Assembly (NCBI GenBank): GCA_020850355.1
Contig: JADZEX010000020.1
Span: 62,001 to 126,000 of the forward strand
DNA from: Fimbriimonadaceae bacterium
GTDB lineage: Bacteria > Armatimonadota > UBA10988
Direction of reading: 5' to 3'
Length of the DNA stretch: 64,000 nt
Made by a program: the position numbers and the translations under genes. Numbering within the stretch: the first letter of the stretch is position 1; every line of letters begins with the position of its first letter. Under the pieces are notes generated by a model. That model saw only the letters and a list, made by a program, of their open reading frames with translations, was not told the origin of the DNA and made no database searches. Below, in pieces: positions 1 to 64,000 of the stretch.

Positions 1-1003
1 GTACCGCGCTACCGAACTCCACGGCGAGTTCCTGCGGCCGCTCGCCGACCAGCGCGGTGGCGGTGGTCAGCAGCACGAACTTCAGGCTGCCGTCGGGCCA
101 GAAGGCCGTCGCGGCGACATCGGCGGGCAACTCGCGGCCGTCGCGCAGCAGCCGCACGTTGGCCGGGTCGAAGAGCGTGCCCAGCGGCAGCGGGAAGCCC
201 CACCGGAGGGGCACCGCCGGCCCCGCCTGAGCGGTGGTCGGATGCACCGTGACGGCCACCCGCTGGCGCTCGACGGTGGCCGGCCGGGCGACCCGCGGAC
301 GGGTCGTCCAGGGTAGCGCCGGGACCGCGCGGTCGGCCGCCGGGCGCGGCACGGCAGGTTCTGCGGTCGCTCGCGGCAGGCCCCGGAAGGCCCGCCCGCT
401 GGGCTTCACGACCGGCGGCAACTCGCCCCCGCGGCGCGGCAGCGACACCGTGATCCAGTCGGTCGACTTGCCCTGCGGGCCGTTCCGCTGGCTCAGCAGC
501 CGGAAGCGCACCTGCGCCGTGGTGGCGTCGCCGGCCAGGGGCAGGTCGTCGCTGAGGTACAGCACGTCGTCGTGCAGCACCCACCGCGACCGCGCCGGCC
601 GCGACTTGGCCAGCGTCAGATTGTGGCTCGCCTCGCCGCCCGCGCCGGCCAGAAACTGGTACATCAGGTCGCAGCCGCGCACTTCGGCCTTGTCCTGCCG
701 TCCGGTCGCCAGGTCGTTGTCGGCATCGAGGTAGACGATCAGACTGCTGCCCGGCAGCTCCACGGGCGGCTGCAACCGCAGCGCCCAGATCCAGCGCGGC
801 CCGGCGACGTTGGCCAGGTAGACGGCGGTGAAGTCCAGCGCCGCCGCCGGATTGCTGGCCAGCGGCGCCAGCTCCTGTGCCAGCGCCAGCTCACAGCCGG
901 CCGCCGGGGCGCCCAACGGGCCAGCCACCGCCGCTGGCACGCGCCAGGTAGCTGGCGCAGCCGTCGTGGTCAAGGCGCTGAGAACAGCCAGCAGGGGCAG
1001 CAT
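1..1003 (-). CDS. Exported PcRGLX/YetA-like polysaccharide lyase, N-terminal part (cut by left edge)
   Basis: An open frame runs leftward from ATG at 1003 (AGGAG six bases upstream) to the window edge without a stop, giving at least 334 residues. It begins with a hydrophobic, Ala-rich signal-like segment (about residues 1-18). A beta-rich stretch follows, including a YLDADNDLATG motif. The last 70 visible residues, with WGFPLPLGTLFDPANV and WPDGSLKFVLL, match the pattern of the N-terminal RIFT-barrel domain of exo-rhamnogalacturonan lyases (PcRGLX/YetA family). Those enzymes cleave pectic rhamnogalacturonan-type chains. The catalytic domains would lie beyond the window, so substrate and activity are inferred. 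It is divergent from the lipase-like lipoprotein gene at 1185. Confidence 0.7.
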   Translation of the reverse strand, partial: MLPLLAVLSALTTTAAPATWRVPAAVAGPLGAPAAGCELALAQELAPLASNPAAALDFTAVYLANVAGPRWIWALRLQPPVELPGSSLIVYLDADNDLATGRQDKAEVRGCDLMYQFLAGAGGEASHNLTLAKSRPARSRWVLHDDVLYLSDDLPLAGDATTAQVRFRLLSQRNGPQGKSTDWITVSLPRRGGELPPVVKPSGRAFRGLPRATAEPAVPRPAADRAVPALPWTTRPRVARPATVERQRVAVTVHPTTAQAGPAVPLRWGFPLPLGTLFDPANVRLLRDGRELPADVAATAFWPDGSLKFVLLTTATALVGERPQELAVEFGSAV

Positions 1004-1184
1004 CGCGGACTCCTGGGGAGGTCTACTTCGCACCCGCGGAGGGCTCCCCTCCAGGCGCCGGAGGTACCGGCTCGACCGCCAAGACCAGGGAAACCACCGA
1101 TCCTGCGCCCCAAACCGCGGCCGCGCTGGCGGCGACCAGCTCTCAGACTGACTGCGCCGGGCAGCGGTCGCGGGAGAGGTTGCG

Positions 1185-3290
1185 ATGCGTCTGGGACGGC
1201 CGGGGTGGTTGGTCCTGTGGCTTGGCGGCGGCTGGCTGGCCACTGGCTGCGGTGGCGGCGGGCCGGCCGCCACCACACTGCAGATCACGCCGGGCGATGT
1301 CCGGCTGGCCGCCGGATCGCAGCAGCAGTTCTCTTTCACGACGCGCACGAACACCACCGCCAGCCGGCAGGCGGCCACCTGGCGGTGCGATCCGCAGATC
1401 GGCACGATCTCTGCGAACGGCCTCTTGACCGCGACGACCCGCACCTCCACGGCAGCGCCGGTGAGCGGCACCGTGTCCGCGACCGCCAATGGCCTGACCG
1501 GCTCGGCGACCGTCACGGTGGTGGTCGCCGACCTGGCTCGGCTGGTGATCGAACTACCCGCCGGAGCCACGGCGACGGCCCTCGAGGTCGGCACGCCGTA
1601 CCAACTGTCGGCGGTCGGCGAAGACCGCCACGGCAACCGCGGGGCGGCCGCCGCCCGGATCGTCGTGACGCCCGAGTGGACGGTCAGCGGGCCGGCCTGG
1701 ATCGATCCGAGCGGCCGCCTGCTGGCGACCAGCGCGGCGGCGTTCGAGGTCGCGGCGACCTACCAGGGCTTCACCGCCACCCTCCCGGCCCAGGCCGCCC
1801 TGGCCAGCGACGCGAGCGCGGTTGCGGGGCAGGTCCTCGGGTCAGGTGGCAGCACGACCCTGAGCGCTGGCGGCTTTGGTCTGACGGTCAACCACTCCGG
1901 CAGTGGGTCCGCCGCCGTGGTCCTGGAAGCGGTACAGCCAGCGGTCACCACCCCGACCGAGCAACTGCCCGGTGAGCTGTCCGCGACCGCCGCCCGGGTC
2001 TCGTTTCCGTTGCAGCCACCCGTGGGCAGTACGGTGCTGACGGTGCCCAAGGAGGCCCTCGCCAGCGACACGGCGCAGTGGCCGGTGACCATTTTGGATG
2101 GCCGCCTGCTGCCGCTCCCGGCGGACCGCGCGACGGAGTTCGGCGACCGCTTCGAGGTCAGCTTGCCGGCCACCTTCGGCACCGCGCCGCCAGCCGCCGG
2201 CCGTGGCTGGTCAGCGCGGCTCCCAAAGATCGGGCTGCTCAAGAAGCGGATCACCACCTTCCAGTTCCAACTCGGTCCGCTGGTCGCCGCTGGCCAGGCG
2301 ATGCACGCCAACTTCGTCTACGGCCCAACACACGACGACCGCCTGGACGAGGGCTACGGCGTGAGCGGCGCGCGCGGCCAGCGCTGGCCGCAGCGGGGCC
2401 GCGTGGCGCTGGTGATCCACGGGCTCTTGAGCAACCCCAGAGTCTGGCTCAAGCCGCCCCGCAACTCGTTCGTCGATTACCTCAGCCAGGACCGAACCAG
2501 TGGGGGCTTGGGCTATCAACACGTCTGGGCATTCCACTACAACACACTTCGGCCGGTCACAGAGAATGCCCAGATTCTGAGCAACCTGCTGGACGCCGCC
2601 GCAGTGCCTGACGAGGGCCTCGACATCTTCGCCCACAGCATGGGCGGCCTGGTCGCGCGCTACGCGCTCGAACGACTTGGTCAGGGTCGTCGCGTGGTGC
2701 GTTTGGTGACCCTCGGCACGCCCCACAAGGGGACCGTCGCGGCGACCCACCAGGGCATTCTCGACGTTCTCTTGAGCGACTCCCAGGTCTGGCGACCGGT
2801 CGGCGGCCCGGACAGCATCGCCGACCTGGCACCAGCCGCCAGCGCACCCGGTGGGCTGATTGCGACGCTGTCGCAGCCGCCCGCACCGCGCGTCCCAACG
2901 GTCTACTACGCCGTCGCCGCTGACAGCGACGGCGCGTCCCAGGCCTTGCTGGATGCCGTCCGCCACTGGAGCGTCCATTGGTCGTTGGATGCGGCCGACC
3001 TGCAGCTCCTGGACGACCTGCAACAGGACGGCGACGGCGTCGTCCACCTCGCCAGCGCGCTGGCCGTGCGCGAGACGGTGCAGATCAGCGACTGGAGCAG
3101 CCCGTTTGACTCCGCCTGGAGCTTCCTGTCCGACCACGGCGGGATGTACGCTGGCGCCCCGGCGCCAGCTCCCTTCCAGGGCACCCGGCAGGTCGGCTAC
3201 GACCACCTGCAGATGACCACCGCGTTGTCGGTGCGCTCCGCCATTCGGCAGTGGTGGCACGTCACCAACGTGCCGGTGGCGGTGCATTGA
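1185..3290 (+). CDS. Lipoprotein with Ig-like domains and PGAP1/lipase-type alpha/beta hydrolase
   Basis: 701 residues. The N-terminus is a lipoprotein signal ending in a WLATGC-type lipobox near residue 25, so the protein is probably anchored outside the cytoplasm. Residues about 28-210 resemble two bacterial Ig-like (Big/BACON) repeats. The C-terminal half is an alpha/beta hydrolase: an oxyanion HGLL motif near residue 412, the nucleophile elbow AHSMGG with Ser485, and a TLGTPHKG motif just after, as in PGAP1-like esterases and triacylglycerol lipases. A candidate catalytic His lies in GYDHLQM near the C-terminus. The ATG at 1185 is preceded by GGGAGAGG. It is followed 20 bases later by the VWA lipoprotein gene and is probably cotranscribed. 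The natural ester substrate is unknown. Confidence 0.8.
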   Translation: MRLGRPGWLVLWLGGGWLATGCGGGGPAATTLQITPGDVRLAAGSQQQFSFTTRTNTTASRQAATWRCDPQIGTISANGLLTATTRTSTAAPVSGTVSATANGLTGSATVTVVVADLARLVIELPAGATATALEVGTPYQLSAVGEDRHGNRGAAAARIVVTPEWTVSGPAWIDPSGRLLATSAAAFEVAATYQGFTATLPAQAALASDASAVAGQVLGSGGSTTLSAGGFGLTVNHSGSGSAAVVLEAVQPAVTTPTEQLPGELSATAARVSFPLQPPVGSTVLTVPKEALASDTAQWPVTILDGRLLPLPADRATEFGDRFEVSLPATFGTAPPAAGRGWSARLPKIGLLKKRITTFQFQLGPLVAAGQAMHANFVYGPTHDDRLDEGYGVSGARGQRWPQRGRVALVIHGLLSNPRVWLKPPRNSFVDYLSQDRTSGGLGYQHVWAFHYNTLRPVTENAQILSNLLDAAAVPDEGLDIFAHSMGGLVARYALERLGQGRRVVRLVTLGTPHKGTVAATHQGILDVLLSDSQVWRPVGGPDSIADLAPAASAPGGLIATLSQPPAPRVPTVYYAVAADSDGASQALLDAVRHWSVHWSLDAADLQLLDDLQQDGDGVVHLASALAVRETVQISDWSSPFDSAWSFLSDHGGMYAGAPAPAPFQGTRQVGYDHLQMTTALSVRSAIRQWWHVTNVPVAVH

Positions 3291-3310
3291 GAGGCGCTGG
3301 GGAGAGCCCG

Positions 3311-5080
3311 ATGACACGACGCGTTGCTGTGCTGGCGCTCTGCGTGAGCGTCTGTCTGAACGGCTGCGGCGGCAGTGGCCACGACCAGGCCACGCCGCCC
3401 GGCACGCCGCTGGCCACGGACCTGCCGGCGCCGGCGCCGGACCGCGGCCGTGTCGTCTTCACAGTGGCCTGGCCCCGCGGCACGCGGTTGATCCCACCGG
3501 AGACCACGCGCCTGGTGGTGGCGGTCAGCGCGCCAGAACTGCGAGAGCCGGTGGCCGCGACGATCGACCGGCCCGACCTCGCCAGCGGTCCGGTGACGGT
3601 GGCGATGGACATCCCGGCAGGAACCCGCCGGCTGTTCTCGGCGGTGGCCCGGCAGGTCGCTGGGCTGGACAGCTACCGGGTCAACACCAGCCCCGCCGCC
3701 GCCGAACTGGCAGCCGGCACCGCCGTCGCGGCCGGGACCGATCCGGTCGCTCGGGGGATCTTCCCGGGCCAGACGGTTGCCGCCGACATCGAGTTGCAGG
3801 CAGCGGGAACCCCGCCCAGCGGGGCCACCGCGGTGCAGGTGTCGGTGCAACAGGTCTTGGCCGACAGCTTCCCGATGGTGCTGGTGCTGCAGCTCTGGCG
3901 CGACCAGGACGGCAACCCCTTGACCAACTTGAACGCGGCCAACCTTGAGCTCACCGAGAACGACCAGCCGGCCCCGATCGTCGACGTCCGCTCGGTGCAG
4001 TCCGCCGAGACCAACCTCAACTGCGCCTTGGTGCTGGATCGCAGCGGCAGCATGGCCGGCTCGGCCCTGACCGCCCTGCGGGTCGCCGCCAGCGACTTCA
4101 TCGGCCGGTTGCAGGCCGGCGACCGGGGTGCGGTGGTCTCCTTCGCGTCCGATGTCACCACCGACCAGCCCTTCACGGGCGACTTCGGCGTCCTGCTCCA
4201 GGCTGTCGCCGGACTGACCTCCGGCGGGTCCACCGCCCTCTGGGATGCCGTCGGACGCGGGCTCGAGCTGGTGGGCGACGAGAACGGCCGCAGCGCGGTG
4301 ATCGCGATGACCGACGGCGGCGAAAACGCCAGCCGCCGCTACACCTTCGACGCGTTGGTCGCCCAGGCCACCGGCACGGGGGTGCCGATCTTCACGGTTG
4401 GCCTGCCCGGAGACACCTTCGAACCGGCCGACCTGATCGACTTGGCGCAGCGGACCGGAGGGGTCTACCACCTCAGCCCGACGGCCGACCAGTTGACCGG
4501 CATCTACCAGCGCATCGCCAACCAGTTGGCGGGCCAGTTGCGAGTCAGCTTCATGTCGCCCGCGCCGGCGCCCTCGCCCGCGCCCCGCACGCTCCGCTTG
4601 CGCTGCCACTACGGCGACTTGGAGCGCGAGTTCGTGACCACCTACGTCTACAACGGCCCGGCCGTCAGCCACCTGCCGCTGGACCTCGCCGGCAGCGGCG
4701 ACCTGGGCCCGTCGGACCCGGTGCACAGCGGCCGCGGCTACTACGACGACGTCCGCTTCCAGGCCACCCTGGACGGGCCGCTCGAGGTCACGATGACCCG
4801 CGCCGGCGCGGCGGTCGCCGACCCGTTTCTACTGGTCTATCGCGATGGCGAGCCAACCGCCATCGCTGCCGACGACGACTCCGGCGGCAATCGCGACGCC
4901 GTGGTGCGCTTCGAGGCGGCCGCGGGGGTCCGCTACACCGCCCGCTTCACGACCTACCGCGCTGGAGACACGGGGCACTTCGTCTACACGATCCGCGAGC
5001 TCCGCGGGCGCCAGCAGCGTGCGCTGTTCCCCGCGGCGACCCTGCCGGACGGCGGCCGCAGCCGGCTGAAGTCGCCTTGA
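3311..5080 (+). CDS. VWA-domain lipoprotein with C-terminal PPC-like beta-sandwich
   Basis: 589 residues from ATG 3311 (GGGGAGAG upstream); an earlier in-frame start would hide the signal peptide. A lipobox-type signal (LNGC) is followed by a Pro/Ala linker, then a beta-rich region. A von Willebrand factor A domain follows with an intact MIDAS start DRSGS at Asp243, a later threonine-containing loop, and TDGGE. The last 120 residues form a separate domain (from about LDLAGSGDL to YTIREL) resembling bacterial pre-peptidase C-terminal (PPC) domains. The small lipoprotein encoded next carries the same domain. The role is probably cell-surface adhesion or complex assembly; the partner is unknown. 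Confidence 0.8.
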   Translation: MTRRVAVLALCVSVCLNGCGGSGHDQATPPGTPLATDLPAPAPDRGRVVFTVAWPRGTRLIPPETTRLVVAVSAPELREPVAATIDRPDLASGPVTVAMDIPAGTRRLFSAVARQVAGLDSYRVNTSPAAAELAAGTAVAAGTDPVARGIFPGQTVAADIELQAAGTPPSGATAVQVSVQQVLADSFPMVLVLQLWRDQDGNPLTNLNAANLELTENDQPAPIVDVRSVQSAETNLNCALVLDRSGSMAGSALTALRVAASDFIGRLQAGDRGAVVSFASDVTTDQPFTGDFGVLLQAVAGLTSGGSTALWDAVGRGLELVGDENGRSAVIAMTDGGENASRRYTFDALVAQATGTGVPIFTVGLPGDTFEPADLIDLAQRTGGVYHLSPTADQLTGIYQRIANQLAGQLRVSFMSPAPAPSPAPRTLRLRCHYGDLEREFVTTYVYNGPAVSHLPLDLAGSGDLGPSDPVHSGRGYYDDVRFQATLDGPLEVTMTRAGAAVADPFLLVYRDGEPTAIAADDDSGGNRDAVVRFEAAAGVRYTARFTTYRAGDTGHFVYTIRELRGRQQRALFPAATLPDGGRSRLKSP

Positions 5081-5296
5081 AACCTGGCCCACGGCGCGGT
5101 CCGAGCGGCGTGGGTGTGCGGCCACCGAAGGAGGTGACCTGACAGCGCCCCAGCGAGGTAGGGTTTCGCTCCGCCTCGCAGATCTGGCTGGCAAAGGGCT
5201 CGGCGGCTGCTGACCGGCGCGACCGGCGCAGCTTCTGCCGAGAGCGATCTGACGGGCCGTGCCCAGAAAGGCCCGGTGCCTTGATTGGAGTAGCTG

Positions 5297-5797
5297 ATGC
5301 ATACGTTGCGACGAGTCGCGGCTCTGGCGGCTGGCTGTGGGTTGCTGCTGGCGGTGGCTGCTGGTTGCGGTGGTGGTGGCGGTGGGGGCCTGATCGATCT
5401 GACCGGCTCTGGCACCCTCGACAGCGGTGACAGTGTCTTCACGAACGGCACGTACTTCGACAGCGTGAACGTCCGAGCGACTCGCGACGGCTTGATCCGC
5501 GCCACCATGGACCGGGCGGGCAGCAATCCGGTGGCGGATCCATTCCTGGCCGCCTTCCGAGCGGACGAGACGGCTTCCTTCGTCGTCAACGACGACGGCG
5601 GCAGCGGCCTCAACGCGACGTTGCAGTTCACGGCGACCGCGGGGGCGCTGTACCGCATCGCCTTCTCGACGTTCCGGGCTGGCGACTCGGGCAGCTACAG
5701 CTACACGATCCGCGAGGTCGACGCCAGCTCCCGCGCCGTCGCGGACGATGATCCGGCCAAGCCCGGCGCGGCCCCAACCGCGCGCGTCGCGCCCTAA
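5297..5797 (+). CDS. Small lipoprotein consisting of one PPC-like domain
   Basis: 166 residues: lipoprotein signal (VAAGCGGGGGGG) followed by a single beta-sandwich domain. This domain is clearly paralogous to the C-terminus of the VWA protein encoded just upstream: GSGTLDSGDS versus GSGDLGPSDP, VADPFL in both, FRAGDSG versus YRAGDTG, and YTIRE in both. The start at 5297 follows GGAG. A 216-base leader with several GC-rich inverted segments separates it from the VWA gene, so it may have its own promoter. No enzymatic residues are visible. It probably displays a binding domain at the cell surface. Confidence 0.7.
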   Translation: MHTLRRVAALAAGCGLLLAVAAGCGGGGGGGLIDLTGSGTLDSGDSVFTNGTYFDSVNVRATRDGLIRATMDRAGSNPVADPFLAAFRADETASFVVNDDGGSGLNATLQFTATAGALYRIAFSTFRAGDSGSYSYTIREVDASSRAVADDDPAKPGAAPTARVAP

Positions 5798-5815
5798 GCC
5801 CACCGGCACTGGCCT

Positions 5816-5850
5816 GGCCGCCGCGGGCAGGAGAAGCCCCCGCGGCGGCC
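5816..5850 (+). terminator. Strong GC hairpin, candidate terminator without U-tract
   Basis: A perfect 12-bp inverted repeat (5816-5827 and 5839-5850) with an 11-base loop lies 18 bases after the stop of the small lipoprotein gene and 35 bases before the beta-helix gene. No run of T follows, so intrinsic termination is uncertain. It may be an mRNA-stabilising stem. Confidence 0.35.
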
Positions 5851-5885
5851 AAGCCACGGTCGGCCGTGTGGCCAGGAGCGCCTGA

Positions 5886-7490
5886 ATGCCCGCCGTGCGA
5901 CGCCGTGCACACCACCTCCGAGGGCCGCTGCTGTGGCTGCTGTTCGGGCTGCCGGCCGGTTGGGCGCAGGCGCCGGCCCCGTTACCAGCCGGGCCGGGCG
6001 GCCGGGAGGCCGAGATGACGCAAGCCACCGAACCAGCAGTCACCTACGAAGCCCACGGCGCCGTGGGCGATGGCGTTGCCGACGACTTGCCGGCGATTGT
6101 CGCCGCGCACGCCTATGCCAACGAGCACCGGCTGCCGGTCAAGTCCAATCCCCAGGCCACCTACCACCTCGGCCGGCGAGCGCTGACGGCGATTCTGGCG
6201 ACCGACACCGATTGGAGCACCTCGCGCTTCACCATCGACGACACCGCCGTCGAGGACCATCGCAAGTCGCTGTTTGCGGTGCGGTCGCTGCTGCTACCCG
6301 TGAAGCTGGCGCTGGAGCGTCTGACCCGCGACCAGCGCCAGGTCGACGCCCGGCCGCCGAGCGACTGTTGGGTGCGCGTCGAGACCAGCCAGAAGCGCCT
6401 CTACATTCGGCGCGGGTTGAATCAGAACAGCGGCACGCCGCAGCGCGACTGCTTCATCCTGCGGCGTGACGGATCGATCGAGGGGGACATCGACTGGGAC
6501 TACCCGCAGATCACCAAGGTCGACGCGCGGCCGCTCGACGAGCAGACCCTGACCGTGCGCGGCGGCATCTTCACGACCACCGCCAACTGCATGAAGCAGG
6601 AGACCGGCTACAACTACTGGGCCCGCAACATCAGCATCTCCCGCTCCAACACCGTGATCGACGGGCTGCAGCACCGCATCGTTGGGGAGACTGAGGTCGG
6701 CCATCCCTACAGCGGGTTCCTGACCGTCAGTGGCTGCGCCAACGTGACCATCCAGCACTGCTTCGTCAGTGGCCACCGCACCTACAGCACGATCGGCTCG
6801 GCCGGTAAGCCCGTCAGCATGGGGACCTACGACCTGAGCGCCAACGAGGTCGTCAACTTCACGCTCCGCAGCGTCACCATGGATGACATCTGCGACGGCC
6901 GCAAGTGGGGCGTGATCGGGACCAACTTCTGCAAGAACATCCTGCTGGAAGACTGCGTGCTGTCGCGCATGGACACCCACCAGGGCGTCTCAGGGCAGTA
7001 CACCATGCGGCGCTGCACGCTCGGCTACGCCGGGCTCAACGCCATCGGCCGCGGGACCTTGTTGGTGGAGGACTCGACCCTCAATGGGCGGTCGTTGATT
7101 GGTCTGCGCGGTGACTACGGCAGTACCTGGGAAGGGTCGGTGGTGATCCGCAACTGCCGTTGGGTCCCCGGCTGCGGTGCCAAGGTGGTGCCCTATCTGA
7201 TCGCCGGCAACAACGACGGCGCGCACGACTTCGGGTACCCCTGCTTCATGCCCCGCGAGGTCCGCATCGACGGCCTGCAGATCGACGACCGCCAGCACCC
7301 TGATGGGTACGGCGGGCCCTACCTTTTCACCGACCCGGATGGCAACGGCGACGCCACGACGGGGCGCTTCCCGTACCGCTTCACCGAGCAGGTCACCCTG
7401 CGCAATGTCACCGTGGCCAGTGGCCTGGCGCTGCAGCTTTCGCCGGACGCGCGGCTGAACGCCGCGGTGAAGGTCAGCCGGACCGACTGA
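5886..7490 (+). CDS. Exported right-handed beta-helix (pectate-lyase-fold) protein
   Basis: 534 residues from ATG 5886 (CAGGAG upstream). The signal peptide has a twin-arginine-like start (RRRAHH) and ends near AQA (about residue 28). The segment YEAHGAVGDGVADDLPAI matches the pectate lyase superfamily / GH28-like opening in which GDGxxDDxxAI begins the helix. The rest has Asn/Cys/Val-rich coils typical of parallel beta-helix enzymes (NVTIQHCFVS, NILLEDCVL, TLLVEDSTL). The family acts extracellularly on acidic polysaccharides as lyase, hydrolase or epimerase. Which one applies here cannot be told from sequence. It is followed 71 bases later by the tandem beta-sandwich gene. Confidence 0.75.
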   Translation: MPAVRRRAHHLRGPLLWLLFGLPAGWAQAPAPLPAGPGGREAEMTQATEPAVTYEAHGAVGDGVADDLPAIVAAHAYANEHRLPVKSNPQATYHLGRRALTAILATDTDWSTSRFTIDDTAVEDHRKSLFAVRSLLLPVKLALERLTRDQRQVDARPPSDCWVRVETSQKRLYIRRGLNQNSGTPQRDCFILRRDGSIEGDIDWDYPQITKVDARPLDEQTLTVRGGIFTTTANCMKQETGYNYWARNISISRSNTVIDGLQHRIVGETEVGHPYSGFLTVSGCANVTIQHCFVSGHRTYSTIGSAGKPVSMGTYDLSANEVVNFTLRSVTMDDICDGRKWGVIGTNFCKNILLEDCVLSRMDTHQGVSGQYTMRRCTLGYAGLNAIGRGTLLVEDSTLNGRSLIGLRGDYGSTWEGSVVIRNCRWVPGCGAKVVPYLIAGNNDGAHDFGYPCFMPREVRIDGLQIDDRQHPDGYGGPYLFTDPDGNGDATTGRFPYRFTEQVTLRNVTVASGLALQLSPDARLNAAVKVSRTD

Positions 7491-7561
7491 ACGGTCGCAG
7501 AAGGAGATCGGCGGGCGCTGGCGATCCGTAGGTCGACGACACGGCTGGACGGAGGACTGCG

Positions 7562-8728
7562 ATGCGCCCCTTGCTGTTGACTGTGCTGCTGGCCGCCTCG
7601 GCGGCCCTGGCCGAGCTGCCGGCGCCCTGGAAGAGCGCCGACCTGGGCTTTGTGAACACTGCCGGGACCGCCGCCGCCGACGCCGGCACCTTCACGGTCA
7701 CCGCCTCCGGCAGCGACATCTGGGATCTCGCTGACGGTGGCCACTTCGTCTACCAGCCGATCACCGGCAGCTTCATGCTGACGGCGCGGATTGTCAGCCT
7801 CGAGAACACCAACGAGTGGGCCAAAGCCGGGGTGATGTTCCGCAGCACCACCGGGCCGGGCGCGAAGCACGCCTTCATGTGCCTCACGCCCAGCCAGGGC
7901 GCCGACTTCCAGCGTCGTGAGATGGTCGACAGCGAGAGCCTCAACTTCGGTCCGCAGCCGGCACCGCTGCCCTACTGGGTGCGCCTGGTGCGCCTCGGCG
8001 ACGCCTTCAGCGGCTTCAGCTCGGCCGACGGCCAGAACTGGACCGCCCATGGCACGGTCGGCGTGCTCTTGACGCAGCAGTGCCTGGCCGGCCTGGCGGT
8101 TAGCGCGCACAACAACGACGCGGTCACCAAGGCCGTGATCGACAATGTCAAGTTCGAGCCGATCCGCGGGGTCAGCGAGCCCTGGAAGGCCCAGGACATC
8201 GGCGCCGTTGGCATCACCGGCTCGACCATCGACATTGGTGGGACCCTCCAGATCACCGCCTCGGGCGATGACATTTGGAACAGCGCCGACGCCTTCCACT
8301 ATGTCTACCAGCCCTGGAGCGGCGACGGGCAGATCACCGCGCGAGTGGTCAGCTTGAGCGCCAGCAACGAGTGGGCGAAGTGCGGGGTGATGTTCCGCGA
8401 GAAGCTCGAGGCGGGCGCGCGCCATGCCTATCTGCCGCTAACCGCCAACTGGGGACCCAACTTCCAGCGCCGGCCAGAGCCCGATGCCGAGAGCTTCAAC
8501 ACAGGCGTCGACGACGCCGCGCGGGCACCCTACTGGGTGCGGCTGGTGCGCGCCGGCAGCACCTTCACCGCCTACACCTCGACCGACGGCAAGACCTGGC
8601 ACCAGGCGGCCAGCGAGACGATCGCGATGGGCGCCGACATCTACGTCGGCGTCGCCGTGACCAGCCACGACAACGGCGTCACGACCGACGCGGTGGTCGA
8701 CCATCTGAAGGTTGAAAAGCCGAACTAG
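7562..8728 (+). CDS. Exported protein with two tandem concanavalin-like (DUF1349-type) domains
   Basis: 388 residues. A short signal peptide (MRPLLLTVLLAASAALA) is followed by two copies of a domain of about 185 residues. Each copy starts with PW-K-A/S-D-G and includes S-GSDIW/SGDDIW, a FHYVYQP/HFVYQP segment, NEWAK-GVMFR, a DFQRR/NFQRR segment and PYWVRLVR. This is the concanavalin-A-like DUF1349 fold that binds or cleaves sugars in other proteins. The duplication lies within one gene and the copies have diverged, so it is old. The ATG is preceded by CGGAGGAC. It probably binds carbohydrate at the cell surface. Confidence 0.75.
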   Translation: MRPLLLTVLLAASAALAELPAPWKSADLGFVNTAGTAAADAGTFTVTASGSDIWDLADGGHFVYQPITGSFMLTARIVSLENTNEWAKAGVMFRSTTGPGAKHAFMCLTPSQGADFQRREMVDSESLNFGPQPAPLPYWVRLVRLGDAFSGFSSADGQNWTAHGTVGVLLTQQCLAGLAVSAHNNDAVTKAVIDNVKFEPIRGVSEPWKAQDIGAVGITGSTIDIGGTLQITASGDDIWNSADAFHYVYQPWSGDGQITARVVSLSASNEWAKCGVMFREKLEAGARHAYLPLTANWGPNFQRRPEPDAESFNTGVDDAARAPYWVRLVRAGSTFTAYTSTDGKTWHQAASETIAMGADIYVGVAVTSHDNGVTTDAVVDHLKVEKPN

Positions 8729-8743
8729 GCAACGAGGCGGCCG

Positions 8744-9631
8744 ATGAGCTGGGAGCATCCTCGCGCCCTGGCGCAAGCCTTGGCGGGCGCCGAGTATCTG
8801 GCGACCGACGCCGTGGCCACCGCGGCCTGGTTGCAGCAGCGTCTGGCGAAGCCCCTGCTGGTGGAGGGTCCGCCCGGGGTCGGCAAGACCGAACTGGCGA
8901 AGTGCCTGGCCCAGGTCGCCGACCGTCCGCTGCTGCGGCTGCAGTGCTACGAGGGCATCGACGAGGCGCGAGCGCTCTACGAGTGGGACTACGGCAAGCA
9001 GCTCCTGGCGGCGACGCTGCTGCGCGATGTCGTGGCCGGCCAGGTCGCCGGGGCGGCGACGCTGCGCGAGGCCGTCGAGCGCCTGGCGCGCGAAGAGTCA
9101 GCTTTCTTCAGTCGCGCCTTCCTGCTGCCGCGGCCGTTGCTGCAGGCGCTCCTGAGCCCGCAGCCGGTGGTCCTGCTGATCGACGAGATCGACCGCGCCG
9201 ACGAAGCCTTCGAGGCCTTCCTGCTGGAGCTGCTGAGCGACTTCCAGGTCAGCCTGCCCGAACTCGGCACCGTCACGGCAGTGCATCAGCCGTGGGTCAT
9301 CCTGACCAGCAATGGCACCCGCGCGCTGGCCGATGCCCTGCGGCGGCGCTGTCTCTACCTCTGGATCGACTACCCCGACGCCGCGACCGAGCTGGCGATT
9401 GTGCAGCGCAAGGTGCCGGGGCTGGCCGACCAGCTCGCCGCCGAAGCGGTGGCCTTCGTGCAACGCCTGCGGCGACGCAGCCTGCGCAAGCCGCCGAGCC
9501 TGGGGGAGACCCTCGACTGGGCCTATGCCCTGGTCGTCCTGAACGCCGACCGCATCGACGATGCAGTGCTGGACGACACACTCGGCGTGCTGCTGAAGGA
9601 CCACGAAGACCTGCGTGAGGGCAAGCGCTGA
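8744..9631 (+). CDS. MoxR-family AAA+ ATPase
   Basis: 295 residues, cytoplasmic. Walker A is GPPGVGKT at residues 42-49. Walker B is VVLLIDEID, followed by the family's RADEAFEAFLLE. Sensor-1 is ILTSNGTR and an arginine finger is visible (LRRRCL). MoxR ATPases usually act as chaperones that insert metals or cofactors into partner proteins and are normally encoded next to a VWA (CoxE-like) protein. No such partner follows here. The next gene, the sulfatase, is convergent and begins 9 bases past the stop. The nearest VWA protein is the exported one at 3311, which is not a usual MoxR partner. Confidence 0.85.
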   Translation: MSWEHPRALAQALAGAEYLATDAVATAAWLQQRLAKPLLVEGPPGVGKTELAKCLAQVADRPLLRLQCYEGIDEARALYEWDYGKQLLAATLLRDVVAGQVAGAATLREAVERLAREESAFFSRAFLLPRPLLQALLSPQPVVLLIDEIDRADEAFEAFLLELLSDFQVSLPELGTVTAVHQPWVILTSNGTRALADALRRRCLYLWIDYPDAATELAIVQRKVPGLADQLAAEAVAFVQRLRRRSLRKPPSLGETLDWAYALVVLNADRIDDAVLDDTLGVLLKDHEDLREGKR

Positions 9632-9640
9632 GCAGCCTGC

Positions 9641-11449
9641 TCAGTCCTCCGCGGCGGCGTCTGGGGTTGGGCCGAGATCGGTGAGGGTACACTCGGTGAT
9701 GCTCAGCGCTCCTCGCCCGTAGATCCCGACGATCACGTTCCAGTCGCCGCGCGCCCCGCTGCTGAAGCGCTCTTCGCGCTCGCCGCTGGCTTCCGCCGCC
9801 GCCCGCCAGCGCAGCGGCCCGCGCTGCAGTTGGCGGTCATCGCCCGGGCGCAGCGTGACGTAGAAGGCATCCTCAGGGCCGGCCAGCCCGCCCGAGCGCC
9901 AGCGTAGACGCAAGACGAAGTCGTGCCCCGCCGGCAGCAGGCCGACCCGCGTGCTGATCAGGCGCGTGAAGGATGGCTGGCCCGTCGCCTGCCGGGTGTC
10001 GCGATGCATGTTCTGGGCACGGAACAGCACGCCATCGGCCGGCGTCGCGGTGGCGGGCGGGGCGGCCTCCAACCAGTCCATGGCCGGCGAGGCGACGGCG
10101 CGATGGTGGGTCAGGAGCCGCTGCCGCAGCGCGGCGAGCGTCGCGGCGTGAGCCGGATCGGCCGCCAGGTTGGTGACCTGCTCCGGGTCGGCCAGGCGGT
10201 CGTACAGCCGGGGCGCCTCGCCGTCGGCCAGAATCAGCTCCCACCGCGGCGTGAACAGGCCGGCGCTGCGCAGCGACGAGTGGTGGATGCAGGCTTCGTC
10301 TGCCCAGGCGGCTGGCTCACCGCGCAACAGCGGTGCCGCGTCCTGGCCCTGCTCCCGTCCGCTCGGCCTGGCGCCCAACAGGCTGCACAAGGTCGGCAGC
10401 ACGTCGACGCTGGTGATCAGCCGCTCGACCACGGTTCCGGGCCGGATGGCCGCCGGATAGCGCACCAGGAACGGCACCTCGTAGGCGGCGCGGTACCACT
10501 GGTTCTTGTGCATCCGAGCATGCTCGCCGAGGTACTCGCCGTGGTCGGTGGTGAACACGACGACGGTCTGGTCGAGCTGCCCGGTCTCGCGGAGCGTGGC
10601 CAGGATGCGGCCCACGCTGTCGTCGAGGCACTTCACCAGGCCGCAGTAGGCCGCTTTCCAACGGCGCACCTGCGCCGCGTCGACCGGCCGACCGTCGACG
10701 CTGAACGGTTCGAAGGTGCGCGGCAGCGGCATCGCCGCCGGGTCGTACATCGTGTCGTAGGGCGCCCGCACCGTGAACGGCGTGTGCGGATCGGGGAAGC
10801 TGACGACCCACGCGAACGGCCGGGAGCGCGGCCGGCGTAGAAAGTCGGTGGTGACCGTGGCCAGGAAGTCGGTGGTGTAGCTCCGCTCGTCGCCAATGGT
10901 GTTGAGCGCCTGGGGTTGCCCGGCGGCGGTGGTGGACAGGGTCTTCCAGTGGCCGCGGTTGAACATCCAGCGACTGTCTTCGAAGCCCCAGCTCTCGGCT
11001 GGCGACAAAAAGCCCGGCCTGGCCGTGCCCGAGAGGTGCCACTTGCCAGCGTAGCCGGTCTGCCAGCCCTGGTCGCGGAGCACCTGACCGAGGGTCACTT
11101 CGTCAGCGTTGAGGGGCGTGTCGTTGACATAGGCGCCGTGGGCATGGGGATAGCGACCAGTGAACAAACAGCCCCGCGACGGGGTGCAGACTGCGCTGTT
11201 GACCTGGAACCGGGTGAGCAGCGCTCCGTCGGCCGCCAGCGTGTCGAGGTGGGGGGTCTGCACCAGCGTGTGCCCGTAGTTCGGCACGTCCCGCAACCGC
11301 GGTGCGTAGCAACTCAGGGCCCACGAGCTGAGCTGATCACAGTGCAGCAGCAGGAGGTTCGGGCGCGGCTCGGCGCGGCCGTGCCGCAGCGCGGTCCAGC
11401 CGACCGCCGCCGCGCCAAGGCCCACCAGGCGTCGCCGGCTCCACGGCAT
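9641..11449 (-). CDS. Exported type I sulfatase
   Basis: 602 residues. Twin-arginine-type N-terminus (SRRRLVGLG), mature part from about residue 27. The formylglycine motif CTPSR is intact with Cys88, Pro90 and Arg92; it would need an FGE or anSME maturase, not encoded here. Other metal and active-site elements: CDQ at 37-39, FPDPHTPF, TTDHGEYLGEH and HKNQWYR. The arylsulfatase core is followed by a beta-rich C-terminal extension of about 130 residues ending GPTPDAAAED. It removes sulfate esters from an organic, probably glycan, substrate outside the cytoplasm. It lies 9 bases downstream of the CGGC-domain gene on the same strand, and is probably cotranscribed with it. Confidence 0.9.
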   Translation of the reverse strand: MPWSRRRLVGLGAAAVGWTALRHGRAEPRPNLLLLHCDQLSSWALSCYAPRLRDVPNYGHTLVQTPHLDTLAADGALLTRFQVNSAVCTPSRGCLFTGRYPHAHGAYVNDTPLNADEVTLGQVLRDQGWQTGYAGKWHLSGTARPGFLSPAESWGFEDSRWMFNRGHWKTLSTTAAGQPQALNTIGDERSYTTDFLATVTTDFLRRPRSRPFAWVVSFPDPHTPFTVRAPYDTMYDPAAMPLPRTFEPFSVDGRPVDAAQVRRWKAAYCGLVKCLDDSVGRILATLRETGQLDQTVVVFTTDHGEYLGEHARMHKNQWYRAAYEVPFLVRYPAAIRPGTVVERLITSVDVLPTLCSLLGARPSGREQGQDAAPLLRGEPAAWADEACIHHSSLRSAGLFTPRWELILADGEAPRLYDRLADPEQVTNLAADPAHAATLAALRQRLLTHHRAVASPAMDWLEAAPPATATPADGVLFRAQNMHRDTRQATGQPSFTRLISTRVGLLPAGHDFVLRLRWRSGGLAGPEDAFYVTLRPGDDRQLQRGPLRWRAAAEASGEREERFSSGARGDWNVIVGIYGRGALSITECTLTDLGPTPDAAAED

Positions 11450-11458
11450 CGTCGCCCC

Positions 11459-11881
11459 CTAAGCGCGGTACTCGCCAGTCGCCCGCCGCTCGATGGCCGG
11501 GCGGCTGAGGTGGGTGTCGTCGCAGGTCTGCAGCCCGACCTTGGCGATCAGTTCCCGCAGGTAGCCGAGGTGCGGGCAGGCCGGTCCGTGGTAGCTCTCT
11601 TTGGTGATGCAACTGGCCAACTGCACAACGATCTGGTCGGCCGCAACGCCTTCGTTGGCTTGCGCCTTGTGCTTCAGGTTGGCCAACTTGCGGTGCAGCG
11701 CGCGCCCGCAACAGCCGCCGCAGGTCAGGTAGAGCGTGCGGTACTCGCGATCGGCCGGGTATGCTGCGAAGCCGCCGCTGCGGTGGTGGAAGGCCTGCTC
11801 GCAGTAGTAGCCGCTACAGCGTTCCATGACAATGTCGCATTGCACCACAGCCAGGTATCGCACGTCGGGCTGGTCACTCAC
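11459..11881 (-). CDS. CGGC domain-containing protein
   Basis: 140 residues from GTG 11881, which has an excellent GAGGAGGT site six bases upstream; a longer frame to 11995 would run into the leader of the divergent isomerase gene. It has many cysteines, including CGGCCG near the centre and an N-terminal VVQCDIVMERCSGYYCEQAF segment, as in the CGGC/DUF1847-like putative metal-binding family. The function of the family is unknown; Zn or Fe-S binding is usually supposed. It sits upstream of the sulfatase in one operon, but there is no established link between the two. Confidence 0.75.
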   Translation of the reverse strand: MSDQPDVRYLAVVQCDIVMERCSGYYCEQAFHHRSGGFAAYPADREYRTLYLTCGGCCGRALHRKLANLKHKAQANEGVAADQIVVQLASCITKESYHGPACPHLGYLRELIAKVGLQTCDDTHLSRPAIERRATGEYRA

Positions 11882-11996
11882 GATGCCACCTCCTCGCCTC
11901 TCGTCGCGCCATTTCGTGGTTGCTGTCGGCTTCCCTGCCGAGAGGAGTGGCTGCCCCGCGGGCGAATGCCGCCCCGACGTGCGAAGGAGTCTCACG

Positions 11997-12767
11997 ATGG
12001 CGAAGATCCCGGTTGGCTTGCAGCTCTACTCCGTTCGCGGCGAGGTCCAGAACGACCTGCCGGCGACCCTCCGCAAGACCGCCGAGGTGGGCTACGTTGG
12101 ATTCGAGCCCTGGGGCTACGGCGGCGACAAGGTCGAGTGGATGGGCCACAGCCCGCAGGCGATCCGGCAGCTCAGCGACGATCTCGGACTGACCTGTTGC
12201 GGCATTCACCTGCAGACCGGCGCGCTGCTGGGAGACAACCTCAAGCGTACGGTGGAGCTGAACCAGATCCTCGGCAACCGGTTCCTGATCATCGCCGCCG
12301 ACAAGCCGCGGATGGGCAGTGTGGCGACCATTCTGGAGCTGGCCAAGATCCTCGAATCCGCTGCCGATGCGGTCCGCGAGGCCGGCATGTTCACCGGCTA
12401 CCACGCCCACGGCTTCGACTTCGAGCAGGTCGAGGGCAAGCCGGCCTGGGACCACCTGTTCGGCAACACCCGCGCCGACATCATCATGCAGATGGACATC
12501 GGCAACTGCGCCAACGGCGGCGGTGACCCCATCGGCACCCTGCGCAAGTTCCCGGGACGCGCCCGGTCGGTGCATCTGAAGGACTTCGGCGGCCCGGAGG
12601 GCGCCGTGATCGGCGAGGGCAGCGCCGACTGGCCGACGATCTTCAACCTCTGCGAGAACCAGCACCCCGTCGAGTGGTACGTCGTCGAAGAAGGCGAACC
12701 CAACGGCCTTGGCTGGGATGCCACGGCGCGCAGCCTGGCCAACCTGAAGGCGATGGGCCAGGCGTAA
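11997..12767 (+). CDS. Sugar phosphate isomerase/epimerase (xylose isomerase-like TIM barrel)
   Basis: 256 residues from ATG 11997 (GAAGGAG upstream); no signal peptide. It begins with VGLQLYSVRGE, the hallmark of the AP-endonuclease-2/xylose-isomerase-like TIM-barrel superfamily. Metal-binding residues typical of the fold are visible: YHAHGFDFE, a QMDIGN strand and SVHLKDF. The C-terminus has EWYVVEEGE. Cytoplasmic isomerisation or epimerisation of a sugar or inositol derivative is likely. It is convergent with a Gfo/Idh dehydrogenase gene, and this pairing is common in polysaccharide and inositol catabolism. Confidence 0.85.
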   Translation: MAKIPVGLQLYSVRGEVQNDLPATLRKTAEVGYVGFEPWGYGGDKVEWMGHSPQAIRQLSDDLGLTCCGIHLQTGALLGDNLKRTVELNQILGNRFLIIAADKPRMGSVATILELAKILESAADAVREAGMFTGYHAHGFDFEQVEGKPAWDHLFGNTRADIIMQMDIGNCANGGGDPIGTLRKFPGRARSVHLKDFGGPEGAVIGEGSADWPTIFNLCENQHPVEWYVVEEGEPNGLGWDATARSLANLKAMGQA

Positions 12768-12795
12768 CGCTGGCGGCGTGCGCAGCCGCCGCTCA

Positions 12796-12827
12796 CCCCA
12801 GGCCCGCTGCTGGCGGGGTCCCTGGGG
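12796..12827. terminator. Hairpin between convergent genes, candidate bidirectional terminator
   Basis: Outer arms CCCCAGG/CCTGGGG enclose an inner CCCGC/GCGGG stem, 28 bases after the isomerase stop and 21 bases from the stop of the convergent dehydrogenase. There is no clear U-run on either side. Confidence 0.4.
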
Positions 12828-12848
12828 CGAGGGGCGGCTGTCGACCGA

Positions 12849-13934
12849 TCAGGCGGCCGGCTTCGCCGGCTGCAGGTCGCCAGCTTCCACCATCTCGCGG
12901 AGCGGGTTGCCGATGGTCGGGTCGAGCGGGAAGTCGACGCGGGCCCGGCGGCGGCTGGACTCGTAGGCGCCGAAGATGAGCTCCGTGGCGATCAGCGCGT
13001 TCGAGGCATCGAGGATGCACTTGCGGCCCGACCGCAGGCAGGCGATCACATCGCTCACGGCGCGTTCGATGAAGTCGGGGCCGTGGATGCTGTGGCCGTT
13101 GGTGTCCGGGTGCTGCCACTCCGGCGACCCCGCCGGCCGCCAGCGCAGGGCCTCTTTCGGGCCATGGCCGCAGCCCCAGTCGATCACGCCTTGCTCACCA
13201 ATGATGCGGTTGACCACGCCCAGCGGCCGGGAGCCGCCAGGGGCGCCGCTGTAGACGAACCCGAAGACGCCGTTCTCGTATTCGAAGATCAGCGTCTGCT
13301 GATTCTCGCAAGGCGCGCCAAAGACCAGGTTCTCGGTGCGGTAATCGATCTGCGCCAGCACCCACTTCGCCCGCACCTCGCCGTTGAAGTGGCTGAGCAT
13401 GTCGATGAAGTGCGTGCCGGTGTCGTAGATGTTGCCAAACTCGCACTCGAAGCGCTGGATCGCACCGATCTCGCCGGCGTCGATCAACTGCCTGGCGATC
13501 TGGGTCGCCTCGCTGTAGCGGCGCTGGTGGTTGAAGGTCAACTGCACCCCGGCCGCCGCGGCCTTGGCGGCCATGTTCAGCGCGCCGCGCCAGGTGTCGG
13601 CCATCGGCTTCTCGCAGTGGATCGCCTTCACCCCGGCGTCGATGGCGGCCAGCACCATCGGCTCGTGGAGGTGCATCCAGGTGCAGATGCTGACCACGTC
13701 GAGCCGCGCGGCGGCGAACATCGCGCGGTAGTCGGTGTAGACCTCGGCCGGTCCAAAGCGGTCGGCGTACTTCTGAGCAAGGTCGGCGCGCAGGTCGCAA
13801 GCCGCGACGATGTCGCAGTCGCCGGCGGCTCGGTAGCCATCACCGTGGGCGTACGCCATGGCGTAGCCCAGGGCGCTCTTCTTGGCATCCGGGTCGCCCG
13901 TCCCAATCACCCCCACCCGCAGTCGATCAGCCAT
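12849..13934 (-). CDS. Gfo/Idh/MocA family oxidoreductase
   Basis: 361 residues from ATG 13934 (GGAG eight bases upstream). A Rossmann N-terminus with VGVIGTGDPDAKKS, then ICTWMHLH and HCEKPMADT; EKP is the signature of the family, with its lysine in the active site. The C-terminal alpha/beta domain contains YDTGTHFIDMLSH, the usual substrate-binding histidine segment. It has no export signal, unlike the Gfo/Idh protein encoded at 30974. It oxidises or reduces a sugar or cyclitol with NAD(P). It is convergent with the isomerase gene, and the two may share a pathway. Confidence 0.9.
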   Translation of the reverse strand: MADRLRVGVIGTGDPDAKKSALGYAMAYAHGDGYRAAGDCDIVAACDLRADLAQKYADRFGPAEVYTDYRAMFAAARLDVVSICTWMHLHEPMVLAAIDAGVKAIHCEKPMADTWRGALNMAAKAAAAGVQLTFNHQRRYSEATQIARQLIDAGEIGAIQRFECEFGNIYDTGTHFIDMLSHFNGEVRAKWVLAQIDYRTENLVFGAPCENQQTLIFEYENGVFGFVYSGAPGGSRPLGVVNRIIGEQGVIDWGCGHGPKEALRWRPAGSPEWQHPDTNGHSIHGPDFIERAVSDVIACLRSGRKCILDASNALIATELIFGAYESSRRRARVDFPLDPTIGNPLREMVEAGDLQPAKPAA

Positions 13935-14000
13935 GTGTCCAACTCCAATCGTCGGACCATTCGACCTGCCGCGCCGAATCCTGCGCCGGACCGGCGATCG

Positions 14001-14016
14001 GGCCAGGCGCCTGGCC
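14001..14016. promoter_or_regulatory. Perfect 16-bp palindrome between divergent genes
   Basis: GGCCAGGCGCCTGGCC is fully self-complementary and lies in the 214-base space between the Gfo/Idh gene (minus) and the coiled-coil gene (plus). It could be an operator for a dimeric regulator. In DNA this GC-rich, chance palindromes are possible. Confidence 0.3.
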
Positions 14017-14092
14017 GCGCGGCGGCGGCAGCCGGGGCAGTGTGCTGCGGCGGGATGGACAGGCCTATGGCGACCAGAGCAATGATTGCGGA

Positions 14093-14120
14093 TTGCCAAC
14101 GTGCCGAATAGTGGTATGCT
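14093..14120 (+). promoter_or_regulatory. Candidate sigma-70 promoter for the coiled-coil gene
   Basis: TTGCCA (14093-14098) and TATGCT (14115-14120) are separated by 16 bases, in an unusually AT-richer patch, 28 bases before the ATG at 14149. This would give a short leader. Confidence 0.5.
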
Positions 14121-14148
14121 AAGCCTGCGCAGAGAACGAAGGAAACCG

Positions 14149-14628
14149 ATGAGCATTATGCCGAGCACCAACCTGGAACAGGCCCTCCCCGAGTTGTTGC
14201 AGCAGCGCACCGCCGCCGAGGAAGCCGTGCAGGCGGCGCAGCGCGAAGTGCTGGCGGCCCAGGCCCGCCTGGTCGAAGTCAACCGCGCCATTGCAGCGTT
14301 GCTGAAGAAGGCCGGCATCCTGGTGAGCGACAGCGCCCCGCCGGCCGCCGCGCCAGCTGGCAGCTCGCGGGCGGGACGCTTCCACCTGGTCTGGAAGACT
14401 GCGTCCGGCCAGCCCAGCGCGCAGGGCACCCCGGACGCCAGCGCCCCGGTCGTGATTGGTGGCCGCCCGGTGACCTTCGGCAACCGCCAGGGCAGGCTGG
14501 CACCAACCGAGGTCTATCGCAACGCGATCGGCGACGAGATCGACAAGCTGGCCCTGGTTGACAGCGCCAACGGCCAGGTCGTGACGACCAGCATCATCTG
14601 GGGCGCTCCCCGCGGCAAGCAGGACTAA
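14149..14628 (+). CDS. Coiled-coil protein of unknown function
   Basis: 159 residues from ATG 14149 (GAAGGAAA upstream). I do not recognise the family. Residues about 8-55 form an Ala/Glu/Gln-rich amphipathic coiled coil (LEQALPELLQQRTAAEEAVQ and following). A Pro/Ala linker follows, then a C-terminal domain of about 85 residues with GRFHLVWKTASG, VVIGGRPVTFGNRQ and VTTSIIWGAP. There are no cysteines and no signal peptide, so it is probably cytoplasmic. It has its own candidate promoter and stands alone: its upstream neighbour is divergent and its downstream neighbour convergent, 4 bases away. Confidence 0.65.
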   Translation: MSIMPSTNLEQALPELLQQRTAAEEAVQAAQREVLAAQARLVEVNRAIAALLKKAGILVSDSAPPAAAPAGSSRAGRFHLVWKTASGQPSAQGTPDASAPVVIGGRPVTFGNRQGRLAPTEVYRNAIGDEIDKLALVDSANGQVVTTSIIWGAPRGKQD

Positions 14629-14632
14629 CGCC

Positions 14633-16303
14633 CTACTCGCCCTTCACCCAGGCGAGACTCCAAGTTGCACCGGGCGGGGCGCCGCCGGCCACCGGGTCCA
14701 ACCGGATCGCCGCGATGCCCCGCCCGGCCCATTTGGGGTGCTCGCCCACCGGCAGCCGGTACTCATGCCATTCGCCGTCGGCCCTGATGGGAAAGTTGAG
14801 ATACTTGTCATCGGCAAACGTCGGCTCATCCCAAGTAGCCCAGAAGAACTGCCCCGCTGTGCTGCCCCCAGTCACCTTCATGCGCACCACTATCGCCCCG
14901 TACTGATCCGCCGGTACGCGCAGGTAGGTGCGGCAGAGGAAGGGGTCCGACCCGCTCAGGACGGCGTGCAGGCCGGCCGGGTCAACCTGCAAGTCGGTCA
15001 GATCGTTGGGCATCGACCAGCCTAACAGATTGCCCGGCTGGTTGAACTCAAAGTTGATCTGGGGACTCGGGCGAGGCGGCTGTGGTCGCACGAAGCGGCT
15101 CGTCAGGCGGAGCAACAGGCCGTCGCCGGCGGCGAGCTCGAGCGGCAGACGGCCGTCGGTCACAACGCGCTCCAGCGGCTGTCCGTCGCGCCGGGAGACC
15201 TCCGCGACCTGCGCCAGGTCGGCGCGGAGCGTGGCGGCCCCGCTGAACGGCTCGCGGTGCGAGGCGTTGGCCAGCAGGATGTGCTCTACGCCCTGGGCGT
15301 CCTCCAACAGGCCGACCACCAGGTGGCCCGGGCCACTGAGCTGCAGCGGCCAGTCACGCCCGAGGGCTGCCGCACCAGGCGGCACGGCCCCGTAGTGCGC
15401 CACGCCGCGGGAGCGCAGCGCCAGCAGCGTGGGGCCGAGGGCCAGCACCTCGCGGTTGACGGTCTGCGCCAGCCCGTAGAGGCGCGTCGGTTGGCCCTGG
15501 GTGTCGACCAATCCCACATCGGCAGCGCGCCCCAGCCCGGGGGGCGTGGCGTAGGTGAAGTACATCAAGCCCTGCATGCCGTAGGCCAGCGCGGTGTAGA
15601 CCTGCCAGCGCAGCTCGGCCGCGCTCGGGTCGCGGTAGGGCGGATGGGGCAGCGAGAGCAGGATGTACCAGGGTGGGATCCCCCGCGCCAGGGCCGCCTC
15701 GCGGACCAGCGCCAGGTTCTCGTAGTAATCGGCGCGGTCCTCACCGCTGTCCAGCAGCGCGTAGTGGTCGTAGCTGAGCACCGCCGGTTGGACCAGCTCC
15801 AGGTAAGCGGCGAGGTGCTCCCGGTAGCTGCGGGTGCCCAACTGCTCCTGGCTGGCGTAGGTCGGAAAGAGGTTGATGTAGGCCAGGTGTGTCGGATCGA
15901 GGCGCTGCAGTTCGGCGACGATTTGCCCGAGCGGTGCGAACCACTGCGAGTTCGGCTCGTCGGTGAGGTAGTAGCCATAGAGCGCCGGATGCGCCTGGAC
16001 CTCGGCGACCAGCGCGGCGACGGCCTGCGCCCACTGCGGGTTGGCGGTGATGTCGCGGTGCAGCCGAGAGTCCTGCAGGATCGCCCGCAGGCCGACCGCC
16101 TGGCAATGATCCAGCATTGCCAGGTTGCCCTCGCGACCGTAGCCCCGCATCCCGGCGACGGTGAAGCCACAATCCTTGACCCGTTGCCAGGTGCCCCGGT
16201 CGTTGGTGTCGGGGCCGTACCAGTAGCTGATCGGGAACTCCGCCGGTCGCCAACCGGGCGCCAGGGTGGCGCAGGCCAGCGCGAGCAGCGCAGAGGAGGT
16301 CAT
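14633..16303 (-). CDS. Exported glycosidase-like TIM-barrel protein
   Basis: 556 residues from ATG 16303 (CAGGAG upstream). Short signal peptide (SSALLALACATLA). Residues about 25-330 look like a GH2/GH42-type TIM barrel: YGYYLTDEPNSQWF carries a candidate acid/base Glu after strand 4, followed by HLAYINLFPTY, VLSYDHYALL and the active-site-like LMYFTYATPPG. The C-terminal 150 residues are a beta-sandwich (from about INFEFNQPGN) resembling a carbohydrate-binding module, ending WSLAWVKGE. Extracellular glycoside cleavage is likely. The exact GH family could not be assigned by eye. Confidence 0.65.
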   Translation of the reverse strand: MTSSALLALACATLAPGWRPAEFPISYWYGPDTNDRGTWQRVKDCGFTVAGMRGYGREGNLAMLDHCQAVGLRAILQDSRLHRDITANPQWAQAVAALVAEVQAHPALYGYYLTDEPNSQWFAPLGQIVAELQRLDPTHLAYINLFPTYASQEQLGTRSYREHLAAYLELVQPAVLSYDHYALLDSGEDRADYYENLALVREAALARGIPPWYILLSLPHPPYRDPSAAELRWQVYTALAYGMQGLMYFTYATPPGLGRAADVGLVDTQGQPTRLYGLAQTVNREVLALGPTLLALRSRGVAHYGAVPPGAAALGRDWPLQLSGPGHLVVGLLEDAQGVEHILLANASHREPFSGAATLRADLAQVAEVSRRDGQPLERVVTDGRLPLELAAGDGLLLRLTSRFVRPQPPRPSPQINFEFNQPGNLLGWSMPNDLTDLQVDPAGLHAVLSGSDPFLCRTYLRVPADQYGAIVVRMKVTGGSTAGQFFWATWDEPTFADDKYLNFPIRADGEWHEYRLPVGEHPKWAGRGIAAIRLDPVAGGAPPGATWSLAWVKGE

Positions 16304-16372
16304 CGCAGGCTCCTGCGGCGGGGCTTCGCCAGCGGGCCGCGAATCCTGCTCCGGCGGCGGGGTCTGTCCGGC

Positions 16373-17272
16373 TCAGACTGGCAGCCCCGCCTGGCGGGCC
16401 AGGGCCCGCGCTTCGCGGCCGTCGGGCAGGCACTTGCCGAGGTCGGCGCCGCGTTCCCGCAGCAGCGGCCAGACCCGTTGACAGCGCCGCAGCGCGGCGG
16501 TCAGGAGAGGGGTCTCGCCCGCGGCGCTGCGCGCCTCGAGGGCGGCACCGCGATCCAGCAGCAGTTGCACACAGGCCACGCTGTCGGCCTCGACCGCCCA
16601 GTGCAGCAGCGTGCGGCCGTGTTCGACCAGCCGCAGCCGAGCCGGCTCGGCGTCCAGTGCCGCGGTCAACGGCTCGTTGAGGCCCAGCGCGGCGGCCAGC
16701 ACGGCGTCGACCGTGGCCCCATGGGCGACCAGCAGCTCCGCCATCTCGCCGCAGCGGCTGGCACTGTCCCACCGCAGCAGGCGTCGCAGCGGCACCTCGT
16801 CCACGGCGTCCACCGCGTCGATCGCCGCACCGCGCTGCAGCAGCGCCTGGGCCAGTTCGACGCGGTTCGCCTCGACCGCCCAGTGCAGCAGCGTCGCCCC
16901 CTGGCCGTCACGCTCCTCGAGCGTGAGCCGGTTGGCGGCGGTGTGGGTCTGCACATGCTCTTCGGCCCCGAGCGCCATCGCGCTGAACAGGTCGAGGCTG
17001 GCGCCAGCGGTGATCAACGCCTGCGCGGCGGGCCGGTCGCCCTGCCGGGCGGCCTGCTGCAAGGGCGTCAGGCCATTGGGCAGCAGCGCGTCGAGGTCGA
17101 ACTGGCAGCGTTGCAGCGCGGCCAAGACCTGGAAGCAGCGCTGCTGGGCCGCCGCCAGAACCAGCGGTTGACCCGCCGGGGCGACGCTCCAGGCGAGGGT
17201 CGGATCGGCCGCCAAAAGCTCGACCACGCGCTGCTCGCCACCCTGCGCCAACAGACTGAAAAGGTCCTCCAC
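16373..17272 (-). CDS. Ankyrin-repeat protein
   Basis: 299 residues from GTG 17272 (GGAGG eleven bases upstream). It is composed of about eight ankyrin repeats: TPLQQAARQGDRPAAQALI, LLHWAVEANRVELAQALLQR, LLHWAVEADSVACVQLLLDR and GETPLLTAALRR show the G-TPLHxAA pattern. No signal peptide and no membrane segment, so a cytoplasmic protein-binding scaffold is likely. It starts 15 bases after the stop of the pentapeptide-repeat gene on the same strand, and the two surely share a transcript. Partners are unknown. Confidence 0.85.
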   Translation of the reverse strand: MEDLFSLLAQGGEQRVVELLAADPTLAWSVAPAGQPLVLAAAQQRCFQVLAALQRCQFDLDALLPNGLTPLQQAARQGDRPAAQALITAGASLDLFSAMALGAEEHVQTHTAANRLTLEERDGQGATLLHWAVEANRVELAQALLQRGAAIDAVDAVDEVPLRRLLRWDSASRCGEMAELLVAHGATVDAVLAAALGLNEPLTAALDAEPARLRLVEHGRTLLHWAVEADSVACVQLLLDRGAALEARSAAGETPLLTAALRRCQRVWPLLRERGADLGKCLPDGREARALARQAGLPV

Positions 17273-17287
17273 GACGGCACGTGCCTC

Positions 17288-17833
17288 CTAGTCGATCCGC
17301 ACCAGCCCATGCTCGGCCGGGTCGAAGCCAGCCGGGAAGCGGGTCGTCCCACGGGCCCCGGCATGGTACCGCGCGCCGCTCAGCGCGGCGTTCAAGAGGT
17401 CGGCCTCCGCCAGATCGGCACCGGCCAACTGCGCGCCGCTGAGGTCGGCCGCGGTGAGGTTGGTGAAGCGCAGCCGGGCGCCGCTGAGGTCGGCCCCGAG
17501 CAGCACCGCGCCGCGCAGGTTGGCCAGCTCCAGGTCACAACCACCCAGATTGGCGCCCGCCAACTGCGCGTCAGCCAGGTTGGCGTTGAACAGCTTGGCG
17601 TACCGCAGATCCGCCCCGCTCAGGAGCGCCCCGCGCAGGGCCGCCTCACTGAGGTTGCTGTACCGCAGGTCGGCCCCGGCCAGGCGGGCCCCACGCAGAT
17701 CGGTGCGGTGCAGGTCGGCGCCGTAAAGGTTGGCCGCGGTCAGGTCAGCAGCGGCCAGTTCGGCGCCGTGGAGGTCGGCACCGGCCAGCGCCGGAGCGCG
17801 GGCCAGGACGTCAGCACGGGTCCACTCAGCCAT
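17288..17833 (-). CDS. Pentapeptide-repeat protein
   Basis: 181 residues from ATG 17833 (GAGGTGGG upstream). About 26 consecutive A(D/N)LxX repeats run from residue 18 to about 150 (for example ADLHGAELAAADLTAANLYG), predicted to fold as a right-handed quadrilateral helix. The last 30 residues (YHAGARGTTRFPAGFDP) form the usual capping segment. Some family members mimic DNA and bind gyrase (Qnr/MfpA), but most have no known role, and this one lacks a diagnostic loop. First gene of a two-gene operon with the ankyrin protein. Confidence 0.9.
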   Translation of the reverse strand: MAEWTRADVLARAPALAGADLHGAELAAADLTAANLYGADLHRTDLRGARLAGADLRYSNLSEAALRGALLSGADLRYAKLFNANLADAQLAGANLGGCDLELANLRGAVLLGADLSGARLRFTNLTAADLSGAQLAGADLAEADLLNAALSGARYHAGARGTTRFPAGFDPAEHGLVRID

Positions 17834-17906
17834 CGCCCACCTCCGCCCCGGACTGTACCCGAGGGAGTCCGCCGCGTCAACCGCTGGCGGCCCGGCCAGG
17901 CCGCGG

Positions 17907-18218
17907 TCAGCGCCGCAGCGTCGCGAACACGGCGCGGTGGTCCGACCCGCCGAGCGGCCGCCGCCACAGGACCACCGCCAGCCCCAGGCCAACCCGCCGC
18001 TGCGCCCGTGGCCAGAGCAGGGGCAATGGCACCAGCCCGAGGATCACCCAGCAGGCCAAGGGCCAGATGGTGACCGCCGCCAGCGCGGTCGGCCGCCAGG
18101 TGTAGGCCCCAGCCACCCCAGCCGCCAGAGCTGCCGAACAGACCGCCACCGACCACCTCCAGCGCTCGTCCAGGCGCCCGCTCCCAGCGCACTGCTGCCC
18201 CCCGGTCCCGGCTGGCAA
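17907..18218 (-). pseudogene. Probable internally deleted endonuclease/exonuclease/phosphatase membrane protein
   Basis: 103 residues if read from TTG 18218. The N-terminal part has two or three hydrophobic helices (WSVAVCSAALAAGVAGAY, AAVTIWPLACWVILGLVPL) with an intervening basic WPRAQRR. The last residues, GGSDHRAVFATLRR, look like the catalytic tail of the endonuclease/exonuclease/phosphatase superfamily, whose members often carry exactly such N-terminal membrane helices. The catalytic core of about 220 residues that should lie between is absent, so I read this as a remnant of an in-frame deletion. The start codon is uncertain. Alternatively it is a small membrane protein with a chance match. 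Confidence 0.45.
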
Positions 18219-18256
18219 ACCTGCCCTGGCGGACTCGTCGCGACCCGCGCGCGCGT

Positions 18257-18285
18257 TTGGATGATCGGGAATGCTGTGGTAAACT
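18257..18285 (+). promoter_or_regulatory. Candidate sigma-70 promoter upstream of the aminotransferase
   Basis: TTGGAT (18257-18262) and TAAACT (18280-18285) with a 17-base spacer, in the 248-base gap before ATG 18467. This would leave a leader of about 175 bases in which I see no known riboswitch. Confidence 0.45.
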
Positions 18286-18466
18286 GGCGAGTTAAGAAGC
18301 TATGCGGAATCGTGGCGTGGCGATTGCGACGCAGGTCCCTCTCGCAACCCCTGCGCAAGATCCACAGGCAGTCGACTCGCGGTGAGGTTGTCGCGAACGC
18401 CGTTCAGGACGGCTCTAACAGATGGCGACCGCGGCGGGTGGGGCGGCGGCAGAGGAGCGCGAGAGC

Positions 18467-20876
<2,410 letters not shown>

Positions 20877-20901
20877 CCTGCCCGGCTGATACGGTATAAT
20901 G

Positions 20902-20940
20902 CACGGAGCGGGGCCCAGACGCCCCGCTCCGTGTTGCTTT
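20902..20940 (+). terminator. Rho-independent terminator after ahcY
   Basis: Perfect 13-bp stem (20902-20914 with 20921-20933), six-base loop CCAGAC, then TTGCTTT. A TATAAT hexamer (20895-20900) sits one base before the stem. No -35 match lies at the right spacing, so I do not call it a promoter. Confidence 0.85.
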
Positions 20941-20971
20941 CGGGCGACGGTCGGCTGAGCGGGAGCCATCG

Positions 20972-22867
20972 ATGGCGGAGCAGCCACAGGCAGTCGTGTT
21001 GGTGGTGGACGACGACCGGGGCATCTGCACCTCGTTGGCGATGCACCTGAAGTACCGCGGCTTTGCGGTCGAGACCGCCTGCTGTGGCAAGGACGGTCTC
21101 CGCCGCCTGGCTGCGGGCGGCATCGACCTCGTGATCACGGACATCGGGCTGCCCGACCTGAGTGGCCACGAAGTCGTCCGCCGGGCGGTCCACCTGGCCG
21201 TCGAGAAGGGTCTCGACCGACCAGAGTTCATCATCATGACCGCCAACGCCACCCTCGATCACGCCGTCTCGGCGCTCGAAGAGGGGGCCTGCCAGTTCAT
21301 CACCAAGCCGCTCTCGATGCCGTTCTTGGAAGTCGTCGTGAAGCACGCCCTGGCGCTGCGCGCGCTGCGCCAGCAGGTCGGGCAGCTCGAGAGTTCGCGC
21401 GAGCAGTTGGTGTTGCAGGCGTTGGCCGACATCACCGGCAGCCTGGGCCTGGTCGGTACCCTCGAGGCCGTCCTGCGGGCCCTGCAACTGCTGGCCCGGC
21501 CGACCACCTCGGCGATCTGGCTGGCCGACCAGACCGATCTGCAGATCAAGCCGGTGACGACCCTCTCGGCGGTGCCCGAGGTGCCGCTCGATCCGATCCA
21601 CGAGGAACTCGTGATCGAGTGCGGCGAGAGCGGCCACGTCCTGTTCCGCCGCCACGCCGAAGTCCGCTACGCCGCCGCCCCGGTGATCCTCGACGGCCGG
21701 GTCGAATGCGTCGTCAGCCTGGAGATTGAAGAACCCGACCGGCGGACCGACGAGGAGCTCAGCGAGGTCCTGCTGACCGTGGCGCAGTACTCCGCCGGCG
21801 CCATCCGCAAGGAGCGCGTCTTCGCCTCGCTCGAGACCTCGTCGATGCAGATCTCCAGCCTCTTCGAGGTTGGCCTCGCGATGAGCAGCGAGACGTCGCT
21901 GCAGAAGCTGTTCGACGTGATTGTCGACAGCTCGGCGCGGATCTGCGGCGCCGAACGCTGCTCGCTGATGCTGGTCGACAAAGACGGCGAGACCCTGCGC
22001 ATGCGGGCCGCGATTGGCATCCCGCCCGACATCGTGGCGAAGGCCGAAACCAAGATCGGGCACGGCATCGCGGGCTCGGTGGCCGCCAGCGGCGAGCCGC
22101 TGTTCATCTCGAACATCGAGGCGTCGGGGCAGTTCAGCCGCAAGAACGCCACCGACCGCTACAACAACACCTCGCTGGTCTGCGTGCCGATCCGGGTCCA
22201 GGACAAAGTCGTCGGGGTGATCAACGTCAACAACAAGCGGTCCGGCGCGGGCTTCACCGAGAACGACCTGAACCTGCTGACCCTGCTGGCCAGCCAGGCT
22301 GCGGTCGCCATCGGCAACGCCCACCGCTATCAGGACCTCAGCGAAAAGGCGATCACCGACGGCCTGACCGGGGTCTACATCCGGCGCTACTTCGACGAAT
22401 GCATCGACCGGGCCTACCGCAATGCGCGGAGCACCGGCCGGCAGTTCTCCCTGCTGATGATCGACATCGATTACTTCAAGAAGGTTAATGACAGCCACGG
22501 CCACCAGACCGGCGACGAGGCGCTGCGGACCGTCGCCGGCATCCTCAAGCAACTGGTGCGCGACGACGACCTGGTCTGCCGCTACGGCGGCGAGGAGTTC
22601 GCGGTGATCCTGTCGCGCGCCAGCGGGCAGATCGCCGCGCGTGTCGCCGAGCGGATCCGCTCGACCGTCGCGGGCACGGCGGTGCAGACCACCGAGGCCA
22701 CCCTGACGGTGCAGGTCAGCATCGGTCTGGCGACGGTCTCCGAGCAGTACCACTCGCCCGAAGCCGTGGTCCGGGCCGCCGATGCGGCGTTGTACCAGGC
22801 CAAGGAGCAGGGCCGCAACCAGGTGGTGGTGGCGACGATCGACGACTCACAGGCCGCCGATGCCTGA
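20972..22867 (+). CDS. Receiver-GAF-GAF-GGDEF diguanylate cyclase
   Basis: 631 residues. Residues 8-125: response-regulator receiver with phosphoacceptor Asp57 and a KP motif (ITKPLS). Residues about 145-270: a divergent GAF-like segment. Residues about 290-450: a clear GAF domain. From about 460: a GGDEF domain with active-site GGEEF at 539-543 and an intact inhibitory I-site RDDD at 530-533, exactly five residues before. It should therefore make cyclic di-GMP from GTP under product feedback, controlled by phosphorylation and by a small ligand of the GAF domain. No cognate histidine kinase is adjacent. Its 3' end overlaps the convergent DUF6785 gene by 21 bases. Confidence 0.93.
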   Translation: MAEQPQAVVLVVDDDRGICTSLAMHLKYRGFAVETACCGKDGLRRLAAGGIDLVITDIGLPDLSGHEVVRRAVHLAVEKGLDRPEFIIMTANATLDHAVSALEEGACQFITKPLSMPFLEVVVKHALALRALRQQVGQLESSREQLVLQALADITGSLGLVGTLEAVLRALQLLARPTTSAIWLADQTDLQIKPVTTLSAVPEVPLDPIHEELVIECGESGHVLFRRHAEVRYAAAPVILDGRVECVVSLEIEEPDRRTDEELSEVLLTVAQYSAGAIRKERVFASLETSSMQISSLFEVGLAMSSETSLQKLFDVIVDSSARICGAERCSLMLVDKDGETLRMRAAIGIPPDIVAKAETKIGHGIAGSVAASGEPLFISNIEASGQFSRKNATDRYNNTSLVCVPIRVQDKVVGVINVNNKRSGAGFTENDLNLLTLLASQAAVAIGNAHRYQDLSEKAITDGLTGVYIRRYFDECIDRAYRNARSTGRQFSLLMIDIDYFKKVNDSHGHQTGDEALRTVAGILKQLVRDDDLVCRYGGEEFAVILSRASGQIAARVAERIRSTVAGTAVQTTEATLTVQVSIGLATVSEQYHSPEAVVRAADAALYQAKEQGRNQVVVATIDDSQAADA

Positions 22868-24781
22868 GTTGGCAGGCAGGTAGAGCTGCCAGGCGAGGTC
22901 GATCAGCGTCCGGACAAACCCGGCGCCGAACTCGCCGATCACCAGACCCAGGAAGAACGGCACGGTGCGCCGGTAGGCGCGCAGCCCGCCGTAACGCAGG
23001 ATCATCGACTTGATGCCCCAGGTCAGCGTCAGCGGCACCCACAGCCGTTGCAGGGCGAAGCTGTTGCCGACCACCCAGCCGGCCGGATGGAACGGCCACC
23101 AGACGAAGCGCGTGCGCAGCACGACCAACAGCCCGCAGACCGCGGCCCCAAAGACGTTGGCGCCCAGCGCGCCGCGACTGGCCTTGACCGGCACCGTCAG
23201 CAGCCGGGCGACGATCTGCCAGGGATCGAGCCCGAAGGCCCAGACCGCCGGGCCGGTGAACCGGCCGCCCTCCAGCCCGATGTCGTAGCTGACGTGGAGC
23301 ATCGCCCAGAAGCCGGTGACGATGCCGCCGACGGTGGCCAGCAGGACCACCAGACTGAACCGCCGCAGGTCGCCGCCCACGCGGTGCAGCAGCCGCAGGC
23401 CGTGGAGCTGGTGCTGCAGGTTGTAGTTGCGCTGCGTGCGGTTGAGCCAGAACAGCAGCGTCATCGTGATCAGTTCGGGTGGCTTGTAGGCCAGAGTCCC
23501 GGCGGCGCGGCGCATGATGTCGTCGGCGCCACGCTGGTACAGCTCGATGCTCGGCAGGCCGACCTCGGCCCGCACCCGCGCCACCGCCAGCACAATCGCC
23601 AGCAGCAGCGCCCAGTAGAGCAACGCCACCCAGACCCGCATTCCCAGGAGCACCGTGAAGCTGACCAGGAACAGGCCGCCCAAGACCAGCCCGATCCAGG
23701 CCCAGCGGTAGCGCAGCGGCTCCCCGCGGTCGTCTGCGGGCGCTCGGCCGCAGGCCTGGCGCAGTGTCTCGCCAAGGTGGGCGCGGGCCGCCCAAATGGT
23801 GAACAGCCCAAACCCGATGAAGGCCCCGGCTGACTGCTGGTTGACGTACGGGAAACCATCCCAGTCGGTGAAGCCCGCGACTCCCGCCAGCATCCGCTCG
23901 CAGCGCGTCAGCGCGAAGAAGAACCAGCACGAGAAGACCAGGTCGGTCGGCAGCAAGAACGAGAGGCCGAAGGCGAAGGGATAGAAGCAGATCGGCAAGG
24001 TGCCCATGAAGCGCCAGGGCGCCTCGCTGAAGGTGAGGTTGGTGACGCCGAGGTTGATGCCCGGCACGCCCGGCCAAATCTGGTGCGCCAGGTTGAGGAA
24101 CTGCATCCCGGCCGCCAGCACCGCGCCGGCGAAGAAAGTCGGGCTGCGCAGCAGCTCCCCACCAGGATCGCTGGCCGCCAGCGGCACCTCGGCCAGCGGG
24201 TAGCTCAGCCGTTCATGGTCCCACTGCCGGCGCAGCAGGCTGGCCAGGCAGTACATCGTGCCGGCGACCACCAGTGCCACCACCGCCCAGACGGTCAGGG
24301 CCGGCAGCCAGGCGGCCAGGTGGCCGTGCTGGTAGAGCGAGGTGTGGCCCCGCAGTAGATTGCTCAGGGCCTCCGGATCGGTGACCACCACGCGGTTCTT
24401 GAGGTGCGGGTGGATCAAGTTGGCCCAGTTGTTCTCCGGCGTGGCCCGCGCATGGATGTAGGCGATGGCCGTGTAGAGGATCTGCAGTTGGTCGTGGCCG
24501 GCGATGTTGCTGGCGATCACCAGCATCGCGTAGACCACCAGCAACTCGCCCCGGGCCAGCGCCCAAGCCGGGCGCCAGCGCCCCAGCGCGCGGTTGGCCA
24601 GGCTCAACAGCAGCAGCGCGGCGACGCAGTGGAAGAAGAGCTGCGGGATGGTCGGGGTGTCGGAGTAGCGCACGTACTCGATCTGGATCAGCCACACCGC
24701 GTTGAGCGGCAGGAGCAGCAGACCGAGCAACACGGCGCGCGGCGTAACCGCCAGGGCCTGGGTCCGGTCCGACGCCGCCAT
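22847..24781 (-). CDS. Polytopic membrane protein, DUF6785/DUF6784 type
   Basis: 644 residues from ATG 24781 (GGAG five bases upstream). About 12-14 hydrophobic helices (RAVLLGLLLLPLNAVWLIQIEY opens the first). Typical family segments: ARGELLVVYAMLVIAS, DHERLSYPLAEVPL, the NQQSAGAFIGFGLF loop and FGAGFVRTLIDLAWQLYLP at the end. Long oligopeptide-transporter-like proteins of this kind are frequent in Armatimonadota and PVC genomes and have no known function. A transport role for glycan-derived compounds is only a guess. It lies downstream of, and 49 bases from, the STN-like gene on the same strand. It also overlaps the diguanylate cyclase tail-to-tail. Confidence 0.8.
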   Translation of the reverse strand: MAASDRTQALAVTPRAVLLGLLLLPLNAVWLIQIEYVRYSDTPTIPQLFFHCVAALLLLSLANRALGRWRPAWALARGELLVVYAMLVIASNIAGHDQLQILYTAIAYIHARATPENNWANLIHPHLKNRVVVTDPEALSNLLRGHTSLYQHGHLAAWLPALTVWAVVALVVAGTMYCLASLLRRQWDHERLSYPLAEVPLAASDPGGELLRSPTFFAGAVLAAGMQFLNLAHQIWPGVPGINLGVTNLTFSEAPWRFMGTLPICFYPFAFGLSFLLPTDLVFSCWFFFALTRCERMLAGVAGFTDWDGFPYVNQQSAGAFIGFGLFTIWAARAHLGETLRQACGRAPADDRGEPLRYRWAWIGLVLGGLFLVSFTVLLGMRVWVALLYWALLLAIVLAVARVRAEVGLPSIELYQRGADDIMRRAAGTLAYKPPELITMTLLFWLNRTQRNYNLQHQLHGLRLLHRVGGDLRRFSLVVLLATVGGIVTGFWAMLHVSYDIGLEGGRFTGPAVWAFGLDPWQIVARLLTVPVKASRGALGANVFGAAVCGLLVVLRTRFVWWPFHPAGWVVGNSFALQRLWVPLTLTWGIKSMILRYGGLRAYRRTVPFFLGLVIGEFGAGFVRTLIDLAWQLYLPANSGIGGL

Positions 24782-24830
24782 GCTCACTCCGTGGGTCGCC
24801 AGGAGCTTCGCGCTGCCGCGTCGGGCTCCT

Positions 24831-25616
24831 CTACGGCGTGCCGAGCGGCTCGCAGACGGTCCAGCCGCGGCTGTCGCTGCGGAGCTTGAGGCCGAAGCGG
24901 GCGGGGTTGGTGAACACCGTTGGCACCAGCAGATCGGCCAGCGGACCGCGGAAGTTGGCGGGGTACTGCTCGATCATCTGCGGCTGCGGCAGACCCTCGC
25001 GCAGCACGATCACGCGGTCGGGCGAGACCAGCCGCAGGATCTGGCCGGGGTCGACCCGCAGGTACAGCCCGGCGGCCTGGCAGAGCATGCCGAGACAGCG
25101 GATCAGCGGCGCCTGGTAGAACGAAGCCGTCACCCGCAGTCCGGTCGGGGCGGTCGGATCAAGCGCCAGCCGGGTCCCACTGAGCCGCTGCAGCGTCGCC
25201 GCCGCGTCGGGCAGCGGGACATTCTCCAGGCCAACGGTGACCGGACGGGTCAGCAGGTTCACCGGCACCTTCACGGCCGCCGCCGGCACGTCGCCGAGGC
25301 CGTCGAGGTACTGCCGGATGCGCGGGTCGATGGTCACCAGGGCGCCACCCTCGATGGGCTCCCAGACGAGGTCGATCCCGCGGCAGATCAGGTCAAGGGC
25401 TTTGTTGAGAGGCTGGTCCCGGAGGTCGAGGGAGATGGGCACGTCCGGCACGCGGTCATCGAGGATCAGGGTCAACTTGGCCTGCTGCCCGATGGCCGCC
25501 AGGAGGGCCCGCAGCGGCTGGTTGCGCGCCTCGACCGAGACGCTGACGTCGTCCAACGCGGCCAGCGCCGGACCGCCAGCCAGCCAGCAGATCAGGATCA
25601 CTCGCCACAGCACCAC
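24831..25616 (-). CDS. Exported protein with secretin/TonB short N-terminal (STN)-like repeats
   Basis: 261 residues from GTG 25616. Signal peptide ends near ALAAL (residue 20). Two regions show the STN/secretin-N pattern: VSVEARNQPLRALLAAIGQQ with ISLDLRDQPLNKALDLI, then VGLENVPLPDAAATLQRLSG with VTASFYQAPLIRCLGMLCQ. Such domains occur in secretins, FecA-type receptors and anti-sigma partners, but no outer-membrane beta-barrel follows, so it is a stand-alone periplasmic protein. Its role is unknown. It has the DUF6785 gene downstream and an alpha/beta hydrolase gene 85 bases upstream, all on the same strand. Confidence 0.7.
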   Translation of the reverse strand: MVLWRVILICWLAGGPALAALDDVSVSVEARNQPLRALLAAIGQQAKLTLILDDRVPDVPISLDLRDQPLNKALDLICRGIDLVWEPIEGGALVTIDPRIRQYLDGLGDVPAAAVKVPVNLLTRPVTVGLENVPLPDAAATLQRLSGTRLALDPTAPTGLRVTASFYQAPLIRCLGMLCQAAGLYLRVDPGQILRLVSPDRVIVLREGLPQPQMIEQYPANFRGPLADLLVPTVFTNPARFGLKLRSDSRGWTVCEPLGTP

Positions 25617-25701
25617 GCACCTCGCTCCCGAGACTACGGCTATGGTGACAAGAGTGCGCCGATTCGGTGCCGCTCAAACCTGCCGCGCTGCCGTCGGGCG
25701 G

Positions 25702-26685
25702 TCACTTCTGCTGCCACTCGTCCTGCGCTTCCAACAGCGCCGCCGCCGCGGGCCCCCGCAACCAGGCCTTGGCCGCGGCGTCGCCGCGCAGGTAGGTGTC
25801 CCAGAAGGCCATCGTGAAGGCCTGGATCACGCGGTGGTGATTCGGGTTCCGCTCGCCCCGATCGCCCGGCAGCGCCCGCTCGCTGAAGGCCGAGTGCTGC
25901 GCGCCGAACAGCACCAGCCCATACTTGTCGCCGGGGGGCAGCGCCGGGTAGACCGCCCGCCGCGTCTCGACGGTGGCGTTGCCGATGGGTGAGGTGTCGG
26001 CGGTGCCGGTCATCGTCAGCCACGGGATCGCCACCTTGCCGAAGGCGGCCGCGGCGGCCGCCACCGTCGGCGCGCTCGGGCTGTAGGCGACCGCCGCGTC
26101 GATCCGCGAGTCGGTGTAGGCCTGCCCGATCAGCGGGTAGTTCTGCCCGCTGACGGCCTGCGTCGTCAGCGCCCCGAAACTGTGCCCGCTCATCCCGACC
26201 TGCTCCAGATTCAGCCGCCCGCGCAGGGCGTGGCCCGGCTCCTGGTTCCAGACGGCCAACTGATCGATGACGGCTGGGACATCCTTCATGCGGAGCTGGA
26301 AGTTCTGGGCCGAGGCGGCGGCGTTCATGGCCTTCAGGACATCGCGCGCCGGCAGCCCTTTCCAGACACTCTCGTCGCTGCCGGGGTGCTGCATGAAAAC
26401 GCCGACGTACCCCCGCCGGGCCCAGTGCTCGCCGAGGTAGGCGTTGTTGCGGCAACTGCCGCCCAGGCCGTGGCTGAACAGCACCACCGGCGCCGCCGCG
26501 GTGCCCGCCGGCAGGTAGACCCGCAATGGCAGGTCGCGCTTCCGGGTGGCGTCGTGGACCGTCAAGTCGACCGTCTGGGCAGTCGCCTCGGGCGGCACCG
26601 CCAGCGGGTCGTAAGCGCCGTCGGCGGCGCTCGCGAGGCCCACCAGACTCAGACAGACCGCACCAGCCCACAGCCACTGTCGCAT
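25702..26685 (-). CDS. Exported alpha/beta hydrolase (dienelactone hydrolase/PAF-acetylhydrolase-like)
   Basis: 327 residues. Signal peptide MRQWLWAGAVCLSLVGLASA. The core has VVLFSHGLGGS (oxyanion hole), YVGVFMQHPGSDE, the nucleophile elbow MSGHSFGAL with Ser in GHSFG, a WLTMTGTADTSP acid loop and LFGAQHSAFSE carrying the candidate catalytic His. The arrangement fits chlorophyllase, PAF-acetylhydrolase and polyester-hydrolase-like families rather than true dienelactone hydrolases. It probably hydrolyses an ester outside the cytoplasm, for example an acetylated glycan. Divergent from the fucosidase gene, sharing a 140-base intergenic region. Confidence 0.85.
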   Translation of the reverse strand: MRQWLWAGAVCLSLVGLASAADGAYDPLAVPPEATAQTVDLTVHDATRKRDLPLRVYLPAGTAAAPVVLFSHGLGGSCRNNAYLGEHWARRGYVGVFMQHPGSDESVWKGLPARDVLKAMNAAASAQNFQLRMKDVPAVIDQLAVWNQEPGHALRGRLNLEQVGMSGHSFGALTTQAVSGQNYPLIGQAYTDSRIDAAVAYSPSAPTVAAAAAAFGKVAIPWLTMTGTADTSPIGNATVETRRAVYPALPPGDKYGLVLFGAQHSAFSERALPGDRGERNPNHHRVIQAFTMAFWDTYLRGDAAAKAWLRGPAAAALLEAQDEWQQK

Positions 26686-26825
26686 CGCCGCACTCCTTCG
26701 CGTGGTCCTGGTCGGCTGGACGCCTGCCGGGCGCGACCGTTACACCGCGCCGCTTGAACGTCCCGTTACGCGAACGGCGGCAGGAGTCCTGGGCCTGCTG
26801 GGCAACGTGGCCGCGGGAGAACTCG

Positions 26826-28568
26826 ATGCGGCGGACCAAGGGCTGGGTCGTGGGGCTGGGACTGCTGCTGCTCGGCACCGCCTGCGGACAGGGGCTGCAG
26901 GAAACCGTCGCTCAACGCGATGGCCGCATGGCCTGGTGGCGCGAGGCGAAGTTCGGGCTGTTCATCCACTGGGGCCTCTACGCCGTGCCCGCCGGCAGTT
27001 ACGACGGCAAGCCGGTCGGGGGCATCGGCGAGTGGATCATGAACCGCGGCAAGATCCCGGTCGACGTCTACGCCAAGTACGCGGAGCAGTTCAATCCCAC
27101 GCAGTACGACGCCGAAGCCTGGGCCCAACTCGCCGTCGACGCGGGCATGAAGTACGTCGTGATCACCTCGAAGCATCACGACGGCTTCGCGATGTTCAAG
27201 TCCAACGCCTCGCGCTACAACATCGTCGATGCCACACCCTATGGCCGCGACCCGTTGAAGGACCTCGCCGCGGCGTGCGCCAGGCGGGGGCTCAAGCTGG
27301 GCTTCTACTACAGCCAGGCCCAGGACTGGCACCACCCCGGCGGCGCCGCGGCCGGGGGGCACTGGGACCCGAAGCAAGACGGCGACATGGGCAAGTACAT
27401 CGACGAAGTGGCCGTCCCACAGGTCCGCGAGATTCTCAGCAACTACGGGCCGATCGCGATTCTCTGGTGGGACACCCCCACCAACATGACGCGCGAAATG
27501 GCCGACAAGCTGTTCCCCCTGACCGCGCTGCAGCCCGGCCTGATCACCAACAACCGCCTCGGCGGCGGCTACCGGGGCGACACCGAGACTCCCGAGCAGC
27601 ACATCCCGGCGACCGGCTATCCCGGCCGTGATTGGGAGACCTGCATGACGCTCAACGACACCTGGGGCTTCAAGGCCGACGACCACCGCTGGAAGCCGAC
27701 CAGCGTGCTGCTGCGCAACCTGATCGACATCGTCAGCAAGGGCGGCAACTACCTGCTCAACGTCGGCCCGACCGCCACCGGGCTGATCCCGGAGCCCAGC
27801 GTGCAGCGCCTGCGCGAGGTCGGCGCCTGGCTCAAGGTCAATGGCGCGGCGGTCTACGGGACCACCGCCAGTCCCTTCCGCCGGCTGCCCTTCAACGGCC
27901 GCTGCACCGTCAAGGGCGACCAGCTCTACCTGCACGTCTTCGAGTGGCCGGCCGCCGGGCTCACCCTCAGCGGGCTGCTGACCCCGGTCAAGTCGGCGCG
28001 CTTCCTGGCCGGTGGCGAGGCCAAGCTGACCCGTGGCGGCACGGCTGAGCAGCCGACCTGGCAGATTGCCGCACCGACCCAGGCCGATCCCTTGGCGACG
28101 GTCGTCGCCCTGACGCTGGATGGGCCGCTGGCGGTCGAGGACCAGGCGCCGGTGGTCGGCGTCGACGCCAGTGGCAGCATTGTCCTGAAGGCCGGCGAGG
28201 CGAAGCTGACGGGCGAGACGATCAAGTACGAGGAAGGCAACGGACGCGACAACCTGGGCTACTGGACGGCGGCCGGCGATTACGCCAGTTGGCAGCTCCA
28301 GACGCCGGCGGCCGGCGAGTGGGTGGTGCTGCTAACCTACGCCTGCGACCAGGGCGCCGGCGGCGGCAGCTACCTGGTGACGCTCGGCGGGCAGGAGTGG
28401 CGGGCCGCGACGGTCGATACCGGCTCCTGGACCAGTTGGCGCACCGAGGCCGTCGGCAAGCTCAGCCTGCCCGCCGGCAAGCACAGCCTCAGTGTGAAGG
28501 TGGCCGAGATGAAGACCTACGCGCTGATGAACCTCAAAGAGCTGCGGCTGGTCCCGGCGCGCTGGTGA
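26826..28568 (+). CDS. GH29 alpha-L-fucosidase, exported
   Basis: 580 residues from ATG 26826 (GGGAG upstream). Signal with a possible lipobox (LLLGTAC). Clear GH29 catalytic barrel: WWREAKFGLFIHWGLYAVPAG at the start, KYVVITSKHHDGFAMF, then ILWWDTPT with the expected nucleophile Asp216. Further on are NRLGG and the WETCMTLNDTWGF segment, followed by VLLRNLIDIVSKGGNYLLNVGPT. After the C-terminal beta domain comes an extra module (from about ASWQLQTPAAGEW) resembling a carbohydrate-binding domain. It releases alpha-L-fucose from glycans. The next gene begins within its stop codon (TGATG). Confidence 0.95.
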   Translation: MRRTKGWVVGLGLLLLGTACGQGLQETVAQRDGRMAWWREAKFGLFIHWGLYAVPAGSYDGKPVGGIGEWIMNRGKIPVDVYAKYAEQFNPTQYDAEAWAQLAVDAGMKYVVITSKHHDGFAMFKSNASRYNIVDATPYGRDPLKDLAAACARRGLKLGFYYSQAQDWHHPGGAAAGGHWDPKQDGDMGKYIDEVAVPQVREILSNYGPIAILWWDTPTNMTREMADKLFPLTALQPGLITNNRLGGGYRGDTETPEQHIPATGYPGRDWETCMTLNDTWGFKADDHRWKPTSVLLRNLIDIVSKGGNYLLNVGPTATGLIPEPSVQRLREVGAWLKVNGAAVYGTTASPFRRLPFNGRCTVKGDQLYLHVFEWPAAGLTLSGLLTPVKSARFLAGGEAKLTRGGTAEQPTWQIAAPTQADPLATVVALTLDGPLAVEDQAPVVGVDASGSIVLKAGEAKLTGETIKYEEGNGRDNLGYWTAAGDYASWQLQTPAAGEWVVLLTYACDQGAGGGSYLVTLGGQEWRAATVDTGSWTSWRTEAVGKLSLPAGKHSLSVKVAEMKTYALMNLKELRLVPARW

Positions 28569-30880
28569 TGTGGAGCGCCTGCCTGCCGCTGCTGCTGTTG
28601 GCCGGCGACTGGGTGACGGTGCAGCCGGCCGAGAGCGCCGCGCTGTTCGACAACCCGCACACCGGCTGGGGCATCGTCGAGTATGTCGACGACCCGCAGC
28701 TCGGCCGGGAACGGGTCTGGCCGGCGGGGCAGGCGCCCTGGCCCGACTACGCCGTGGTGCAGTTGCTGTTCACCTGGGCCGGCCTGGAGCCGTCGCCAGG
28801 GCAGCTCGACTGGTCGCCGGTCGACCGCCTGATCGACTTCTGGAGCGGGCACGGCAAGCAGATCGTGCTGATCGGGTCGACCGAGTCGTACGGTCCGCGG
28901 CCCGGCTTCGGAGGCTGCCCGGAGTGGCTCTATCAGCAGGGCGTGCCGCGCTGGCGGGACCCCGAGGGGAACAGCTTCCCGGATCTGCGCCACCCGCTCT
29001 ACCGCCAGCGGCTGCGGCTGTTCTTGCAGGCCTACGCCGACCGCTACGCCACGCGGCCGGAGGTCGAGCTGATTGCGCTGCGCGGCTACGGGATGTACGG
29101 CGAGTGGCACAGCGGCTTCCCCTACCCGACCGTCGCCGCCCGTCGCGAGGCGCTGCGCGAGGTGATCGCCATCTGGCGCGCGGCGGTGGCCGGACGCGTG
29201 CCGCTGTCGCTGTCGACCAGCTACGAGTGGCGCTTCCCGACCGCGGCCGGGGAGCCGCTGGTGCTGCCCGCGGGGACCTCGATCCACGACCCGCAGCCGC
29301 CAACCTGGCGGCAGTTCCTGGAGCGTAGCCTGTTCGACGAGGCGTTCGCCCACCCCGATCTGATTGCCCGTCGCGACGGCTGCGGAGGGGCCGTGCAGTG
29401 GGAGTACGACGGCCGGCTGCTGGCCAACCTCTGGGAGCACTGGCGGCGGCCGATCTGGTGTGAGCCATTCGGCGGGCGACCGGCCTACACCGGCCCCAGC
29501 CCGGTCGGCTACCCCGGCACCCAGGCCGGCGACGATTACCTCGGCGCCTGTCTCGACGAGATGCTCAGCTACCACCCAAACTGGCTGACGATGCACTGGG
29601 GCGCCGACTTCGACCAGCGCTACCCGCACCTGGTCGCCCGTGGGCGGCAGTGGATGGGCTACCGCCTGCAGGTGGCCGTGGCCCGCTGGCCCCGACCGGT
29701 CGCCGCGGCCGGCCCGCTGGTCGTCGAGACACTCTGGGAGAACCGCGCGCTGGGCCGCCTGCCGCGTGCCTACCCGCTCCACCTGGCGCTCTGGCAGGAC
29801 CAGCGGCTGGTCTGGCAGAGCGCCGACCCGACCTTCGACGCGACGGCCCTGGTGGCCGGTGAGCCGACCTGGCACCGCAGCACGCTGGCCCTGCCGGCGA
29901 CGCTGCCGGCTGGCGACTACCAGCTCGCAATGGCCCTCACCGACGCCGCCGGCCGGCCGCGAATCCGGCTGGCGAACGAGCCCCAGCGGCAGGGCTGGAC
30001 GCTGCTCGGAGCAGTCCAGGTCGGCCCGCACACGACCGTGTCGCCGGGGCCGCCGGTGGGTGCCCCACAACGCACCGCCAGCGGCTGGCGCCTGGCCGAG
30101 CCGCTGCAGCCGGGTCGGGTCTACAGCCTGCGGTTCCGCGAGCGGGTCACCCGCGACCCGGCCCGCGACCTGGACAGCGACGACCCGGGCTACTGCGCCG
30201 TCTACGCTCAGACAGCCGCCGGGCGGCAGCTCGGGGAGGTGCGCTGGTACAGCAAAGCCGGCCAGCCGGCGCGCGAGCGCTGGGTGCTGCTGCCACTCGG
30301 CGCGCAGCCCGCCGAGGTGGTCTGGACCGCGGTCGGCGGAGGCGCGCTGAACGTCGCCGAGGTGCACCTGGAGGACGTCACCGACCGCGTGCAGCGGCTG
30401 CTGGCCGGGCCCGACTGGCTGGCGGCGCTGCGGCGCGAGGTGGTGCTGGCCCCCGCCGCGACCCCGTTCGACCGCCGCCGCCCGCCAGCGCCCGACCCGG
30501 TGATCGTCGCCACTCGCGAGGCGGCCGAGCTGCCGCGGGCGGGCGAGGAGTACCCCTTCCTGACGACCCGGCCCGAGGCGGTGCCGCTGGCACCCAACTG
30601 CACCTACACGGTCTTCTTCCGGTGCGCCTTGCGGCCGCAGATCCAGCGCGGCGACCACGCCTGGTGCGAGGTCCGCGGCGGCGGGCTGCCGGCACGCCGC
30701 TGGCTGTTCACGCAGCGCCACACCAGCGGGCCGCTGCGCCGCGCCTACACCTTCCAGACCGGCCCCGGCAGCGACACAGCGGTGGCCTGGGGACTGACCA
30801 ACGGCGGGCGGGCCGAGGTCGCCGAGATCTTGCTGCTCCGCCACGCCGCGGAACCGGCGTCGGCCGGCGACGGTCCATAG
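28568..30880 (+). CDS. Exported glycosidase-like protein (GH42/DUF4832-like barrel)
   Basis: 770 residues from ATG 28568, overlapping the fucosidase stop by one base (translational coupling). A short hydrophobic signal (MWSACLPLLLLAG) is followed by NPHTGW at 29-34, the opening motif of DUF4874/DUF4832 and GH42-like barrels. VVQLLFTWAGLEPSPGQLDW and IALRGYGMYGEWHSGFPYP carry a candidate acid/base Glu. Other barrel elements are SLSTSYEWRFP and LTMHWGADF. From about residue 360 it is beta-rich (HLALWQDQRLVWQSADPTFD), then has two further beta-sandwich modules. Coupling to GH29 suggests action on the same fucosylated polymer. The family assignment is tentative. Confidence 0.65.
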   Translation: MWSACLPLLLLAGDWVTVQPAESAALFDNPHTGWGIVEYVDDPQLGRERVWPAGQAPWPDYAVVQLLFTWAGLEPSPGQLDWSPVDRLIDFWSGHGKQIVLIGSTESYGPRPGFGGCPEWLYQQGVPRWRDPEGNSFPDLRHPLYRQRLRLFLQAYADRYATRPEVELIALRGYGMYGEWHSGFPYPTVAARREALREVIAIWRAAVAGRVPLSLSTSYEWRFPTAAGEPLVLPAGTSIHDPQPPTWRQFLERSLFDEAFAHPDLIARRDGCGGAVQWEYDGRLLANLWEHWRRPIWCEPFGGRPAYTGPSPVGYPGTQAGDDYLGACLDEMLSYHPNWLTMHWGADFDQRYPHLVARGRQWMGYRLQVAVARWPRPVAAAGPLVVETLWENRALGRLPRAYPLHLALWQDQRLVWQSADPTFDATALVAGEPTWHRSTLALPATLPAGDYQLAMALTDAAGRPRIRLANEPQRQGWTLLGAVQVGPHTTVSPGPPVGAPQRTASGWRLAEPLQPGRVYSLRFRERVTRDPARDLDSDDPGYCAVYAQTAAGRQLGEVRWYSKAGQPARERWVLLPLGAQPAEVVWTAVGGGALNVAEVHLEDVTDRVQRLLAGPDWLAALRREVVLAPAATPFDRRRPPAPDPVIVATREAAELPRAGEEYPFLTTRPEAVPLAPNCTYTVFFRCALRPQIQRGDHAWCEVRGGGLPARRWLFTQRHTSGPLRRAYTFQTGPGSDTAVAWGLTNGGRAEVAEILLLRHAAEPASAGDGP

Positions 30881-30973
30881 AGCGGGGATCGGGAAGGGAT
30901 GCGGCGTTGCCGCGCGAACAGCCGGGTGCCCGCCGGCAGCGACTCGGACGGGTGCTGGACGAAGGTAGAGGCC

Positions 30974-32281
30974 ATGAGTGATTCGATTCGTCGCCGCGAT
31001 GCCCTGAAGACCGGGGCGCTCGCCGGCTTGGCATTCTGGGCTGGCACCAGCCGCGCCCGCGCGCAGCAGCAGAAGCTCCGCGTCGCCTGCATCGGCTGCG
31101 GTGGCAAGGGCGAGAGCAACGTCCACGAAATGTCTGGCGAGCAGATCGTCGGCCTCTGCGACGTGGACGACAAGCGCGCCGGCAATGTCTTCGGTCGCTA
31201 TCCGGACGTGCCGAAGTTCAAAGACTACCGCGTGATGCTGGAGCAACTGAAAAACGTCGACGCCGTGGTGGTTTCGACTCCCGACCACATGCACGGACCG
31301 GCCGCGATGCTGGCGCTCAGCATGGGCAAGCATGTCTACTGCGAGAAGCCCCTGACGCGCACGCCGTGGGAGGCGCGCCGGCTGCGTGAACTGGCCAAAG
31401 AGAAGCAGGTCGTCACGCAGATGGGCAACCAGGGCACCTCGCACGGCGGGCTGCGGAAAGCCGTCGAGGTGATCCAGGCCGGCGCCGTGGGGGCCATCAA
31501 GGAGGTCCACGTCTGGACCAACCGGCCGATCTGGCCCCAAGGCATCGACCGGCCGGCCGAGGTCAACGACATTCCCGGCAGCCTGGACTGGAAGCTCTGG
31601 TTGGGGGTGGCCCCGGAGCGACCCTTCAACCGCTGCTACCTGCCCTTCAACTGGCGCGGCTGGTGGGACTACGGCACCGGCGCCCTCGGCGACATGGCCT
31701 GCCACACCGCCAACATGGCCTTCATGGCCCTCAAGCTGGGGCTGCCGACGGCGGTCGAGCCGGTCGAACTGCCGACCGACAAGCACGCCGAGACGGCGCC
31801 GAAGTGGTCGGTGATGCGCTACGAGTTCCCGCAGCGCGGCGACCTGCCGCCGGTCACGCTGTACTGGTACGAAGGCGGCCGCAAGCCGCCGGCCGCACTC
31901 ACCGAGGGCCTCTCCAAGCCGCCCTCGAGCGGCTCGCTGCTGCTCGGCGACAAGGGCAAGGTCTACTCGCCAAACGACTACGGCAGCTACTACGAACTGC
32001 ATCCGCAGGAGCAGTTCAAGGAGTACGAGCCGCCGGCCGAGAGCCTGCCGCGGGCAGCCAAGGGGCACTACAAGGAGTTCATCCAGGCCTGCAAGGGTGA
32101 GGGTGCCACAATGAGCAACTTCGACTACGCGGCCACCTTCACCGAGGCGATGGTCCTGGGCTGCATCTCGCAGCGGCTGGTCGGCAAGATCGAGTACGAC
32201 GCCGCCACCGGTCGCGTTACCAACAACCCGGAGGCCGAGACGTTGGTGAAGCCAACCTATCCGACGGGCTACACCGTCTGA
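30974..32281 (+). CDS. Tat-exported Gfo/Idh/MocA oxidoreductase
   Basis: 435 residues from ATG 30974 (GAAGGTAGAGG upstream). A twin-arginine signal (IRRRDALKTGALAGLAFWAG) is followed by a Rossmann domain (RVACIGCGGKGESN), VVVSTPDHMHG and HVYCEKPLTRT with the catalytic EKP. The C-terminal part (WLGVAPERPFNRCYLP, WRGWWDYGTGALGDMACH) is the bacterial extracytoplasmic type common in Planctomycetes. Because Tat exports folded proteins, NAD(P) is presumably carried out bound. Substrate unknown. It lies 93 bases after the glycosidase-like gene and probably in the same operon, which ends at the terminator at 32308. Confidence 0.9.
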   Translation: MSDSIRRRDALKTGALAGLAFWAGTSRARAQQQKLRVACIGCGGKGESNVHEMSGEQIVGLCDVDDKRAGNVFGRYPDVPKFKDYRVMLEQLKNVDAVVVSTPDHMHGPAAMLALSMGKHVYCEKPLTRTPWEARRLRELAKEKQVVTQMGNQGTSHGGLRKAVEVIQAGAVGAIKEVHVWTNRPIWPQGIDRPAEVNDIPGSLDWKLWLGVAPERPFNRCYLPFNWRGWWDYGTGALGDMACHTANMAFMALKLGLPTAVEPVELPTDKHAETAPKWSVMRYEFPQRGDLPPVTLYWYEGGRKPPAALTEGLSKPPSSGSLLLGDKGKVYSPNDYGSYYELHPQEQFKEYEPPAESLPRAAKGHYKEFIQACKGEGATMSNFDYAATFTEAMVLGCISQRLVGKIEYDAATGRVTNNPEAETLVKPTYPTGYTV

Positions 32282-32307
32282 CAACCGGCGGCGAACGACT
32301 TCCTGGA

Positions 32308-32336
32308 CGGACCCGCAGCGGGTCCGTTCGGGCTTT
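32308..32336 (+). terminator. Terminator of the fucosidase-Gfo/Idh operon
   Basis: Perfect 8-bp stem CGGACCCG/CGGGTCCG (32308-32315, 32319-32326) with loop CAG, then TTCGGGCTTT. It lies 27 bases past the stop codon. The 307-base gap 32282-32588 otherwise holds only the candidate promoter at 32474. Confidence 0.75.
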
Positions 32337-32473
32337 GGGAGGCAGGCCGGTGGACCGCCAGACAGCGGCGGTCCGACGCTGCAACCGTCGGCGCGGTCGA
32401 ACGCGGACTGCGCGCAACGGCCCATCGCCTGCGTGACATGCCACTACAGTCGGATCCTATTGCCACCATTCAC

Positions 32474-32503
32474 TTGACATCCTGGTCGCTCAGGTGCAAT
32501 ACC
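32474..32503 (+). promoter_or_regulatory. Candidate promoter of the protease gene
   Basis: A consensus TTGACA (32474-32479) is followed 18 bases later by a weak AATACC. The surrounding stretch is AT-richer than average. It lies about 90 bases before the chosen ATG at 32589. Confidence 0.4.
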
Positions 32504-32588
32504 TTGTGTACGGCTCTCGGAGGTGACCGCGCGATCACCGGCCGCCTTCGGTTTGAGTGCCATGGACGACCCGGGGAGGCAACAGGCC

Positions 32589-33443
32589 ATGCTGGAGTTC
32601 GATCTTTTGACTCGCAACCTGGCGGCCAGAGGCAATCCGTGGGTGGCCGAGGTACCGGTTGCCCCGATCGCAGCGGCCGACCGGCCGGGCTACTCGCTTG
32701 GATATGTGCCCAGTCCTGGCGAGTACAGCCTGGAGCAACGCGAGGATCTCGCGCGCAGCTTGGGTCTGGTGACGGCGAGCCTGGCCCAGGTGACACCGCA
32801 CTACCCGCCGCAGGTCGACCACCGCGCCCTGAACGGCGCCAACTATGTGACCGCGATCCGCGATCAGGGCCAGTGTGGCGCGTGCGTTGCCTTTGGGATT
32901 GTGGCTGCGCTTGAGAGCAACCGGGTGCGGTCGGGCCAGGCGACCCGGGGGGGCGACTACTCGGAGGCCGATCTGTTCTTCTGCGGTGCCGCGGTGGACG
33001 GGTTCACCTGTGACAGCGGCTGGAATCCAATGGATGGACTCAACATCCTGCGCAACCGTGGGGTCGCCGCCGAGGCGGACTTCGGCTACCAGGACCAGCA
33101 ACTGGCCTGCCCCCTGCCGAGCGACCACCCGAGGACGCAGATCAGCAACTGGCAGCGACTGTATGCGCCAGCGCAGATCAAGCACCACCTCTGCACCAAG
33201 GGCCCGCTGATCGCCTGTTACAGTGTGTTCGAGGACTTCTTCCACTACAAGTCTGGCATCTACTGCCATGTGCTGGGCGAGCGGGTCGGCGGCCATTGTG
33301 TCTGTTGCGTCGGCTACGATGATCGCGACCGGTACTGGATCTGCAAGAACAGTTGGGGCGACCAATGGGGCGAGCAGGGGTTCTTCAGAATCTCCTATGG
33401 CGAGGCGGGTGTGGACAGCTTCATGGACGCAATCTGGGTCTAG
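32589..33443 (+). CDS. Papain-family (C1) cysteine protease
   Basis: 284 residues from ATG 32589, which has GGGGAGG nine bases upstream; earlier in-frame starts at 32523 and 32562 lack a usable site. No signal peptide, so it is probably cytoplasmic. Residues 1-75 look like a propeptide. The mature domain has the C1 motif QGQCGACVAF with oxyanion Gln93 and catalytic Cys99 (papain's Trp after the Cys is Val here), GGHCVCCVGYDD with catalytic His236, and CKNSWGDQWGEQGFFRIS with Asn254. All three catalytic residues are therefore present. A chagasin-like inhibitor is encoded next. Confidence 0.92.
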   Translation: MLEFDLLTRNLAARGNPWVAEVPVAPIAAADRPGYSLGYVPSPGEYSLEQREDLARSLGLVTASLAQVTPHYPPQVDHRALNGANYVTAIRDQGQCGACVAFGIVAALESNRVRSGQATRGGDYSEADLFFCGAAVDGFTCDSGWNPMDGLNILRNRGVAAEADFGYQDQQLACPLPSDHPRTQISNWQRLYAPAQIKHHLCTKGPLIACYSVFEDFFHYKSGIYCHVLGERVGGHCVCCVGYDDRDRYWICKNSWGDQWGEQGFFRISYGEAGVDSFMDAIWV

Positions 33444-33601
33444 GAGCGGCTCCTGGGCGGGCCGGCAGGCGACCCGCTACCAGATTGCTGCCGACCTGGC
33501 GCTGGGCGGTCACGAGTCGCGCGCCTGGCCTTGACCTGTCGGGGCCGACCGGCCCTTGCGAGGCACCTTCCCACGGTCTACACTGGCTCTGAGGACGTGA
33601 G

Positions 33602-33916
33602 ATGAACACCCTCTTGCTCTCGCCCGGCCAAGCTGCCAGCGTTGCTTTGTCGTCTGGCGATGAGGTGGCGCTGCAGGTCTCGGAGAACCCAACCACCGGC
33701 TACCGCTGGGAACTGCTGCTGCCAGACGCAGGCAGCGCCTCGCTCTCGCGGACCGAGTTCAGCGTCGGTGCGGGCGCCCTCGGTGCGGCTGGCGGACGGA
33801 CCTTCGTCGTTCGCGCCGGCCGACCCGGCACCCATACGTTGTGCCTCGCCCTGCGACGTTCGTGGCAGCCTGACGTCGTCCGCGAGCGCATCCAGGTTGA
33901 GATGGTGGTGGGCTGA
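33602..33916 (+). CDS. Chagasin-family (I42) cysteine protease inhibitor
   Basis: 104 residues from ATG 33602 (GAGGACGTGAG upstream). It carries the three inhibitory loops of the family: NPTTGY at 29-34 (the L4 loop, perfectly conserved), a Gly-rich GAAGGR at 61-66, and RRSWQP at 85-90 in place of the usual RPW motif. Length fits chagasin (about 110 residues). No signal peptide, like the protease 158 bases upstream, so inhibitor and protease probably share the cytoplasm. Chagasins block papain-type enzymes by plugging the active cleft; this one presumably restrains the neighbouring protease. Confidence 0.88.
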   Translation: MNTLLLSPGQAASVALSSGDEVALQVSENPTTGYRWELLLPDAGSASLSRTEFSVGAGALGAAGGRTFVVRAGRPGTHTLCLALRRSWQPDVVRERIQVEMVVG

Positions 33917-34024
33917 GCGAGTCGGAACCACCGCCCAGAGGGCCGCCCGCTCGGCCTGATCGCCCACACCGACGCCGCGCAGGTGGTCTACGTGGACGAC
34001 GTCGTGATCACCGAGCAGCGCTGA
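33917..34024 (+). pseudogene. C-terminal remnant of a beta-sandwich (DUF1349/LamG-like) gene
   Basis: Directly after the inhibitor's stop, and in the same frame, 35 codons read through to a TGA at 34022. They include GLIAHTDAAQVVYVDDVVIT, which looks like the terminal strands of concanavalin-like sugar-binding domains (compare VGVAVTSHDNGVTTDAVVDH in the protein encoded at 7562). There is no start codon or ribosome site. Its 3' end overlaps the convergent 1375-aa gene. I read it as the tail of a gene destroyed when the neighbouring genes were joined. Confidence 0.45.
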
Positions 34025-37000
34025 TCGTCGCCAGCCGCGCAGCGTCCTGCGCCGCGAAGTTGGCCGGCACCGCGCCGGCATGGAAGACCCAGGCCATCCG
34101 CGAGCGCGCTGGGGTGCCCTGGTAGCCCAGGCCGCCCATGTTGCCGGCATCCCAATAGGCCTGGCCGCCGACCGGCTCCAGCGGCACGATGCTGTGCGCC
34201 CAGCCATCGCCAGCGACGCCAATCCAGGCTGCCGGCGGGCCGCTGATGCGGGCCTCGTCGTCGCCCTTGCCGTCGATCCGGGTGGTCTTGCCGAGGCTGT
34301 CGCGGTAGTCGCCGGGTTGCAGGTAGTAGGCGCGGTTGTGCAGCCCGGTGACCGACGGCTGGGCTTCGGTCAGGCACTCCAGCCAGTCGCGATAGCAGGT
34401 CCAGGTCTTGGTGTAGACCGCCTTGCCACCGGCCAGGGTTCGCCGCACCTGTAGCACCGTGCGGACCGGACCGCTCGCGACCACCTCCAGCTTGTCGAGA
34501 CGGCCGTCCTCGGCCACCCACCCGGTGTCGGCGCTGCTGTAGGTCAGCATCGCGATGGCGGCTGTGGGCCCGGCGCCGATGCCGATGTCCGACGGGACGC
34601 CGGCCAGCAGCGCGAAGCGGTAGACCCCGGTGTCGAGCCGCTGCGCCGCCGCGCTCCAGAATCCCCCGCCGGGGGCCAGCGCGGCCGTGGCGCCGGTCTG
34701 GCCGAGCACCTCCAGCCGCCGCTCGGGGCCCGCTGGCAGCAACACCACCACCGCCGCGGACTCCATCTGAGCCAGCAGCGGCCGCGTCGGCTCCGCGGCA
34801 TCGACCACGCGCACGCTACCAGGCGCCACGCCGGGCGGCAGTTGCAGCGGCAGCGCCACCGGCCGCTCGACCGTCGTGGCCGGCACCGTCGCGCGCAGCA
34901 GCGGCGCCGCGGGCCAGCGCTGGCGGTCGAACGGGAACTGCACGACGCGCCAGCCGCGGTTGTTGCCGGGGATCAGATCGCTCTGTCCGGGACCCGCCAG
35001 GACCGCCAGGTCGAGCCGCCGCGGGCCGTCGAGACGGGCCGTCGGCAACTCGATCATGACGGTGGCAGACTGCCCGGCAGCGATCTTCAGGGGCTTCTCC
35101 TGCGCCGGCAGACCCTCCGGCTGGACCTGCAATCGGCCCGCGCTGACGGCCGCCAGGCCAGCGTTGTGGACGGGCACGCTGACCCGCAGGAGGCCGGCCC
35201 GCTGGCTGGTCGTGACGTCGCCCAGCCGCAGGTCGGGCAGCGCCGTGCGGCGGCCGGTGATCAACTCGATCACCTGCTTCGTCGCTGGCACCACCAACTT
35301 GCCCTGGACTGGTCGCAGGTCGAGGGGCGCCTCGCGCTGGCCATCCAGGTCGAGCCGGAAGGCGCGGGTGCCGGGGCTGTCCCAGCCCGGGACCAAGTCA
35401 TTGAGCAGCAGCGTCGCGGCGTCGCTGTGGGCTGCGATCAGCAGCCGATCCGGCGCTGCGATCTGCACCGTGGTGCTGCCCGTGCCCCGCAGACCGGCCA
35501 CGGTGACCTCGGCGCCCGCGCCATCGAGGTAGGCGTAGCGGGGCGAGCGGATCCGCTGCACCACCCGGTCGCCCTGCAGCACGCGCTCGACGCGGATCTG
35601 TGGCCCGCGGGCGACGAAGCCGTCGGGCGGCAGTCGTAGCGTCTGGCCGTCGACGCTCACCTCGCGTGGCTCGGCGGCGAAGTTGACGACCGCCTGGTAG
35701 TCCCGGCCGAACGTGCTGCGCTGCACCTGGCGGTCGGGGGTGAGGTACTCGAACTTGGTCAACGGCTCGTAGAGCACGGCCTCGTGCCAGCGGCAGGTGC
35801 GGCGGTAGCTGTCGAGCAGCCGTTGCCAGCCGGCCTCACTGCGGCCGAAGCCGGCGCTATTGGCCCAGTACATCGGCGGCGTGCCATACAGCACGTTGAA
35901 GGCGTCTTTGCGGTCAGTCAACGTCGGCTCGAAGACCTGGTGATAGTCGTTGGTGTCGCCCCAGTACCAGTAGCTCACCACGCAGTCGTGGAAGATGGTT
36001 GACCAGAGCGGGATGCGGTACTGCGGCCCCAGGCCGTAGGTGCGGTACTCCTCCGAGACGTCCTCCGAACCAGGTGTCGCCTTGCCGTCGTCGCGCTTCG
36101 ACTTCAGCAGGTGCCCGGCCGGCCAACTGAAGAACGAGTTGCCCGACATCATGCCTTCGAAGTAGTCCATGTAGGGCACGGCCCAGAACCGGCCGTGCTC
36201 GCCGCCAGTGACCAGTCCGAGGCTGTTGACGTAGGCGAAGAGCTTGTTGCGGGCAGCGACATCACCGCTGCGGTCCTGCCGCCGTTGCGGATGGTAATCC
36301 TCGTACAGCCCCGACGCGGTGGTGACGTCCAGGAAGCGGCCGAGGTAGGGGTGCTCCTGGAGGTCTTTCGGTATGTACAACCGCGCGGCGGCGGTGGCGG
36401 TCGCCGACGAGCGTTCGTAATACTGCTGCTTCTTGTCCCAGGTCAGCCACCCCAGCATCTGCTTGCCCGCCGGGTCGTGATAGCACATGTCCAAGGTACC
36501 CTTGGTGTTGGTCCACTTCGTCGGATCGTCCTCGACCAGCAGGTCGGCGTAGTTGTCGTAGCGGCTGGTCAGGTAGCCGAGTTCGTTGGCTCGCCGCATC
36601 TTGGCCTGGTCGGCAGTGTAGTTGAGCAGACAGCGCTCCACGCCGCGGGCCGAGGCTTCCAGGGCCCACGCCAGGTCGCCGCCCCAGACGTCCGGCGCGC
36701 CACCCAGCCGGGCGATGTTGGGGCGAGCCTTGGACTTCTCGCGGAGTGTCTTGAGATGACCGTCGCGCAGGGCATGTTGGCGATAGCGCTGCGCCAGGGC
36801 CTGCCAGCCGCCGCTGGCGACGAACTCGTAGCGCACCCTGCGGGCCGCGCCGAACTTGCCCATCGCCGGTAACCAAATCGCCTGCGGCACCAGCTTCGGT
36901 TCGCCGGCGGCCGCGATGTTGGTGAGGCGGATCTGGCCATCGTGCGGCGTGCGCAGCAGCAGCAGGTAGCCGTCGCCCTTGGTGGCGTCGTAAAGCCCGA

Positions 37001-38135
37001 CGAAGGGCAGGTCCATCGCCGGTCCGACGCTGCTGTTGACGAAGCGTGGTGAGTTCTGCGGGATTTCCAGGCCATCCATGTAGGGCGCATAGCAGAGCCT
37101 GCCCGCGGGCAACTCGGCGCTGAGCGGCGCCGGGTAGGCGGTGCTCCGGAAGTCGACCGTGCGGTCGGGCAGATCGAGCGTGATCTCGACGGCGTCGGCG
37201 TCTTTGGCGGTGGTCACGGTGAGGTCTGCTTGCACCGGCGAGCTGCCCGCGAAGAGCGTCTTGCGGAAGGCGCAGCCGTTGGGCAGGCGGCGCAAGGCCT
37301 GGATGGTGGTTAGCGGCTGGCCGCTGCGCGCGGGCGCCTGCCCACTGCGGTCGCCGAGCGTCGCCAGGGCGAACGTATCGGGCTGCGAGTGGCGCCAGGT
37401 GGCCGGGAAGTAGATCTGCCCCTCCCGTAGGCCCGTGGCGTCGGCATCGTTGATGCCGAGCGCCAGCGGCACCGTCGCGCCGACCGTCGGCGACTTCAAG
37501 AAGGTCTGCTGCGCCCACGGCAGCGCCACTTCGACGCGGTAGCCGCCCGGCTTCGTGGTCAGCGCCACCAGCCGCAGCGCGCCGCTTTGCGAGCCGACCG
37601 GCTCACCGCCTCCGAGGGCGATCCGGACCCCCTCGGCCGGCTTGCTGACCAGCGAGGCGAGGGTGCCGCGGGGGCTCAGCGAGAAGCCGACCTGGGTGGC
37701 TCCGAGCCAGACTTCGACGCTGTCCTTGGTCCACCACTGCAGCGCGGGCTGCGGCGCGAAGGTGATCTGGTCGTCGGTGACTTCGAGCGCCAGGTAGAGG
37801 TGCTGGGCATCCCACAGCCAGCGCGCCTGCGCCGAGCAGTCGGCCAGTCCGTCGACTGCCGCCACCTCGCCGGTCATCGCCACGGTCACCGGCACGGCCG
37901 GCACCGCCCGCCACTCGTCGAGCTGCCCATCGATCCGCGGCGCGCTGCTGGCCTGCGTCACCACCAGCCCGGGCGGCGCCGGCGGCACGATCGAGCGGTA
38001 GACCCGCCCGGTCAGCCGGTGGGCCACCGTCAGGCCACCGTCGGGCGCCACGGTGACCTGGAGGTTGCGCCCCCCAATCTCGACTTGGGCGACGGCGGGC
38101 AGGCAGCAGCACAGCAACAGCACGAGGCGGCGCAT
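34008..38135 (-). CDS. Giant exported glycosidase-like protein with N-terminal CBM9-like domain
   Basis: 1375 residues from ATG 38135 (GGAG six bases upstream). Signal peptide MRRLVLLLCCCLPAVA. Residues about 55-215 form a CBM9/DOMON-like module: IDGQLDEWRAV, ARWLWDAQHLYLALEVTD, WWTKDSVEVWLG and GYRVEVALPW. Residues about 260-830 are the presumed catalytic region, a beta-sandwich followed by a barrel (ELGYLTSRYDNYADLL, FLDVTTASGLYEDYHP, GLVTGGEHGRFWAVPYMDYF, PLWSTIFHDCVVSYWYWGD), reminiscent of GH101-related and DUF5696 proteins. The C-terminal 500 residues are several beta-sandwich and CARDB-like modules. It probably acts on a large extracellular glycan or glycoprotein. The GH family is not certain. 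Confidence 0.7.
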   Translation of the reverse strand: MRRLVLLLCCCLPAVAQVEIGGRNLQVTVAPDGGLTVAHRLTGRVYRSIVPPAPPGLVVTQASSAPRIDGQLDEWRAVPAVPVTVAMTGEVAAVDGLADCSAQARWLWDAQHLYLALEVTDDQITFAPQPALQWWTKDSVEVWLGATQVGFSLSPRGTLASLVSKPAEGVRIALGGGEPVGSQSGALRLVALTTKPGGYRVEVALPWAQQTFLKSPTVGATVPLALGINDADATGLREGQIYFPATWRHSQPDTFALATLGDRSGQAPARSGQPLTTIQALRRLPNGCAFRKTLFAGSSPVQADLTVTTAKDADAVEITLDLPDRTVDFRSTAYPAPLSAELPAGRLCYAPYMDGLEIPQNSPRFVNSSVGPAMDLPFVGLYDATKGDGYLLLLRTPHDGQIRLTNIAAAGEPKLVPQAIWLPAMGKFGAARRVRYEFVASGGWQALAQRYRQHALRDGHLKTLREKSKARPNIARLGGAPDVWGGDLAWALEASARGVERCLLNYTADQAKMRRANELGYLTSRYDNYADLLVEDDPTKWTNTKGTLDMCYHDPAGKQMLGWLTWDKKQQYYERSSATATAAARLYIPKDLQEHPYLGRFLDVTTASGLYEDYHPQRRQDRSGDVAARNKLFAYVNSLGLVTGGEHGRFWAVPYMDYFEGMMSGNSFFSWPAGHLLKSKRDDGKATPGSEDVSEEYRTYGLGPQYRIPLWSTIFHDCVVSYWYWGDTNDYHQVFEPTLTDRKDAFNVLYGTPPMYWANSAGFGRSEAGWQRLLDSYRRTCRWHEAVLYEPLTKFEYLTPDRQVQRSTFGRDYQAVVNFAAEPREVSVDGQTLRLPPDGFVARGPQIRVERVLQGDRVVQRIRSPRYAYLDGAGAEVTVAGLRGTGSTTVQIAAPDRLLIAAHSDAATLLLNDLVPGWDSPGTRAFRLDLDGQREAPLDLRPVQGKLVVPATKQVIELITGRRTALPDLRLGDVTTSQRAGLLRVSVPVHNAGLAAVSAGRLQVQPEGLPAQEKPLKIAAGQSATVMIELPTARLDGPRRLDLAVLAGPGQSDLIPGNNRGWRVVQFPFDRQRWPAAPLLRATVPATTVERPVALPLQLPPGVAPGSVRVVDAAEPTRPLLAQMESAAVVVLLPAGPERRLEVLGQTGATAALAPGGGFWSAAAQRLDTGVYRFALLAGVPSDIGIGAGPTAAIAMLTYSSADTGWVAEDGRLDKLEVVASGPVRTVLQVRRTLAGGKAVYTKTWTCYRDWLECLTEAQPSVTGLHNRAYYLQPGDYRDSLGKTTRIDGKGDDEARISGPPAAWIGVAGDGWAHSIVPLEPVGGQAYWDAGNMGGLGYQGTPARSRMAWVFHAGAVPANFAAQDAARLATISAAR

Positions 38136-38189
38136 CACGTTCTCCGCGTGACGCCGCGGTTCGCAACCGACCCGGTGGTTCCTGCCGGC

Positions 38190-40439
38190 CTACCCCCGGG
38201 GCTTCAGCGGCTGGCGGTAGTCGCCGATCGGCTCCAGGTTGACCTTGCCGCCGGGCCCCAGGTCCAAGGGCGCCACCGCCAGCTCCATCGTGCGGCCCTG
38301 GAACTCGATCCGCTCGAGGCGCTGGCGTTGCAGCCTGGTGCCCATCTGACCGAACCACGGGAAAAGGTCCTCGCCGACCGCGATGCTGAGCGACTCGACC
38401 ATCTCGTCCCAACTCTCGCGGTGGCCCGGATCGGCCGCCCAGCGGGTGCTACGGACCCAGTACCAGCGCGGGTACCAGGTCGGGCCGTAGCGGTCGTCCA
38501 GCTTCTGCCAGACCCACCACATCTTGGTCCAACTTCCGCCGTAGCCCCAGACCTGCCGCCCAGCCTCGTTCTCGTACTGCGTCGTGAAGTCCAGCAAGTC
38601 GTTCTGCTGCCGTTCCAGGTCGCGGAAGCTGTTGCAGTTGCGGTTGCTCTTCTCGACATCCTGGCCAAACATCGCCAGGATCTTGCCCTGGAACCAGCCA
38701 GCATGGGCCTCGCCCTGGTTGTGGTGTGGCGACGAGCCGCAGACCTCGCCGGCGTCGTTGCCCGGTCCGGGCATCGTGTGCGCCATTTCGTGGCCAAACA
38801 CCCCGAGCAGGCTGACCGGATCGTAGTCGATCACCGCCGCCGACTTCGGCCGCGGGTTGATTGCCCAGCCGCCGCCGCCGCCGGCGCAGATCACAATCGT
38901 GTAGGGCTCGGCGTGCTCCTTGGTGGGCAGCCAGGCCCGCAAAGCGTCGGCGGCCTTCGGGACGTTCTCGGTGATGCAGCGCACCACCTCGGGCTTCTGG
39001 TTGGCGGCGTAGTAGACCACGATGCCGCCGCGGCTTTGCTCGAGCTCGGGGAAGATCCCCACCCCGCCGTTGGCCGGCCAGCGGGCGGTGCCGCCGACCG
39101 GCGGCAGGCCGGCCGCCAGCCAGGCGACGGTCTCGCGCAGCAGCGCCTGCCGGGCCGCCTTGACCTCCGCCGGGTCGTTGCCCTGCGCGTTGAACGGCGC
39201 CTGGCCTTCGGCCAGCAGCAGCCGGCCACGGCCGACCGGTCGCCGCGCCCGGATCGGCCGGCCACCTTCGCCGCGCCGCAGCACCTCCCAGGTGGCGTCG
39301 AGCTGCAACGCGGCCCAGGTCGCGCCGTCGGCGGTGCGGTCGGTCTCGTGGCTGTAGCCACCGCCGTAAGCCGCCAGCAGTTGGTTGAGGCTCCAGTCCC
39401 GGGCTTGTGCGGCGCTGCTGCAGCGGCCTCCGAAAACCAGCAGCCCGCCGCCGCCCGCCAGGTGGTCGCGCAGGGCGGTCTGTTCGGCAGGGCTGTAGGG
39501 CTGGGCGCTGTGATCTTGCTGGCCGGTCACCACCACGTTGAACCGCTCCGCCGGCCACCAGGCGTAGGGCTCCAACTCGTCGACCGCCAGGCGCACCCGC
39601 CAACGGCTGCCCGCCGGCAGCACGCTGCTCAGCGCGGCGGCGCTGCTGGCCGCACGGTAGCCGGCCTCGCGGAGCTGCCCGCGGAAACCCCAGAGCACCA
39701 CGAACTGGGTCTGATGGGCCTGGTCGACCAGCACGTTGACGCCCGTGTCGTTGGCCGGCAGACCCTCGCCGGTCAGCGGCAACTGCGTCGCCAGCGTCAC
39801 CGGAATGGTCTCGCCGCGGGTCAGGTAGGCCTCCACCTGTCGCCGCCGCGCCTGCCGCTCGGCCTCCAACTTCGCCGTGGCCGCCAGCTTCGCGGTCTGG
39901 GCCGCGCTCATGGTCACCCGCTGCAGTGCGGACGTCGCCGGCACCGCTCGCGGCAGGCCCGGACCCTCCCAGGCCACGGCGCAGTGGTTGCCGCCGCCGC
40001 CCTGCTTCCAGGTGGCCTGCACCCAGACCGCCTGCCCCGCGGTCAGCGCCAACGGCTGCGAGCGCTGGTTGGCCTGGCCGCCGAAGCTCAGCGGATCACT
40101 CCAGCCGTTGACCGTCGCCACCAGCTCGGCCGCCGCCGGGTCGCCGCTGCGACTGACCCACAGCTCGCCGCCGTCGTCGCTCGCCAACAGCAACCGGTAC
40201 TCCCCGCTGGCCGGCGGCAGCAGCCGAAAAGTCAGCCGCGCGGCGTACTGGTTCCCGAGACTCTCGACACTCGGGACCGCGACCCAGCGAATCTCGTCGG
40301 CCACCGCGGTGGCGCGCGGACCGGCCGTGAAATCGACCACCCGTTCACCGGGCACGTCGCGCCAGATTTCCAGCAAGACCGCCTCGGCCGGCGCCGCCAA
40401 GGTGCTCAGAGCGGCGGTGAAGGTACTCAGCCAGATCAT
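38190..40439 (-). CDS. Exported PA14-like domain plus HExxH zinc metallopeptidase
   Basis: 749 residues. Signal peptide up to about residue 19. Residues 20-175: a PA14-like sugar-binding beta-barrel (LEIWRDVPGERVVDF, YRLLLASDDGGELWVS, WVQATWKQGGGGNHCAVAWEGPG). Residues about 240-450: a DUF4350/GATase-like alpha/beta domain. From about 480: a peptidase domain with HEMAH at 550-554, followed by GEVCGSSPHHNQGEAHAGW, and FRDLERQQNDLLDF. This resembles M60-like (enhancin/SslE) glycan-dependent metallopeptidases, which cleave heavily glycosylated proteins such as mucins. The third zinc ligand needs structural checking. It lies 54 bases upstream of the giant glycosidase-like gene on the same strand. 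Confidence 0.75.
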   Translation of the reverse strand: MIWLSTFTAALSTLAAPAEAVLLEIWRDVPGERVVDFTAGPRATAVADEIRWVAVPSVESLGNQYAARLTFRLLPPASGEYRLLLASDDGGELWVSRSGDPAAAELVATVNGWSDPLSFGGQANQRSQPLALTAGQAVWVQATWKQGGGGNHCAVAWEGPGLPRAVPATSALQRVTMSAAQTAKLAATAKLEAERQARRRQVEAYLTRGETIPVTLATQLPLTGEGLPANDTGVNVLVDQAHQTQFVVLWGFRGQLREAGYRAASSAAALSSVLPAGSRWRVRLAVDELEPYAWWPAERFNVVVTGQQDHSAQPYSPAEQTALRDHLAGGGGLLVFGGRCSSAAQARDWSLNQLLAAYGGGYSHETDRTADGATWAALQLDATWEVLRRGEGGRPIRARRPVGRGRLLLAEGQAPFNAQGNDPAEVKAARQALLRETVAWLAAGLPPVGGTARWPANGGVGIFPELEQSRGGIVVYYAANQKPEVVRCITENVPKAADALRAWLPTKEHAEPYTIVICAGGGGGWAINPRPKSAAVIDYDPVSLLGVFGHEMAHTMPGPGNDAGEVCGSSPHHNQGEAHAGWFQGKILAMFGQDVEKSNRNCNSFRDLERQQNDLLDFTTQYENEAGRQVWGYGGSWTKMWWVWQKLDDRYGPTWYPRWYWVRSTRWAADPGHRESWDEMVESLSIAVGEDLFPWFGQMGTRLQRQRLERIEFQGRTMELAVAPLDLGPGGKVNLEPIGDYRQPLKPRG

Positions 40440-40543
40440 TGCAGCGTTTCCTGTCCGCTGGTTCGTCGCCGCCGCCGGACTTCCTGCGGAAGGGAGCCCG
40501 CCGCAGGCGGCGAACCACAGCGCTGCGAGCGAGGAGCTGTGTG

Positions 40544-41407
40544 ATGGAAATCGGTGTCCGCCAGCCGCCGTGCGCGGGCAAGATGGGCTTTGAGGCGTTC
40601 TGCGAGTGGTGTGCGGAGGTCGGCTTCGCGGCGATCGACGTGCCCCGCCTGACCCCCGAGGTGGCCAAGGCCCTGGCCGACCACGGCCTGCGCGTCGGTA
40701 CGGTCGATCTGCCGGCCTGGGGAGCGCAACTCAGCCCCGACCCGGCGCGCCGCCAGGCGGGGTTGGCCGAACAGCGCGAGATTCTCAGCAAGGCCAAGGA
40801 GCTCGGCGCCTCGGTCGCCTTCGCGGTGCTGCTGCCCGAGGACCATAGCCAGTCGCGCGCCAATAGCTTCGAGTACTGGAAGGAGTCCGCGCCGGACTTC
40901 GTCGCGCTGCTCGACGAGCTCGACATGCACCTGGCGCTGGAAGCCTGGCCCGGTCCAGGGCCGTGGCTGCCGACCCTCGGCTGCACCCCCGAAACGCTGC
41001 GCGCGATGTTCGCCGCGGTGCCCTCGGAGCGGCTCGGCCTGTGCTTCGACCCGTCGCACCTGGTGCGGCTCGGAATCGACTACCAGCGCTTCCTGTGGGA
41101 GTTCGGCAGCCGCGTCAAGCACTGCCACGGCAAGGACACCGAGCTGCTCGACGAGCAGCTCTACCTGACCGGCAACATCTCCCCCAGCTTTGGCGCCAAG
41201 TACGGCTACGGCGAATGCGCCTGGCGCTACTGCATCCCCGGTGACGGTGAGGTCGACTGGACCTTCGTGGCCCACCGCCTGAAGGACTTCGGTTACGACA
41301 ACCTGGTCTGCGTCGAGCTCGAGGATTGCCACTACTTCCCCGAGGTCGAGCTGCAGCAGGAAGGCCTGATCAACAGCATCGACTTCCTGGCCGAAGTGTT
41401 CTATTGA
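40544..41407 (+). CDS. Sugar phosphate isomerase/epimerase (xylose isomerase-like TIM barrel)
   Basis: 287 residues from ATG 40544 (GAGGAG seven bases upstream). No signal peptide. TIM-barrel elements: MEIGVRQPPC at strand 1, HLALEAWPGPG with the metal-binding Glu, LGLCFDPSHLVRLG with Asp and His, KHCHGKDTEL, and NLVCVELEDCHYFP at the C-terminus. The set of Glu/Asp/His ligands for a divalent metal is complete. Cytosolic sugar isomerisation or epimerisation is likely, fed by the exported glycosidases around it. It is divergent from the metallopeptidase gene and ends at a bidirectional terminator. Confidence 0.88.
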   Translation: MEIGVRQPPCAGKMGFEAFCEWCAEVGFAAIDVPRLTPEVAKALADHGLRVGTVDLPAWGAQLSPDPARRQAGLAEQREILSKAKELGASVAFAVLLPEDHSQSRANSFEYWKESAPDFVALLDELDMHLALEAWPGPGPWLPTLGCTPETLRAMFAAVPSERLGLCFDPSHLVRLGIDYQRFLWEFGSRVKHCHGKDTELLDEQLYLTGNISPSFGAKYGYGECAWRYCIPGDGEVDWTFVAHRLKDFGYDNLVCVELEDCHYFPEVELQQEGLINSIDFLAEVFY

Positions 41408-41414
41408 TCCGCGC

Positions 41415-41438
41415 GGCGGGGGGCGCCAGCCCCCCGCC
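41415..41438. terminator. Bidirectional terminator between convergent genes
   Basis: Perfect 10-bp stem GGCGGGGGGC/GCCCCCCGCC with loop GCCA, 8 bases after the isomerase stop and 8 bases from the stop of the convergent glycosidase-like gene. Downstream on the plus strand is ATGTTCCTT, a weak U-tract. Confidence 0.7.
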
Positions 41439-41446
41439 ATGTTCCT

Positions 41447-44269
41447 TCACCAGCGCAACACGGCAACCCCGTAGCGCGGCAATGCCAGCGTCACCTGGCC
41501 ACCCCTGCGCGGTACTGCCGTGGTGCCACAGAGTCCGGTGGTCGGGCCGTCCCCCGGGGCCGGCACCGCTACCGTGGCCGGCGCCTCGGCCAGGTTCACC
41601 GCAATCAGGGTGGTCTGCCCGCCAACGGTGCGGCGCCACCAGACCACCTTGGCGCCAGCCGCCTCCAGCGTTCCGGTCTCGACTGGCGTGTCGGCCGCCA
41701 GGACCGGCTCCAGGCTGTCGACGTCGCGGCCCACCGCGGTCAGCGCAGCCCAGGCCGCCGGGACATCGGCCACTGTCAACCAGTCGTTGGTGCCGTCGGC
41801 GTACCACCACCACCAGAGCCCGTTGATGCGCTGGGTGATCCCCGCGAAAGCCGCGGCCCGCAGCCAGGCCGGGTCGGGTTGGAAGGCCGCCGGATCGAAG
41901 CTGCTGCCGCGGCCGGCGGCGGCCTTCTGGGCCTGGTCGTAGCAATGCACCAGCAGCGTCAGCGGGGTGCCCTCACCGAGCAGCCGCCGATGCTCGCCAA
42001 GGGTGTTGACGACCCCGGCCGGCGGGCTGTAGGACTGCGTCCAGTGGGTATCGAAGGAGCGCCGGTAGAGCGCCATTCGCGGGCCCCAGGTGGTCATCAC
42101 GACAACATGGTAGGGGTCCAGTTGCCGCACCAGCTCGGCGTAGGCGTTGAGCGTCCGCGGGGCGATGTACTGGTGGACGACCTCCGGCTCGTCGAAGAGG
42201 TACCAGCAGAACAGCGCCGGGTGGTCGCAGAGCGCTGCGACCCGCGCCGCGAGGTGGGCCTGGTTGCCCTGCACCATCCCGTTCCCACTGCTGCCACCGC
42301 GGTCGAAGCCGAGGAACACCCGGAGTCCGGCCGCCTGGGCGGCGTCCAGGTAGACCCTCGCCGCCGTGTCGTCCTGGCTGCTCTCCCAGGTGTAGACATG
42401 CACCACATCGAAGCCGGCCGCCTTGACCGTCGGCATGGCGGCCGGTGAGACCTGGTAGATCCCGCGCGGGAAGATCGCCTGACCATCCTCCAGGTAGCGC
42501 CCCGCGGCATCGATGCTGGTCGGGCGGGCGGGCACCGGGCGACACAGCACCGGCACCTCGACGCGGCTCTCGTTGCCCGTCACGTCGCGCGCCGTGACCT
42601 GCAAGGTGCTCAGGCCGAGTGGCCAGTTGAAGACCAGCGTCGGCCGGGCGGCGCGCCCGGCGGCCAGCCCGCGCACCTCCAGGGTCTGACCGTTGGCGGT
42701 CGCGGTGATCGCGGCCAGATCGCTCTGGTCGTCCTGCACGGCCAGCCGCAGCGGCTCGTCGGTCCGGGTCAGGCGGGTCGGCTGCAGCAGGATCTGCGGC
42801 GCCGTCGTGTCGACCGTCACGGCGGCGGTCTGCTGGATCGTCCAGACCGCGCTGTCGTCGTAGCCGGGCGCGGCCACCTTCCAGTACCAGGTGCCCGGCG
42901 CCAACGGCCGCGGCACCGCCAACTGCGCCTCCGTGCTGCTGAAGCGCTGCGTGGCCGGCGCGGCGAACCCCGGATCACGCGACAGCGTCACCTGGTAGTC
43001 CAGGGCCTGCGGGTCCTCGCGCCAGGTCAGCAGCGGCGTGTTGTCAGCGAGTTGCAGCGCCGGCAGCGGAGCGGTCAGCTTCAGGGCGCGGTGGACCTGG
43101 TCCAGCTCGAGGTCATCGAACCAGGCCGTGCCAACCGCCCGGACGGCCAGGAAGATCACCGCGAAGCCGGCCTCTTCAGGGGCCCGCAGCAGGCCCGTCT
43201 CGCGCAGCGTCCAGGGCTGGTCGCCCCACAACTCGCAGGCGTAATCGCCCGCGGCCAGCCACTTCCCCTGACGGTCGGCCCACTCGACGATCAGCCCGGC
43301 GCCGACGCTGGACATGCGACCGGCCGCCGGCCGCAGGCCGCTGGTCTTGACCCAGCCGCGCGCCTGGTAGTAGCTGCCCCCGACGACCGGCACCTGGCGG
43401 GTGATGTAGACCGTCTCCTTGGTCGGGTCGCCGACCGTGAGTCGCGCCGCCTGCCCGCCGGTCCGCCCCCCAGCCTCGACCGCACCGTTGCCCGGCACCG
43501 CCCAGGGCGCGGCGCCCGTCTCGAAGCTGGCGTTCGGCAGGTCGACCCGGTCGACCCACCGCGACCGTTGCTCCAAGCGCGGTCGGCGCGCCGCCGCGGT
43601 GGCCGCGTCGTAGGGCGTCAACTCCAGCCGCGCGGTGGCACCCAGCGGGGCCTCTGCCGTGCTCCGCAGGACGCTGATCAGCCGCAGCGCGGGCGGCTGC
43701 TCGCGGCGCTTGTCTTGCAGCATCCAGCTTCCGGCGGTCGCCTGCAAGGCCCAGCGCGAGCTGCTGGCCGGCTGTTCCACAGACCAGCCCGTCCCGACCG
43801 GCAGGCTGCCGAAGGGCAGCGCACTCAGCTCGTGCTCCCGCGGGCCGCGCTGCACCGTCAGACTGCCGTCGGCCCGGGCCCAGCCCGCCGGCGGCAGGAC
43901 GATCCCGAACTCGACCGGCCCGGCGCTGTGGCTGGTGCCGGCCAGCTCCAGCTCGACCGACCCGGCGGTCAACCGCACCTGTAGGCTGCCCGTGAGGTGA
44001 CCCGGTTTGGCCAGGCTGAGCTGCACGGTGGTGGTCTCGCCGTCGCGCCGCACCTCGGCCGGAGCGCCCATCAAGACGTACCGGGTGGCGCGGTAGTCCG
44101 ACGAGTAGCCGCCGAGCGTGACCCCCGACCAGATCGGCCGCTCCTGCCAGCGCAGCTCCCCGATCCGGCCATGGTCGTACTCCAGCGTCCAGGCCCCGGC
44201 GGTGAGGTTGGCGGCGGGCAACGCGTGGGGCAGCAGGAGGAGGGCGGCAACAACGTGGAAGGAGCGCAT
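41447..44269 (-). CDS. Large exported multidomain glycosidase-like protein
   Basis: 940 residues, signal peptide MRSFHVVAALLLLPHALPA. N-terminal half: a beta-sandwich (TAGAWTLEYDHGRIGELRW), a jelly-roll CBM-like module (NASFETGAAPWAVPGNG, ARGWVKTSGLRPAAG, WFDDLELDQVH), a fibronectin-III/FIVAR-like repeat (PLLTWREDPQALDYQVTLS), and a Ca-binding-type Ig module. C-terminal 370 residues: a GH2/GH42-like TIM barrel with FPRGIYQVSP, GFDVVHVYTWESS and CWYLFDEPEVVHQY, the last with a candidate catalytic Glu. It also has INGLWWWWYADGTNDW and a final beta domain. Extracellular polysaccharide cleavage is likely. Divergent from hypE. Confidence 0.7.
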   Translation of the reverse strand: MRSFHVVAALLLLPHALPAANLTAGAWTLEYDHGRIGELRWQERPIWSGVTLGGYSSDYRATRYVLMGAPAEVRRDGETTTVQLSLAKPGHLTGSLQVRLTAGSVELELAGTSHSAGPVEFGIVLPPAGWARADGSLTVQRGPREHELSALPFGSLPVGTGWSVEQPASSSRWALQATAGSWMLQDKRREQPPALRLISVLRSTAEAPLGATARLELTPYDAATAAARRPRLEQRSRWVDRVDLPNASFETGAAPWAVPGNGAVEAGGRTGGQAARLTVGDPTKETVYITRQVPVVGGSYYQARGWVKTSGLRPAAGRMSSVGAGLIVEWADRQGKWLAAGDYACELWGDQPWTLRETGLLRAPEEAGFAVIFLAVRAVGTAWFDDLELDQVHRALKLTAPLPALQLADNTPLLTWREDPQALDYQVTLSRDPGFAAPATQRFSSTEAQLAVPRPLAPGTWYWKVAAPGYDDSAVWTIQQTAAVTVDTTAPQILLQPTRLTRTDEPLRLAVQDDQSDLAAITATANGQTLEVRGLAAGRAARPTLVFNWPLGLSTLQVTARDVTGNESRVEVPVLCRPVPARPTSIDAAGRYLEDGQAIFPRGIYQVSPAAMPTVKAAGFDVVHVYTWESSQDDTAARVYLDAAQAAGLRVFLGFDRGGSSGNGMVQGNQAHLAARVAALCDHPALFCWYLFDEPEVVHQYIAPRTLNAYAELVRQLDPYHVVVMTTWGPRMALYRRSFDTHWTQSYSPPAGVVNTLGEHRRLLGEGTPLTLLVHCYDQAQKAAAGRGSSFDPAAFQPDPAWLRAAAFAGITQRINGLWWWWYADGTNDWLTVADVPAAWAALTAVGRDVDSLEPVLAADTPVETGTLEAAGAKVVWWRRTVGGQTTLIAVNLAEAPATVAVPAPGDGPTTGLCGTTAVPRRGGQVTLALPRYGVAVLRW

Positions 44270-44334
44270 CGAGGGTCTCCAGCCGGCGACGTTCGGGGGC
44301 GTGGCGCAATCCCCTGCGAGACCGTGGAGGACGA

Positions 44335-45339
44335 ATGGAACGCAACATCACCTTGGCCCACGGCAGCGGCGGCCGGCTGACCGCGGAGCTGGTTCAGGAG
44401 GTCTTCGTGAAGGCCTTCGACGATGACGCCGGGCGCCGGCTCGAAGACAGCGCCGTGCTGCCACCCGGCAGCGGCGAGGTCGCCCTGACCACCGACGGCT
44501 TTGTCGTCAAACCCCGCGTCTTTCCCGGCGGCGACATCGGCAAGCTGGCGGTCTGTGGGACCGTCAACGACCTCGCCGTGGCCGGCGCCGAGCCCGTCGC
44601 GTTGACCGTCGCCTGCATCATCGAAGAGGGTCTGGCGGTCAGCGAGTTGCGGGCGGTGGCCCGCAGTATGGCCGCCACCGCGCGCCAGGCTGGGGTGCGG
44701 ATCGTTGCCGGCGACACGAAAGTCGTCGAACGCGGCAGTGGTGACGGACTCTACCTCGCCACCAGCGGCTACGGCCTGCTGCCGCCCGGACGCCGGCTCG
44801 GGGCCGCGCGGCTGACGGTGGGCGACGTGATTCTCGTCAGCGGCGACATCGGCCGGCACGAGGCGGCGATTCTACTGGCCCGTGGGGAGCTGCACTTCGA
44901 GGCCGCCCTGGAATCGGACTGCGGCCTGCTGCTGGAAACCTGCCGCGGCGTGCTGGCGGCCGGTGGCGACGGGGTGCGGGCGCTGCGCGACTGCACCCGC
45001 GGTGGCCTGGCGACGGTGCTCTGCGAGTACGCCGCGGCCAGCGGACTGGGGCTGGCGCTGCAAGAGGCGGCCATCCCGGTGCGGCCGGCGGTGGCGGCGG
45101 TCTGCGAACTGCTGGGGCTGGACCCGCTCTACCTGGCCTGCGAGGGCCGACTGGTGGCCGTGGTGTCGGAAGACGTGGCCGAGCGGGTGGAAGCTTGCTT
45201 GCAGACGTCAGAGTCCAGCGCGGCTCGGATTGGCCAGGTGGTTGCCGAGCCCGCCGGGCGGGTGGTGTTGGAAACCGGGATCGGCGGCCGGCGCGTGCTG
45301 GACCTGCTGGCCGGTGGGCAACTGCCGCGGATCTGCTGA
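44335..45339 (+). CDS. hypE: Hydrogenase maturation factor HypE
   Basis: 334 residues, AIR-synthase fold. HypE dehydrates a thiocarbamoyl group on its own C-terminal cysteine to give the cyanide ligands of the [NiFe] active site. Visible: LAHGSGG and LEDSAVLPPG near the N-terminus, GTVNDLAVAGAEP, VAGDTKVVERG, VILVSGDIGRHEAAILLARG, VRALRDCTRGGLATVLCEYA, and the essential terminal tetrapeptide PRIC ending in Cys334. The ATG follows TGGAGGACGA. First gene of the hydrogenase locus, 11 bases before the DRTGG gene. HypF and HypCD, needed for the same pathway, are not in the window. Confidence 0.97.
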   Translation: MERNITLAHGSGGRLTAELVQEVFVKAFDDDAGRRLEDSAVLPPGSGEVALTTDGFVVKPRVFPGGDIGKLAVCGTVNDLAVAGAEPVALTVACIIEEGLAVSELRAVARSMAATARQAGVRIVAGDTKVVERGSGDGLYLATSGYGLLPPGRRLGAARLTVGDVILVSGDIGRHEAAILLARGELHFEAALESDCGLLLETCRGVLAAGGDGVRALRDCTRGGLATVLCEYAAASGLGLALQEAAIPVRPAVAAVCELLGLDPLYLACEGRLVAVVSEDVAERVEACLQTSESSAARIGQVVAEPAGRVVLETGIGGRRVLDLLAGGQLPRIC

Positions 45340-45350
45340 GGACGTCTACG

Positions 45351-45710
45351 ATGCTATGGTCCGAAGTGCTGGAGTCGCTCGGCGCGCGTCAGCTCGTGGA
45401 GGGCGCCGATTTCGAGGTCCAGAGCGTCGCTGCGGCTGACCTGCTGAGCGACATTCTGGCGACCGACAAAGAGCAGTTCATGATTCTGACCGGCCAGATC
45501 TCGCCGCAGGCGATCCGCACGGCGTTGACGGTCGGGGCCCTCGGCGTGGTCGTCGTCCGCGGCAAGCAGCCACCCCCCGAGACTGTCGGCCTGGCCCAGA
45601 ACTACGGCGTGCCGTTGGCGGTCACCGACCTCAAGATGTTCGAAGCCTGCGTGGCGGTGGGAGCCCGGCTGTGGAGTTCAGCTTCGTCGAAGAACTCGTC
45701 CACCGTCTGA
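45351..45710 (+). CDS. DRTGG-domain protein 1 of the hydrogenase operon
   Basis: 119 residues from ATG 45351 (GAGGACG upstream). A DRTGG-like domain: DLLSDILATDKEQFMILTG, AIRTALTVGALGVVVVRGK and NYGVPLAVTDLKMFEACVAVG. Stand-alone DRTGG proteins are a standard component of [FeFe]-hydrogenase operons in Clostridia and Thermotogae, where they are presumed to sense a nucleotide or metabolite. It overlaps the CBS-ATPase gene by 40 bases and is a diverged paralogue of the DRTGG protein encoded at 46582. Confidence 0.85.
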   Translation: MLWSEVLESLGARQLVEGADFEVQSVAAADLLSDILATDKEQFMILTGQISPQAIRTALTVGALGVVVVRGKQPPPETVGLAQNYGVPLAVTDLKMFEACVAVGARLWSSASSKNSSTV

Positions 45711-46573
45711 AGGTCTTCCAGGCGATGGACAAGGAGGTCGTCACGGTCCAGCCGGACCAGACGATGCGCCACGCCCAACAAGTGATGCGCGAGGCGCGGG
45801 TCTCGGGCATGCCGGTCGTCGAACACGACATGATGGTCGGCATCGTGACCATCGAGGACATCATCAAAGCCCTCGATCACGGCCACACCGACGAGCCGGT
45901 GCGCGCCTGGATGACTCGTGACGTCGTCACCGTCGAGGCCCGCTGGCCGCTCAGCCGGGCGATGAGCCTGTTCGAGCGGACCCGCTTCGGGCGGCTGCCG
46001 GTGATGGACGAAGATTGCCTGCTGGCCGGCGTGATCACCCCCGAGTCGATCCTCCGCGCGCTGCTGGTCGAGCTGAACCGCCTGCTGGCCCAGGACGAGG
46101 AGCGCGAAGCCGCGCGGGCCAGCGTCGATGGTGGGGCGCTGCGGCTGGAGTTCGACGTCGCCGGCGGCGACTTCGACCGCGCCGGACTGGCCAGCGTGCG
46201 GCTGAAGCGCGAGCTGGCCAGTCGGGGGATCGACCCAACCATCGCCCGGCGGGTGGCCATCGCCACCCACGAGGCCGAGACCAACCTGATCATCCATAGC
46301 TCCCACGGCGGCCGCATCGTGGCCGACCTGGAAGCCGACAGCATCCGCCTGGTGGTGACCGACGACGGTCCCGGGATCGAGGACATCGACCGTGCCTTGA
46401 CGCCCGGCTTCTCGACCGCCAGCGACTTCGTGCGGAACCTCGGCTTCGGCGCCGGGATGGGCCTGCCCAACATCCGGCGCTGTGCCGACCATTTCGAGAT
46501 CAAGAGCAGACCGGGCTACGGCACCCGCCTGAACGTCCGCTTCGAGCTGCGCGGCCCAAGCCCAGAGGAGTAG
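45671..46573 (+). CDS. CBS-CBS-HATPase (RsbW-like) sensor-switch protein
   Basis: 300 residues from GTG 45671 (GGGAG upstream). Residues about 20-135: two CBS motifs (VQPDQTMRHAQQVMREARVSG and the WPLSRAMSLFERTRFGRLP half), a Bateman module that usually binds adenine nucleotides. Residues about 160-290: a GHKL ATPase of the anti-sigma/serine kinase kind with N-box HEAETNLIIHS, G1 DDGPGI and G2 GFGAGMGLPNI. It has no transmembrane or phosphoacceptor His region. Known from the same position in [FeFe]-hydrogenase operons. It probably senses energy charge and acts by phosphorylation or partner switching. The target is unknown. Confidence 0.9.
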   Translation: MEFSFVEELVHRLKVFQAMDKEVVTVQPDQTMRHAQQVMREARVSGMPVVEHDMMVGIVTIEDIIKALDHGHTDEPVRAWMTRDVVTVEARWPLSRAMSLFERTRFGRLPVMDEDCLLAGVITPESILRALLVELNRLLAQDEEREAARASVDGGALRLEFDVAGGDFDRAGLASVRLKRELASRGIDPTIARRVAIATHEAETNLIIHSSHGGRIVADLEADSIRLVVTDDGPGIEDIDRALTPGFSTASDFVRNLGFGAGMGLPNIRRCADHFEIKSRPGYGTRLNVRFELRGPSPEE

Positions 46574-46581
46574 ACCCCGCC

Positions 46582-46911
46582 ATGACCGTGACAGAAGTCG
46601 CGGCCCAACTCGGGCTGACAGCGGTAACTACGTTGCATGAGAAGAAACTGGAAGGCGCGATTGCGAGCGACCTGCTGAGTGACGTGCTGGCGAACGCAGC
46701 TCCGGGGTTCTTGTGGGTGACCATCCAGACCCACCGCAACGTCGCCGCGGTGGCCTCGGCGCAGAGCATCGCGGCGGTCGTGGTGACCGGCGGGCGGCAG
46801 CCGGCGGAGGACACCGTGGCGCTGGCTGACAGCGAGCAGGTGGTGGTCTTCACCACGGCGGCCAGCACCTACGAGGTCTGCGGACGGCTGTACGAGCTGG
46901 GAGTGCGCTGA
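46582..46911 (+). CDS. DRTGG-domain protein 2 of the hydrogenase operon
   Basis: 109 residues. It shares DLLSDVLAN (DLLSDILAT in paralogue 1), a hydrophobic AAVVVTGGRQPAEDTVALA strand-loop and the closing STYEVCGRLYELG with the DRTGG protein at 45351. It is closer to the serine-kinase HPr/DRTGG type found before PHP genes in bifurcating-hydrogenase operons. The stop TGA is followed without a gap by the GTG of the PHP gene. No catalytic residues are evident, so a ligand-sensing role is inferred. Confidence 0.85.
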   Translation: MTVTEVAAQLGLTAVTTLHEKKLEGAIASDLLSDVLANAAPGFLWVTIQTHRNVAAVASAQSIAAVVVTGGRQPAEDTVALADSEQVVVFTTAASTYEVCGRLYELGVR

Positions 46912-47691
46912 GTGCGCTGGTACGCCGCCGACCTGCACGTGCATAGCGTGCTCTCGCCGTGCGGTGACCTGCGCATGGCGCCGGGCGAGCTGGTGGCGCG
47001 GGCCCGGGCGGCTGGGGTGAGTCTGCTGGGCCTCAGCGACCACAACAGCGCGCGCAATGCGCCGGCCCTGGCAACCTGCGCCGCGGCGGCGGGGTTGGCG
47101 ACGCTCTACGGGCTGGAAGTGCGGTCGGCCGAAGAGGTTGACCTGCTGACGATCTTTGACAGTGTCGACGCGGCGCGGGCGTTCGGGGAGTGGGTCTGGG
47201 ACCGCCTCCCCGCAGTGCCCTGCGACGCGCGGGTGTTTGGCGACCAGGTGGTGGTGGATGCCGCCGAGAACGTCGTCGAGCTGGTCGACCGGCTGCTGAT
47301 CGGTGGTCTCACCGCCGACCTGCAGGAGGTCGCCGAGACCGCTCGCGCGGCGGGCGGGCTGGTGATCCCGGCGCATGTCGACCGCCGCGTCGACAGCGTG
47401 ATCAGCCAGCTCGGCTTCCTGCCGCCAGAGCTGCCGGTGGATGCGGTCGAGCTGTCGCGGTACGGCGACGAGACGAGCCTGGTCCACGAACACCCGTGGC
47501 TGGCAACGGTGCCGGTGGTGCGCTTCAGTGACGCGCACCTGCCGGAAGACATTGGCTATCAGCAGACCCGCTTTCTGGTGGCGGAGCCGACAGTGGCGGA
47601 GCTGCGGATGGCTTTGGAGGGACGGGACGGGAGACGGGCCGAGCCGCTGCGGCAAGCCCTGCGAAGGAGCGCGATCGATGGTACAAAGTGA
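46912..47691 (+). CDS. PHP-domain phosphoesterase
   Basis: 259 residues from GTG 46912, immediately after the preceding stop. PHP metal-binding motifs are intact: ADLHVHSVLSPCGDL near residue 7, LGLSDHNSARN, GLEVRSAEEVDLL, IPAHVDRR and RFSDAHLPEDIG. These bind two or three metal ions and hydrolyse phosphate esters. PHP proteins of this subgroup accompany hydrogenase operons with DRTGG partners. The substrate may be a signalling nucleotide, but this is inference. It overlaps the NuoE gene by 14 bases. Confidence 0.9.
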   Translation: MRWYAADLHVHSVLSPCGDLRMAPGELVARARAAGVSLLGLSDHNSARNAPALATCAAAAGLATLYGLEVRSAEEVDLLTIFDSVDAARAFGEWVWDRLPAVPCDARVFGDQVVVDAAENVVELVDRLLIGGLTADLQEVAETARAAGGLVIPAHVDRRVDSVISQLGFLPPELPVDAVELSRYGDETSLVHEHPWLATVPVVRFSDAHLPEDIGYQQTRFLVAEPTVAELRMALEGRDGRRAEPLRQALRRSAIDGTK

Positions 47692-48193
47692 CCTGGCGCG
47701 CGAACTGGACATCGACCGCTTCGGGGTCGAGGCAGTCCTGTTCAAGGCGCTAGACGACTTCATGGCCGAGCAGCAGTACTCGCCGGACAGCCTGATCGAG
47801 GTGCTGCACCGCGGGCAGGAGATGTTCGGTTATCTGCGCGAGGACGTCCTGAAGTACGTCGCCCGCAAGCTGAGCGTGCCGCTGGCCCGCGTCTATGGCG
47901 TGGCCACGTTCTACCACCTGTTCCACCTGAAGCCCCACGGCAAATACGAGATCCTGGTCTGCATGGGCACCGCCTGCTACGTGCGCGGGGCCGAGCGGAT
48001 CATCTCGGCGCTCGAAAGCCAGCTCGGGGTGAAGATGGGCGAGACCACCAACGACGGGCTGTTCACCCTGATCTGCGCCCGCTGCATCGGCGCCTGCGGG
48101 ATCGCTCCGGCGGTCAAGGTCGGCACCGATGTGCATGGCAAGGTCGAGGCCAAGAAGGTCCGCCGGATGCTGCGCAAGTACGAGGGCAAGTAA
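47678..48193 (+). CDS. nuoE: NuoE/HndA-like [2Fe-2S] subunit
   Basis: 171 residues from ATG 47678 (GAAGGAG upstream). Thioredoxin-like [2Fe-2S] protein. The four cluster ligands are present with correct spacing: Cys95 and Cys100 (CMGTAC), Cys136 and Cys140 (CIGAC). The N-terminal half is the usual helical domain (SLIEVLHRGQEMFGYL, VYGVATFYHLFHLKPHGKY). It is equivalent to HoxE/HndA/HydC and relays electrons to or from the flavin subunit. It sits in the operon between the PHP and small ATPase genes, as in [FeFe] hydrogenase operons. Confidence 0.95.
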   Translation: MVQSDLARELDIDRFGVEAVLFKALDDFMAEQQYSPDSLIEVLHRGQEMFGYLREDVLKYVARKLSVPLARVYGVATFYHLFHLKPHGKYEILVCMGTACYVRGAERIISALESQLGVKMGETTNDGLFTLICARCIGACGIAPAVKVGTDVHGKVEAKKVRRMLRKYEGK

Positions 48194-48202
48194 CGCCCGC
48201 CA

Positions 48203-48766
48203 ATGATGGACGACCTGATGCTGCATGTCCTGGATGTCGCCATGAACGCCGTCGCCGCAGGCGCCCGGACGGTTCGGATCGGGGTCTCCGAAGACCTTGC
48301 CGCCGACCGCCTGACGCTCTACTGCGCCGACAACGGCTGCGGCATGACTGACGCGTTGCAGCAGCGGGTGTTGACCGCTTTCGCGACCACCAAGAGCAAG
48401 GCCCAAGGCTGGGTTGGTTTCGGCCTGGCCCTGCTCCGGGGGACCTGCGACCTGGTCGGCGGATCGTTCCATCTGCGCAGCCGCCCCGGCGTCGGGACCT
48501 TGGTCGTGGCCTGCCTGCCGCACAGCCATCTGGACCGCCCACCCCTCGGAAATGTGGCGGCTTCCTTGCAATCGTTGTTTGTTGGTTGCGAGGAGACGGA
48601 TGTCTGCTTCACGCATCGGGCCGCCGGTGGCGGCTATCGGGTCGACACCCGGCCGGTGCGGCGGGAGCTGGGCGCGGCTTACGGTTCGCCGTTGGTGAAG
48701 CGCTGGTTGGTGGAGCAGCTTGAGGCGGGCGAAGCAGCGCTCGCGAGTGGGAGAGTTGAGCGATGA
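48203..48766 (+). CDS. Stand-alone GHKL ATPase of the hydrogenase operon
   Basis: 187 residues; ATG 48203 or 48206. A histidine-kinase-type ATPase domain without a dimerisation or sensor part: N-box LDVAMNAVAAGA, G1 DNGCGM, G2-like GWVGFGLALLRG and a VGTLVVACLP strand. A tail of about 70 residues has CEETDVCFTHR. The same small ATP-binding protein lies between HndA- and HndB-like genes in many bifurcating-hydrogenase operons. It may be a regulatory kinase without its own sensor. It overlaps the next gene by four bases (ATGA). Confidence 0.88.
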   Translation: MMDDLMLHVLDVAMNAVAAGARTVRIGVSEDLAADRLTLYCADNGCGMTDALQQRVLTAFATTKSKAQGWVGFGLALLRGTCDLVGGSFHLRSRPGVGTLVVACLPHSHLDRPPLGNVAASLQSLFVGCEETDVCFTHRAAGGGYRVDTRPVRRELGAAYGSPLVKRWLVEQLEAGEAALASGRVER

Positions 48767-49140
48767 ACCTGGAAGAGCTCCGACGCTTGCGTGAGAAGGC
48801 GCAACGGGACATGGCGCTCCGCACCGAGCACCAGCGCTTCCGCATCAAGGTCTCGATGGGCACCAGCGGCCTGGCCAAGGGTGCTCGCGAGGTGATGGAT
48901 GCGATGGTCAACGAGATCGAGGCCCGCCAGCTCAACGACATCGAAGTCGTCGTGACGGGGTCCAGCGGCCTGGAGGAGCTGGAGCCGTTCGTGGCGGTCG
49001 AGGAGCAGGGTCAGACGCCGGTGTTGTACGGCCGGGTGGACACCCCGACGGCCAAGAAGATCATCGCCGAGCATGTCGTGGGTGGGCAGAAGGTGACCAC
49101 TCACATCGTGCAGCGGCAGCGCGCTGAGGAGGTCCAGTGA
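48763..49140 (+). CDS. HndB-like thioredoxin-fold protein without cluster cysteines
   Basis: 125 residues. Sequence pattern and position match HndB-like (2Fe-2S) ferredoxin-domain proteins: an N-terminal helix (LEELRRLREKAQRDM), then VSMGTSGLAKGAREVMDAM, IEVVVTGSSGLEELEPFVAV and TPVLYGRVDTPTAKKIIAEHVV. At the positions that hold cluster cysteines in family members there are Ser31, Ser35, Ser67 and Glu71, and the whole protein has no cysteine at all. It therefore cannot carry the expected [2Fe-2S] cluster and is probably a structural subunit. Its stop overlaps the NuoF start (TGATG). Confidence 0.88.
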   Translation: MNLEELRRLREKAQRDMALRTEHQRFRIKVSMGTSGLAKGAREVMDAMVNEIEARQLNDIEVVVTGSSGLEELEPFVAVEEQGQTPVLYGRVDTPTAKKIIAEHVVGGQKVTTHIVQRQRAEEVQ

Positions 49141-50939
49141 TGGCGGAGTTCCAGCGACTCCACTGCTTCCTGTGTACCGGCTCCGGCTGTGTCGCGGCGG
49201 GCGCATTCGACGTTCGCGACAAGCTCCGGGAAGAGCTCGAGAAGCACGGGTTGAGTGAAGAGATCGACATCATCGACACCGGGTGCGCCGGCCTCTGCGA
49301 GCGCGGCCCCCGGATGAACGTCTGGCCGGACGAGATCTACTACGCCCAGTTGCAGACCAAGGACATCCCGAAGCTGGTCGAGGAGCATTTCCTCAAGGGT
49401 CGCCCCTACGAGCCGTGCCGCATGACCGACACCGTCTCGGGCGACATCATCGCCAGCGAGATGGACTTCCAGTTCCTCAGCAAGCAGCGCCGCATCGTGC
49501 TCGAGAACTGCGGGGTCGTCAACCCGGAGCACATCGAGGAGTACATCGCCCGCGATGGCTATCTGGCCCTCGGCAAGGTGCTCTGCGAGCTGCAGCCGGC
49601 CGACGTGCTGGCCGAGATCAAGAAGTCCGGCCTGCGCGGCCGCGGCGGCGCGGGGTTCCCGACCGGCCTGAAGTGGCAACTGCTGCACGACGCACCGGGC
49701 GACACCAAGTACATCGTCTGCAACGCCGACGAGGGTGACCCGGGCGCCTTCATGGACCGCTCGGTGCTGGAGGGCGACCCCCACCGGGTGATCGAGGCGA
49801 TGGCCATCAAGGGCTACGCCACCGGCGCCAGCAAGGGCTTCATCTACTGCCGCGCCGAGTACGCGCTGGCCATCCTGCGGCTGAACATCGCGCTGAAGCA
49901 GGCCCGCAGCTACGGGCTGCTGGGCAAGAACCTGTTCGAGCGCGGCTTCGACTTCGACATCGAGATCCGCGTCGGCGCCGGGGCCTTCGTCTGCGGTGAA
50001 GAGACCGCCCTGATGCAGTCCATCGAGGGCCACCGCGGCCACCCGATGCCGCGGCCGCCGTTCCCGACCCAGAAGGGCCTGTGGGGCAAGCCGACCAGCA
50101 TCAACAATGTCGAGACATACGCCAACATCCCTTGGATTATCCGACAGGGCGGCGAGGCGTATGCCGCCATCGGCACCGAGAAGAGCAAGGGCACGAAGGT
50201 CTTCGCCCTGGCCGGCAACGTCCGCAACACCGGCCTGATCGAAGTCCCGATGGGGATCACGCTGCGCGAGATCGTCTTCGGGATCGGCGGCGGCATCGTC
50301 GAGGACCGGGCCTTCAAGGCGGCTCAGGCGGGTGGCCCCTCGGGCGGCTGCATCCCGGCCGAGCACCTCGACACGCCGCTCGACTACGAGAGCCTGACCG
50401 GCCTCGGCGCCATCCTCGGCTCCGGCGGTCTGATCATCATGGACGAGACGAGCTGCATGGTCGATGTGGCGCGCTTCTTCATGGAGTTCTGCGTCGACGA
50501 GAGCTGCGGCAAGTGCGTCCCGTGCCGCGCCGGGACCCGCCAGATCTGGCAGTTGCTGACCACCATCTGCAACGGCGAGGCCGTCATGGAGGACCTCGAC
50601 CGGCTCGAGAAGCTCTGCCTGATGATGCGTGACATGAGCCTCTGCGGCCTCGGCATGACCGCGGCCAACCCGGTGCTCTCGACGTTGCGCCACTTCCGCC
50701 ACGAGTACGAGGCGCACATCAAGGACAAGCGCTGTCCGGCGGGCGTCTGTCGCAAGCTGGTGACCTTCAGCATCGCGAAAGAGAAGTGCACCGGCTGCGG
50801 CGTGTGCTCGCGCAACTGCCCGGTCGACACCATCTTCAAGATGGACGGCGAGCGCAAGTACCACATCGTGCAGGACGCCTGCATCAAGTGCGGCTCGTGC
50901 TTCGACGTCTGCAACTTCGATGCAGTGAATAAGGAGTAG
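49140..50939 (+). CDS. nuoF: NuoF/HndC/HydB-like NADH- and FMN-binding subunit
   Basis: 599 residues from ATG 49140 (AGGAGG seven bases upstream). Order: an N-terminal thioredoxin-like [2Fe-2S] domain (CTGSGC at 12-17, then DTGCAGLC), then the flavin site GRGGAGFPTGLKW. The NADH site is VGAGAFVCGEETALMQSIEG, a SLBB domain is present, and the N3-type [4Fe-4S] motif is ESCGKCVPCRAGT. Two C-terminal [4Fe-4S] motifs follow (CTGCGVCSRNCP, CIKCGSCFDVC). This long architecture is that of the subunit proposed to bifurcate electrons between NAD(P)H and ferredoxin in [FeFe] hydrogenases (HydB, HndC), not the shorter HoxF of cyanobacteria. Confidence 0.95.
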   Translation: MAEFQRLHCFLCTGSGCVAAGAFDVRDKLREELEKHGLSEEIDIIDTGCAGLCERGPRMNVWPDEIYYAQLQTKDIPKLVEEHFLKGRPYEPCRMTDTVSGDIIASEMDFQFLSKQRRIVLENCGVVNPEHIEEYIARDGYLALGKVLCELQPADVLAEIKKSGLRGRGGAGFPTGLKWQLLHDAPGDTKYIVCNADEGDPGAFMDRSVLEGDPHRVIEAMAIKGYATGASKGFIYCRAEYALAILRLNIALKQARSYGLLGKNLFERGFDFDIEIRVGAGAFVCGEETALMQSIEGHRGHPMPRPPFPTQKGLWGKPTSINNVETYANIPWIIRQGGEAYAAIGTEKSKGTKVFALAGNVRNTGLIEVPMGITLREIVFGIGGGIVEDRAFKAAQAGGPSGGCIPAEHLDTPLDYESLTGLGAILGSGGLIIMDETSCMVDVARFFMEFCVDESCGKCVPCRAGTRQIWQLLTTICNGEAVMEDLDRLEKLCLMMRDMSLCGLGMTAANPVLSTLRHFRHEYEAHIKDKRCPAGVCRKLVTFSIAKEKCTGCGVCSRNCPVDTIFKMDGERKYHIVQDACIKCGSCFDVCNFDAVNKE

Positions 50940-50945
50940 CTCCCG

Positions 50946-52925
50946 ATGGCAGAGTTGATTACCCTCACCATCGATGGCCAGGAGTGCCGCGGCACCAAAG
51001 GGATGACCATCCTGCAGGTGGCCAAGGAGAACGGGCTCGACATCCCGACGCTCTGCAATCACCCCTGGCTGACGACCCACGGCGGCTGCCGGATGTGCGT
51101 CGTCGAGGTGGAAGGCCAGCGCCGGCTGGTCACCGCCTGCGCCGCGCCCGCCGAAGACGGGCAGATCGTCGTGGCGCACAACGATCGGCTCGAGACGCTG
51201 CGGCAGATGACCCTGGAGCTGCTCTTCGCCGAGCGCAACCACATCTGCCCGTTCTGCGCGATGACCGGGGTCTGCGAACTGCAGGACCGGGCTTACGAGC
51301 ACCACATCACGCACACGCGCTACGACTATATCTTCCCGGTGCTGACCCCCGACACCACCAACCCGTACTTCGTGCAGGACCACAACCGCTGCATCCTGTG
51401 CGGGCGCTGTGTCCGGAGCTGCTACGAGATCGCCGGCGTCGGCACGCTCGGGTTTGGGCATCGCGGCTCGCAAGAAGTCGTCATCGCCGACCTCGGCGTG
51501 CCGCTCGGGGAGAGCTCTTGCATCAAGTGCGGCACCTGCGTCGACGTCTGCCCGACCGGGGCGCTGTTCGACAAGCGGGCGCCCTACTTCTCGCGGGCCC
51601 GCGGACTCGAACGGAAGCCCAGCATCTGCCCCGACGACGACCTGGGCTGCGCCATGAACGTGGTGCTGAAGTCCGGCCTGGTCGCGCGCATCGAAGGCTG
51701 GACCGAGGCCCCGGTCAACGGCCCGTTGCTGAGCTACCGCTCGCGCTACGAGATCCTCAACGAGCCTCACCCCCGGGTCCTCAAGCCGCGGGTGCGCAAG
51801 GATGGCGAGCTGGTCGAGGTGGACTGGGCCGAGGCGCTCGACGCGACTGCGGAGTTGCTCGCCAAGACGCAGTCTGGCGCCGACGGCCACGTCGTCGGCC
51901 TCTGCTCGACGCGTTTGCCCTACGAGACTCTGGCGAGCTACCACCGGCTGCTCGCCGAGCAGTGCGGCTGTGTCGACGTGGACACCTTCCGCGGCGCTCA
52001 ACGGGCCACCCGCCGACAGGCTGACGACCTCTACGGGACGCACAAGGAGTGCGACTTCGAGGCCATTCAGCAGGCCGACATGGTGCTCCTGGTGGGCTTC
52101 GACCCCTGCACCACCCACCCGGTGCTGGGCGCCTGGCTGGCCAAGAAGGTCCACCACGACGGGGTGCCGATCGTCAGCATCAGCCCGCGCACCACGAAGA
52201 CCGCCGAGCTCAGCATCCTCAGCCTCAAGCCGCGCCGCGGCAGCGAGCTGGCGGTGCTCTACGGTCTGCTCGGGCAGCTCATCGAGCAGCGCAACCTGGG
52301 CCACCTGGTCGACCGCCTGACCGCCGAGAAGTGGCGCTCCCACCCGCCGGGCCGCGTCTCCTACGAGGCCGGGGTGGAGGAGCAGGCCGTGGTGCGCGCC
52401 GCGGCGCTCTACGCGGCCGCCAAGAACCCGGTGATCCTGTACGGGCCCGACCTCACCGAAACCGGCAACCCAACGCTGATCGGCCGGCTCTGGGAAATGG
52501 CCCAGTTGCTCGGCCACGTGGGCGCCAGCAAAGAGGTCATGGTGCGCGGCTTCACGACCGGCGCCAACTCCGCGGCGGCCGAGCAGATTGGCTTCCGCGG
52601 CGCCGATATGGAAGGCGCGGCGGTGGTCTACCTGCTAAGCGGCGACGACCCCGTCGACCTGACGCCGCAACTGCGCCAGGACCTGCGCGACGCCGGCGCG
52701 GTGATCCTGCAGTCGGCCCACGACGGGCCGCTGGTGCAATACGCCGATGTGGTGCTGCCGTCGCTGAAGTGGAGCGAACGCGGCGGCACCTGGATCAACG
52801 TGATGGGCGTCGGCCAGACCTTCGAGGCCTGCACCAAGGCCCCAGCCGGCATCAAGCCGGACGAGTGGGTCCTCACCGAAATCGGCGAGCGCTTGAGCGC
52901 CGTCAAGGAGGCTGCTCATGAGTGA
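50946..52925 (+). CDS. nuoG: NuoG/HoxU-like iron-sulfur subunit with molybdopterin-type C-terminal domain
   Basis: 659 residues (AAGGAG upstream). Residues 1-80: [2Fe-2S] ferredoxin domain (CNHPW, GGCRMC). Residues 80-125: the His-Cys [4Fe-4S] motif (HICPFCAMTGVC). Residues 130-220: two [4Fe-4S] motifs (CILCGRCVRSC, CIKCGTCVDVCP). From about 225 a molybdopterin-oxidoreductase-like domain runs to the end. Its normal C-x2-C-x3-C entry motif is reduced to CPDDDLGC, so it should not bind that cluster, and it is shorter than a catalytic formate dehydrogenase. HoxU proper ends near residue 240, so about 420 residues are extra. The gene overlaps hoxY by 8 bases. Confidence 0.92.
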   Translation: MAELITLTIDGQECRGTKGMTILQVAKENGLDIPTLCNHPWLTTHGGCRMCVVEVEGQRRLVTACAAPAEDGQIVVAHNDRLETLRQMTLELLFAERNHICPFCAMTGVCELQDRAYEHHITHTRYDYIFPVLTPDTTNPYFVQDHNRCILCGRCVRSCYEIAGVGTLGFGHRGSQEVVIADLGVPLGESSCIKCGTCVDVCPTGALFDKRAPYFSRARGLERKPSICPDDDLGCAMNVVLKSGLVARIEGWTEAPVNGPLLSYRSRYEILNEPHPRVLKPRVRKDGELVEVDWAEALDATAELLAKTQSGADGHVVGLCSTRLPYETLASYHRLLAEQCGCVDVDTFRGAQRATRRQADDLYGTHKECDFEAIQQADMVLLVGFDPCTTHPVLGAWLAKKVHHDGVPIVSISPRTTKTAELSILSLKPRRGSELAVLYGLLGQLIEQRNLGHLVDRLTAEKWRSHPPGRVSYEAGVEEQAVVRAAALYAAAKNPVILYGPDLTETGNPTLIGRLWEMAQLLGHVGASKEVMVRGFTTGANSAAAEQIGFRGADMEGAAVVYLLSGDDPVDLTPQLRQDLRDAGAVILQSAHDGPLVQYADVVLPSLKWSERGGTWINVMGVGQTFEACTKAPAGIKPDEWVLTEIGERLSAVKEAAHE

Positions 52926-53472
52926 GGCGCGCAAACCGGTGATCGCGTCGGTCTGGCTGGCCGGCTGCTCCGGGTGTCACATGTCGTTGCTCGACATCGA
53001 CGAGCGGCTGTTGACGGTCCTTGAGAAGGGCAGCATCGCCGCCACGCCGATCACCGACTTCAAACTCGGGTCTTTCCCGCAGTGCGACGTCGGCCTGGTC
53101 GAGGGCTCCGTCACCAACACCGACAACATCAAGTTCCTCGAGGAACTGCGCGCCAAGTCGACCTACCTGGTCAGCTTCGGCGACTGCGCCGGCTGGGGTT
53201 GCGTGCCCTTCATGCGCAACTTCTTCCCGCTGCAGGAGGTCCTCGAACACGGCTATATCTGGTCGTCGAGCACCGTCGACGGGCACATTCCCGATGATGA
53301 GGAGCTGCCGACGTTCCTGGACGTCGTCGAGCCGATCCGGAAGTTCGTCAAGGTCGACTTCCACATCCCCGGCTGCCCGCCCTCGGCCGACACCATCTTC
53401 TACGTTGTCAACGAGCTGCTGGAGGGCCGCATGCCGGCCGGCATCCCGCAGCCGTTGCTGCACTTCGACTGA
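52918..53472 (+). CDS. hoxY: [NiFe] hydrogenase small subunit, HoxY-like
   Basis: 184 residues, without Tat signal, so a cytoplasmic enzyme. The four ligands of the proximal [4Fe-4S] cluster are present: Cys17 and Cys20 (AGCSGCHMSLLD), Cys90 (GDCAGWG) and Cys153 (PGCPPSAD). It lacks the C-terminal medial and distal cluster domain of group 1 enzymes, as expected for group 3 (HoxY/MvhG-like). It passes electrons between the NiFe site of HoxH and the NuoG-like subunit. The start overlaps the preceding gene by 8 bases. Confidence 0.95.
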   Translation: MSEARKPVIASVWLAGCSGCHMSLLDIDERLLTVLEKGSIAATPITDFKLGSFPQCDVGLVEGSVTNTDNIKFLEELRAKSTYLVSFGDCAGWGCVPFMRNFFPLQEVLEHGYIWSSSTVDGHIPDDEELPTFLDVVEPIRKFVKVDFHIPGCPPSADTIFYVVNELLEGRMPAGIPQPLLHFD

Positions 53473-53487
53473 TTGGAGGGCGAGCTC

Positions 53488-54921
53488 ATGGCTACGAAAT
53501 ACATCGTTGAGCCGGTGACCCGCATCGAAGGCCACGCCAAGATCACGTGCGTGGTCGACGACGCCGGCAAGGTCGACCACGCGCGGTTCCATGTGGTCGA
53601 GTTCCGCGGCTTCGAGAAGTTCTGCGAGGGCCGGCACTTCAGCGAGATGCCCACCCTGACCGAGCGGATCTGCGGGATCTGCCCGGTCAGCCACCACCTC
53701 GCCAGCGCCAAGGCCATCGACCGCCTGGCCGGCGTCCAGCCGACCCGCACCGCCGCGCTGCTGCGCGAGCTGATGCACATGGGGCAGGTGGCGCAGTCGC
53801 ACGCGCTGAGCTTCTTCCACCTCTCGTCGCCCGACCTGCTGCTGGGGCCCGACAGCGACCCGGCGCTGCGCAACGTGGTGGGCATCGTGCAGGCCTTCCC
53901 CGAGGTCGGTCTGCGCGCCGTCAAGATGCGCAAGTGGGGTCAGGAGGTGATCGCCGCCATCGGCGGACGCAAGATCCACCCGAACTGCGCCGTCCCGGGC
54001 GGCATGGCCGCGGGGATCTCGAAGGATGTCGGGCGCGACTTGCTGGCCGAGGCCGAGACGCATCTCGCCACCGCGATGATCGGGCTCGACCTGCTGCTCG
54101 GTTGGGTCAAGAAGAACCCGGAGGTGGTCGCCCGCTTCGCCGTCTTCTCGAGCTACTACGGCGGGTTGGTCAACCCCGCGGGCGGGCTGGAGCTGTATGA
54201 CGGCAACTTCCGGATCAGCGACCCGCAGGGCCAGCCGGTGGTCGACCAGTTCGACACCCAGAAGTACCTCGACATCATCGGCGAGCGGGTCGAGAGCTGG
54301 ACGACGCTGAAGTTCCCGTACTACAAGCCGGCCGGGTACCCCGACGGGGCCTACCGCGTCGGACCGCTCGGGCGCCTCAACAACATCTCGCACATCCCGA
54401 CGCCGCGGGCGCAGGAGCAGTTCGAGAAGTACAAGGCCGCCGGCAACGAACACGGCGTCGTGGAAGGCACTCTGTTCTACCACTACGCCCGCCTGATCGA
54501 GGCCATCTACGCCATCGAGCGGGCGCAGCAGATCCTGGCCGACGACGAGGTCTACGGCCCCGATCTGATGGCCCCGACCACCGGTCAGCTCAACCCGCGC
54601 GGCGTCGGCGTGATCGAAGCCCCGCGCGGCACGCTCTGGCATGACTACACCATCGACGAGAACGGCGCGTTGACCAACGTCAACCTGATCGTCAGCACCG
54701 GGCAGAACAACCCGGCGATGTGCAAGTCGGTCGAGCTGGTGGCTCAGGAGTTCGTCGACGGCTCCAACGTCACCGAGGGCATGCTGAACCGCCTCGAGAT
54801 GGCCATCCGCGCCCACGACCCGTGCCTCAGTTGTTCGACCCACGCCATCGGCCAGATGCCCTTGCTGGTCGAACTGGTGGATCGCCACGGCACGCTGTTG
54901 CAGCGGATCGAACGCCACTAG
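53488..54921 (+). CDS. hoxH: [NiFe] hydrogenase large subunit, HoxH-like
   Basis: 477 residues from ATG 53488 (GGAGGG seven bases upstream); a start 15 bases earlier lacks a site. It holds the NiFe(CN)2CO centre. L1 motif RICGICPVSHH with Cys62 and Cys65, L2 motif DPCLSCSTH with Cys446 and Cys449, plus EPVTRIEGHAKI at the N-terminus. The L1 form RICGICPVSHH is typical of group 3 enzymes. Processing after His452 would remove a 25-residue tail beginning AIGQMPLL. The protease for this is encoded at 55037. Catalyses reversible H2 oxidation. Confidence 0.96.
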   Translation: MATKYIVEPVTRIEGHAKITCVVDDAGKVDHARFHVVEFRGFEKFCEGRHFSEMPTLTERICGICPVSHHLASAKAIDRLAGVQPTRTAALLRELMHMGQVAQSHALSFFHLSSPDLLLGPDSDPALRNVVGIVQAFPEVGLRAVKMRKWGQEVIAAIGGRKIHPNCAVPGGMAAGISKDVGRDLLAEAETHLATAMIGLDLLLGWVKKNPEVVARFAVFSSYYGGLVNPAGGLELYDGNFRISDPQGQPVVDQFDTQKYLDIIGERVESWTTLKFPYYKPAGYPDGAYRVGPLGRLNNISHIPTPRAQEQFEKYKAAGNEHGVVEGTLFYHYARLIEAIYAIERAQQILADDEVYGPDLMAPTTGQLNPRGVGVIEAPRGTLWHDYTIDENGALTNVNLIVSTGQNNPAMCKSVELVAQEFVDGSNVTEGMLNRLEMAIRAHDPCLSCSTHAIGQMPLLVELVDRHGTLLQRIERH

Positions 54922-54941
54922 GCCCCGCCCCGTGGTGCCCC

Positions 54942-54970
54942 TTGGCGGGCGCTGCGGGATCGGGTAGACT
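54942..54970 (+). promoter_or_regulatory. Candidate promoter for the maturation genes
   Basis: TTGGCG (54942-54947), 17-base spacer, TAGACT (54965-54970), 67 bases before the endopeptidase ATG. It overlaps the region of a hairpin at 54975, so only one of the two may function as described. Confidence 0.4.
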
Positions 54971-54974
54971 GTCA

Positions 54975-55010
54975 CCAGCCAGCGGGCAACCGCTGGCTGG
55001 TCTGTTGTCT
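54975..55010 (+). terminator. Hairpin with GCAA tetraloop after hoxH
   Basis: Perfect 11-bp stem (54975-54985, 54990-55000) closed by a GNRA-type GCAA loop, followed by TCTGTTGTCT. It is either the terminator (possibly partial) of the structural operon or a stabilising stem. It would reduce expression of the downstream maturation genes relative to the structural ones. Confidence 0.6.
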
Positions 55011-55036
55011 CGACCCGCCTGGCGAACGCTCAACCC

Positions 55037-55534
55037 ATGCGCTACCTGATCATCGGCTACGGCAATCCGAGCCGCGAGGATGATGGCGTCGGCCATTACG
55101 TCGTGAATCGGCTCAACGAACGCTTCGGGCTGCCTGGCGTGGACCTGCTCGGCGAACCGCGCGGCGACGGCGGCGACACCGCTCAGGTCGGGCCGCACGC
55201 CGTCCGCACGCTCTGGTTGCAGCAGCTCGATGTCGCGCTGGCCGAGGAGATCGCCGAGTATGACCGCGTCTGGTTCATCGACGCCCACGTCGAGGGGCCG
55301 CCGGAGATCGAAGTCGAAGTCGGCGACGGCCACCACATCGGCGTGACCTCGCACGTCGCCACGCCGGAGACCCTGGTGGCCCTGGCCGGGGCGCTCTACG
55401 GGCGGCGTCCACCAGCGGTGCGGTGCAGCTTGCTGGGGCACCGCTTCGACTTCGCGGCGCAGCTTAGCCCGCCGGTGCAGGCCGCCGCCGAGGCCCTCGC
55501 GGCGCGTCTCGCCGCGGAGCTCGCCGGTGCATGA
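55037..55534 (+). CDS. [NiFe] hydrogenase maturation endopeptidase (HyaD/HoxW family)
   Basis: 165 residues. N-terminal GYGNPSREDDGVGHYV is the M52 family signature, with the nickel-sensing acidic residue in REDDG. The second acidic ligand is in FIDAHVEG and the His in the TSHVATPETL segment. It trims the C-terminal tail of HoxH after nickel insertion. Length is normal for the family. It starts 115 bases after hoxH behind a hairpin, and overlaps hypA by 8 bases. Confidence 0.94.
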   Translation: MRYLIIGYGNPSREDDGVGHYVVNRLNERFGLPGVDLLGEPRGDGGDTAQVGPHAVRTLWLQQLDVALAEEIAEYDRVWFIDAHVEGPPEIEVEVGDGHHIGVTSHVATPETLVALAGALYGRRPPAVRCSLLGHRFDFAAQLSPPVQAAAEALAARLAAELAGA

Positions 55535-55904
55535 GGTCAGCCTGGCGGAGCAGTTGATCGGTCCGGTGCTGGCGGCGGCCGCGCAGTACGGCGGCGAGCG
55601 CGTCACGGCGGTCACGGTCCGGGCAGGAGCCTTGCAGCAAATCGTACCGGGGAGCCTGGCGCTCGCCTTCGAGGCGGTCGCGCTGGGCACCTTGGCGGAG
55701 GGCGCCACGCTGACGGTGGAGACGGTGCCGGTGACGGCCCGTTGTCGCCGCTGCGACGCGGAGTTCGAGGTCGAGGCGTTCTGTTTCCTGTGTCCCACCT
55801 GCGGCGTTGCCGACGTCGCCACGCTCACCGGGAACGAACTGCTTCTGGCCAGCCTGGAGCTGGAACCATGCGAGTCGACGTCGTCCACAACGTCACCAAG
55901 CTGA
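55527..55904 (+). CDS. hypA: Hydrogenase nickel incorporation protein HypA
   Basis: 125 residues from GTG 55527; this start gives MHEVSLAEQL, whose His2 and Glu3 are the invariant nickel-binding residues, so it is firmly chosen. The zinc site has two CxxC pairs with correct spacing, Cys73/Cys76 (CRRC) and Cys89/Cys92 (CPTC), plus an extra Cys86. With HypB it delivers Ni to HoxH. It overlaps both neighbours: 8 bases with the endopeptidase and 37 bases with hypB. Confidence 0.96.
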   Translation: MHEVSLAEQLIGPVLAAAAQYGGERVTAVTVRAGALQQIVPGSLALAFEAVALGTLAEGATLTVETVPVTARCRRCDAEFEVEAFCFLCPTCGVADVATLTGNELLLASLELEPCESTSSTTSPS

Positions 55905-56530
55905 ATGACGCGATGGCGCAGCAGATCCGTGAGACACTGCGCGAGAAGCGGATCTTCTGCCTCAACCTGATCTCCTCGCCGGGCTCCGGCAAGACCACCA
56001 TCCTCGAACGGACTCTCGACCACCTGCGCGACGAGTTGCGCTGCGCGGTGATCGTCGGCGACCTGGCAACCTCGATCGACGCGTACCGTATGGCGGAGTA
56101 TGCGCCGACGATTCAGATCAACACCGACGGCGGATGCCACCTCGACGCCGCGATGGTCAGCACGGCGCTGGAGTCGCTGAAGCTCGACGAGCTCGACGTG
56201 CTGTTCATCGAGAACGTCGGCAATCTGGTCTGCCCGGTCGGTTTCGACCTCGGACAGGACGTCAAGGTCGGTATCCTGTCAGTCACCGAGGGCGAGGACA
56301 AGGTCGCCAAGTACCCGCGGATCTGGCGTGAGGCGAGCATCGTGCTGCTCAACAAGATCGACCTGGCGCCGTTCGTGTTCTTCAACCGCACCAAGTTCTA
56401 CGCCGACCTGGAACAGGTCAACGCGCTGCTGCCGGTGATCGAGATGTCGGCCACCAAGGGCGATGGGGTCTCCCGCTTCTGCGACTGGATCCTCCGCGAA
56501 CGCGAGGACCGGCTGGCGATTCGGCGGTAG
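55868..56530 (+). CDS. hypB: Hydrogenase nickel incorporation GTPase HypB
   Basis: 220 residues from ATG 55868, inside the end of hypA. SIMIBI GTPase with P-loop SSPGSGKTT at 36-44, switch-region GDLATSIDAYR, the metal-binding GGCHLDA, VLFIENVGNLVCP and NKID for guanine specificity. It lacks the N-terminal CxxC-type high-affinity site and the His-rich stretch found in some relatives, so it probably only delivers nickel and does not store it. Last gene of the hydrogenase locus. A 121-base gap precedes the next gene. Confidence 0.96.
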   Translation: MRVDVVHNVTKLNDAMAQQIRETLREKRIFCLNLISSPGSGKTTILERTLDHLRDELRCAVIVGDLATSIDAYRMAEYAPTIQINTDGGCHLDAAMVSTALESLKLDELDVLFIENVGNLVCPVGFDLGQDVKVGILSVTEGEDKVAKYPRIWREASIVLLNKIDLAPFVFFNRTKFYADLEQVNALLPVIEMSATKGDGVSRFCDWILREREDRLAIRR

Positions 56531-56651
56531 CGGCAACCGGTGGCGGGATGGTCGCGGCGGCCGTCCGCTGCCGCAGCCCGCGGCACTCAGCGCAGTGCCC
56601 CAAAGCCAGGACTCACCCGTGCCACGGCCAAAGTGCCGCCGGGACACTTCG

Positions 56652-58721
56652 ATGCCAAGCCCGCTGCTGCTGTCGTTGCTGCTCGTTAGCCTGGGCGCCG
56701 GGCCGCGTTGGCCGGGGGCCACCGCGCTGGTGGTGAAGCCCGAGAACAGCTACAACAGCTACGACTTCACCATCGCCGCGGCGCTCTTGAGCCGAGGCTG
56801 GACCGTCACCGACGGCCCGCCCGACGAGCTGACCGATCCCGCGCGGCTGGCGCGCTACGATCTGGTGGTGACCAACCTCAAGCGGTCCTTCACGCCGGCG
56901 CAGGTGGCCGGGCTGACCGCTTACGTCACCGCGGGCGGCGGCTGGTACGGCAACTGGGGCGGCCCGATGGCCTGCCCGGAGTTGCTGGCGCTGTGCGGCC
57001 TGCGCCGTGCGCGGAGCGTCTACCTGCACGAACTCGTCTTCAGCGAGTCGCCGCTGACGGCCGGTCTGGTCGCACCGCGGTGGGCGTTCCCGGCCTTCGC
57101 CGGGCACCTCAAGCTGGACGCCAAGGGCAGCGAGATGGTGGCCTTCGACCAGGTCGCCGGCACGCTGGTGGCGCGGGACGTCGCCGGCAACTGCCTCGGC
57201 ACCGTCCAGCAGGTCGGTCAGGGCCGGGCCGCCGTGCTGGGGTTCTGCCCCTCCAACTACCGCTTCCTGACCGACGACAGCGCCCAGGCCGCCGCTGTGC
57301 TCGACAACCTGCTGTCCTGGTTGCTGCCCGCCGGGCCCCGTCCGCAGCCGTTGCCCAGCACGGTGCGGGTCTGCCTGCCGCGCGGCGCGGTGGTCACCGG
57401 GTTGGCGGTGGACGGCCGGCGGCTGACCGCTCCGGGGGTCCAGGTCGTCGGCTCGTTGGCGACGGTGACTGTCCCGCTGGGTGACCTGGCCGTCGACCAG
57501 ACCGCGACGATCCGGCTTGATGCCGCCTGGCCGCGCACCGGTCGGCAGATCGAGCGCTGGATCCACGACCCCTCCGCCTGCGCCTTCACGGCCTTCGATC
57601 CGCCCCAGGCCGCCGACTTCCTGGCCACGCTCCACGCCACGGTCAGCCAGCCGTTGCTACGCTACGAGGGCGGCGGCCTGAACTGCCGGCTGGGGATTCC
57701 CGGCGACCGGCCGCGAGGCCGCTGCACGACCTACCCAGGCGACCTCTTTGCCGACTACGTCAACGCCTGCCACGCCCGCGGCATTCAGGTGGTAGGCGGG
57801 CTGTACCTCGACTGGAAGCGCTTCGAGACGCACCTCAAGGACGCGCCGCTGCGAGTTGCCGCGGACCGGGCGGCACCTGTCGCCAAGGTCGGGGCGCCCG
57901 TCTGCCCGCTCGGCGACGGCGTCTGGGAGCACAACCTGGGCATCGTGCGGCACCTGCTGGCGAGCTACCCCGACCTCGACGGCGTGATTCTCGACGACAA
58001 CTTCGAGTTTGACCAGCACCCGTGCTACTGCGCCGCTTGCCTGGCCAAGTTCGCGGCCTGGTGTGCCGCCGATCCGAACCGCCGCGAGGCGCTCCCGGCA
58101 GCCGGCGACCCGGCCTGGCGGAGCTTCTGGGTCGAGCGCAAGCTGGCCTTCTGTCGGGCCGTCCGCGAACTCTGCGCGGCCCGCGGCAAGCCGGTCGGTG
58201 GCTGGACCCAGCAGCGCGGCCCGCTGGCCTTGCGGGGCGTCTTCGACTTCGCGGGCGACATGGTCTACCTCGAACCCCCGCGCAGCGTGGCGCCGCTCTG
58301 GCCGCAACTCGGCGACTTCCCAGTGACGACTTTGCTGTGGGGCATGAACCGCCAGCCGGCCGGCCTGGCGGCGGACCTGCGCGAAGCCATCCAGGCGGGC
58401 AGCAGCGCCGTGGGGTTCTGGATCCAGTTCCGCCGCACCGCTGAAGCCAGCGACAACCCGTGGTCGCTGTCCTGGACCGACGCCGCCGGCTTCACGCTGA
58501 CCCCCGGCTCGCTGGCGGCCATCGAGCGGTCGTTTGGCGAGGCTGAGCAGACCTGGCGGGACTACTACCAGCAGAACCTGATCCAGGGCGACCCACGCTA
58601 CGTCGTCGCCGGAGCGCAGGGCGATGCGACGGGCCTGACCCTGACCGTCCGCCGACAGGGACAGCCCGCGCCACTGCGGGTCGCCGGTGCGGTGGACCTG
58701 ACGGCCTGGTGGCCGCAGTAA
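56652..58721 (+). CDS. Exported glycosidase-like protein with N-terminal GATase-like domain
   Basis: 689 residues from ATG 56652. Short signal peptide (PSPLLLSLLLVSLGAGP). Residues about 25-230: a class-I-glutamine-amidotransferase-like/ThuA-like domain (ALVVKPENSYNSYDFT, RYDLVVTNLKRSFTPAQV, YVTAGGGWYGNWGGPM, GQGRAAVLGFCPSNYRF). From about 330: a TIM-barrel glycosidase-like domain with ARGIQVVGGLYLDWKRF, DLDGVILDDNFEFDQHPCYC with candidate catalytic acids, and TTLLWGMNRQP. The C-terminus has a small beta domain. It resembles GH families acting on plant or algal polymers, but the exact family is unclear. Confidence 0.62.
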   Translation: MPSPLLLSLLLVSLGAGPRWPGATALVVKPENSYNSYDFTIAAALLSRGWTVTDGPPDELTDPARLARYDLVVTNLKRSFTPAQVAGLTAYVTAGGGWYGNWGGPMACPELLALCGLRRARSVYLHELVFSESPLTAGLVAPRWAFPAFAGHLKLDAKGSEMVAFDQVAGTLVARDVAGNCLGTVQQVGQGRAAVLGFCPSNYRFLTDDSAQAAAVLDNLLSWLLPAGPRPQPLPSTVRVCLPRGAVVTGLAVDGRRLTAPGVQVVGSLATVTVPLGDLAVDQTATIRLDAAWPRTGRQIERWIHDPSACAFTAFDPPQAADFLATLHATVSQPLLRYEGGGLNCRLGIPGDRPRGRCTTYPGDLFADYVNACHARGIQVVGGLYLDWKRFETHLKDAPLRVAADRAAPVAKVGAPVCPLGDGVWEHNLGIVRHLLASYPDLDGVILDDNFEFDQHPCYCAACLAKFAAWCAADPNRREALPAAGDPAWRSFWVERKLAFCRAVRELCAARGKPVGGWTQQRGPLALRGVFDFAGDMVYLEPPRSVAPLWPQLGDFPVTTLLWGMNRQPAGLAADLREAIQAGSSAVGFWIQFRRTAEASDNPWSLSWTDAAGFTLTPGSLAAIERSFGEAEQTWRDYYQQNLIQGDPRYVVAGAQGDATGLTLTVRRQGQPAPLRVAGAVDLTAWWPQ

Positions 58722-58736
58722 GCGCTGCACACAGCG

Positions 58737-60317
58737 CTAGCCGTCGGCGAGACGTGTCAGCAGGTAGTCCCGCAGCCGCCGGCCGCGGCCACCGTGCTGG
58801 TGCGCCTGCAGGTCGGTCAGGGCCTGGGTGAAGGCCTGGCGGGCGGCGTCGGCGCGGCCCTGGCCCGCCAGCGCTGCGCCCCGCAGGGCGTGGGCATAGG
58901 CCAGGCGCGGACGGAGCGCCAGGGCCTGCTCAGCGGCTGCCAACTGGCGTGCCAGGTCGGCCTGGCTGGCCCGGTACCCGCCTCCCAACCGGGCGGTCGG
59001 CGCGGCCGCCGCGCCCGCCGCTGAGTCCGGCCGCCCGAGCGACTCGTGGCACTGGGCCACCAGCCGGCTGGTAGCCAGGTGCGTCCGGACGCTGCTGCCG
59101 CCCAGGACAGCGCTGAGCACCGCCACACCCAGCGCCGCGGCGGCGACCAGGCGTGGCGCGCGGGGCGCAGATCCGGGACCAGACGGGCGCACCCGGGCTG
59201 GAGGCCGGTTGCCGGGCGCCAGCCCCATCAAGCGCGCTGCGTCGCGGGCGCGTAGGAAGTGACCGGTGAGGCTCCCCTGTCCGGTCTCCAGCCGCACCTC
59301 GGCACCGAGGAAGCCGCGCCGCATCGTCAGCGCCGCCGGCTGACCCGCGAAGACGCAAGTCCAAGCACCGCTGCGCAGACCAGCCAGGCTGCCGTCGAAC
59401 CAGAGCAGCCGGCGGTGGGTCACCACTGCCCAGACATGCCCCCGGCCCCGCCGCCAGGCCGCCAGATCCCACAGCAGCAACCCCAGCCAGAACAGCAGGG
59501 CCGGCGTGATCGCCGTCGGGCTGCTCGCACCAGCCGCGCGGACCGGCAGGCTGAACAGGCCATACTCCTGCCAGACCAGCAGCGAGTTGAGGCTGAACGC
59601 CCGGCAGAGCAGGTCATCGTGTCCGCAGGGCTCGGCCACCAGCCAGAGCCACGGTCCCGGCACGGGCGACCAGGGCGAGCACAGGACGAGCACCATCCAG
59701 GCCGAGACGGCCAGGTGGCCGGCGGCGGCGCGGTGGGTCAGCCGGCTCACCAGCAGGAGCCCAGCAGTCGGCAGCAGCAACCAGGCCAGCCGGTGGGGAC
59801 CGTCGACGTCGGCCTGGCTGAAGCCCACGCCAACCAACTGCGCCGCCAACGGGAGGGCGTGTGCGAGCAGGCAGCCGCAGATGCAGGCGACGGCCAGGCC
59901 CAGCACCAGCGGGACCGGGGAGTCGTAACCAGGTGGCCGCGCTGTGAAGGACTCCAGGACCTGCTCGTCCGGCTCCAGCCGCGCCTGCACTGCTGGTCTG
60001 AGCACCCGCGCCAGCCGCCGCAAGCGCCGCTGTTCGCTCCCCGAGTTGAGCCCCGCCTCCCGGGCCAGCCCCCAGCCGAGGCAGGTCAGCCCGGCCCAGC
60101 CGCAGCCGCAGGCCGCGAGCAGCAAGGGGTACAGCCAGGGCACCAGGGCACCGCCTCGCGCCGCTGGCGACCCGATCCCGGTCTCCCCAGGGCTGCCAGA
60201 GAGGCCGGCCAGCCACGCCTGGGCGACGGCCAACTGCGCACCCAAGGCCACCAGCACCGCCAGCCAGACAATCGCCTGCAGCCTGTTTGCCGACCGCAAC
60301 GTCGCCCAGTGTAGCAT
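58737..60317 (-). CDS. Polytopic membrane protein with PH-like segment and TPR-like tail
   Basis: 526 residues from ATG 60317 (GGGGAG upstream). I do not recognise the family. About eight hydrophobic helices are visible (LQAIVWLAVLVALGAQLAVAQ, WLYPLLLAACGCGWAGLTCL, VPLVLGLAVACICGCLLAHAL and others). A segment HVWAVVTHRRLLWFDGS resembles the strand pair of bacterial PH domains. After a further helix the C-terminal 110 residues (LARQLAAAEQALALRPRLAY, ALAGQGRADAARQAFTQAL) form a TPR-like hairpin pair. It may sense or scaffold at the membrane. The 279-base intergenic region 60318-60596 upstream holds no other gene that I can support. Confidence 0.6.
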   Translation of the reverse strand: MLHWATLRSANRLQAIVWLAVLVALGAQLAVAQAWLAGLSGSPGETGIGSPAARGGALVPWLYPLLLAACGCGWAGLTCLGWGLAREAGLNSGSEQRRLRRLARVLRPAVQARLEPDEQVLESFTARPPGYDSPVPLVLGLAVACICGCLLAHALPLAAQLVGVGFSQADVDGPHRLAWLLLPTAGLLLVSRLTHRAAAGHLAVSAWMVLVLCSPWSPVPGPWLWLVAEPCGHDDLLCRAFSLNSLLVWQEYGLFSLPVRAAGASSPTAITPALLFWLGLLLWDLAAWRRGRGHVWAVVTHRRLLWFDGSLAGLRSGAWTCVFAGQPAALTMRRGFLGAEVRLETGQGSLTGHFLRARDAARLMGLAPGNRPPARVRPSGPGSAPRAPRLVAAAALGVAVLSAVLGGSSVRTHLATSRLVAQCHESLGRPDSAAGAAAAPTARLGGGYRASQADLARQLAAAEQALALRPRLAYAHALRGAALAGQGRADAARQAFTQALTDLQAHQHGGRGRRLRDYLLTRLADG

Positions 60318-60596
60318 CGGACTCCCCACTGCTGACGGTTTTGTACCACAACATCACAACGTGCCGCAACTCGATCCGTCCACGATCTCAAAGTTGGCGA
60401 CGCGGCACCGCGCCGCAGCCGGGCGGTGGCACCCCGTGAGGTGGCCCCACCGAGGTCCGTGGCCGGCGCCTCGAGCGGCCTGGCCGGCCGTGGCAGGCCC
60501 GACCGGTCCGCAGCACTGGCCGGATGGCGCGTTTTGCCACATGCTAGCCAAAGGGTGGCGGTGGGCCGTTGGGTTCCGTCACCGGGAGGCCACCGG

Positions 60597-60968
60597 ATGC
60601 AACTCGGCGCGTTTTCGGTCAGCCTGGCCGTGCGGGACATCGCGGTCTCGCGGGCCTTCTACGAGCAGTTGGGCTTCGCGGTGATGGCCGGCGAGCAGGC
60701 CCAGGGCTGGCTGATCATGAAGAGCGGCAGCACCGTGATCGGGCTGTTCCAGGGGATGTTTGAGAAGAACCTGCTGACCTTCAACCCGGGCTGGGACGCC
60801 GATGCGCAGGAGCTGCCGGAGTTCCTGGATGTACGGCAGATCCAGGCTCGCCTGCAGGCGGCGGGGGTGGTGCTGGACCAGACGACCGACCCGCACGGCA
60901 ATGGGCCGGCGCACATCACGCTGACCGACCCTGACGGCAACCCGATCCTGATTGACCAGCACGTCTAG
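60597..60968 (+). CDS. VOC-fold (glyoxalase/bleomycin resistance-like) protein
   Basis: 123 residues from ATG 60597 (GGGAGG seven bases upstream). Two beta-alpha-beta-beta-beta modules: [22 protein letters not shown] and [20 protein letters not shown], ending in the common [12 protein letters not shown]. The metal-binding positions of true glyoxalase I are only partly present, so a general VOC enzyme or binding protein is safer. Cytoplasmic. No operon partner: it is divergent from the membrane protein gene and convergent with the next one, 9 bases away. Confidence 0.85.
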
Positions 60969-60977
60969 CCGGGCGGC

Positions 60978-61364
60978 TCAGACCCGCGGCGGTTCGAAGT
61001 GGTGTTCCAGGAACTGGGCGAACGTGGCCACTTCATGATGGTCGATGGGCGCCTCTTCGGGCAGCGGCAGCAGCAGGTCGGTGGCCCAGATGTCGAGGTA
61101 CTCCTCGACTTCGTCGACGTTGTCGAAGCAGGCATTCGGGAACGGCGCCTCGGGTTGCTGGCGTGTCAGCAGCGGGGCGACGCACCAACAGCGGCCGCCG
61201 TTGCCCGACGGGCGCAGGCCGCAGGCCATCACGATCGGATCGGCCTTCTTGGCATCGCAGTCGACCGCCAGCACCGCCAAGACCTGGCCGACCGGCGTCA
61301 GGTAGACCCGACTGTCGACCACCCCGAAGCCACTGTAGTTCGCCGGGAACCACTGCCAATCCAT
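60978..61364 (-). CDS. Small protein of unknown function
   Basis: 128 residues from ATG 61364 (GAGCGAGG upstream); a longer frame to 61466 begins in a low-complexity Arg-rich stretch and is unlikely. I do not recognise it. It has MDWQWFPANYSGFGVVDS at the start, VLAVLAVDCDAKKADPIVMACGLRP, GRCWCVAPLL and an acidic tail (FDNVDEVEEYLDIWATDLLLPLPEEAP), with four cysteines. No signal peptide or membrane helix. The 143-base stretch 61365-61507 upstream has no other gene. Confidence 0.65.
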   Translation of the reverse strand: MDWQWFPANYSGFGVVDSRVYLTPVGQVLAVLAVDCDAKKADPIVMACGLRPSGNGGRCWCVAPLLTRQQPEAPFPNACFDNVDEVEEYLDIWATDLLLPLPEEAPIDHHEVATFAQFLEHHFEPPRV

Positions 61365-61507
61365 GATGCGCCTCGCTCGCCGGGCCGGCCGCCGCGTGGT
61401 CGCACCCCGATCCGGCTGGGAAGTTCGCGCCTCTTGCGTGCCCGCTTCCATCTTAACTACCATCATCGGCAGCGCTGTTCCGCCGGCCGTTATCTGGCGG
61501 TGACAAG

Positions 61508-63694
61508 CTAGCGGCTGGTCACCCGCAGATGGTGCCGCCCGGCGGTTAGACGGAGGCTAACGGTCTGTGCGGCCCGGTCGAGCCGGGCGCGGGCGCTGGC
61601 GCCGTCGAGCAGCACGCCGCGCGGGACGAACGGGCAGCGGATGGCGACGGTGGCGCCGGTCGGGCTGTGGACCTCGCCGCGGAGCACGCCGCCGAGCAGT
61701 TCGAGGGCCACATCAACGGGCTGCGTCGCGGTCAGGACCTCTCCGCCCGGCAGCAGCACCTGCCCAACGCGGCGGGCGATCAGGCGAGTCCAGTCGCCGT
61801 GGCTGGCCCGCCGCAGCGCCAGGGAGGCGGCGTCGGAGATCAGGTGGTCGAGCACGATACCGCGGCCGCGGGTGGGGAACAGGACGTCTTCACGGTCGCC
61901 GTTGGGCCACGCCAGCACCGCGCCGACGGCCGACTCGCCGGTCACCAGAGTCGGCTCGACGCTGCTCGCCCGGCCGCGCGCCTGGGGCACCAGCAGCACC
62001 AGGAACTGCGTCCGCGCCAGCGGTTCGGGCACGCTCAAGCTGAGCTGCGCCAGCGCTGGTGACTCGTCGGGCACCTCGCGCGTGGCCAGCCGGAACTGGT
62101 GCGGTCGCAGGGCGTGGACTCGCAGGCAGGCCTCGCCCTCGCTGAGTTCGGCCAGGCCGGCCGACCGCACGGCCGCGGTGCCGCTGGTGTGCAGCAGCCA
62201 CTCCAGCCGGACCGGCCGCTCCGCGGTGATCTGGTCCCAGACCAGGACGTAGCCGTCGGCGAAGGCGAGGTGGCGGTCGAAGGTGCGCAGCCCACAGGAG
62301 GCCGGATAGGCCCCGGCGGCTCGCCCCAGCAAGGCCCCGCCAGCGGCCGTCAGCCACGCCGCCGCCAGGGTCGCCGCGCCGGGGCGGTGCTGGCTGGTCG
62401 GCAACTGGCCCTCCCCGTCGACCAGCAGGGTGTTGTGGTAGCGGGTCGCCCCGCCGACGCGGCGACCGCCGTCGGCCGCCAGGGGCACCCCACCCCACCA
62501 CAGCAGGAAATGGTTGGCGTCGCCATCGAGCTCGGTGACCGGCTGCCAGCTCCGGTTGACCTGTCCGTAGGCCGGGCCGACGGCGAAGGCCAGGCAAGCC
62601 TCGTGCGGCCCCCAGCCGCTGCGCCAGACCGCCAGACCGTGCGCCTCGAAGCAGTGGTGGGGCGTGTCGGGCAGCAGGTTGGCGGGCGCGCGGGAGCGCT
62701 CCCAGAGCACCGCGAAGGCCGCGCCCCGGCCAAGCTGCTGCTGCCGCCAGCGCTCGGCAGCCAGCCGGAAGCCGGCGTGACTGAAGCGCAGTGCCAGCCG
62801 GTCAAGGGCCCAGGTGCAGGGCTCTTGGAGCCACCGGTACTGCGCCCCCGGATGATGCGCGGCGAGCGCGTGGCGGCGCGAGGTCTCGGCGTGGCCGACG
62901 GCATCCAGGTCGAGCGCCTCCCGCCCGCTGGGCGCCAGCCCGTGCAGCGCCACGCGCCAGGCCTCGCGGAGCAGCCCACAGTCGAAACGGTCGCGGTCGG
63001 CCAGCCGCTCCCAGGCATCGGCCAACCGCACCAGCAGCGGCAGCAGCAGGTTCCAGTCCTCGAAGCCGGTCGGCCACCAGCCATCGGTGCCAACCTCGTG
63101 CAAGACGCGGTCCAGGCGCTGGTCGCTGACATCGATCCAGTGCGCCGCCGCGGGATCCTCGCCGAGCACCGCCAGCCCGGCCAGGTTCAGCCCGACCAGC
63201 GTCGCCACCGTGCGGGGCGACTCCAGCGGCCAATCGGCATCGAGGCCGAGGGCGACCGCCTCGCAAGCGCGCCGGGCATGGTCGGTCAGGGTGCGCCCCA
63301 AGGCCGCGCGCTCGGGCTCCGAGAGCACTTCGCCCAAGAGGTCGTAACAGAAGGCCAGCGCCGCCAGGAAGTGCCCGCGCAGGACCCCGATCAGGTCCAT
63401 CCCGCGGGAGGCCAGGACGATGTCCAGCCACTGCTTCAGGAACTGGACGTCGCTCCGCCCGCGGGTCACCGCGGCGACCAGCGCGGCGGACTCCAAGACT
63501 GCGGTGTTGAAGCGCGGTGGGCGAGTCGGGCCGGGGCGCGAGTCGTGGCGGCAGATCTGCAGCATCACCGATGGGCTGTCGGCGAGGCGCTGTCGCCAGC
63601 GCGGCCAGCTCTGTGGGTCGCAGTGCAGGTACGGCCGCTCGCGCAGCCGGCCGGGCGCGATGCCGAAGCGCTGGGCCAGCGGCGCGGCGTTCAC
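61508..63694 (-). CDS. Heparinase II/III-like polysaccharide lyase family protein
   Basis: 728 residues from GTG 63694, which overlaps the stop of the CPBP gene (GTGA). No clear signal peptide. The N-terminal two thirds form an alpha/alpha toroid (FLKQWLDIVLASRGMDLIGVLRG, FCYDLLGEVLSEPERAALGR, GLDADWPLESPRTVATLVGLN, NLLLPLLVRLADAWERL). A heparinase II/III beta-sandwich follows (GLAVWRSGWGPHEACLAFAVG, DANHFLLWWGGVPLAADGG, YHNTLLVDGEGQ). The Asn/His/Tyr set expected for lyases is plausible (NHFLLWW, RYHNTLLVDG) but not proven. It eliminates uronic-acid linkages if active. The unusual absence of an export signal suggests action on imported oligosaccharides. Confidence 0.78.
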   Translation of the reverse strand: MNAAPLAQRFGIAPGRLRERPYLHCDPQSWPRWRQRLADSPSVMLQICRHDSRPGPTRPPRFNTAVLESAALVAAVTRGRSDVQFLKQWLDIVLASRGMDLIGVLRGHFLAALAFCYDLLGEVLSEPERAALGRTLTDHARRACEAVALGLDADWPLESPRTVATLVGLNLAGLAVLGEDPAAAHWIDVSDQRLDRVLHEVGTDGWWPTGFEDWNLLLPLLVRLADAWERLADRDRFDCGLLREAWRVALHGLAPSGREALDLDAVGHAETSRRHALAAHHPGAQYRWLQEPCTWALDRLALRFSHAGFRLAAERWRQQQLGRGAAFAVLWERSRAPANLLPDTPHHCFEAHGLAVWRSGWGPHEACLAFAVGPAYGQVNRSWQPVTELDGDANHFLLWWGGVPLAADGGRRVGGATRYHNTLLVDGEGQLPTSQHRPGAATLAAAWLTAAGGALLGRAAGAYPASCGLRTFDRHLAFADGYVLVWDQITAERPVRLEWLLHTSGTAAVRSAGLAELSEGEACLRVHALRPHQFRLATREVPDESPALAQLSLSVPEPLARTQFLVLLVPQARGRASSVEPTLVTGESAVGAVLAWPNGDREDVLFPTRGRGIVLDHLISDAASLALRRASHGDWTRLIARRVGQVLLPGGEVLTATQPVDVALELLGGVLRGEVHSPTGATVAIRCPFVPRGVLLDGASARARLDRAAQTVSLRLTAGRHHLRVTSR

Positions 63695-64000
63695 TCGGCC
63701 GGCCGCCGCACGCCGCGCAGCGCCAACAGACCGAGCAGCCCGCCAACCAGCGACGGCAGGCCGAGCGACTGCTCCAGCCCGACCTCGCCGCCGCCGAACA
63801 GCACCAGCCCCGCCACCGCGTTGTTGGCGGCGTGGGCCGCGACACACGGCCAGACGCTGCCACTGCGGTAGCGCAGCAGGCCGAGGTAGAGCCCCATGAT
63901 CGTCGCGGAGACCGACTGCACGCCGTCGAAGTGGATCAGGCCAAACAACAGGCTGGTGACCAGGATGGCTGCCCGCGGCCCCCAGCGTGGCAGCCAGGCG
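63691..64000 (-). CDS. CPBP (CAAX-like) intramembrane protease, C-terminal part cut by right edge
   Basis: The frame is open to the window edge, giving at least 103 residues; the start and the EExxxR motif lie outside. Visible: a membrane helix AAILVTSLLFGLIHF with the second motif (FGLIHF), and the third motif HAANNAV (HxxxN) after another helix, then a last hydrophobic helix and ALRGVRRPAE. Abi/CPBP proteases cleave within membranes; the bacterial roles are varied. It is translationally coupled to the heparinase-like gene through a four-base overlap. Confidence 0.8.
   Translation of the reverse strand, partial: AWLPRWGPRAAILVTSLLFGLIHFDGVQSVSATIMGLYLGLLRYRSGSVWPCVAAHAANNAVAGLVLFGGGEVGLEQSLGLPSLVGGLLGLLALRGVRRPAE

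Follow-up and report, generated by a model that had tools for sequence, protein, structure and literature searches.

A leaderless papain-like protease encoded beside a leaderless chagasin-type inhibitor in a Fimbriimonadaceae bacterium and in other bacteria and archaea

Introduction

The closest described systems are the staphopain-staphostatin (C47) and SpeB-Spi (C10) operons, each of which encodes a papain-fold protease together with a dedicated inhibitor, believed to protect the cytoplasm (PMC3462683). Chagasin-type (I42) inhibitors are known from T. cruzi (chagasin) and P. syringae (Cip1), neither of which was described in an operon with its target enzyme in the literature searched; the family is marked by the loop motifs NPTTG in L2, GXGG in L4 and RPW/F in L6 (PMC2607524). 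Pseudomonas chagasins bear signal peptides (PMC5014320), and an earlier paper did not decide whether bacterial chagasins regulate the proteases of their own cell or those of a host (PMC2784779). Pairs of protease and inhibitor that act inside the cell are described as uncommon; one reported example is the intracellular subtilisin Isp1 of B. subtilis with its Ig-like inhibitor IPI, whose homologues do not lie beside a subtilisin gene in the complete genomes examined (PMC3901451).

The pair described here lies in a window (the whole stretch analysed, 64,000 nucleotides) of a Fimbriimonadaceae genome. It shares adjacent same-strand genes with the staphopain-type operon, and the inhibitor fold and NPTTG loop with chagasin and Cip1, and like IPI and Isp1 it would combine an intracellular protease with an Ig-like inhibitor, although the families of both proteins differ. 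What sets it apart is that both partners are leaderless and that the inhibitor belongs to I42, whereas the operons already known combine an exported protease with a cytoplasmic inhibitor that is not chagasin-like (PMC3462683). Our literature search, outside which most subscription journals lay, found no description of a leaderless C1A and I42 pair. Such a conserved pair makes the own-or-host target of bacterial chagasins directly testable.

The protease and the inhibitor

The features of the protease gene were as follows.

32573..32579, + strand: Shine-Dalgarno-like GGGGAGG 5' of the protease ATG, read in the sequence by consensus only
32589..33443, + strand: leaderless C1A papain-like cysteine protease, open reading frame of 284 aa (ATG at 32589, stop at 33443)
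32589..32804, + strand: N-terminal segment of the protease (roughly residues 1-72) preceding the catalytic domain, a probable short pro-region
32865-32867, 32883-32885, 33294-33296 and 33348-33350, + strand: protease catalytic residues Gln93, Cys99, His236 and Asn254, respectively

The Pfam comparison gave a match to Peptidase_C1 (PF00112) at 5.5e-40 and 138 bits, against a curated cut-off of 20.7. All four catalytic residues, which the original prediction had described as intact, were invariant in the family alignments of relatives. The AlphaFold2 model (pLDDT 89.6, pTM 0.90) had procathepsins as its top structural matches in Foldseek, with Xylellain (3OIS), a bacterial C1 protease, ranking lower. 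By residues, profile and modelled fold, the protein is a member of peptidase family C1A (papain) with predicted activity. Its N-terminal segment contains a W-x-AG-x-T pattern that is kept in most leaderless relatives in the alignment, and the model predicts helices there at residues 4-14, 29-34 and 48-57. The Foldseek alignments extended over about 290-330 columns with zymogens versus about 225-230 with several mature cathepsins. Residues 1-72 or so are thus a probable short pro-region, which may be inhibitory.

The features of the inhibitor gene and of the gap before it were as follows.

33444..33601, + strand: intergenic gap of 158 nt between the protease and inhibitor genes
33591..33594, + strand: GAGG, a possible ribosome-binding site of the inhibitor gene, read in the sequence
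33602..33916, + strand: leaderless chagasin-type (I42) inhibitor, open reading frame of 104 aa (ATG at 33602, stop at 33916)
33686..33703, + strand: inhibitory loop L2, Asn29-Pro-Thr-Thr-Gly-Tyr34, aligned to the NPTTGF loop of chagasin

Inhibitor_I42 (PF09394) matched this product at 2.9e-15 and 56.7 bits (curated Pfam cut-off 27.2), and phmmer aligned it with the solved inhibitor of cysteine peptidase 2wgn_B at 1.8e-8 and with chagasin at 1.2e-5. The AlphaFold2 model had a pLDDT of 92.5 and, in Foldseek, TM scores of 0.75-0.85 to EhICP2 and chagasin. The NPTTGY loop had been called intact and was indeed read whole in the sequence (N29-PTTG-Y34), while the two other loops are near matches: the L4 site reads L60-GAAGG for GXGG, and the L6 site reads RRSW88 where chagasin has RPW, the Trp being kept and the Pro replaced. 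The protein belongs to the I42 (chagasin) family by its profile, its modelled Ig-like fold and the NPTTG of L2, and is predicted to inhibit C1 enzymes. It is the sole I42 protein of the 6.67-Mb assembly.

Signal peptides were judged by hydropathy and not with SignalP. No hydrophobic segment was found in the protease frame back to the upstream stop, and the best 11-residue hydropathy mean was 0.93 versus roughly 1.6-4.0 in exported-type relatives. No signal peptide was found on the inhibitor, whose ATG is preceded by only about three codons within a 107-aa open frame. This search for a missed signal peptide upheld the earlier statement that neither protein carries one, and the relatives collected here agree with the statement that bacterial C1 proteases are mostly exported, 51 of them having a hydrophobic N-terminal segment and 22 being leaderless. 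The second C1 gene of the assembly (L003, G000:C12:12796-13398), in a 512-aa open frame, has a hydrophobic segment.

The inhibitor gene lies 158 nt 3' of the protease gene on the same strand, and the likeliest reading, which we hold at about even odds, is that the two form one module, in which the cognate inhibitor keeps a cytoplasmic protease inactive until some trigger arrives. A C1A protease devoid of an export signal would be made in the cytoplasm, where the inhibitor would plug its active-site cleft with three loops and the short pro-region may serve as a second lock. If the inhibitor were then lost, cleaved or diluted during stress or infection, the protease would be set free, and a cysteine enzyme is well matched to the reducing conditions of the cytoplasm. 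That the inhibitor blocks the protease encoded next to it is very probable. The gap counts against a single module, and co-transcription is only putative; no terminator-like or sigma-70-like match was found in the 158 nt, although the sigma-70 consensus does not necessarily hold for this organism. The label of a toxin-antitoxin-like module is only an analogy, as the inhibitor gene is the downstream one, no DNA-binding domain was shown in its product, and release from the cell by a non-Sec route is conceivable. A perfect 9-nt inverted repeat (33429-33437 and 33480-33488 of the window) spans the protease stop codon and may be due to chance.

Conservation of the pairing

When genome contigs were scanned with the protease as the sole query, nine relatives were found, in Zixibacteria, Alpha- and Gammaproteobacteria and archaea (Methanothrix). 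An I42 gene was located downstream on the same strand in seven of these (L036, L037, L038, L040, L041, L042 and L044), the inhibitor of L042 being divergent and under the Pfam cut-off. One of the other two, L039, whose N-terminus is hydrophobic, runs off the end of its contig, and the other, L043, is split across two frames with no adjacent I42. Few relatives came from phages and plasmids when these were searched; strong ones on Deinococcus and Streptomyces plasmids have an I42 near the C1 gene, as does a distant relative (27% identity) on a Priestia plasmid. The Methanothrix-phylum and Croceicoccus-order (Sphingomonadales) searches added new pairs with I42 (L142/L174, L144/L175 and L170-L173) and two relatives with no adjacent I42 (L143/L176 and L161/L177). 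The conserved adjacency of C1 and I42 that was to be looked for was therefore found across Zixibacteria, Proteobacteria, archaea and plasmids. Adjacency by chance was rejected, since the pairing recurs in the protease-only search and in the added loci.

Comparison of the relatives at E up to 1e-40 showed that an I42 gene lies downstream in 17 of 22 leaderless enzymes versus 0 of 38 with a hydrophobic N-terminal segment, another 13 of the latter 51 not being testable for I42. The five leaderless relatives with no adjacent I42 (L043, L109, L110, L176 and L177) show that the protease can exist without the inhibitor. Fisher's test gave a p of 6.8e-11 for all relatives and 3.3e-5 without the seeds, values that are not independent evidence because the tree holds a single independent pair. 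In the protease tree, a split with weak support (54/58) had all leaderless enzymes on the same side, and the nearest neighbours of the window protease were L175 (archaeal phylum), Deinococcus, Zixibacteria and Streptomyces. Since the leaderless enzymes separate only once, we rejected the reading of the contrast as many independent events; it points to a single association that has persisted through divergence and transfer. When I42 was searched genome-wide in the window's phylum and in the Zixibacteria sample, L036 alone in the latter had an I42 close to its C1 gene, and the two other adjacent pairs of the former (L064 and L091) were weaker relatives whose proteases have hydrophobic N-termini, so that exported pairs exist too. 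As an observation apart, the IMG/VR contigs L109 (4965-5720) and L110 (1505-2290) carry a leaderless C1 gene of the same group beside long genes of opposite orientation; no I42 was found in the fetched stretch.

The distances between the proteases and those between the inhibitors were correlated (Mantel r 0.76, p 5e-5, 14 pairs). Together with the adjacency across bacteria and archaea, this correlated divergence supports the original prediction of a matched protease-inhibitor pair. It is very improbable that the two genes are unrelated neighbours, with an inhibitor aimed at the proteases of other organisms and standing beside C1 by chance. Secreted bacterial I42 proteins do inhibit host enzymes, Cip1 being an example (PMC5014320), but the present inhibitor is leaderless, the genome's sole I42 adjoins C1, its adjacency is kept across phyla and the divergence of the two proteins is correlated.

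Gene neighbourhoods and proposed roles

PADLOC identified IetA and IetS, of the IetAS anti-phage system, directly after the pair in five loci (L038, L040, L042, L044 and the IMG/VR contig L107), that is, in several Proteobacteria and one contig of a viral collection; the C1 and I42 proteins themselves had no PADLOC match. L042 also has a caspase gene and a trypsin-like gene nearby, and on the Deinococcus plasmid the pair is followed by two caspase genes, one with an alpha/beta-hydrolase-like region. Conflict systems are marked by, among other things, caspases paired with alpha/beta hydrolases (PMC7159879). In the stretches examined, no IetAS or caspase-type neighbour was found for the window, L170-L173, the methanogen-phylum pairs or the Priestia pair. 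In L036 (Zixibacteria), a DUF6345 gene (7147-8868) lies between C1 and I42; its product, which had no PADLOC match, contains HSGHG...STC, by eye like a caspase-type His/Cys pair.

The neighbouring IetAS and caspase genes are suggestive of a role in conflict or defence, and the protease could be a self-damaging or antiviral effector, although we hold this a little below an even chance. The wider proposal is speculative and rather unlikely as a whole: leaderless C1A with chagasin would be an effector-inhibitor cassette that is widespread among the proteolytic conflict systems of bacteria and archaea, in which a sensor such as IetAS or a caspase would remove the inhibitor on infection and unleash the protease inside the cell. 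A 2023 account gave the mechanism of IetAS as unknown (PMC9958689), and the position of the pair before ietAS is a concrete lead on it.

Repeated C-terminal domains were found in the Croceicoccus-order C1 proteins (L170:6859-8712, L171:7422-9092, L172:6846-8891 and L173:8649-10658), as DUF346 tails in the first two and as repeats with no Pfam assignment in the last two. DUF4114 was found in Methanothrix-phylum relatives (L041:5995-7221 and L176:6625-8628, the latter with three copies and no adjacent I42), and about 780 residues with no assignment precede the C1 domain of the Streptomyces plasmid protein (L054:6769-9840). DUF346 and DUF4114 are domain types common in extracellular proteins. Because some relatives carry these tails, the chief alternative is that of an effector that is released and an immunity protein that is not, in which the protease would leave by lysis or a non-Sec machine and act outside while the inhibitor protects the producer and its kin. 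We regard this as unlikely, although not negligible. The inhibitor starts only a few bases past the protease stop in L172 and L173, and precedents exist in SpeB-Spi, staphopain-staphostatin and Bacteroides C10, where a protective inhibitor adjoins its protease (PMC3462683), and in Tox-PL1/Imm35 (PMC3482391). However, neither a secretion system nor a trafficking domain was recognised beside the loci examined, the enzyme of the window lacks additional domains, and the versions linked to IetAS are accompanied by defence proteins that are presumably cytoplasmic. The idea of a regulated intracellular switch is plausible, since it is the leaderless group that carries the inhibitor and since the pair lies beside cytoplasmic defence proteases in some lineages.

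Spread and setting of the window pair

The window pair stands alone among metabolic genes, after a GFO/IDH/MocA oxidoreductase gene and before a convergent GH129-like gene (Pfam); no defence gene adjoins it, and ietA and ietS were absent among the neighbours examined. The L174, L175 and Sphingomonadales-order pairs are likewise alone, with housekeeping-looking neighbours. These settings would suit ordinary cytoplasmic proteolysis by a minor turnover peptidase, with the inhibitor as a safety device, but we judge this quite improbable in view of the linkage to IetAS or caspases elsewhere, the plasmid copies and the patchy spread. The four genomes sampled from the window's family or order gave no match to this C1, and among 349 genomes of the Bradyrhizobium-phylum sample it was present in the seed only.

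The GC3 of the two genes is 0.82 and 0.79, and that of four window neighbours is 0.90-0.92. The lower GC3, the patchy spread and the plasmid copies fit, without proving, horizontal transfer of the window pair. Elsewhere in the window, at 49137-54918, consecutive open reading frames resemble by eye the subunits of an NAD-reducing [NiFe] hydrogenase.

Follow-up and report, generated by a model that had tools for sequence, protein, structure and literature searches.

Fifteen genes, all on the plus strand, lie at positions 44335-56530 of the window (the whole 64,000-nucleotide stretch of DNA that was analysed), and the open reading frames together with Pfam and NCBIfam matches bear out the existence and the coordinates of the cluster proposed in the first-pass annotation. 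The tight spacing proposed there holds for most of its length, with neighbouring genes overlapping or separated by at most 15 bp, except that 115 bp separate hydL from the gene of the protease. A terminator-like hairpin of 12 pairs is found in this gap (54974..55001, +), but as evidence it is weak because two such sites were seen in the region against 5.0 expected in shuffled sequences. The gene order is not a product of chance, since the complete 15-gene order is also found in genome G001 (L107).

The cluster opens with the NiFe-site assembly gene hypE (44335..45339; TIGR02124, 394 bits against a cut-off of 251.6), followed by a first DRTGG-fold gene (45351..45710) that alone gave no Pfam match. 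Its identity rests on profile-profile comparison with the second DRTGG family (99.6% in hhalign) and on an AlphaFold model (pLDDT 90), for which the best PDB match in Foldseek is the DRTGG structure 2ioj (TM 0.79); moreover, 4 of 11 members of its own family match PF07085 at E <= 0.01. Next comes a CBS-CBS-HATPase sensor protein (45671..46573) with two PF00571 matches and one PF02518 match above the Pfam cut-offs, and a match to the SpoIIAB model (51.6 bits) below the cut-off of 135. The start of this gene is uncertain, and initiation at the Met codon found in frame at 45725 would abolish the overlap with the preceding gene. A second DRTGG gene (46582..46911; PF07085, 27.9 bits, cut-off 25.2) precedes a PHP-domain phosphoesterase-like gene (46912..47691; PF02811, 32.6 bits, above cut-off), the product of which shows H9, H11, D43-H44, H155, D207 and H209.

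Between the gene for the NuoE/HoxE-like subunit HydC and that for HydB are two small genes. One encodes a stand-alone HATPase_c protein (48203..48766; PF02518, 55.6 bits, above cut-off), and the other a HydD/HndB-like protein (48763..49140) that contains no cysteine and has only a weak ferredoxin-model match (NF041612, 23.6 bits, E 5.9e-5, below cut-off). The structural genes are followed by those of a hydrogenase maturation endopeptidase (55037..55534; TIGR00072, 57.4 bits, cut-off 47.45), hypA (55527..55904; PF01155, 100.9 bits) and hypB (55868..56530; TIGR00073, 243.4 bits).

Structural subunits and their cofactor ligands

The closest solved chains for HydL, HydS and HydA all come from the NiFe-HydABCSL enzyme of Acetomicrobium mobile (7t2r). 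HydL (53488..54921), the NiFe catalytic subunit, matches 7t2r_D with 553 bits and 53% identity; it has the two expected CxxC motifs (C62/C65 and C446/C449) and a 25-residue extension following DPCLSCSTH. The hydrogenase small subunit HydS (52918..53472; 7t2r_E, 158.5 bits) possesses the four cysteines of a single [4Fe-4S] cluster (C17, C20, C90 and C153). HydA (50946..52925), a NuoG-like BfuA of 659 aa for which 7t2r_A is the best match among solved structures (284.6 bits in the PDB search), keeps the ligands of A1-A4 as expected of BfuA, lacks the H-cluster and would be an electron wire; its match to FeFe HydA is confined to the N-terminal 211 residues. The A5 ligands are lost, as C229/C232/C236/C264 of A. 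mobile correspond to C228/D231/C235/S263 in the window HydA, and the same loss is seen in L107, L108 and L121.

HydB (49137..50939), a long NuoF-type BfuB of 600 aa and the FMN/NAD subunit, is equally close to the FeFe chain 7q4v_B (835.2 bits) and to 7t2r_B (834.5 bits) in the PDB search. The ligands of its N-terminal [2Fe-2S] cluster (C13/C18/C50/C54) and of B1 are present, as are all five ligands of the penta-coordinate B2 (four Cys and one His: C440/C478/C533/C538/H527) and the eight cysteines of the C-terminal 2x[4Fe-4S] domain. HydB combines the FMN domain with every B1-B5 ligand, the content specified for BfuB in NiFe-Bfu. HydC (47678..48193; PF01257, 168 bits, above cut-off) likewise has the cysteines of its [2Fe-2S] cluster C1 (C95, C100, C136 and C140) as in BfuC. 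Its best solved match is the FeFe enzyme chain 8a6t_C (156 bits, versus 132 for 7t2r_C), while its best NCBIfam model is HoxE (205.7 bits, below the cut-off of 224).

The A. mobile HydABCSL enzyme is an electron-bifurcating [NiFe] hydrogenase that has been purified and solved by cryo-EM in 2022 (PDB 7t2r/7t30); in the accessible text of its description (PMC8880783) it is tightly coupled in bifurcation, and its operon also has HisK, HydD and HydP. The type is classed as NiFe-Bfu, which is Type 3 among the Bfu enzymes, and is named for Synergistetes and Halorhabdus in the accessible part of PMC9304861. The implication of the first-pass annotation that the system is without precedent is not supported, and for the enzyme the gene set corresponds to an already defined group of hydrogenases; a categorically new enzyme is ruled out by the PDB matches and these two reports. 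The modular catalytic swap proposed there had likewise been published before. In contrast, the proposal of a NAD-linked, electron-bifurcating [NiFe] hydrogenase on a HydABC-type chassis is supported by the ligands.

The window enzyme resembles that of A. mobile in its five subunits, its A1-A4 and B1-B5 ligands and its HydD-like and HisK-like companions, the stand-alone HATPase_c being probably the counterpart of HisK. It is nevertheless not identical to the type enzyme, because it no longer has the A5 ligands and its HydD is cysteine-less; moreover, its HydB is of another lineage, and the DRTGG, CBS-ATPase, DRTGG and PHP genes have no counterpart in the accessible A. mobile description (PMC8880783). 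With respect to Type 3 NiFe-Bfu, it shares the BfuBC core, a BfuA containing A3, and S and L as subunits of their own, but differs in the missing A5 cluster of BfuA and in its host, a family that is probably on record as Armatimonadetes and lies outside the Synergistetes and Halorhabdus named in the text covered. In records of Chloroflexi (L013), Planctomycetota (L031), Verrucomicrobia (L030) and Bipolaricaulota (L053), too, HydBs with this cluster content adjoin NiFe subunits. Bifurcating-type [NiFe] hydrogenases extend past the two groups of the 2022 survey, as far as its accessible part (PMC9304861) lists them, and were assembled more than once.

Descent of the enzyme and its relation to Hox

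The HydL tree comprised 62 rows with Mvh as outgroup (16 of 76 rows left out and two added), and the HydB tree 58 rows (27 of 79 left out and six added), four of which were omitted from the HydB AU tests. Common descent of the window HydB with the A. mobile lineage was rejected (AU p = 0.00026), and so was a single clade of NiFe-type HydBs (AU p = 7.5e-5), some of which are placed near FeFe HydBs; catalytic parts and chassis have therefore been recombined more than once. By HydL alone, a grouping of the window with Acetomicrobium was not rejected (p 0.247).

In the HydB, HydL, HydC and HydS trees the window lineage groups with the HoxE-containing group-3d hydrogenases (HoxEFUYH, cyanobacterial type), which together with the f3 and bridge loci are its nearest relatives. 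HydA-N does not recover the Hox-containing group as a single clade (found in 21% of bootstraps). The window itself falls outside the supported Hox3d clade (99/96 for HydL, 98/92 for HydB and 99/97 for five genes). The first-pass annotation had treated a position of NuoE and NuoF within classical HoxEF as fatal to its proposal; the kinship is indeed close, but HydB and HydC adjoin HoxF and HoxE rather than being nested in them, and the bifurcation ligands are kept. Taken together, the trees suggest that the window enzyme is kin to HoxE-containing group-3d hydrogenases and their relatives and probably does not descend from the A. mobile lineage.

Several alternative topologies were compared. A topology that puts every bifurcating NiFe form on the same side was rejected for HydL (p 0.028, with the Mvh outgroup and groups named post hoc) but not for HydS+HydL in 43 rows (p 0.176). 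Not rejected either were a position of Hox3d beside complex I for HydB (p 0.522, with slightly higher likelihood), a clade of window, f3 and bridge loci without Hox (p 0.101 for HydL and 0.253 for five genes), and, for HydL, a grouping of the window with Acetomicrobium and other bifurcating forms but without f3 and bridge (p 0.128). C. necator-type HoxH lies outside the cyanobacterial-type clade in the HydL tree (one-clade test p 0.048); the placement of the corresponding HoxF in the HydB tree is not usable, with Lichenicola HoxF covering 16% of the columns and long branches. The Bipolaricaulota locus L053 has a HydL nested in Hox3d and a HydB that is not; it was left out of the five-gene tests, of the HydA-N, HydC and HydS trees and of the HydS+HydL analysis.

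Unlike the window proteins, HoxF lacks the C-terminal 2x[4Fe-4S] domain in all 21 Hox3d rows and HoxU is only 237-262 aa long. B2 is absent in 14 of these rows, and the other seven keep its ligands despite having lost the ferredoxin-reducing domain, which suggests that cyanobacterial-type Hox may be a decayed bifurcating hydrogenase. At somewhat less than even odds, HoxE-containing group-3d enzymes, including the bidirectional Hox of cyanobacteria, would descend from a window-like, sensor-equipped bifurcating [NiFe] ancestor, with repeated independent attachment of NiFe and FeFe units to the chassis. The losses would then have comprised the sensor genes, a C-terminal portion of HydA and the ferredoxin-reducing domain of HoxF, followed by B2 in several lines, and some living Hox enzymes would therefore retain a relict of the bifurcation site. 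Among the titles and opening lines of abstracts in the library searched, none claims a bifurcating origin of Hox, and no such claim occurs in the accessible parts of PMC6085437, PMC6349859, PMC11647496, PMC11406978 and PMC9304861. The window enzyme is a candidate link from bifurcating hydrogenases to cyanobacterial Hox, by which the origin of Hox and its ferredoxin reactivity become testable.

Distribution and kinship of the sensor genes

The sensor set lies 5' of HydC in all three same-family genomes, and hypE stands ahead of it in the window lineage (L107, L108 and L148). The set is not unique to the window, as loci of Anaerolineae (Chloroflexi), L008, L053 and Acetomicrobium hydrogeniformans (L032) demonstrate. 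In the latter, which belongs to the genus of the characterised enzyme, all four sensor genes are present, with the ATPase in a 156-aa frame too short for CBS domains. On the other hand, 34 of the 80 HydL loci, many of them Hox3d, have no sensor gene at that place, counting those in which 9 kb or more of upstream sequence could be seen. The resemblance to [FeFe] clusters noticed earlier is supported, since the module also occurs in four [FeFe] clusters from this phylum (L144, L145, L147 and L149), which, like 7q4v, share the HydB/HydC core. They differ from the window by a HydA that carries H-cluster motifs and by ATPase frames of 153-216 aa, which match only the ATPase half of the CBS-CBS-HATPase.

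A phylogeny of five sensor proteins, however, unites the window with further NiFe clusters (99/98 with f3 and L030) and keeps it separate from those four FeFe clusters, and an origin of the set in [FeFe] systems in particular was not upheld. This tree excludes L110, L112 and L122, which may share the PHP gene with f3 rows. No paper on the set was found in the library searched, and neither DRTGG nor PHP is mentioned in the main text of PMC6288185, PMC8924675 or PMC9304861. The DRTGG/CBS/PHP/ATPase set, which FeFe and NiFe forms have in common, looks like a regulatory system.

Proposed function and alternatives

We consider it likely (probability about 0.85) that the hydrogenase encoded here is a soluble, reversible and electron-bifurcating enzyme of the NiFe-Bfu type, and that the cluster further supplies genes for Ni insertion and processing and a sensor module of the cytosol. 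The subunits and cofactor ligands are read directly from the sequence, while bifurcation and its direction are predicted by analogy with the A. mobile enzyme. The NiFe site of HydL would split H2, and electrons would travel by way of the one HydS cluster and those of HydA to the FMN of HydB. From there, one branch would reduce NAD+ and the other would reduce ferredoxin via HydC C1, B2 and finally the pair of [4Fe-4S] clusters in the C-terminal domain of HydB. In vivo the reverse reaction would be most likely, disposing of NADH and reduced ferredoxin as H2 in fermentation. More tentatively, and with less confidence than doubt, the DRTGG, CBS-ATPase, DRTGG, PHP and ATPase proteins might form an adenine-nucleotide-responsive switch that matches either the production of the enzyme or its activity to the energy state; the CBS and DRTGG domains would be nucleotide sensors, the ATPases SpoIIAB-like kinases or anti-factors, and PHP a phosphoesterase.

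A standard NAD-linked group-3d hydrogenase (HoxEFUYH-type) that does not bifurcate and has simply retained extra domains would agree with the grouping of HydB, HydC, HydS and HydL with Hox3d and with HoxE as the best, if sub-threshold, model for HydC. It is nonetheless highly improbable given the complete B1-B5 ligands and a 659-aa HydA with A1-A4, against the short HoxU and truncated HoxF in all 21 Hox3d rows and the lack of B2 in two thirds of them. A recent swap in place, in which a NiFe unit replaced HydA in a resident [FeFe] operon and so acquired its sensor module, would account for the module in same-phylum FeFe clusters and for the NiFe-type HydBs near FeFe ones. We regard it as unlikely, since both the sensor proteins and HydB of the window join NiFe or Hox relatives; if any swap took place it was old, being common to the f3, Phycisphaerae and Verrucomicrobiia relatives.

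The sensor genes could also serve maturation (for instance ATP-dependent cofactor loading) or antiphage or RNA-processing functions instead of hydrogenase regulation. In favour of this are the position of hypE ahead of the set in the window lineage, and matches of PHP to RNase RNM and Ppl and of the CBS part to an antiphage model, which are all weak and far below cut-off. However, the set adjoins both NiFe and FeFe bifurcating enzymes, whose maturation systems differ, and such a role seems unlikely.

The host genome has one HydL match and HypD, and Fe_hyd_lg_C has no match in this one genome (of the controls, only Thermotoga being positive). Two POR_N matches and one RnfC_N match indicate that there is ferredoxin chemistry for the enzyme to serve. 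Counting against the proposed reading, a COX1 match implies that O2 respiration may occur, so that H2 uptake is also possible.

The gene cluster and its NiFe-HydABCSL-type enzyme

All 15 genes named in the first-pass annotation were confirmed at 44335-56530 on the + strand by ORF calls and Pfam/NCBIfam profiles, the window being part of contig C21 in a genome of 6.67 Mb. The tight spacing described there also holds (overlaps or gaps of at most 15 bp), except that hydL and the protease gene are 115 bp apart. A terminator-like hairpin of 12 pairs lies in this interval (54974-55001, + strand); such sites are rarer than in shuffled sequence, and the hairpin possibly lowers expression of the maturation genes. 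The first DRTGG gene (DRTGG1) gave no Pfam match when searched singly. Its family aligns with the DRTGG2 family (hhalign 99.6%), 4 of 11 family members match PF07085, and its AlphaFold model (pLDDT 90) is structurally closest to the DRTGG structure 2ioj (TM 0.79), followed by the CBS-DRTGG region of a Clostridium perfringens pyrophosphatase.

The best solved relatives of HydL (553 bits, 53% identity), HydS (158.5 bits) and HydA (284.6 bits) are chains of the Acetomicrobium mobile NiFe-HydABCSL enzyme. HydB matches 7q4v_B (entry title: iron hydrogenase HydB; 835.2 bits) and A. mobile 7t2r_B (834.5 bits) equally well, and HydC is closest to 8a6t_C, the HydC of another bifurcating hydrogenase which we take to be of the FeFe type (156.3 bits versus 132 for 7t2r_C). 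Mapped onto A. mobile HydB, all cluster ligands are present in the window's HydB, namely the N-terminal cysteines C13, C18, C50 and C54, the B1 ligands C457, C460, C463 and C503, the B2 ligands C440, C478, C533, C538 and H527, and eight cysteines in the C-terminal part. The B2 set follows PMC9304861, and the other cysteines were assigned to clusters by motif and position. The cysteines of HydC, HydS and HydL are all there, and HydL carries a 25-residue extension following DPCLSCSTH. In HydA the A1-A4 ligands are intact and those of A5 are lost, a loss common to three same-family genomes. Because A5 of the A. mobile enzyme is described as lying at a terminus and not at a branch point, with electrons entering at A3 (PMC8880783 and PMC9304861), bifurcation should not depend on A5.

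The cluster would work like NiFe-HydABCSL, which according to PMC8880783 couples H2 oxidation to the reduction of NAD+ and ferredoxin, and whose operon encodes the five subunits together with HydD, HydP and HisK. The family is described as NiFe-Bfu, Type 3, from Synergistetes and Halorhabdus (PMC9304861). Judged from its sequence, the window's enzyme would belong to NiFe-Bfu; it differs from the A. mobile enzyme in the missing A5 ligands and in a HydB of another lineage, and the other testable features are present. With the A. mobile enzyme and NiFe-Bfu Type 3 published, the combination of a NiFe pair and a HydABC chassis that lacks an H-cluster is already in the literature (PMC8880783, PMC9304861). 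The headline hybrid is therefore known, and what seems worth following is the link to Hox and the shared sensor set.

Subunit descent and a possible relict bifurcation site

Trees were built with IQ-TREE (support as ultrafast bootstrap/SH-aLRT), and 'Hox3d' is our own label for HoxE-containing group 3d. For HydL, one clade (98/99) unites the window lineage, the f3 family and 24 Hox-type rows with four bridge loci, which come from records of Planctomycetota, Verrucomicrobiia and UBP4; L030 and L025 join the Hox-type rows (100/94), which also group by themselves (99/96) and include L053 and L065, both with non-Hox HydB. The same kind of group is found for HydB (92/97), in the unrooted trees of HydC (91/95) and HydS (90/92), and in a five-gene tree rooted on A. 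hydrogeniformans (100/100, L053 inside); it was not recovered in the HydA-N tree. The first-pass annotation named a placement of NuoF and NuoE within classical HoxEF trees as its refutation; HydB and HydC stand beside HoxF and HoxE, outside them, with the bifurcation ligands retained, an outcome halfway to that refutation.

Grouping the window with Acetomicrobium was rejected for HydB (p 0.00026) and not for HydL (p 0.247), and a single clade of all NiFe-type HydBs, Hox included, was rejected as well (p 7.5e-5). With an Mvh outgroup, HydL favoured nesting of Hox3d (p 0.028, groups named post hoc); HydS+HydL did not reject a split with every bifurcating NiFe form on one side (p 0.176), nor did HydB reject a place of Hox3d beside complex I (p 0.522). 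In L053 (Bipolaricaulota) HydB retains every cluster ligand and the sensor set is present, yet HydL is nested in Hox3d, which we read from these sequences as a direct sign of part recombination. Its HydA has 232 aa, and a second HydC-HydB follows. Moreover, because the HoxH of C. necator-type soluble hydrogenases (L230, C. necator pHG1; L231, Lichenicola) falls outside the HoxE-containing group (HydL tree; one-clade test p 0.048), group 3d may comprise two lineages.

Among the 21 Hox3d rows of the five-gene tree, HydA has 237-262 aa and none carries the C-terminal 2x[4Fe-4S] domain on HydB. The B2 ligands C438, C531, C536 and H525 are kept in seven of them (L045, L049, L050, L058, L079, L114 and L118) and lost in 14. 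B2 and the C-terminal domain occur together in the window lineage, f3, the four bridge loci, L032 (A. hydrogeniformans) and L013. The remaining eight bifurcating-type rows have B2 too, but bear instead of the domain a long C-terminal extension that has few of its cysteines. With L053 left out of the five-gene tree, B2 and the 2x[4Fe-4S] domain each change four times, and total absence of the extension changes twice by motif coding, or once, by reasoning, if L011 (a 1064-aa frame missed by the motif) is counted as extended. The pattern may be read as one loss of the C-terminal extension at the base of Hox3d, followed by repeated losses of B2.

HydB also varies elsewhere. Two HydC-HydB pairs are found in ten NiFe clusters (L006, L012, L016, L020, L022, L023, L026, L029, L036 and L040), with comparable doubling in the FeFe clusters L147 and L149. 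At the nine NiFe loci checked (the HydBs of L022 are fragmented), B2 and the 2x[4Fe-4S] domain are intact in the first HydB, often without the N-terminal cysteines, and the second, adjoining HydA-HydS-HydL, has neither this domain nor the N-terminal cysteines. Long HydB frames, the largest of some 1100 aa, occur in L144 (FeFe), L008 (NiFe), L210 (a second Bfu of A. hydrogeniformans), L009, L028, L038, L112, L113 and L122; here, in FeFe and NiFe settings, the domain is replaced by an extension that looks GltD-like by eye and by a simple nucleotide-binding motif.

Distribution and descent of the sensor genes

The complete 15-gene order recurs in a same-family genome (L107) and is spread across two contigs in another (L148 and L121). 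A third (L108) has hypE through hydL, with protease, hypA and hypB not found within 2.7 kb downstream; the sensor set is thus present in all three same-family genomes found. Nor is its combination with HydL unique to the window: among the best 80 of at least 591 confirmed HydL loci from a search of genome contigs, ten carry, upstream of HydL, three or all four sensor genes (L006, L008, L012, L016, L020, L022, L023, L029, L032 and L053), L030 and L036 have two each, and L067, L069 and L070 show a weak CBS-type match only. No sensor gene was seen in 34 of these 80 loci, with at least 9 kb visible upstream; in 33, the locus begins less than 9 kb ahead of HydL. A. hydrogeniformans, a congener of the species with the type enzyme, carries sensor genes, with an ATPase frame (156 aa) too short for a CBS pair, for which frames of 299-406 aa leave room in the window lineage, L008, L012 and L030. 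Within the window's phylum, four FeFe clusters (L144, L145, L147 and L149, among nine regions examined) combine the module with two or all three H-cluster motifs and have ATPase frames of 153-216 aa.

The first-pass annotation regarded the module as kept from [FeFe] systems. However, in an unrooted tree of PHP, both ATPases (only the ATPase half of the CBS protein), HydD and DRTGG2 (24 rows), the window lineage groups with f3 and L030 (99/98), then with L053 and L032 (99/97), and the four FeFe clusters group elsewhere (99/98). Because the window joins NiFe clusters and the FeFe ones stand apart, the module appears to have long travelled with the window's NiFe lineage. The HydD motif GTC/GC..C is present in L032, L109, L008 and the four FeFe clusters and absent from L107, L108, L148, L229, L030, L053, L006 and L029; the window's HydD has no cysteine.

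According to titles of structural matches, CBS and DRTGG domains co-occur in a regulated pyrophosphatase. Adenine nucleotides are the ligands of these domains in that enzyme. The first ATPase is weakly SpoIIAB-like, and the PHP protein has residues of a metal-binding kind. Our best guess is that the sensor genes would act as an energy-charge switch on either the production of the enzyme or its activity.

The host genome

Profile searches of the window's genome gave two matches to POR_N and one each to COX1 and RnfC_N, one match to HydL, and none to Fe_hyd_lg_C, for which only Thermotoga was positive among 14 control genomes. HypD is encoded on a different contig. This combination would suit a facultative host producing H2 from NADH and ferredoxin during fermentation, a direction which we infer. 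The closest named record among the HydL matches listed is 'Armatimonadetes bacterium NC_groundwater_318' (L002, 76% identity). The genome also encodes a second bifurcating-type HydB (L225, G000:C81:82478-84220). Next to it come one HydA-like and one dihydroorotate-dehydrogenase-electron-transfer-like (Nfn-type) gene downstream, and this group is perhaps an Nfn-Bfu transhydrogenase.
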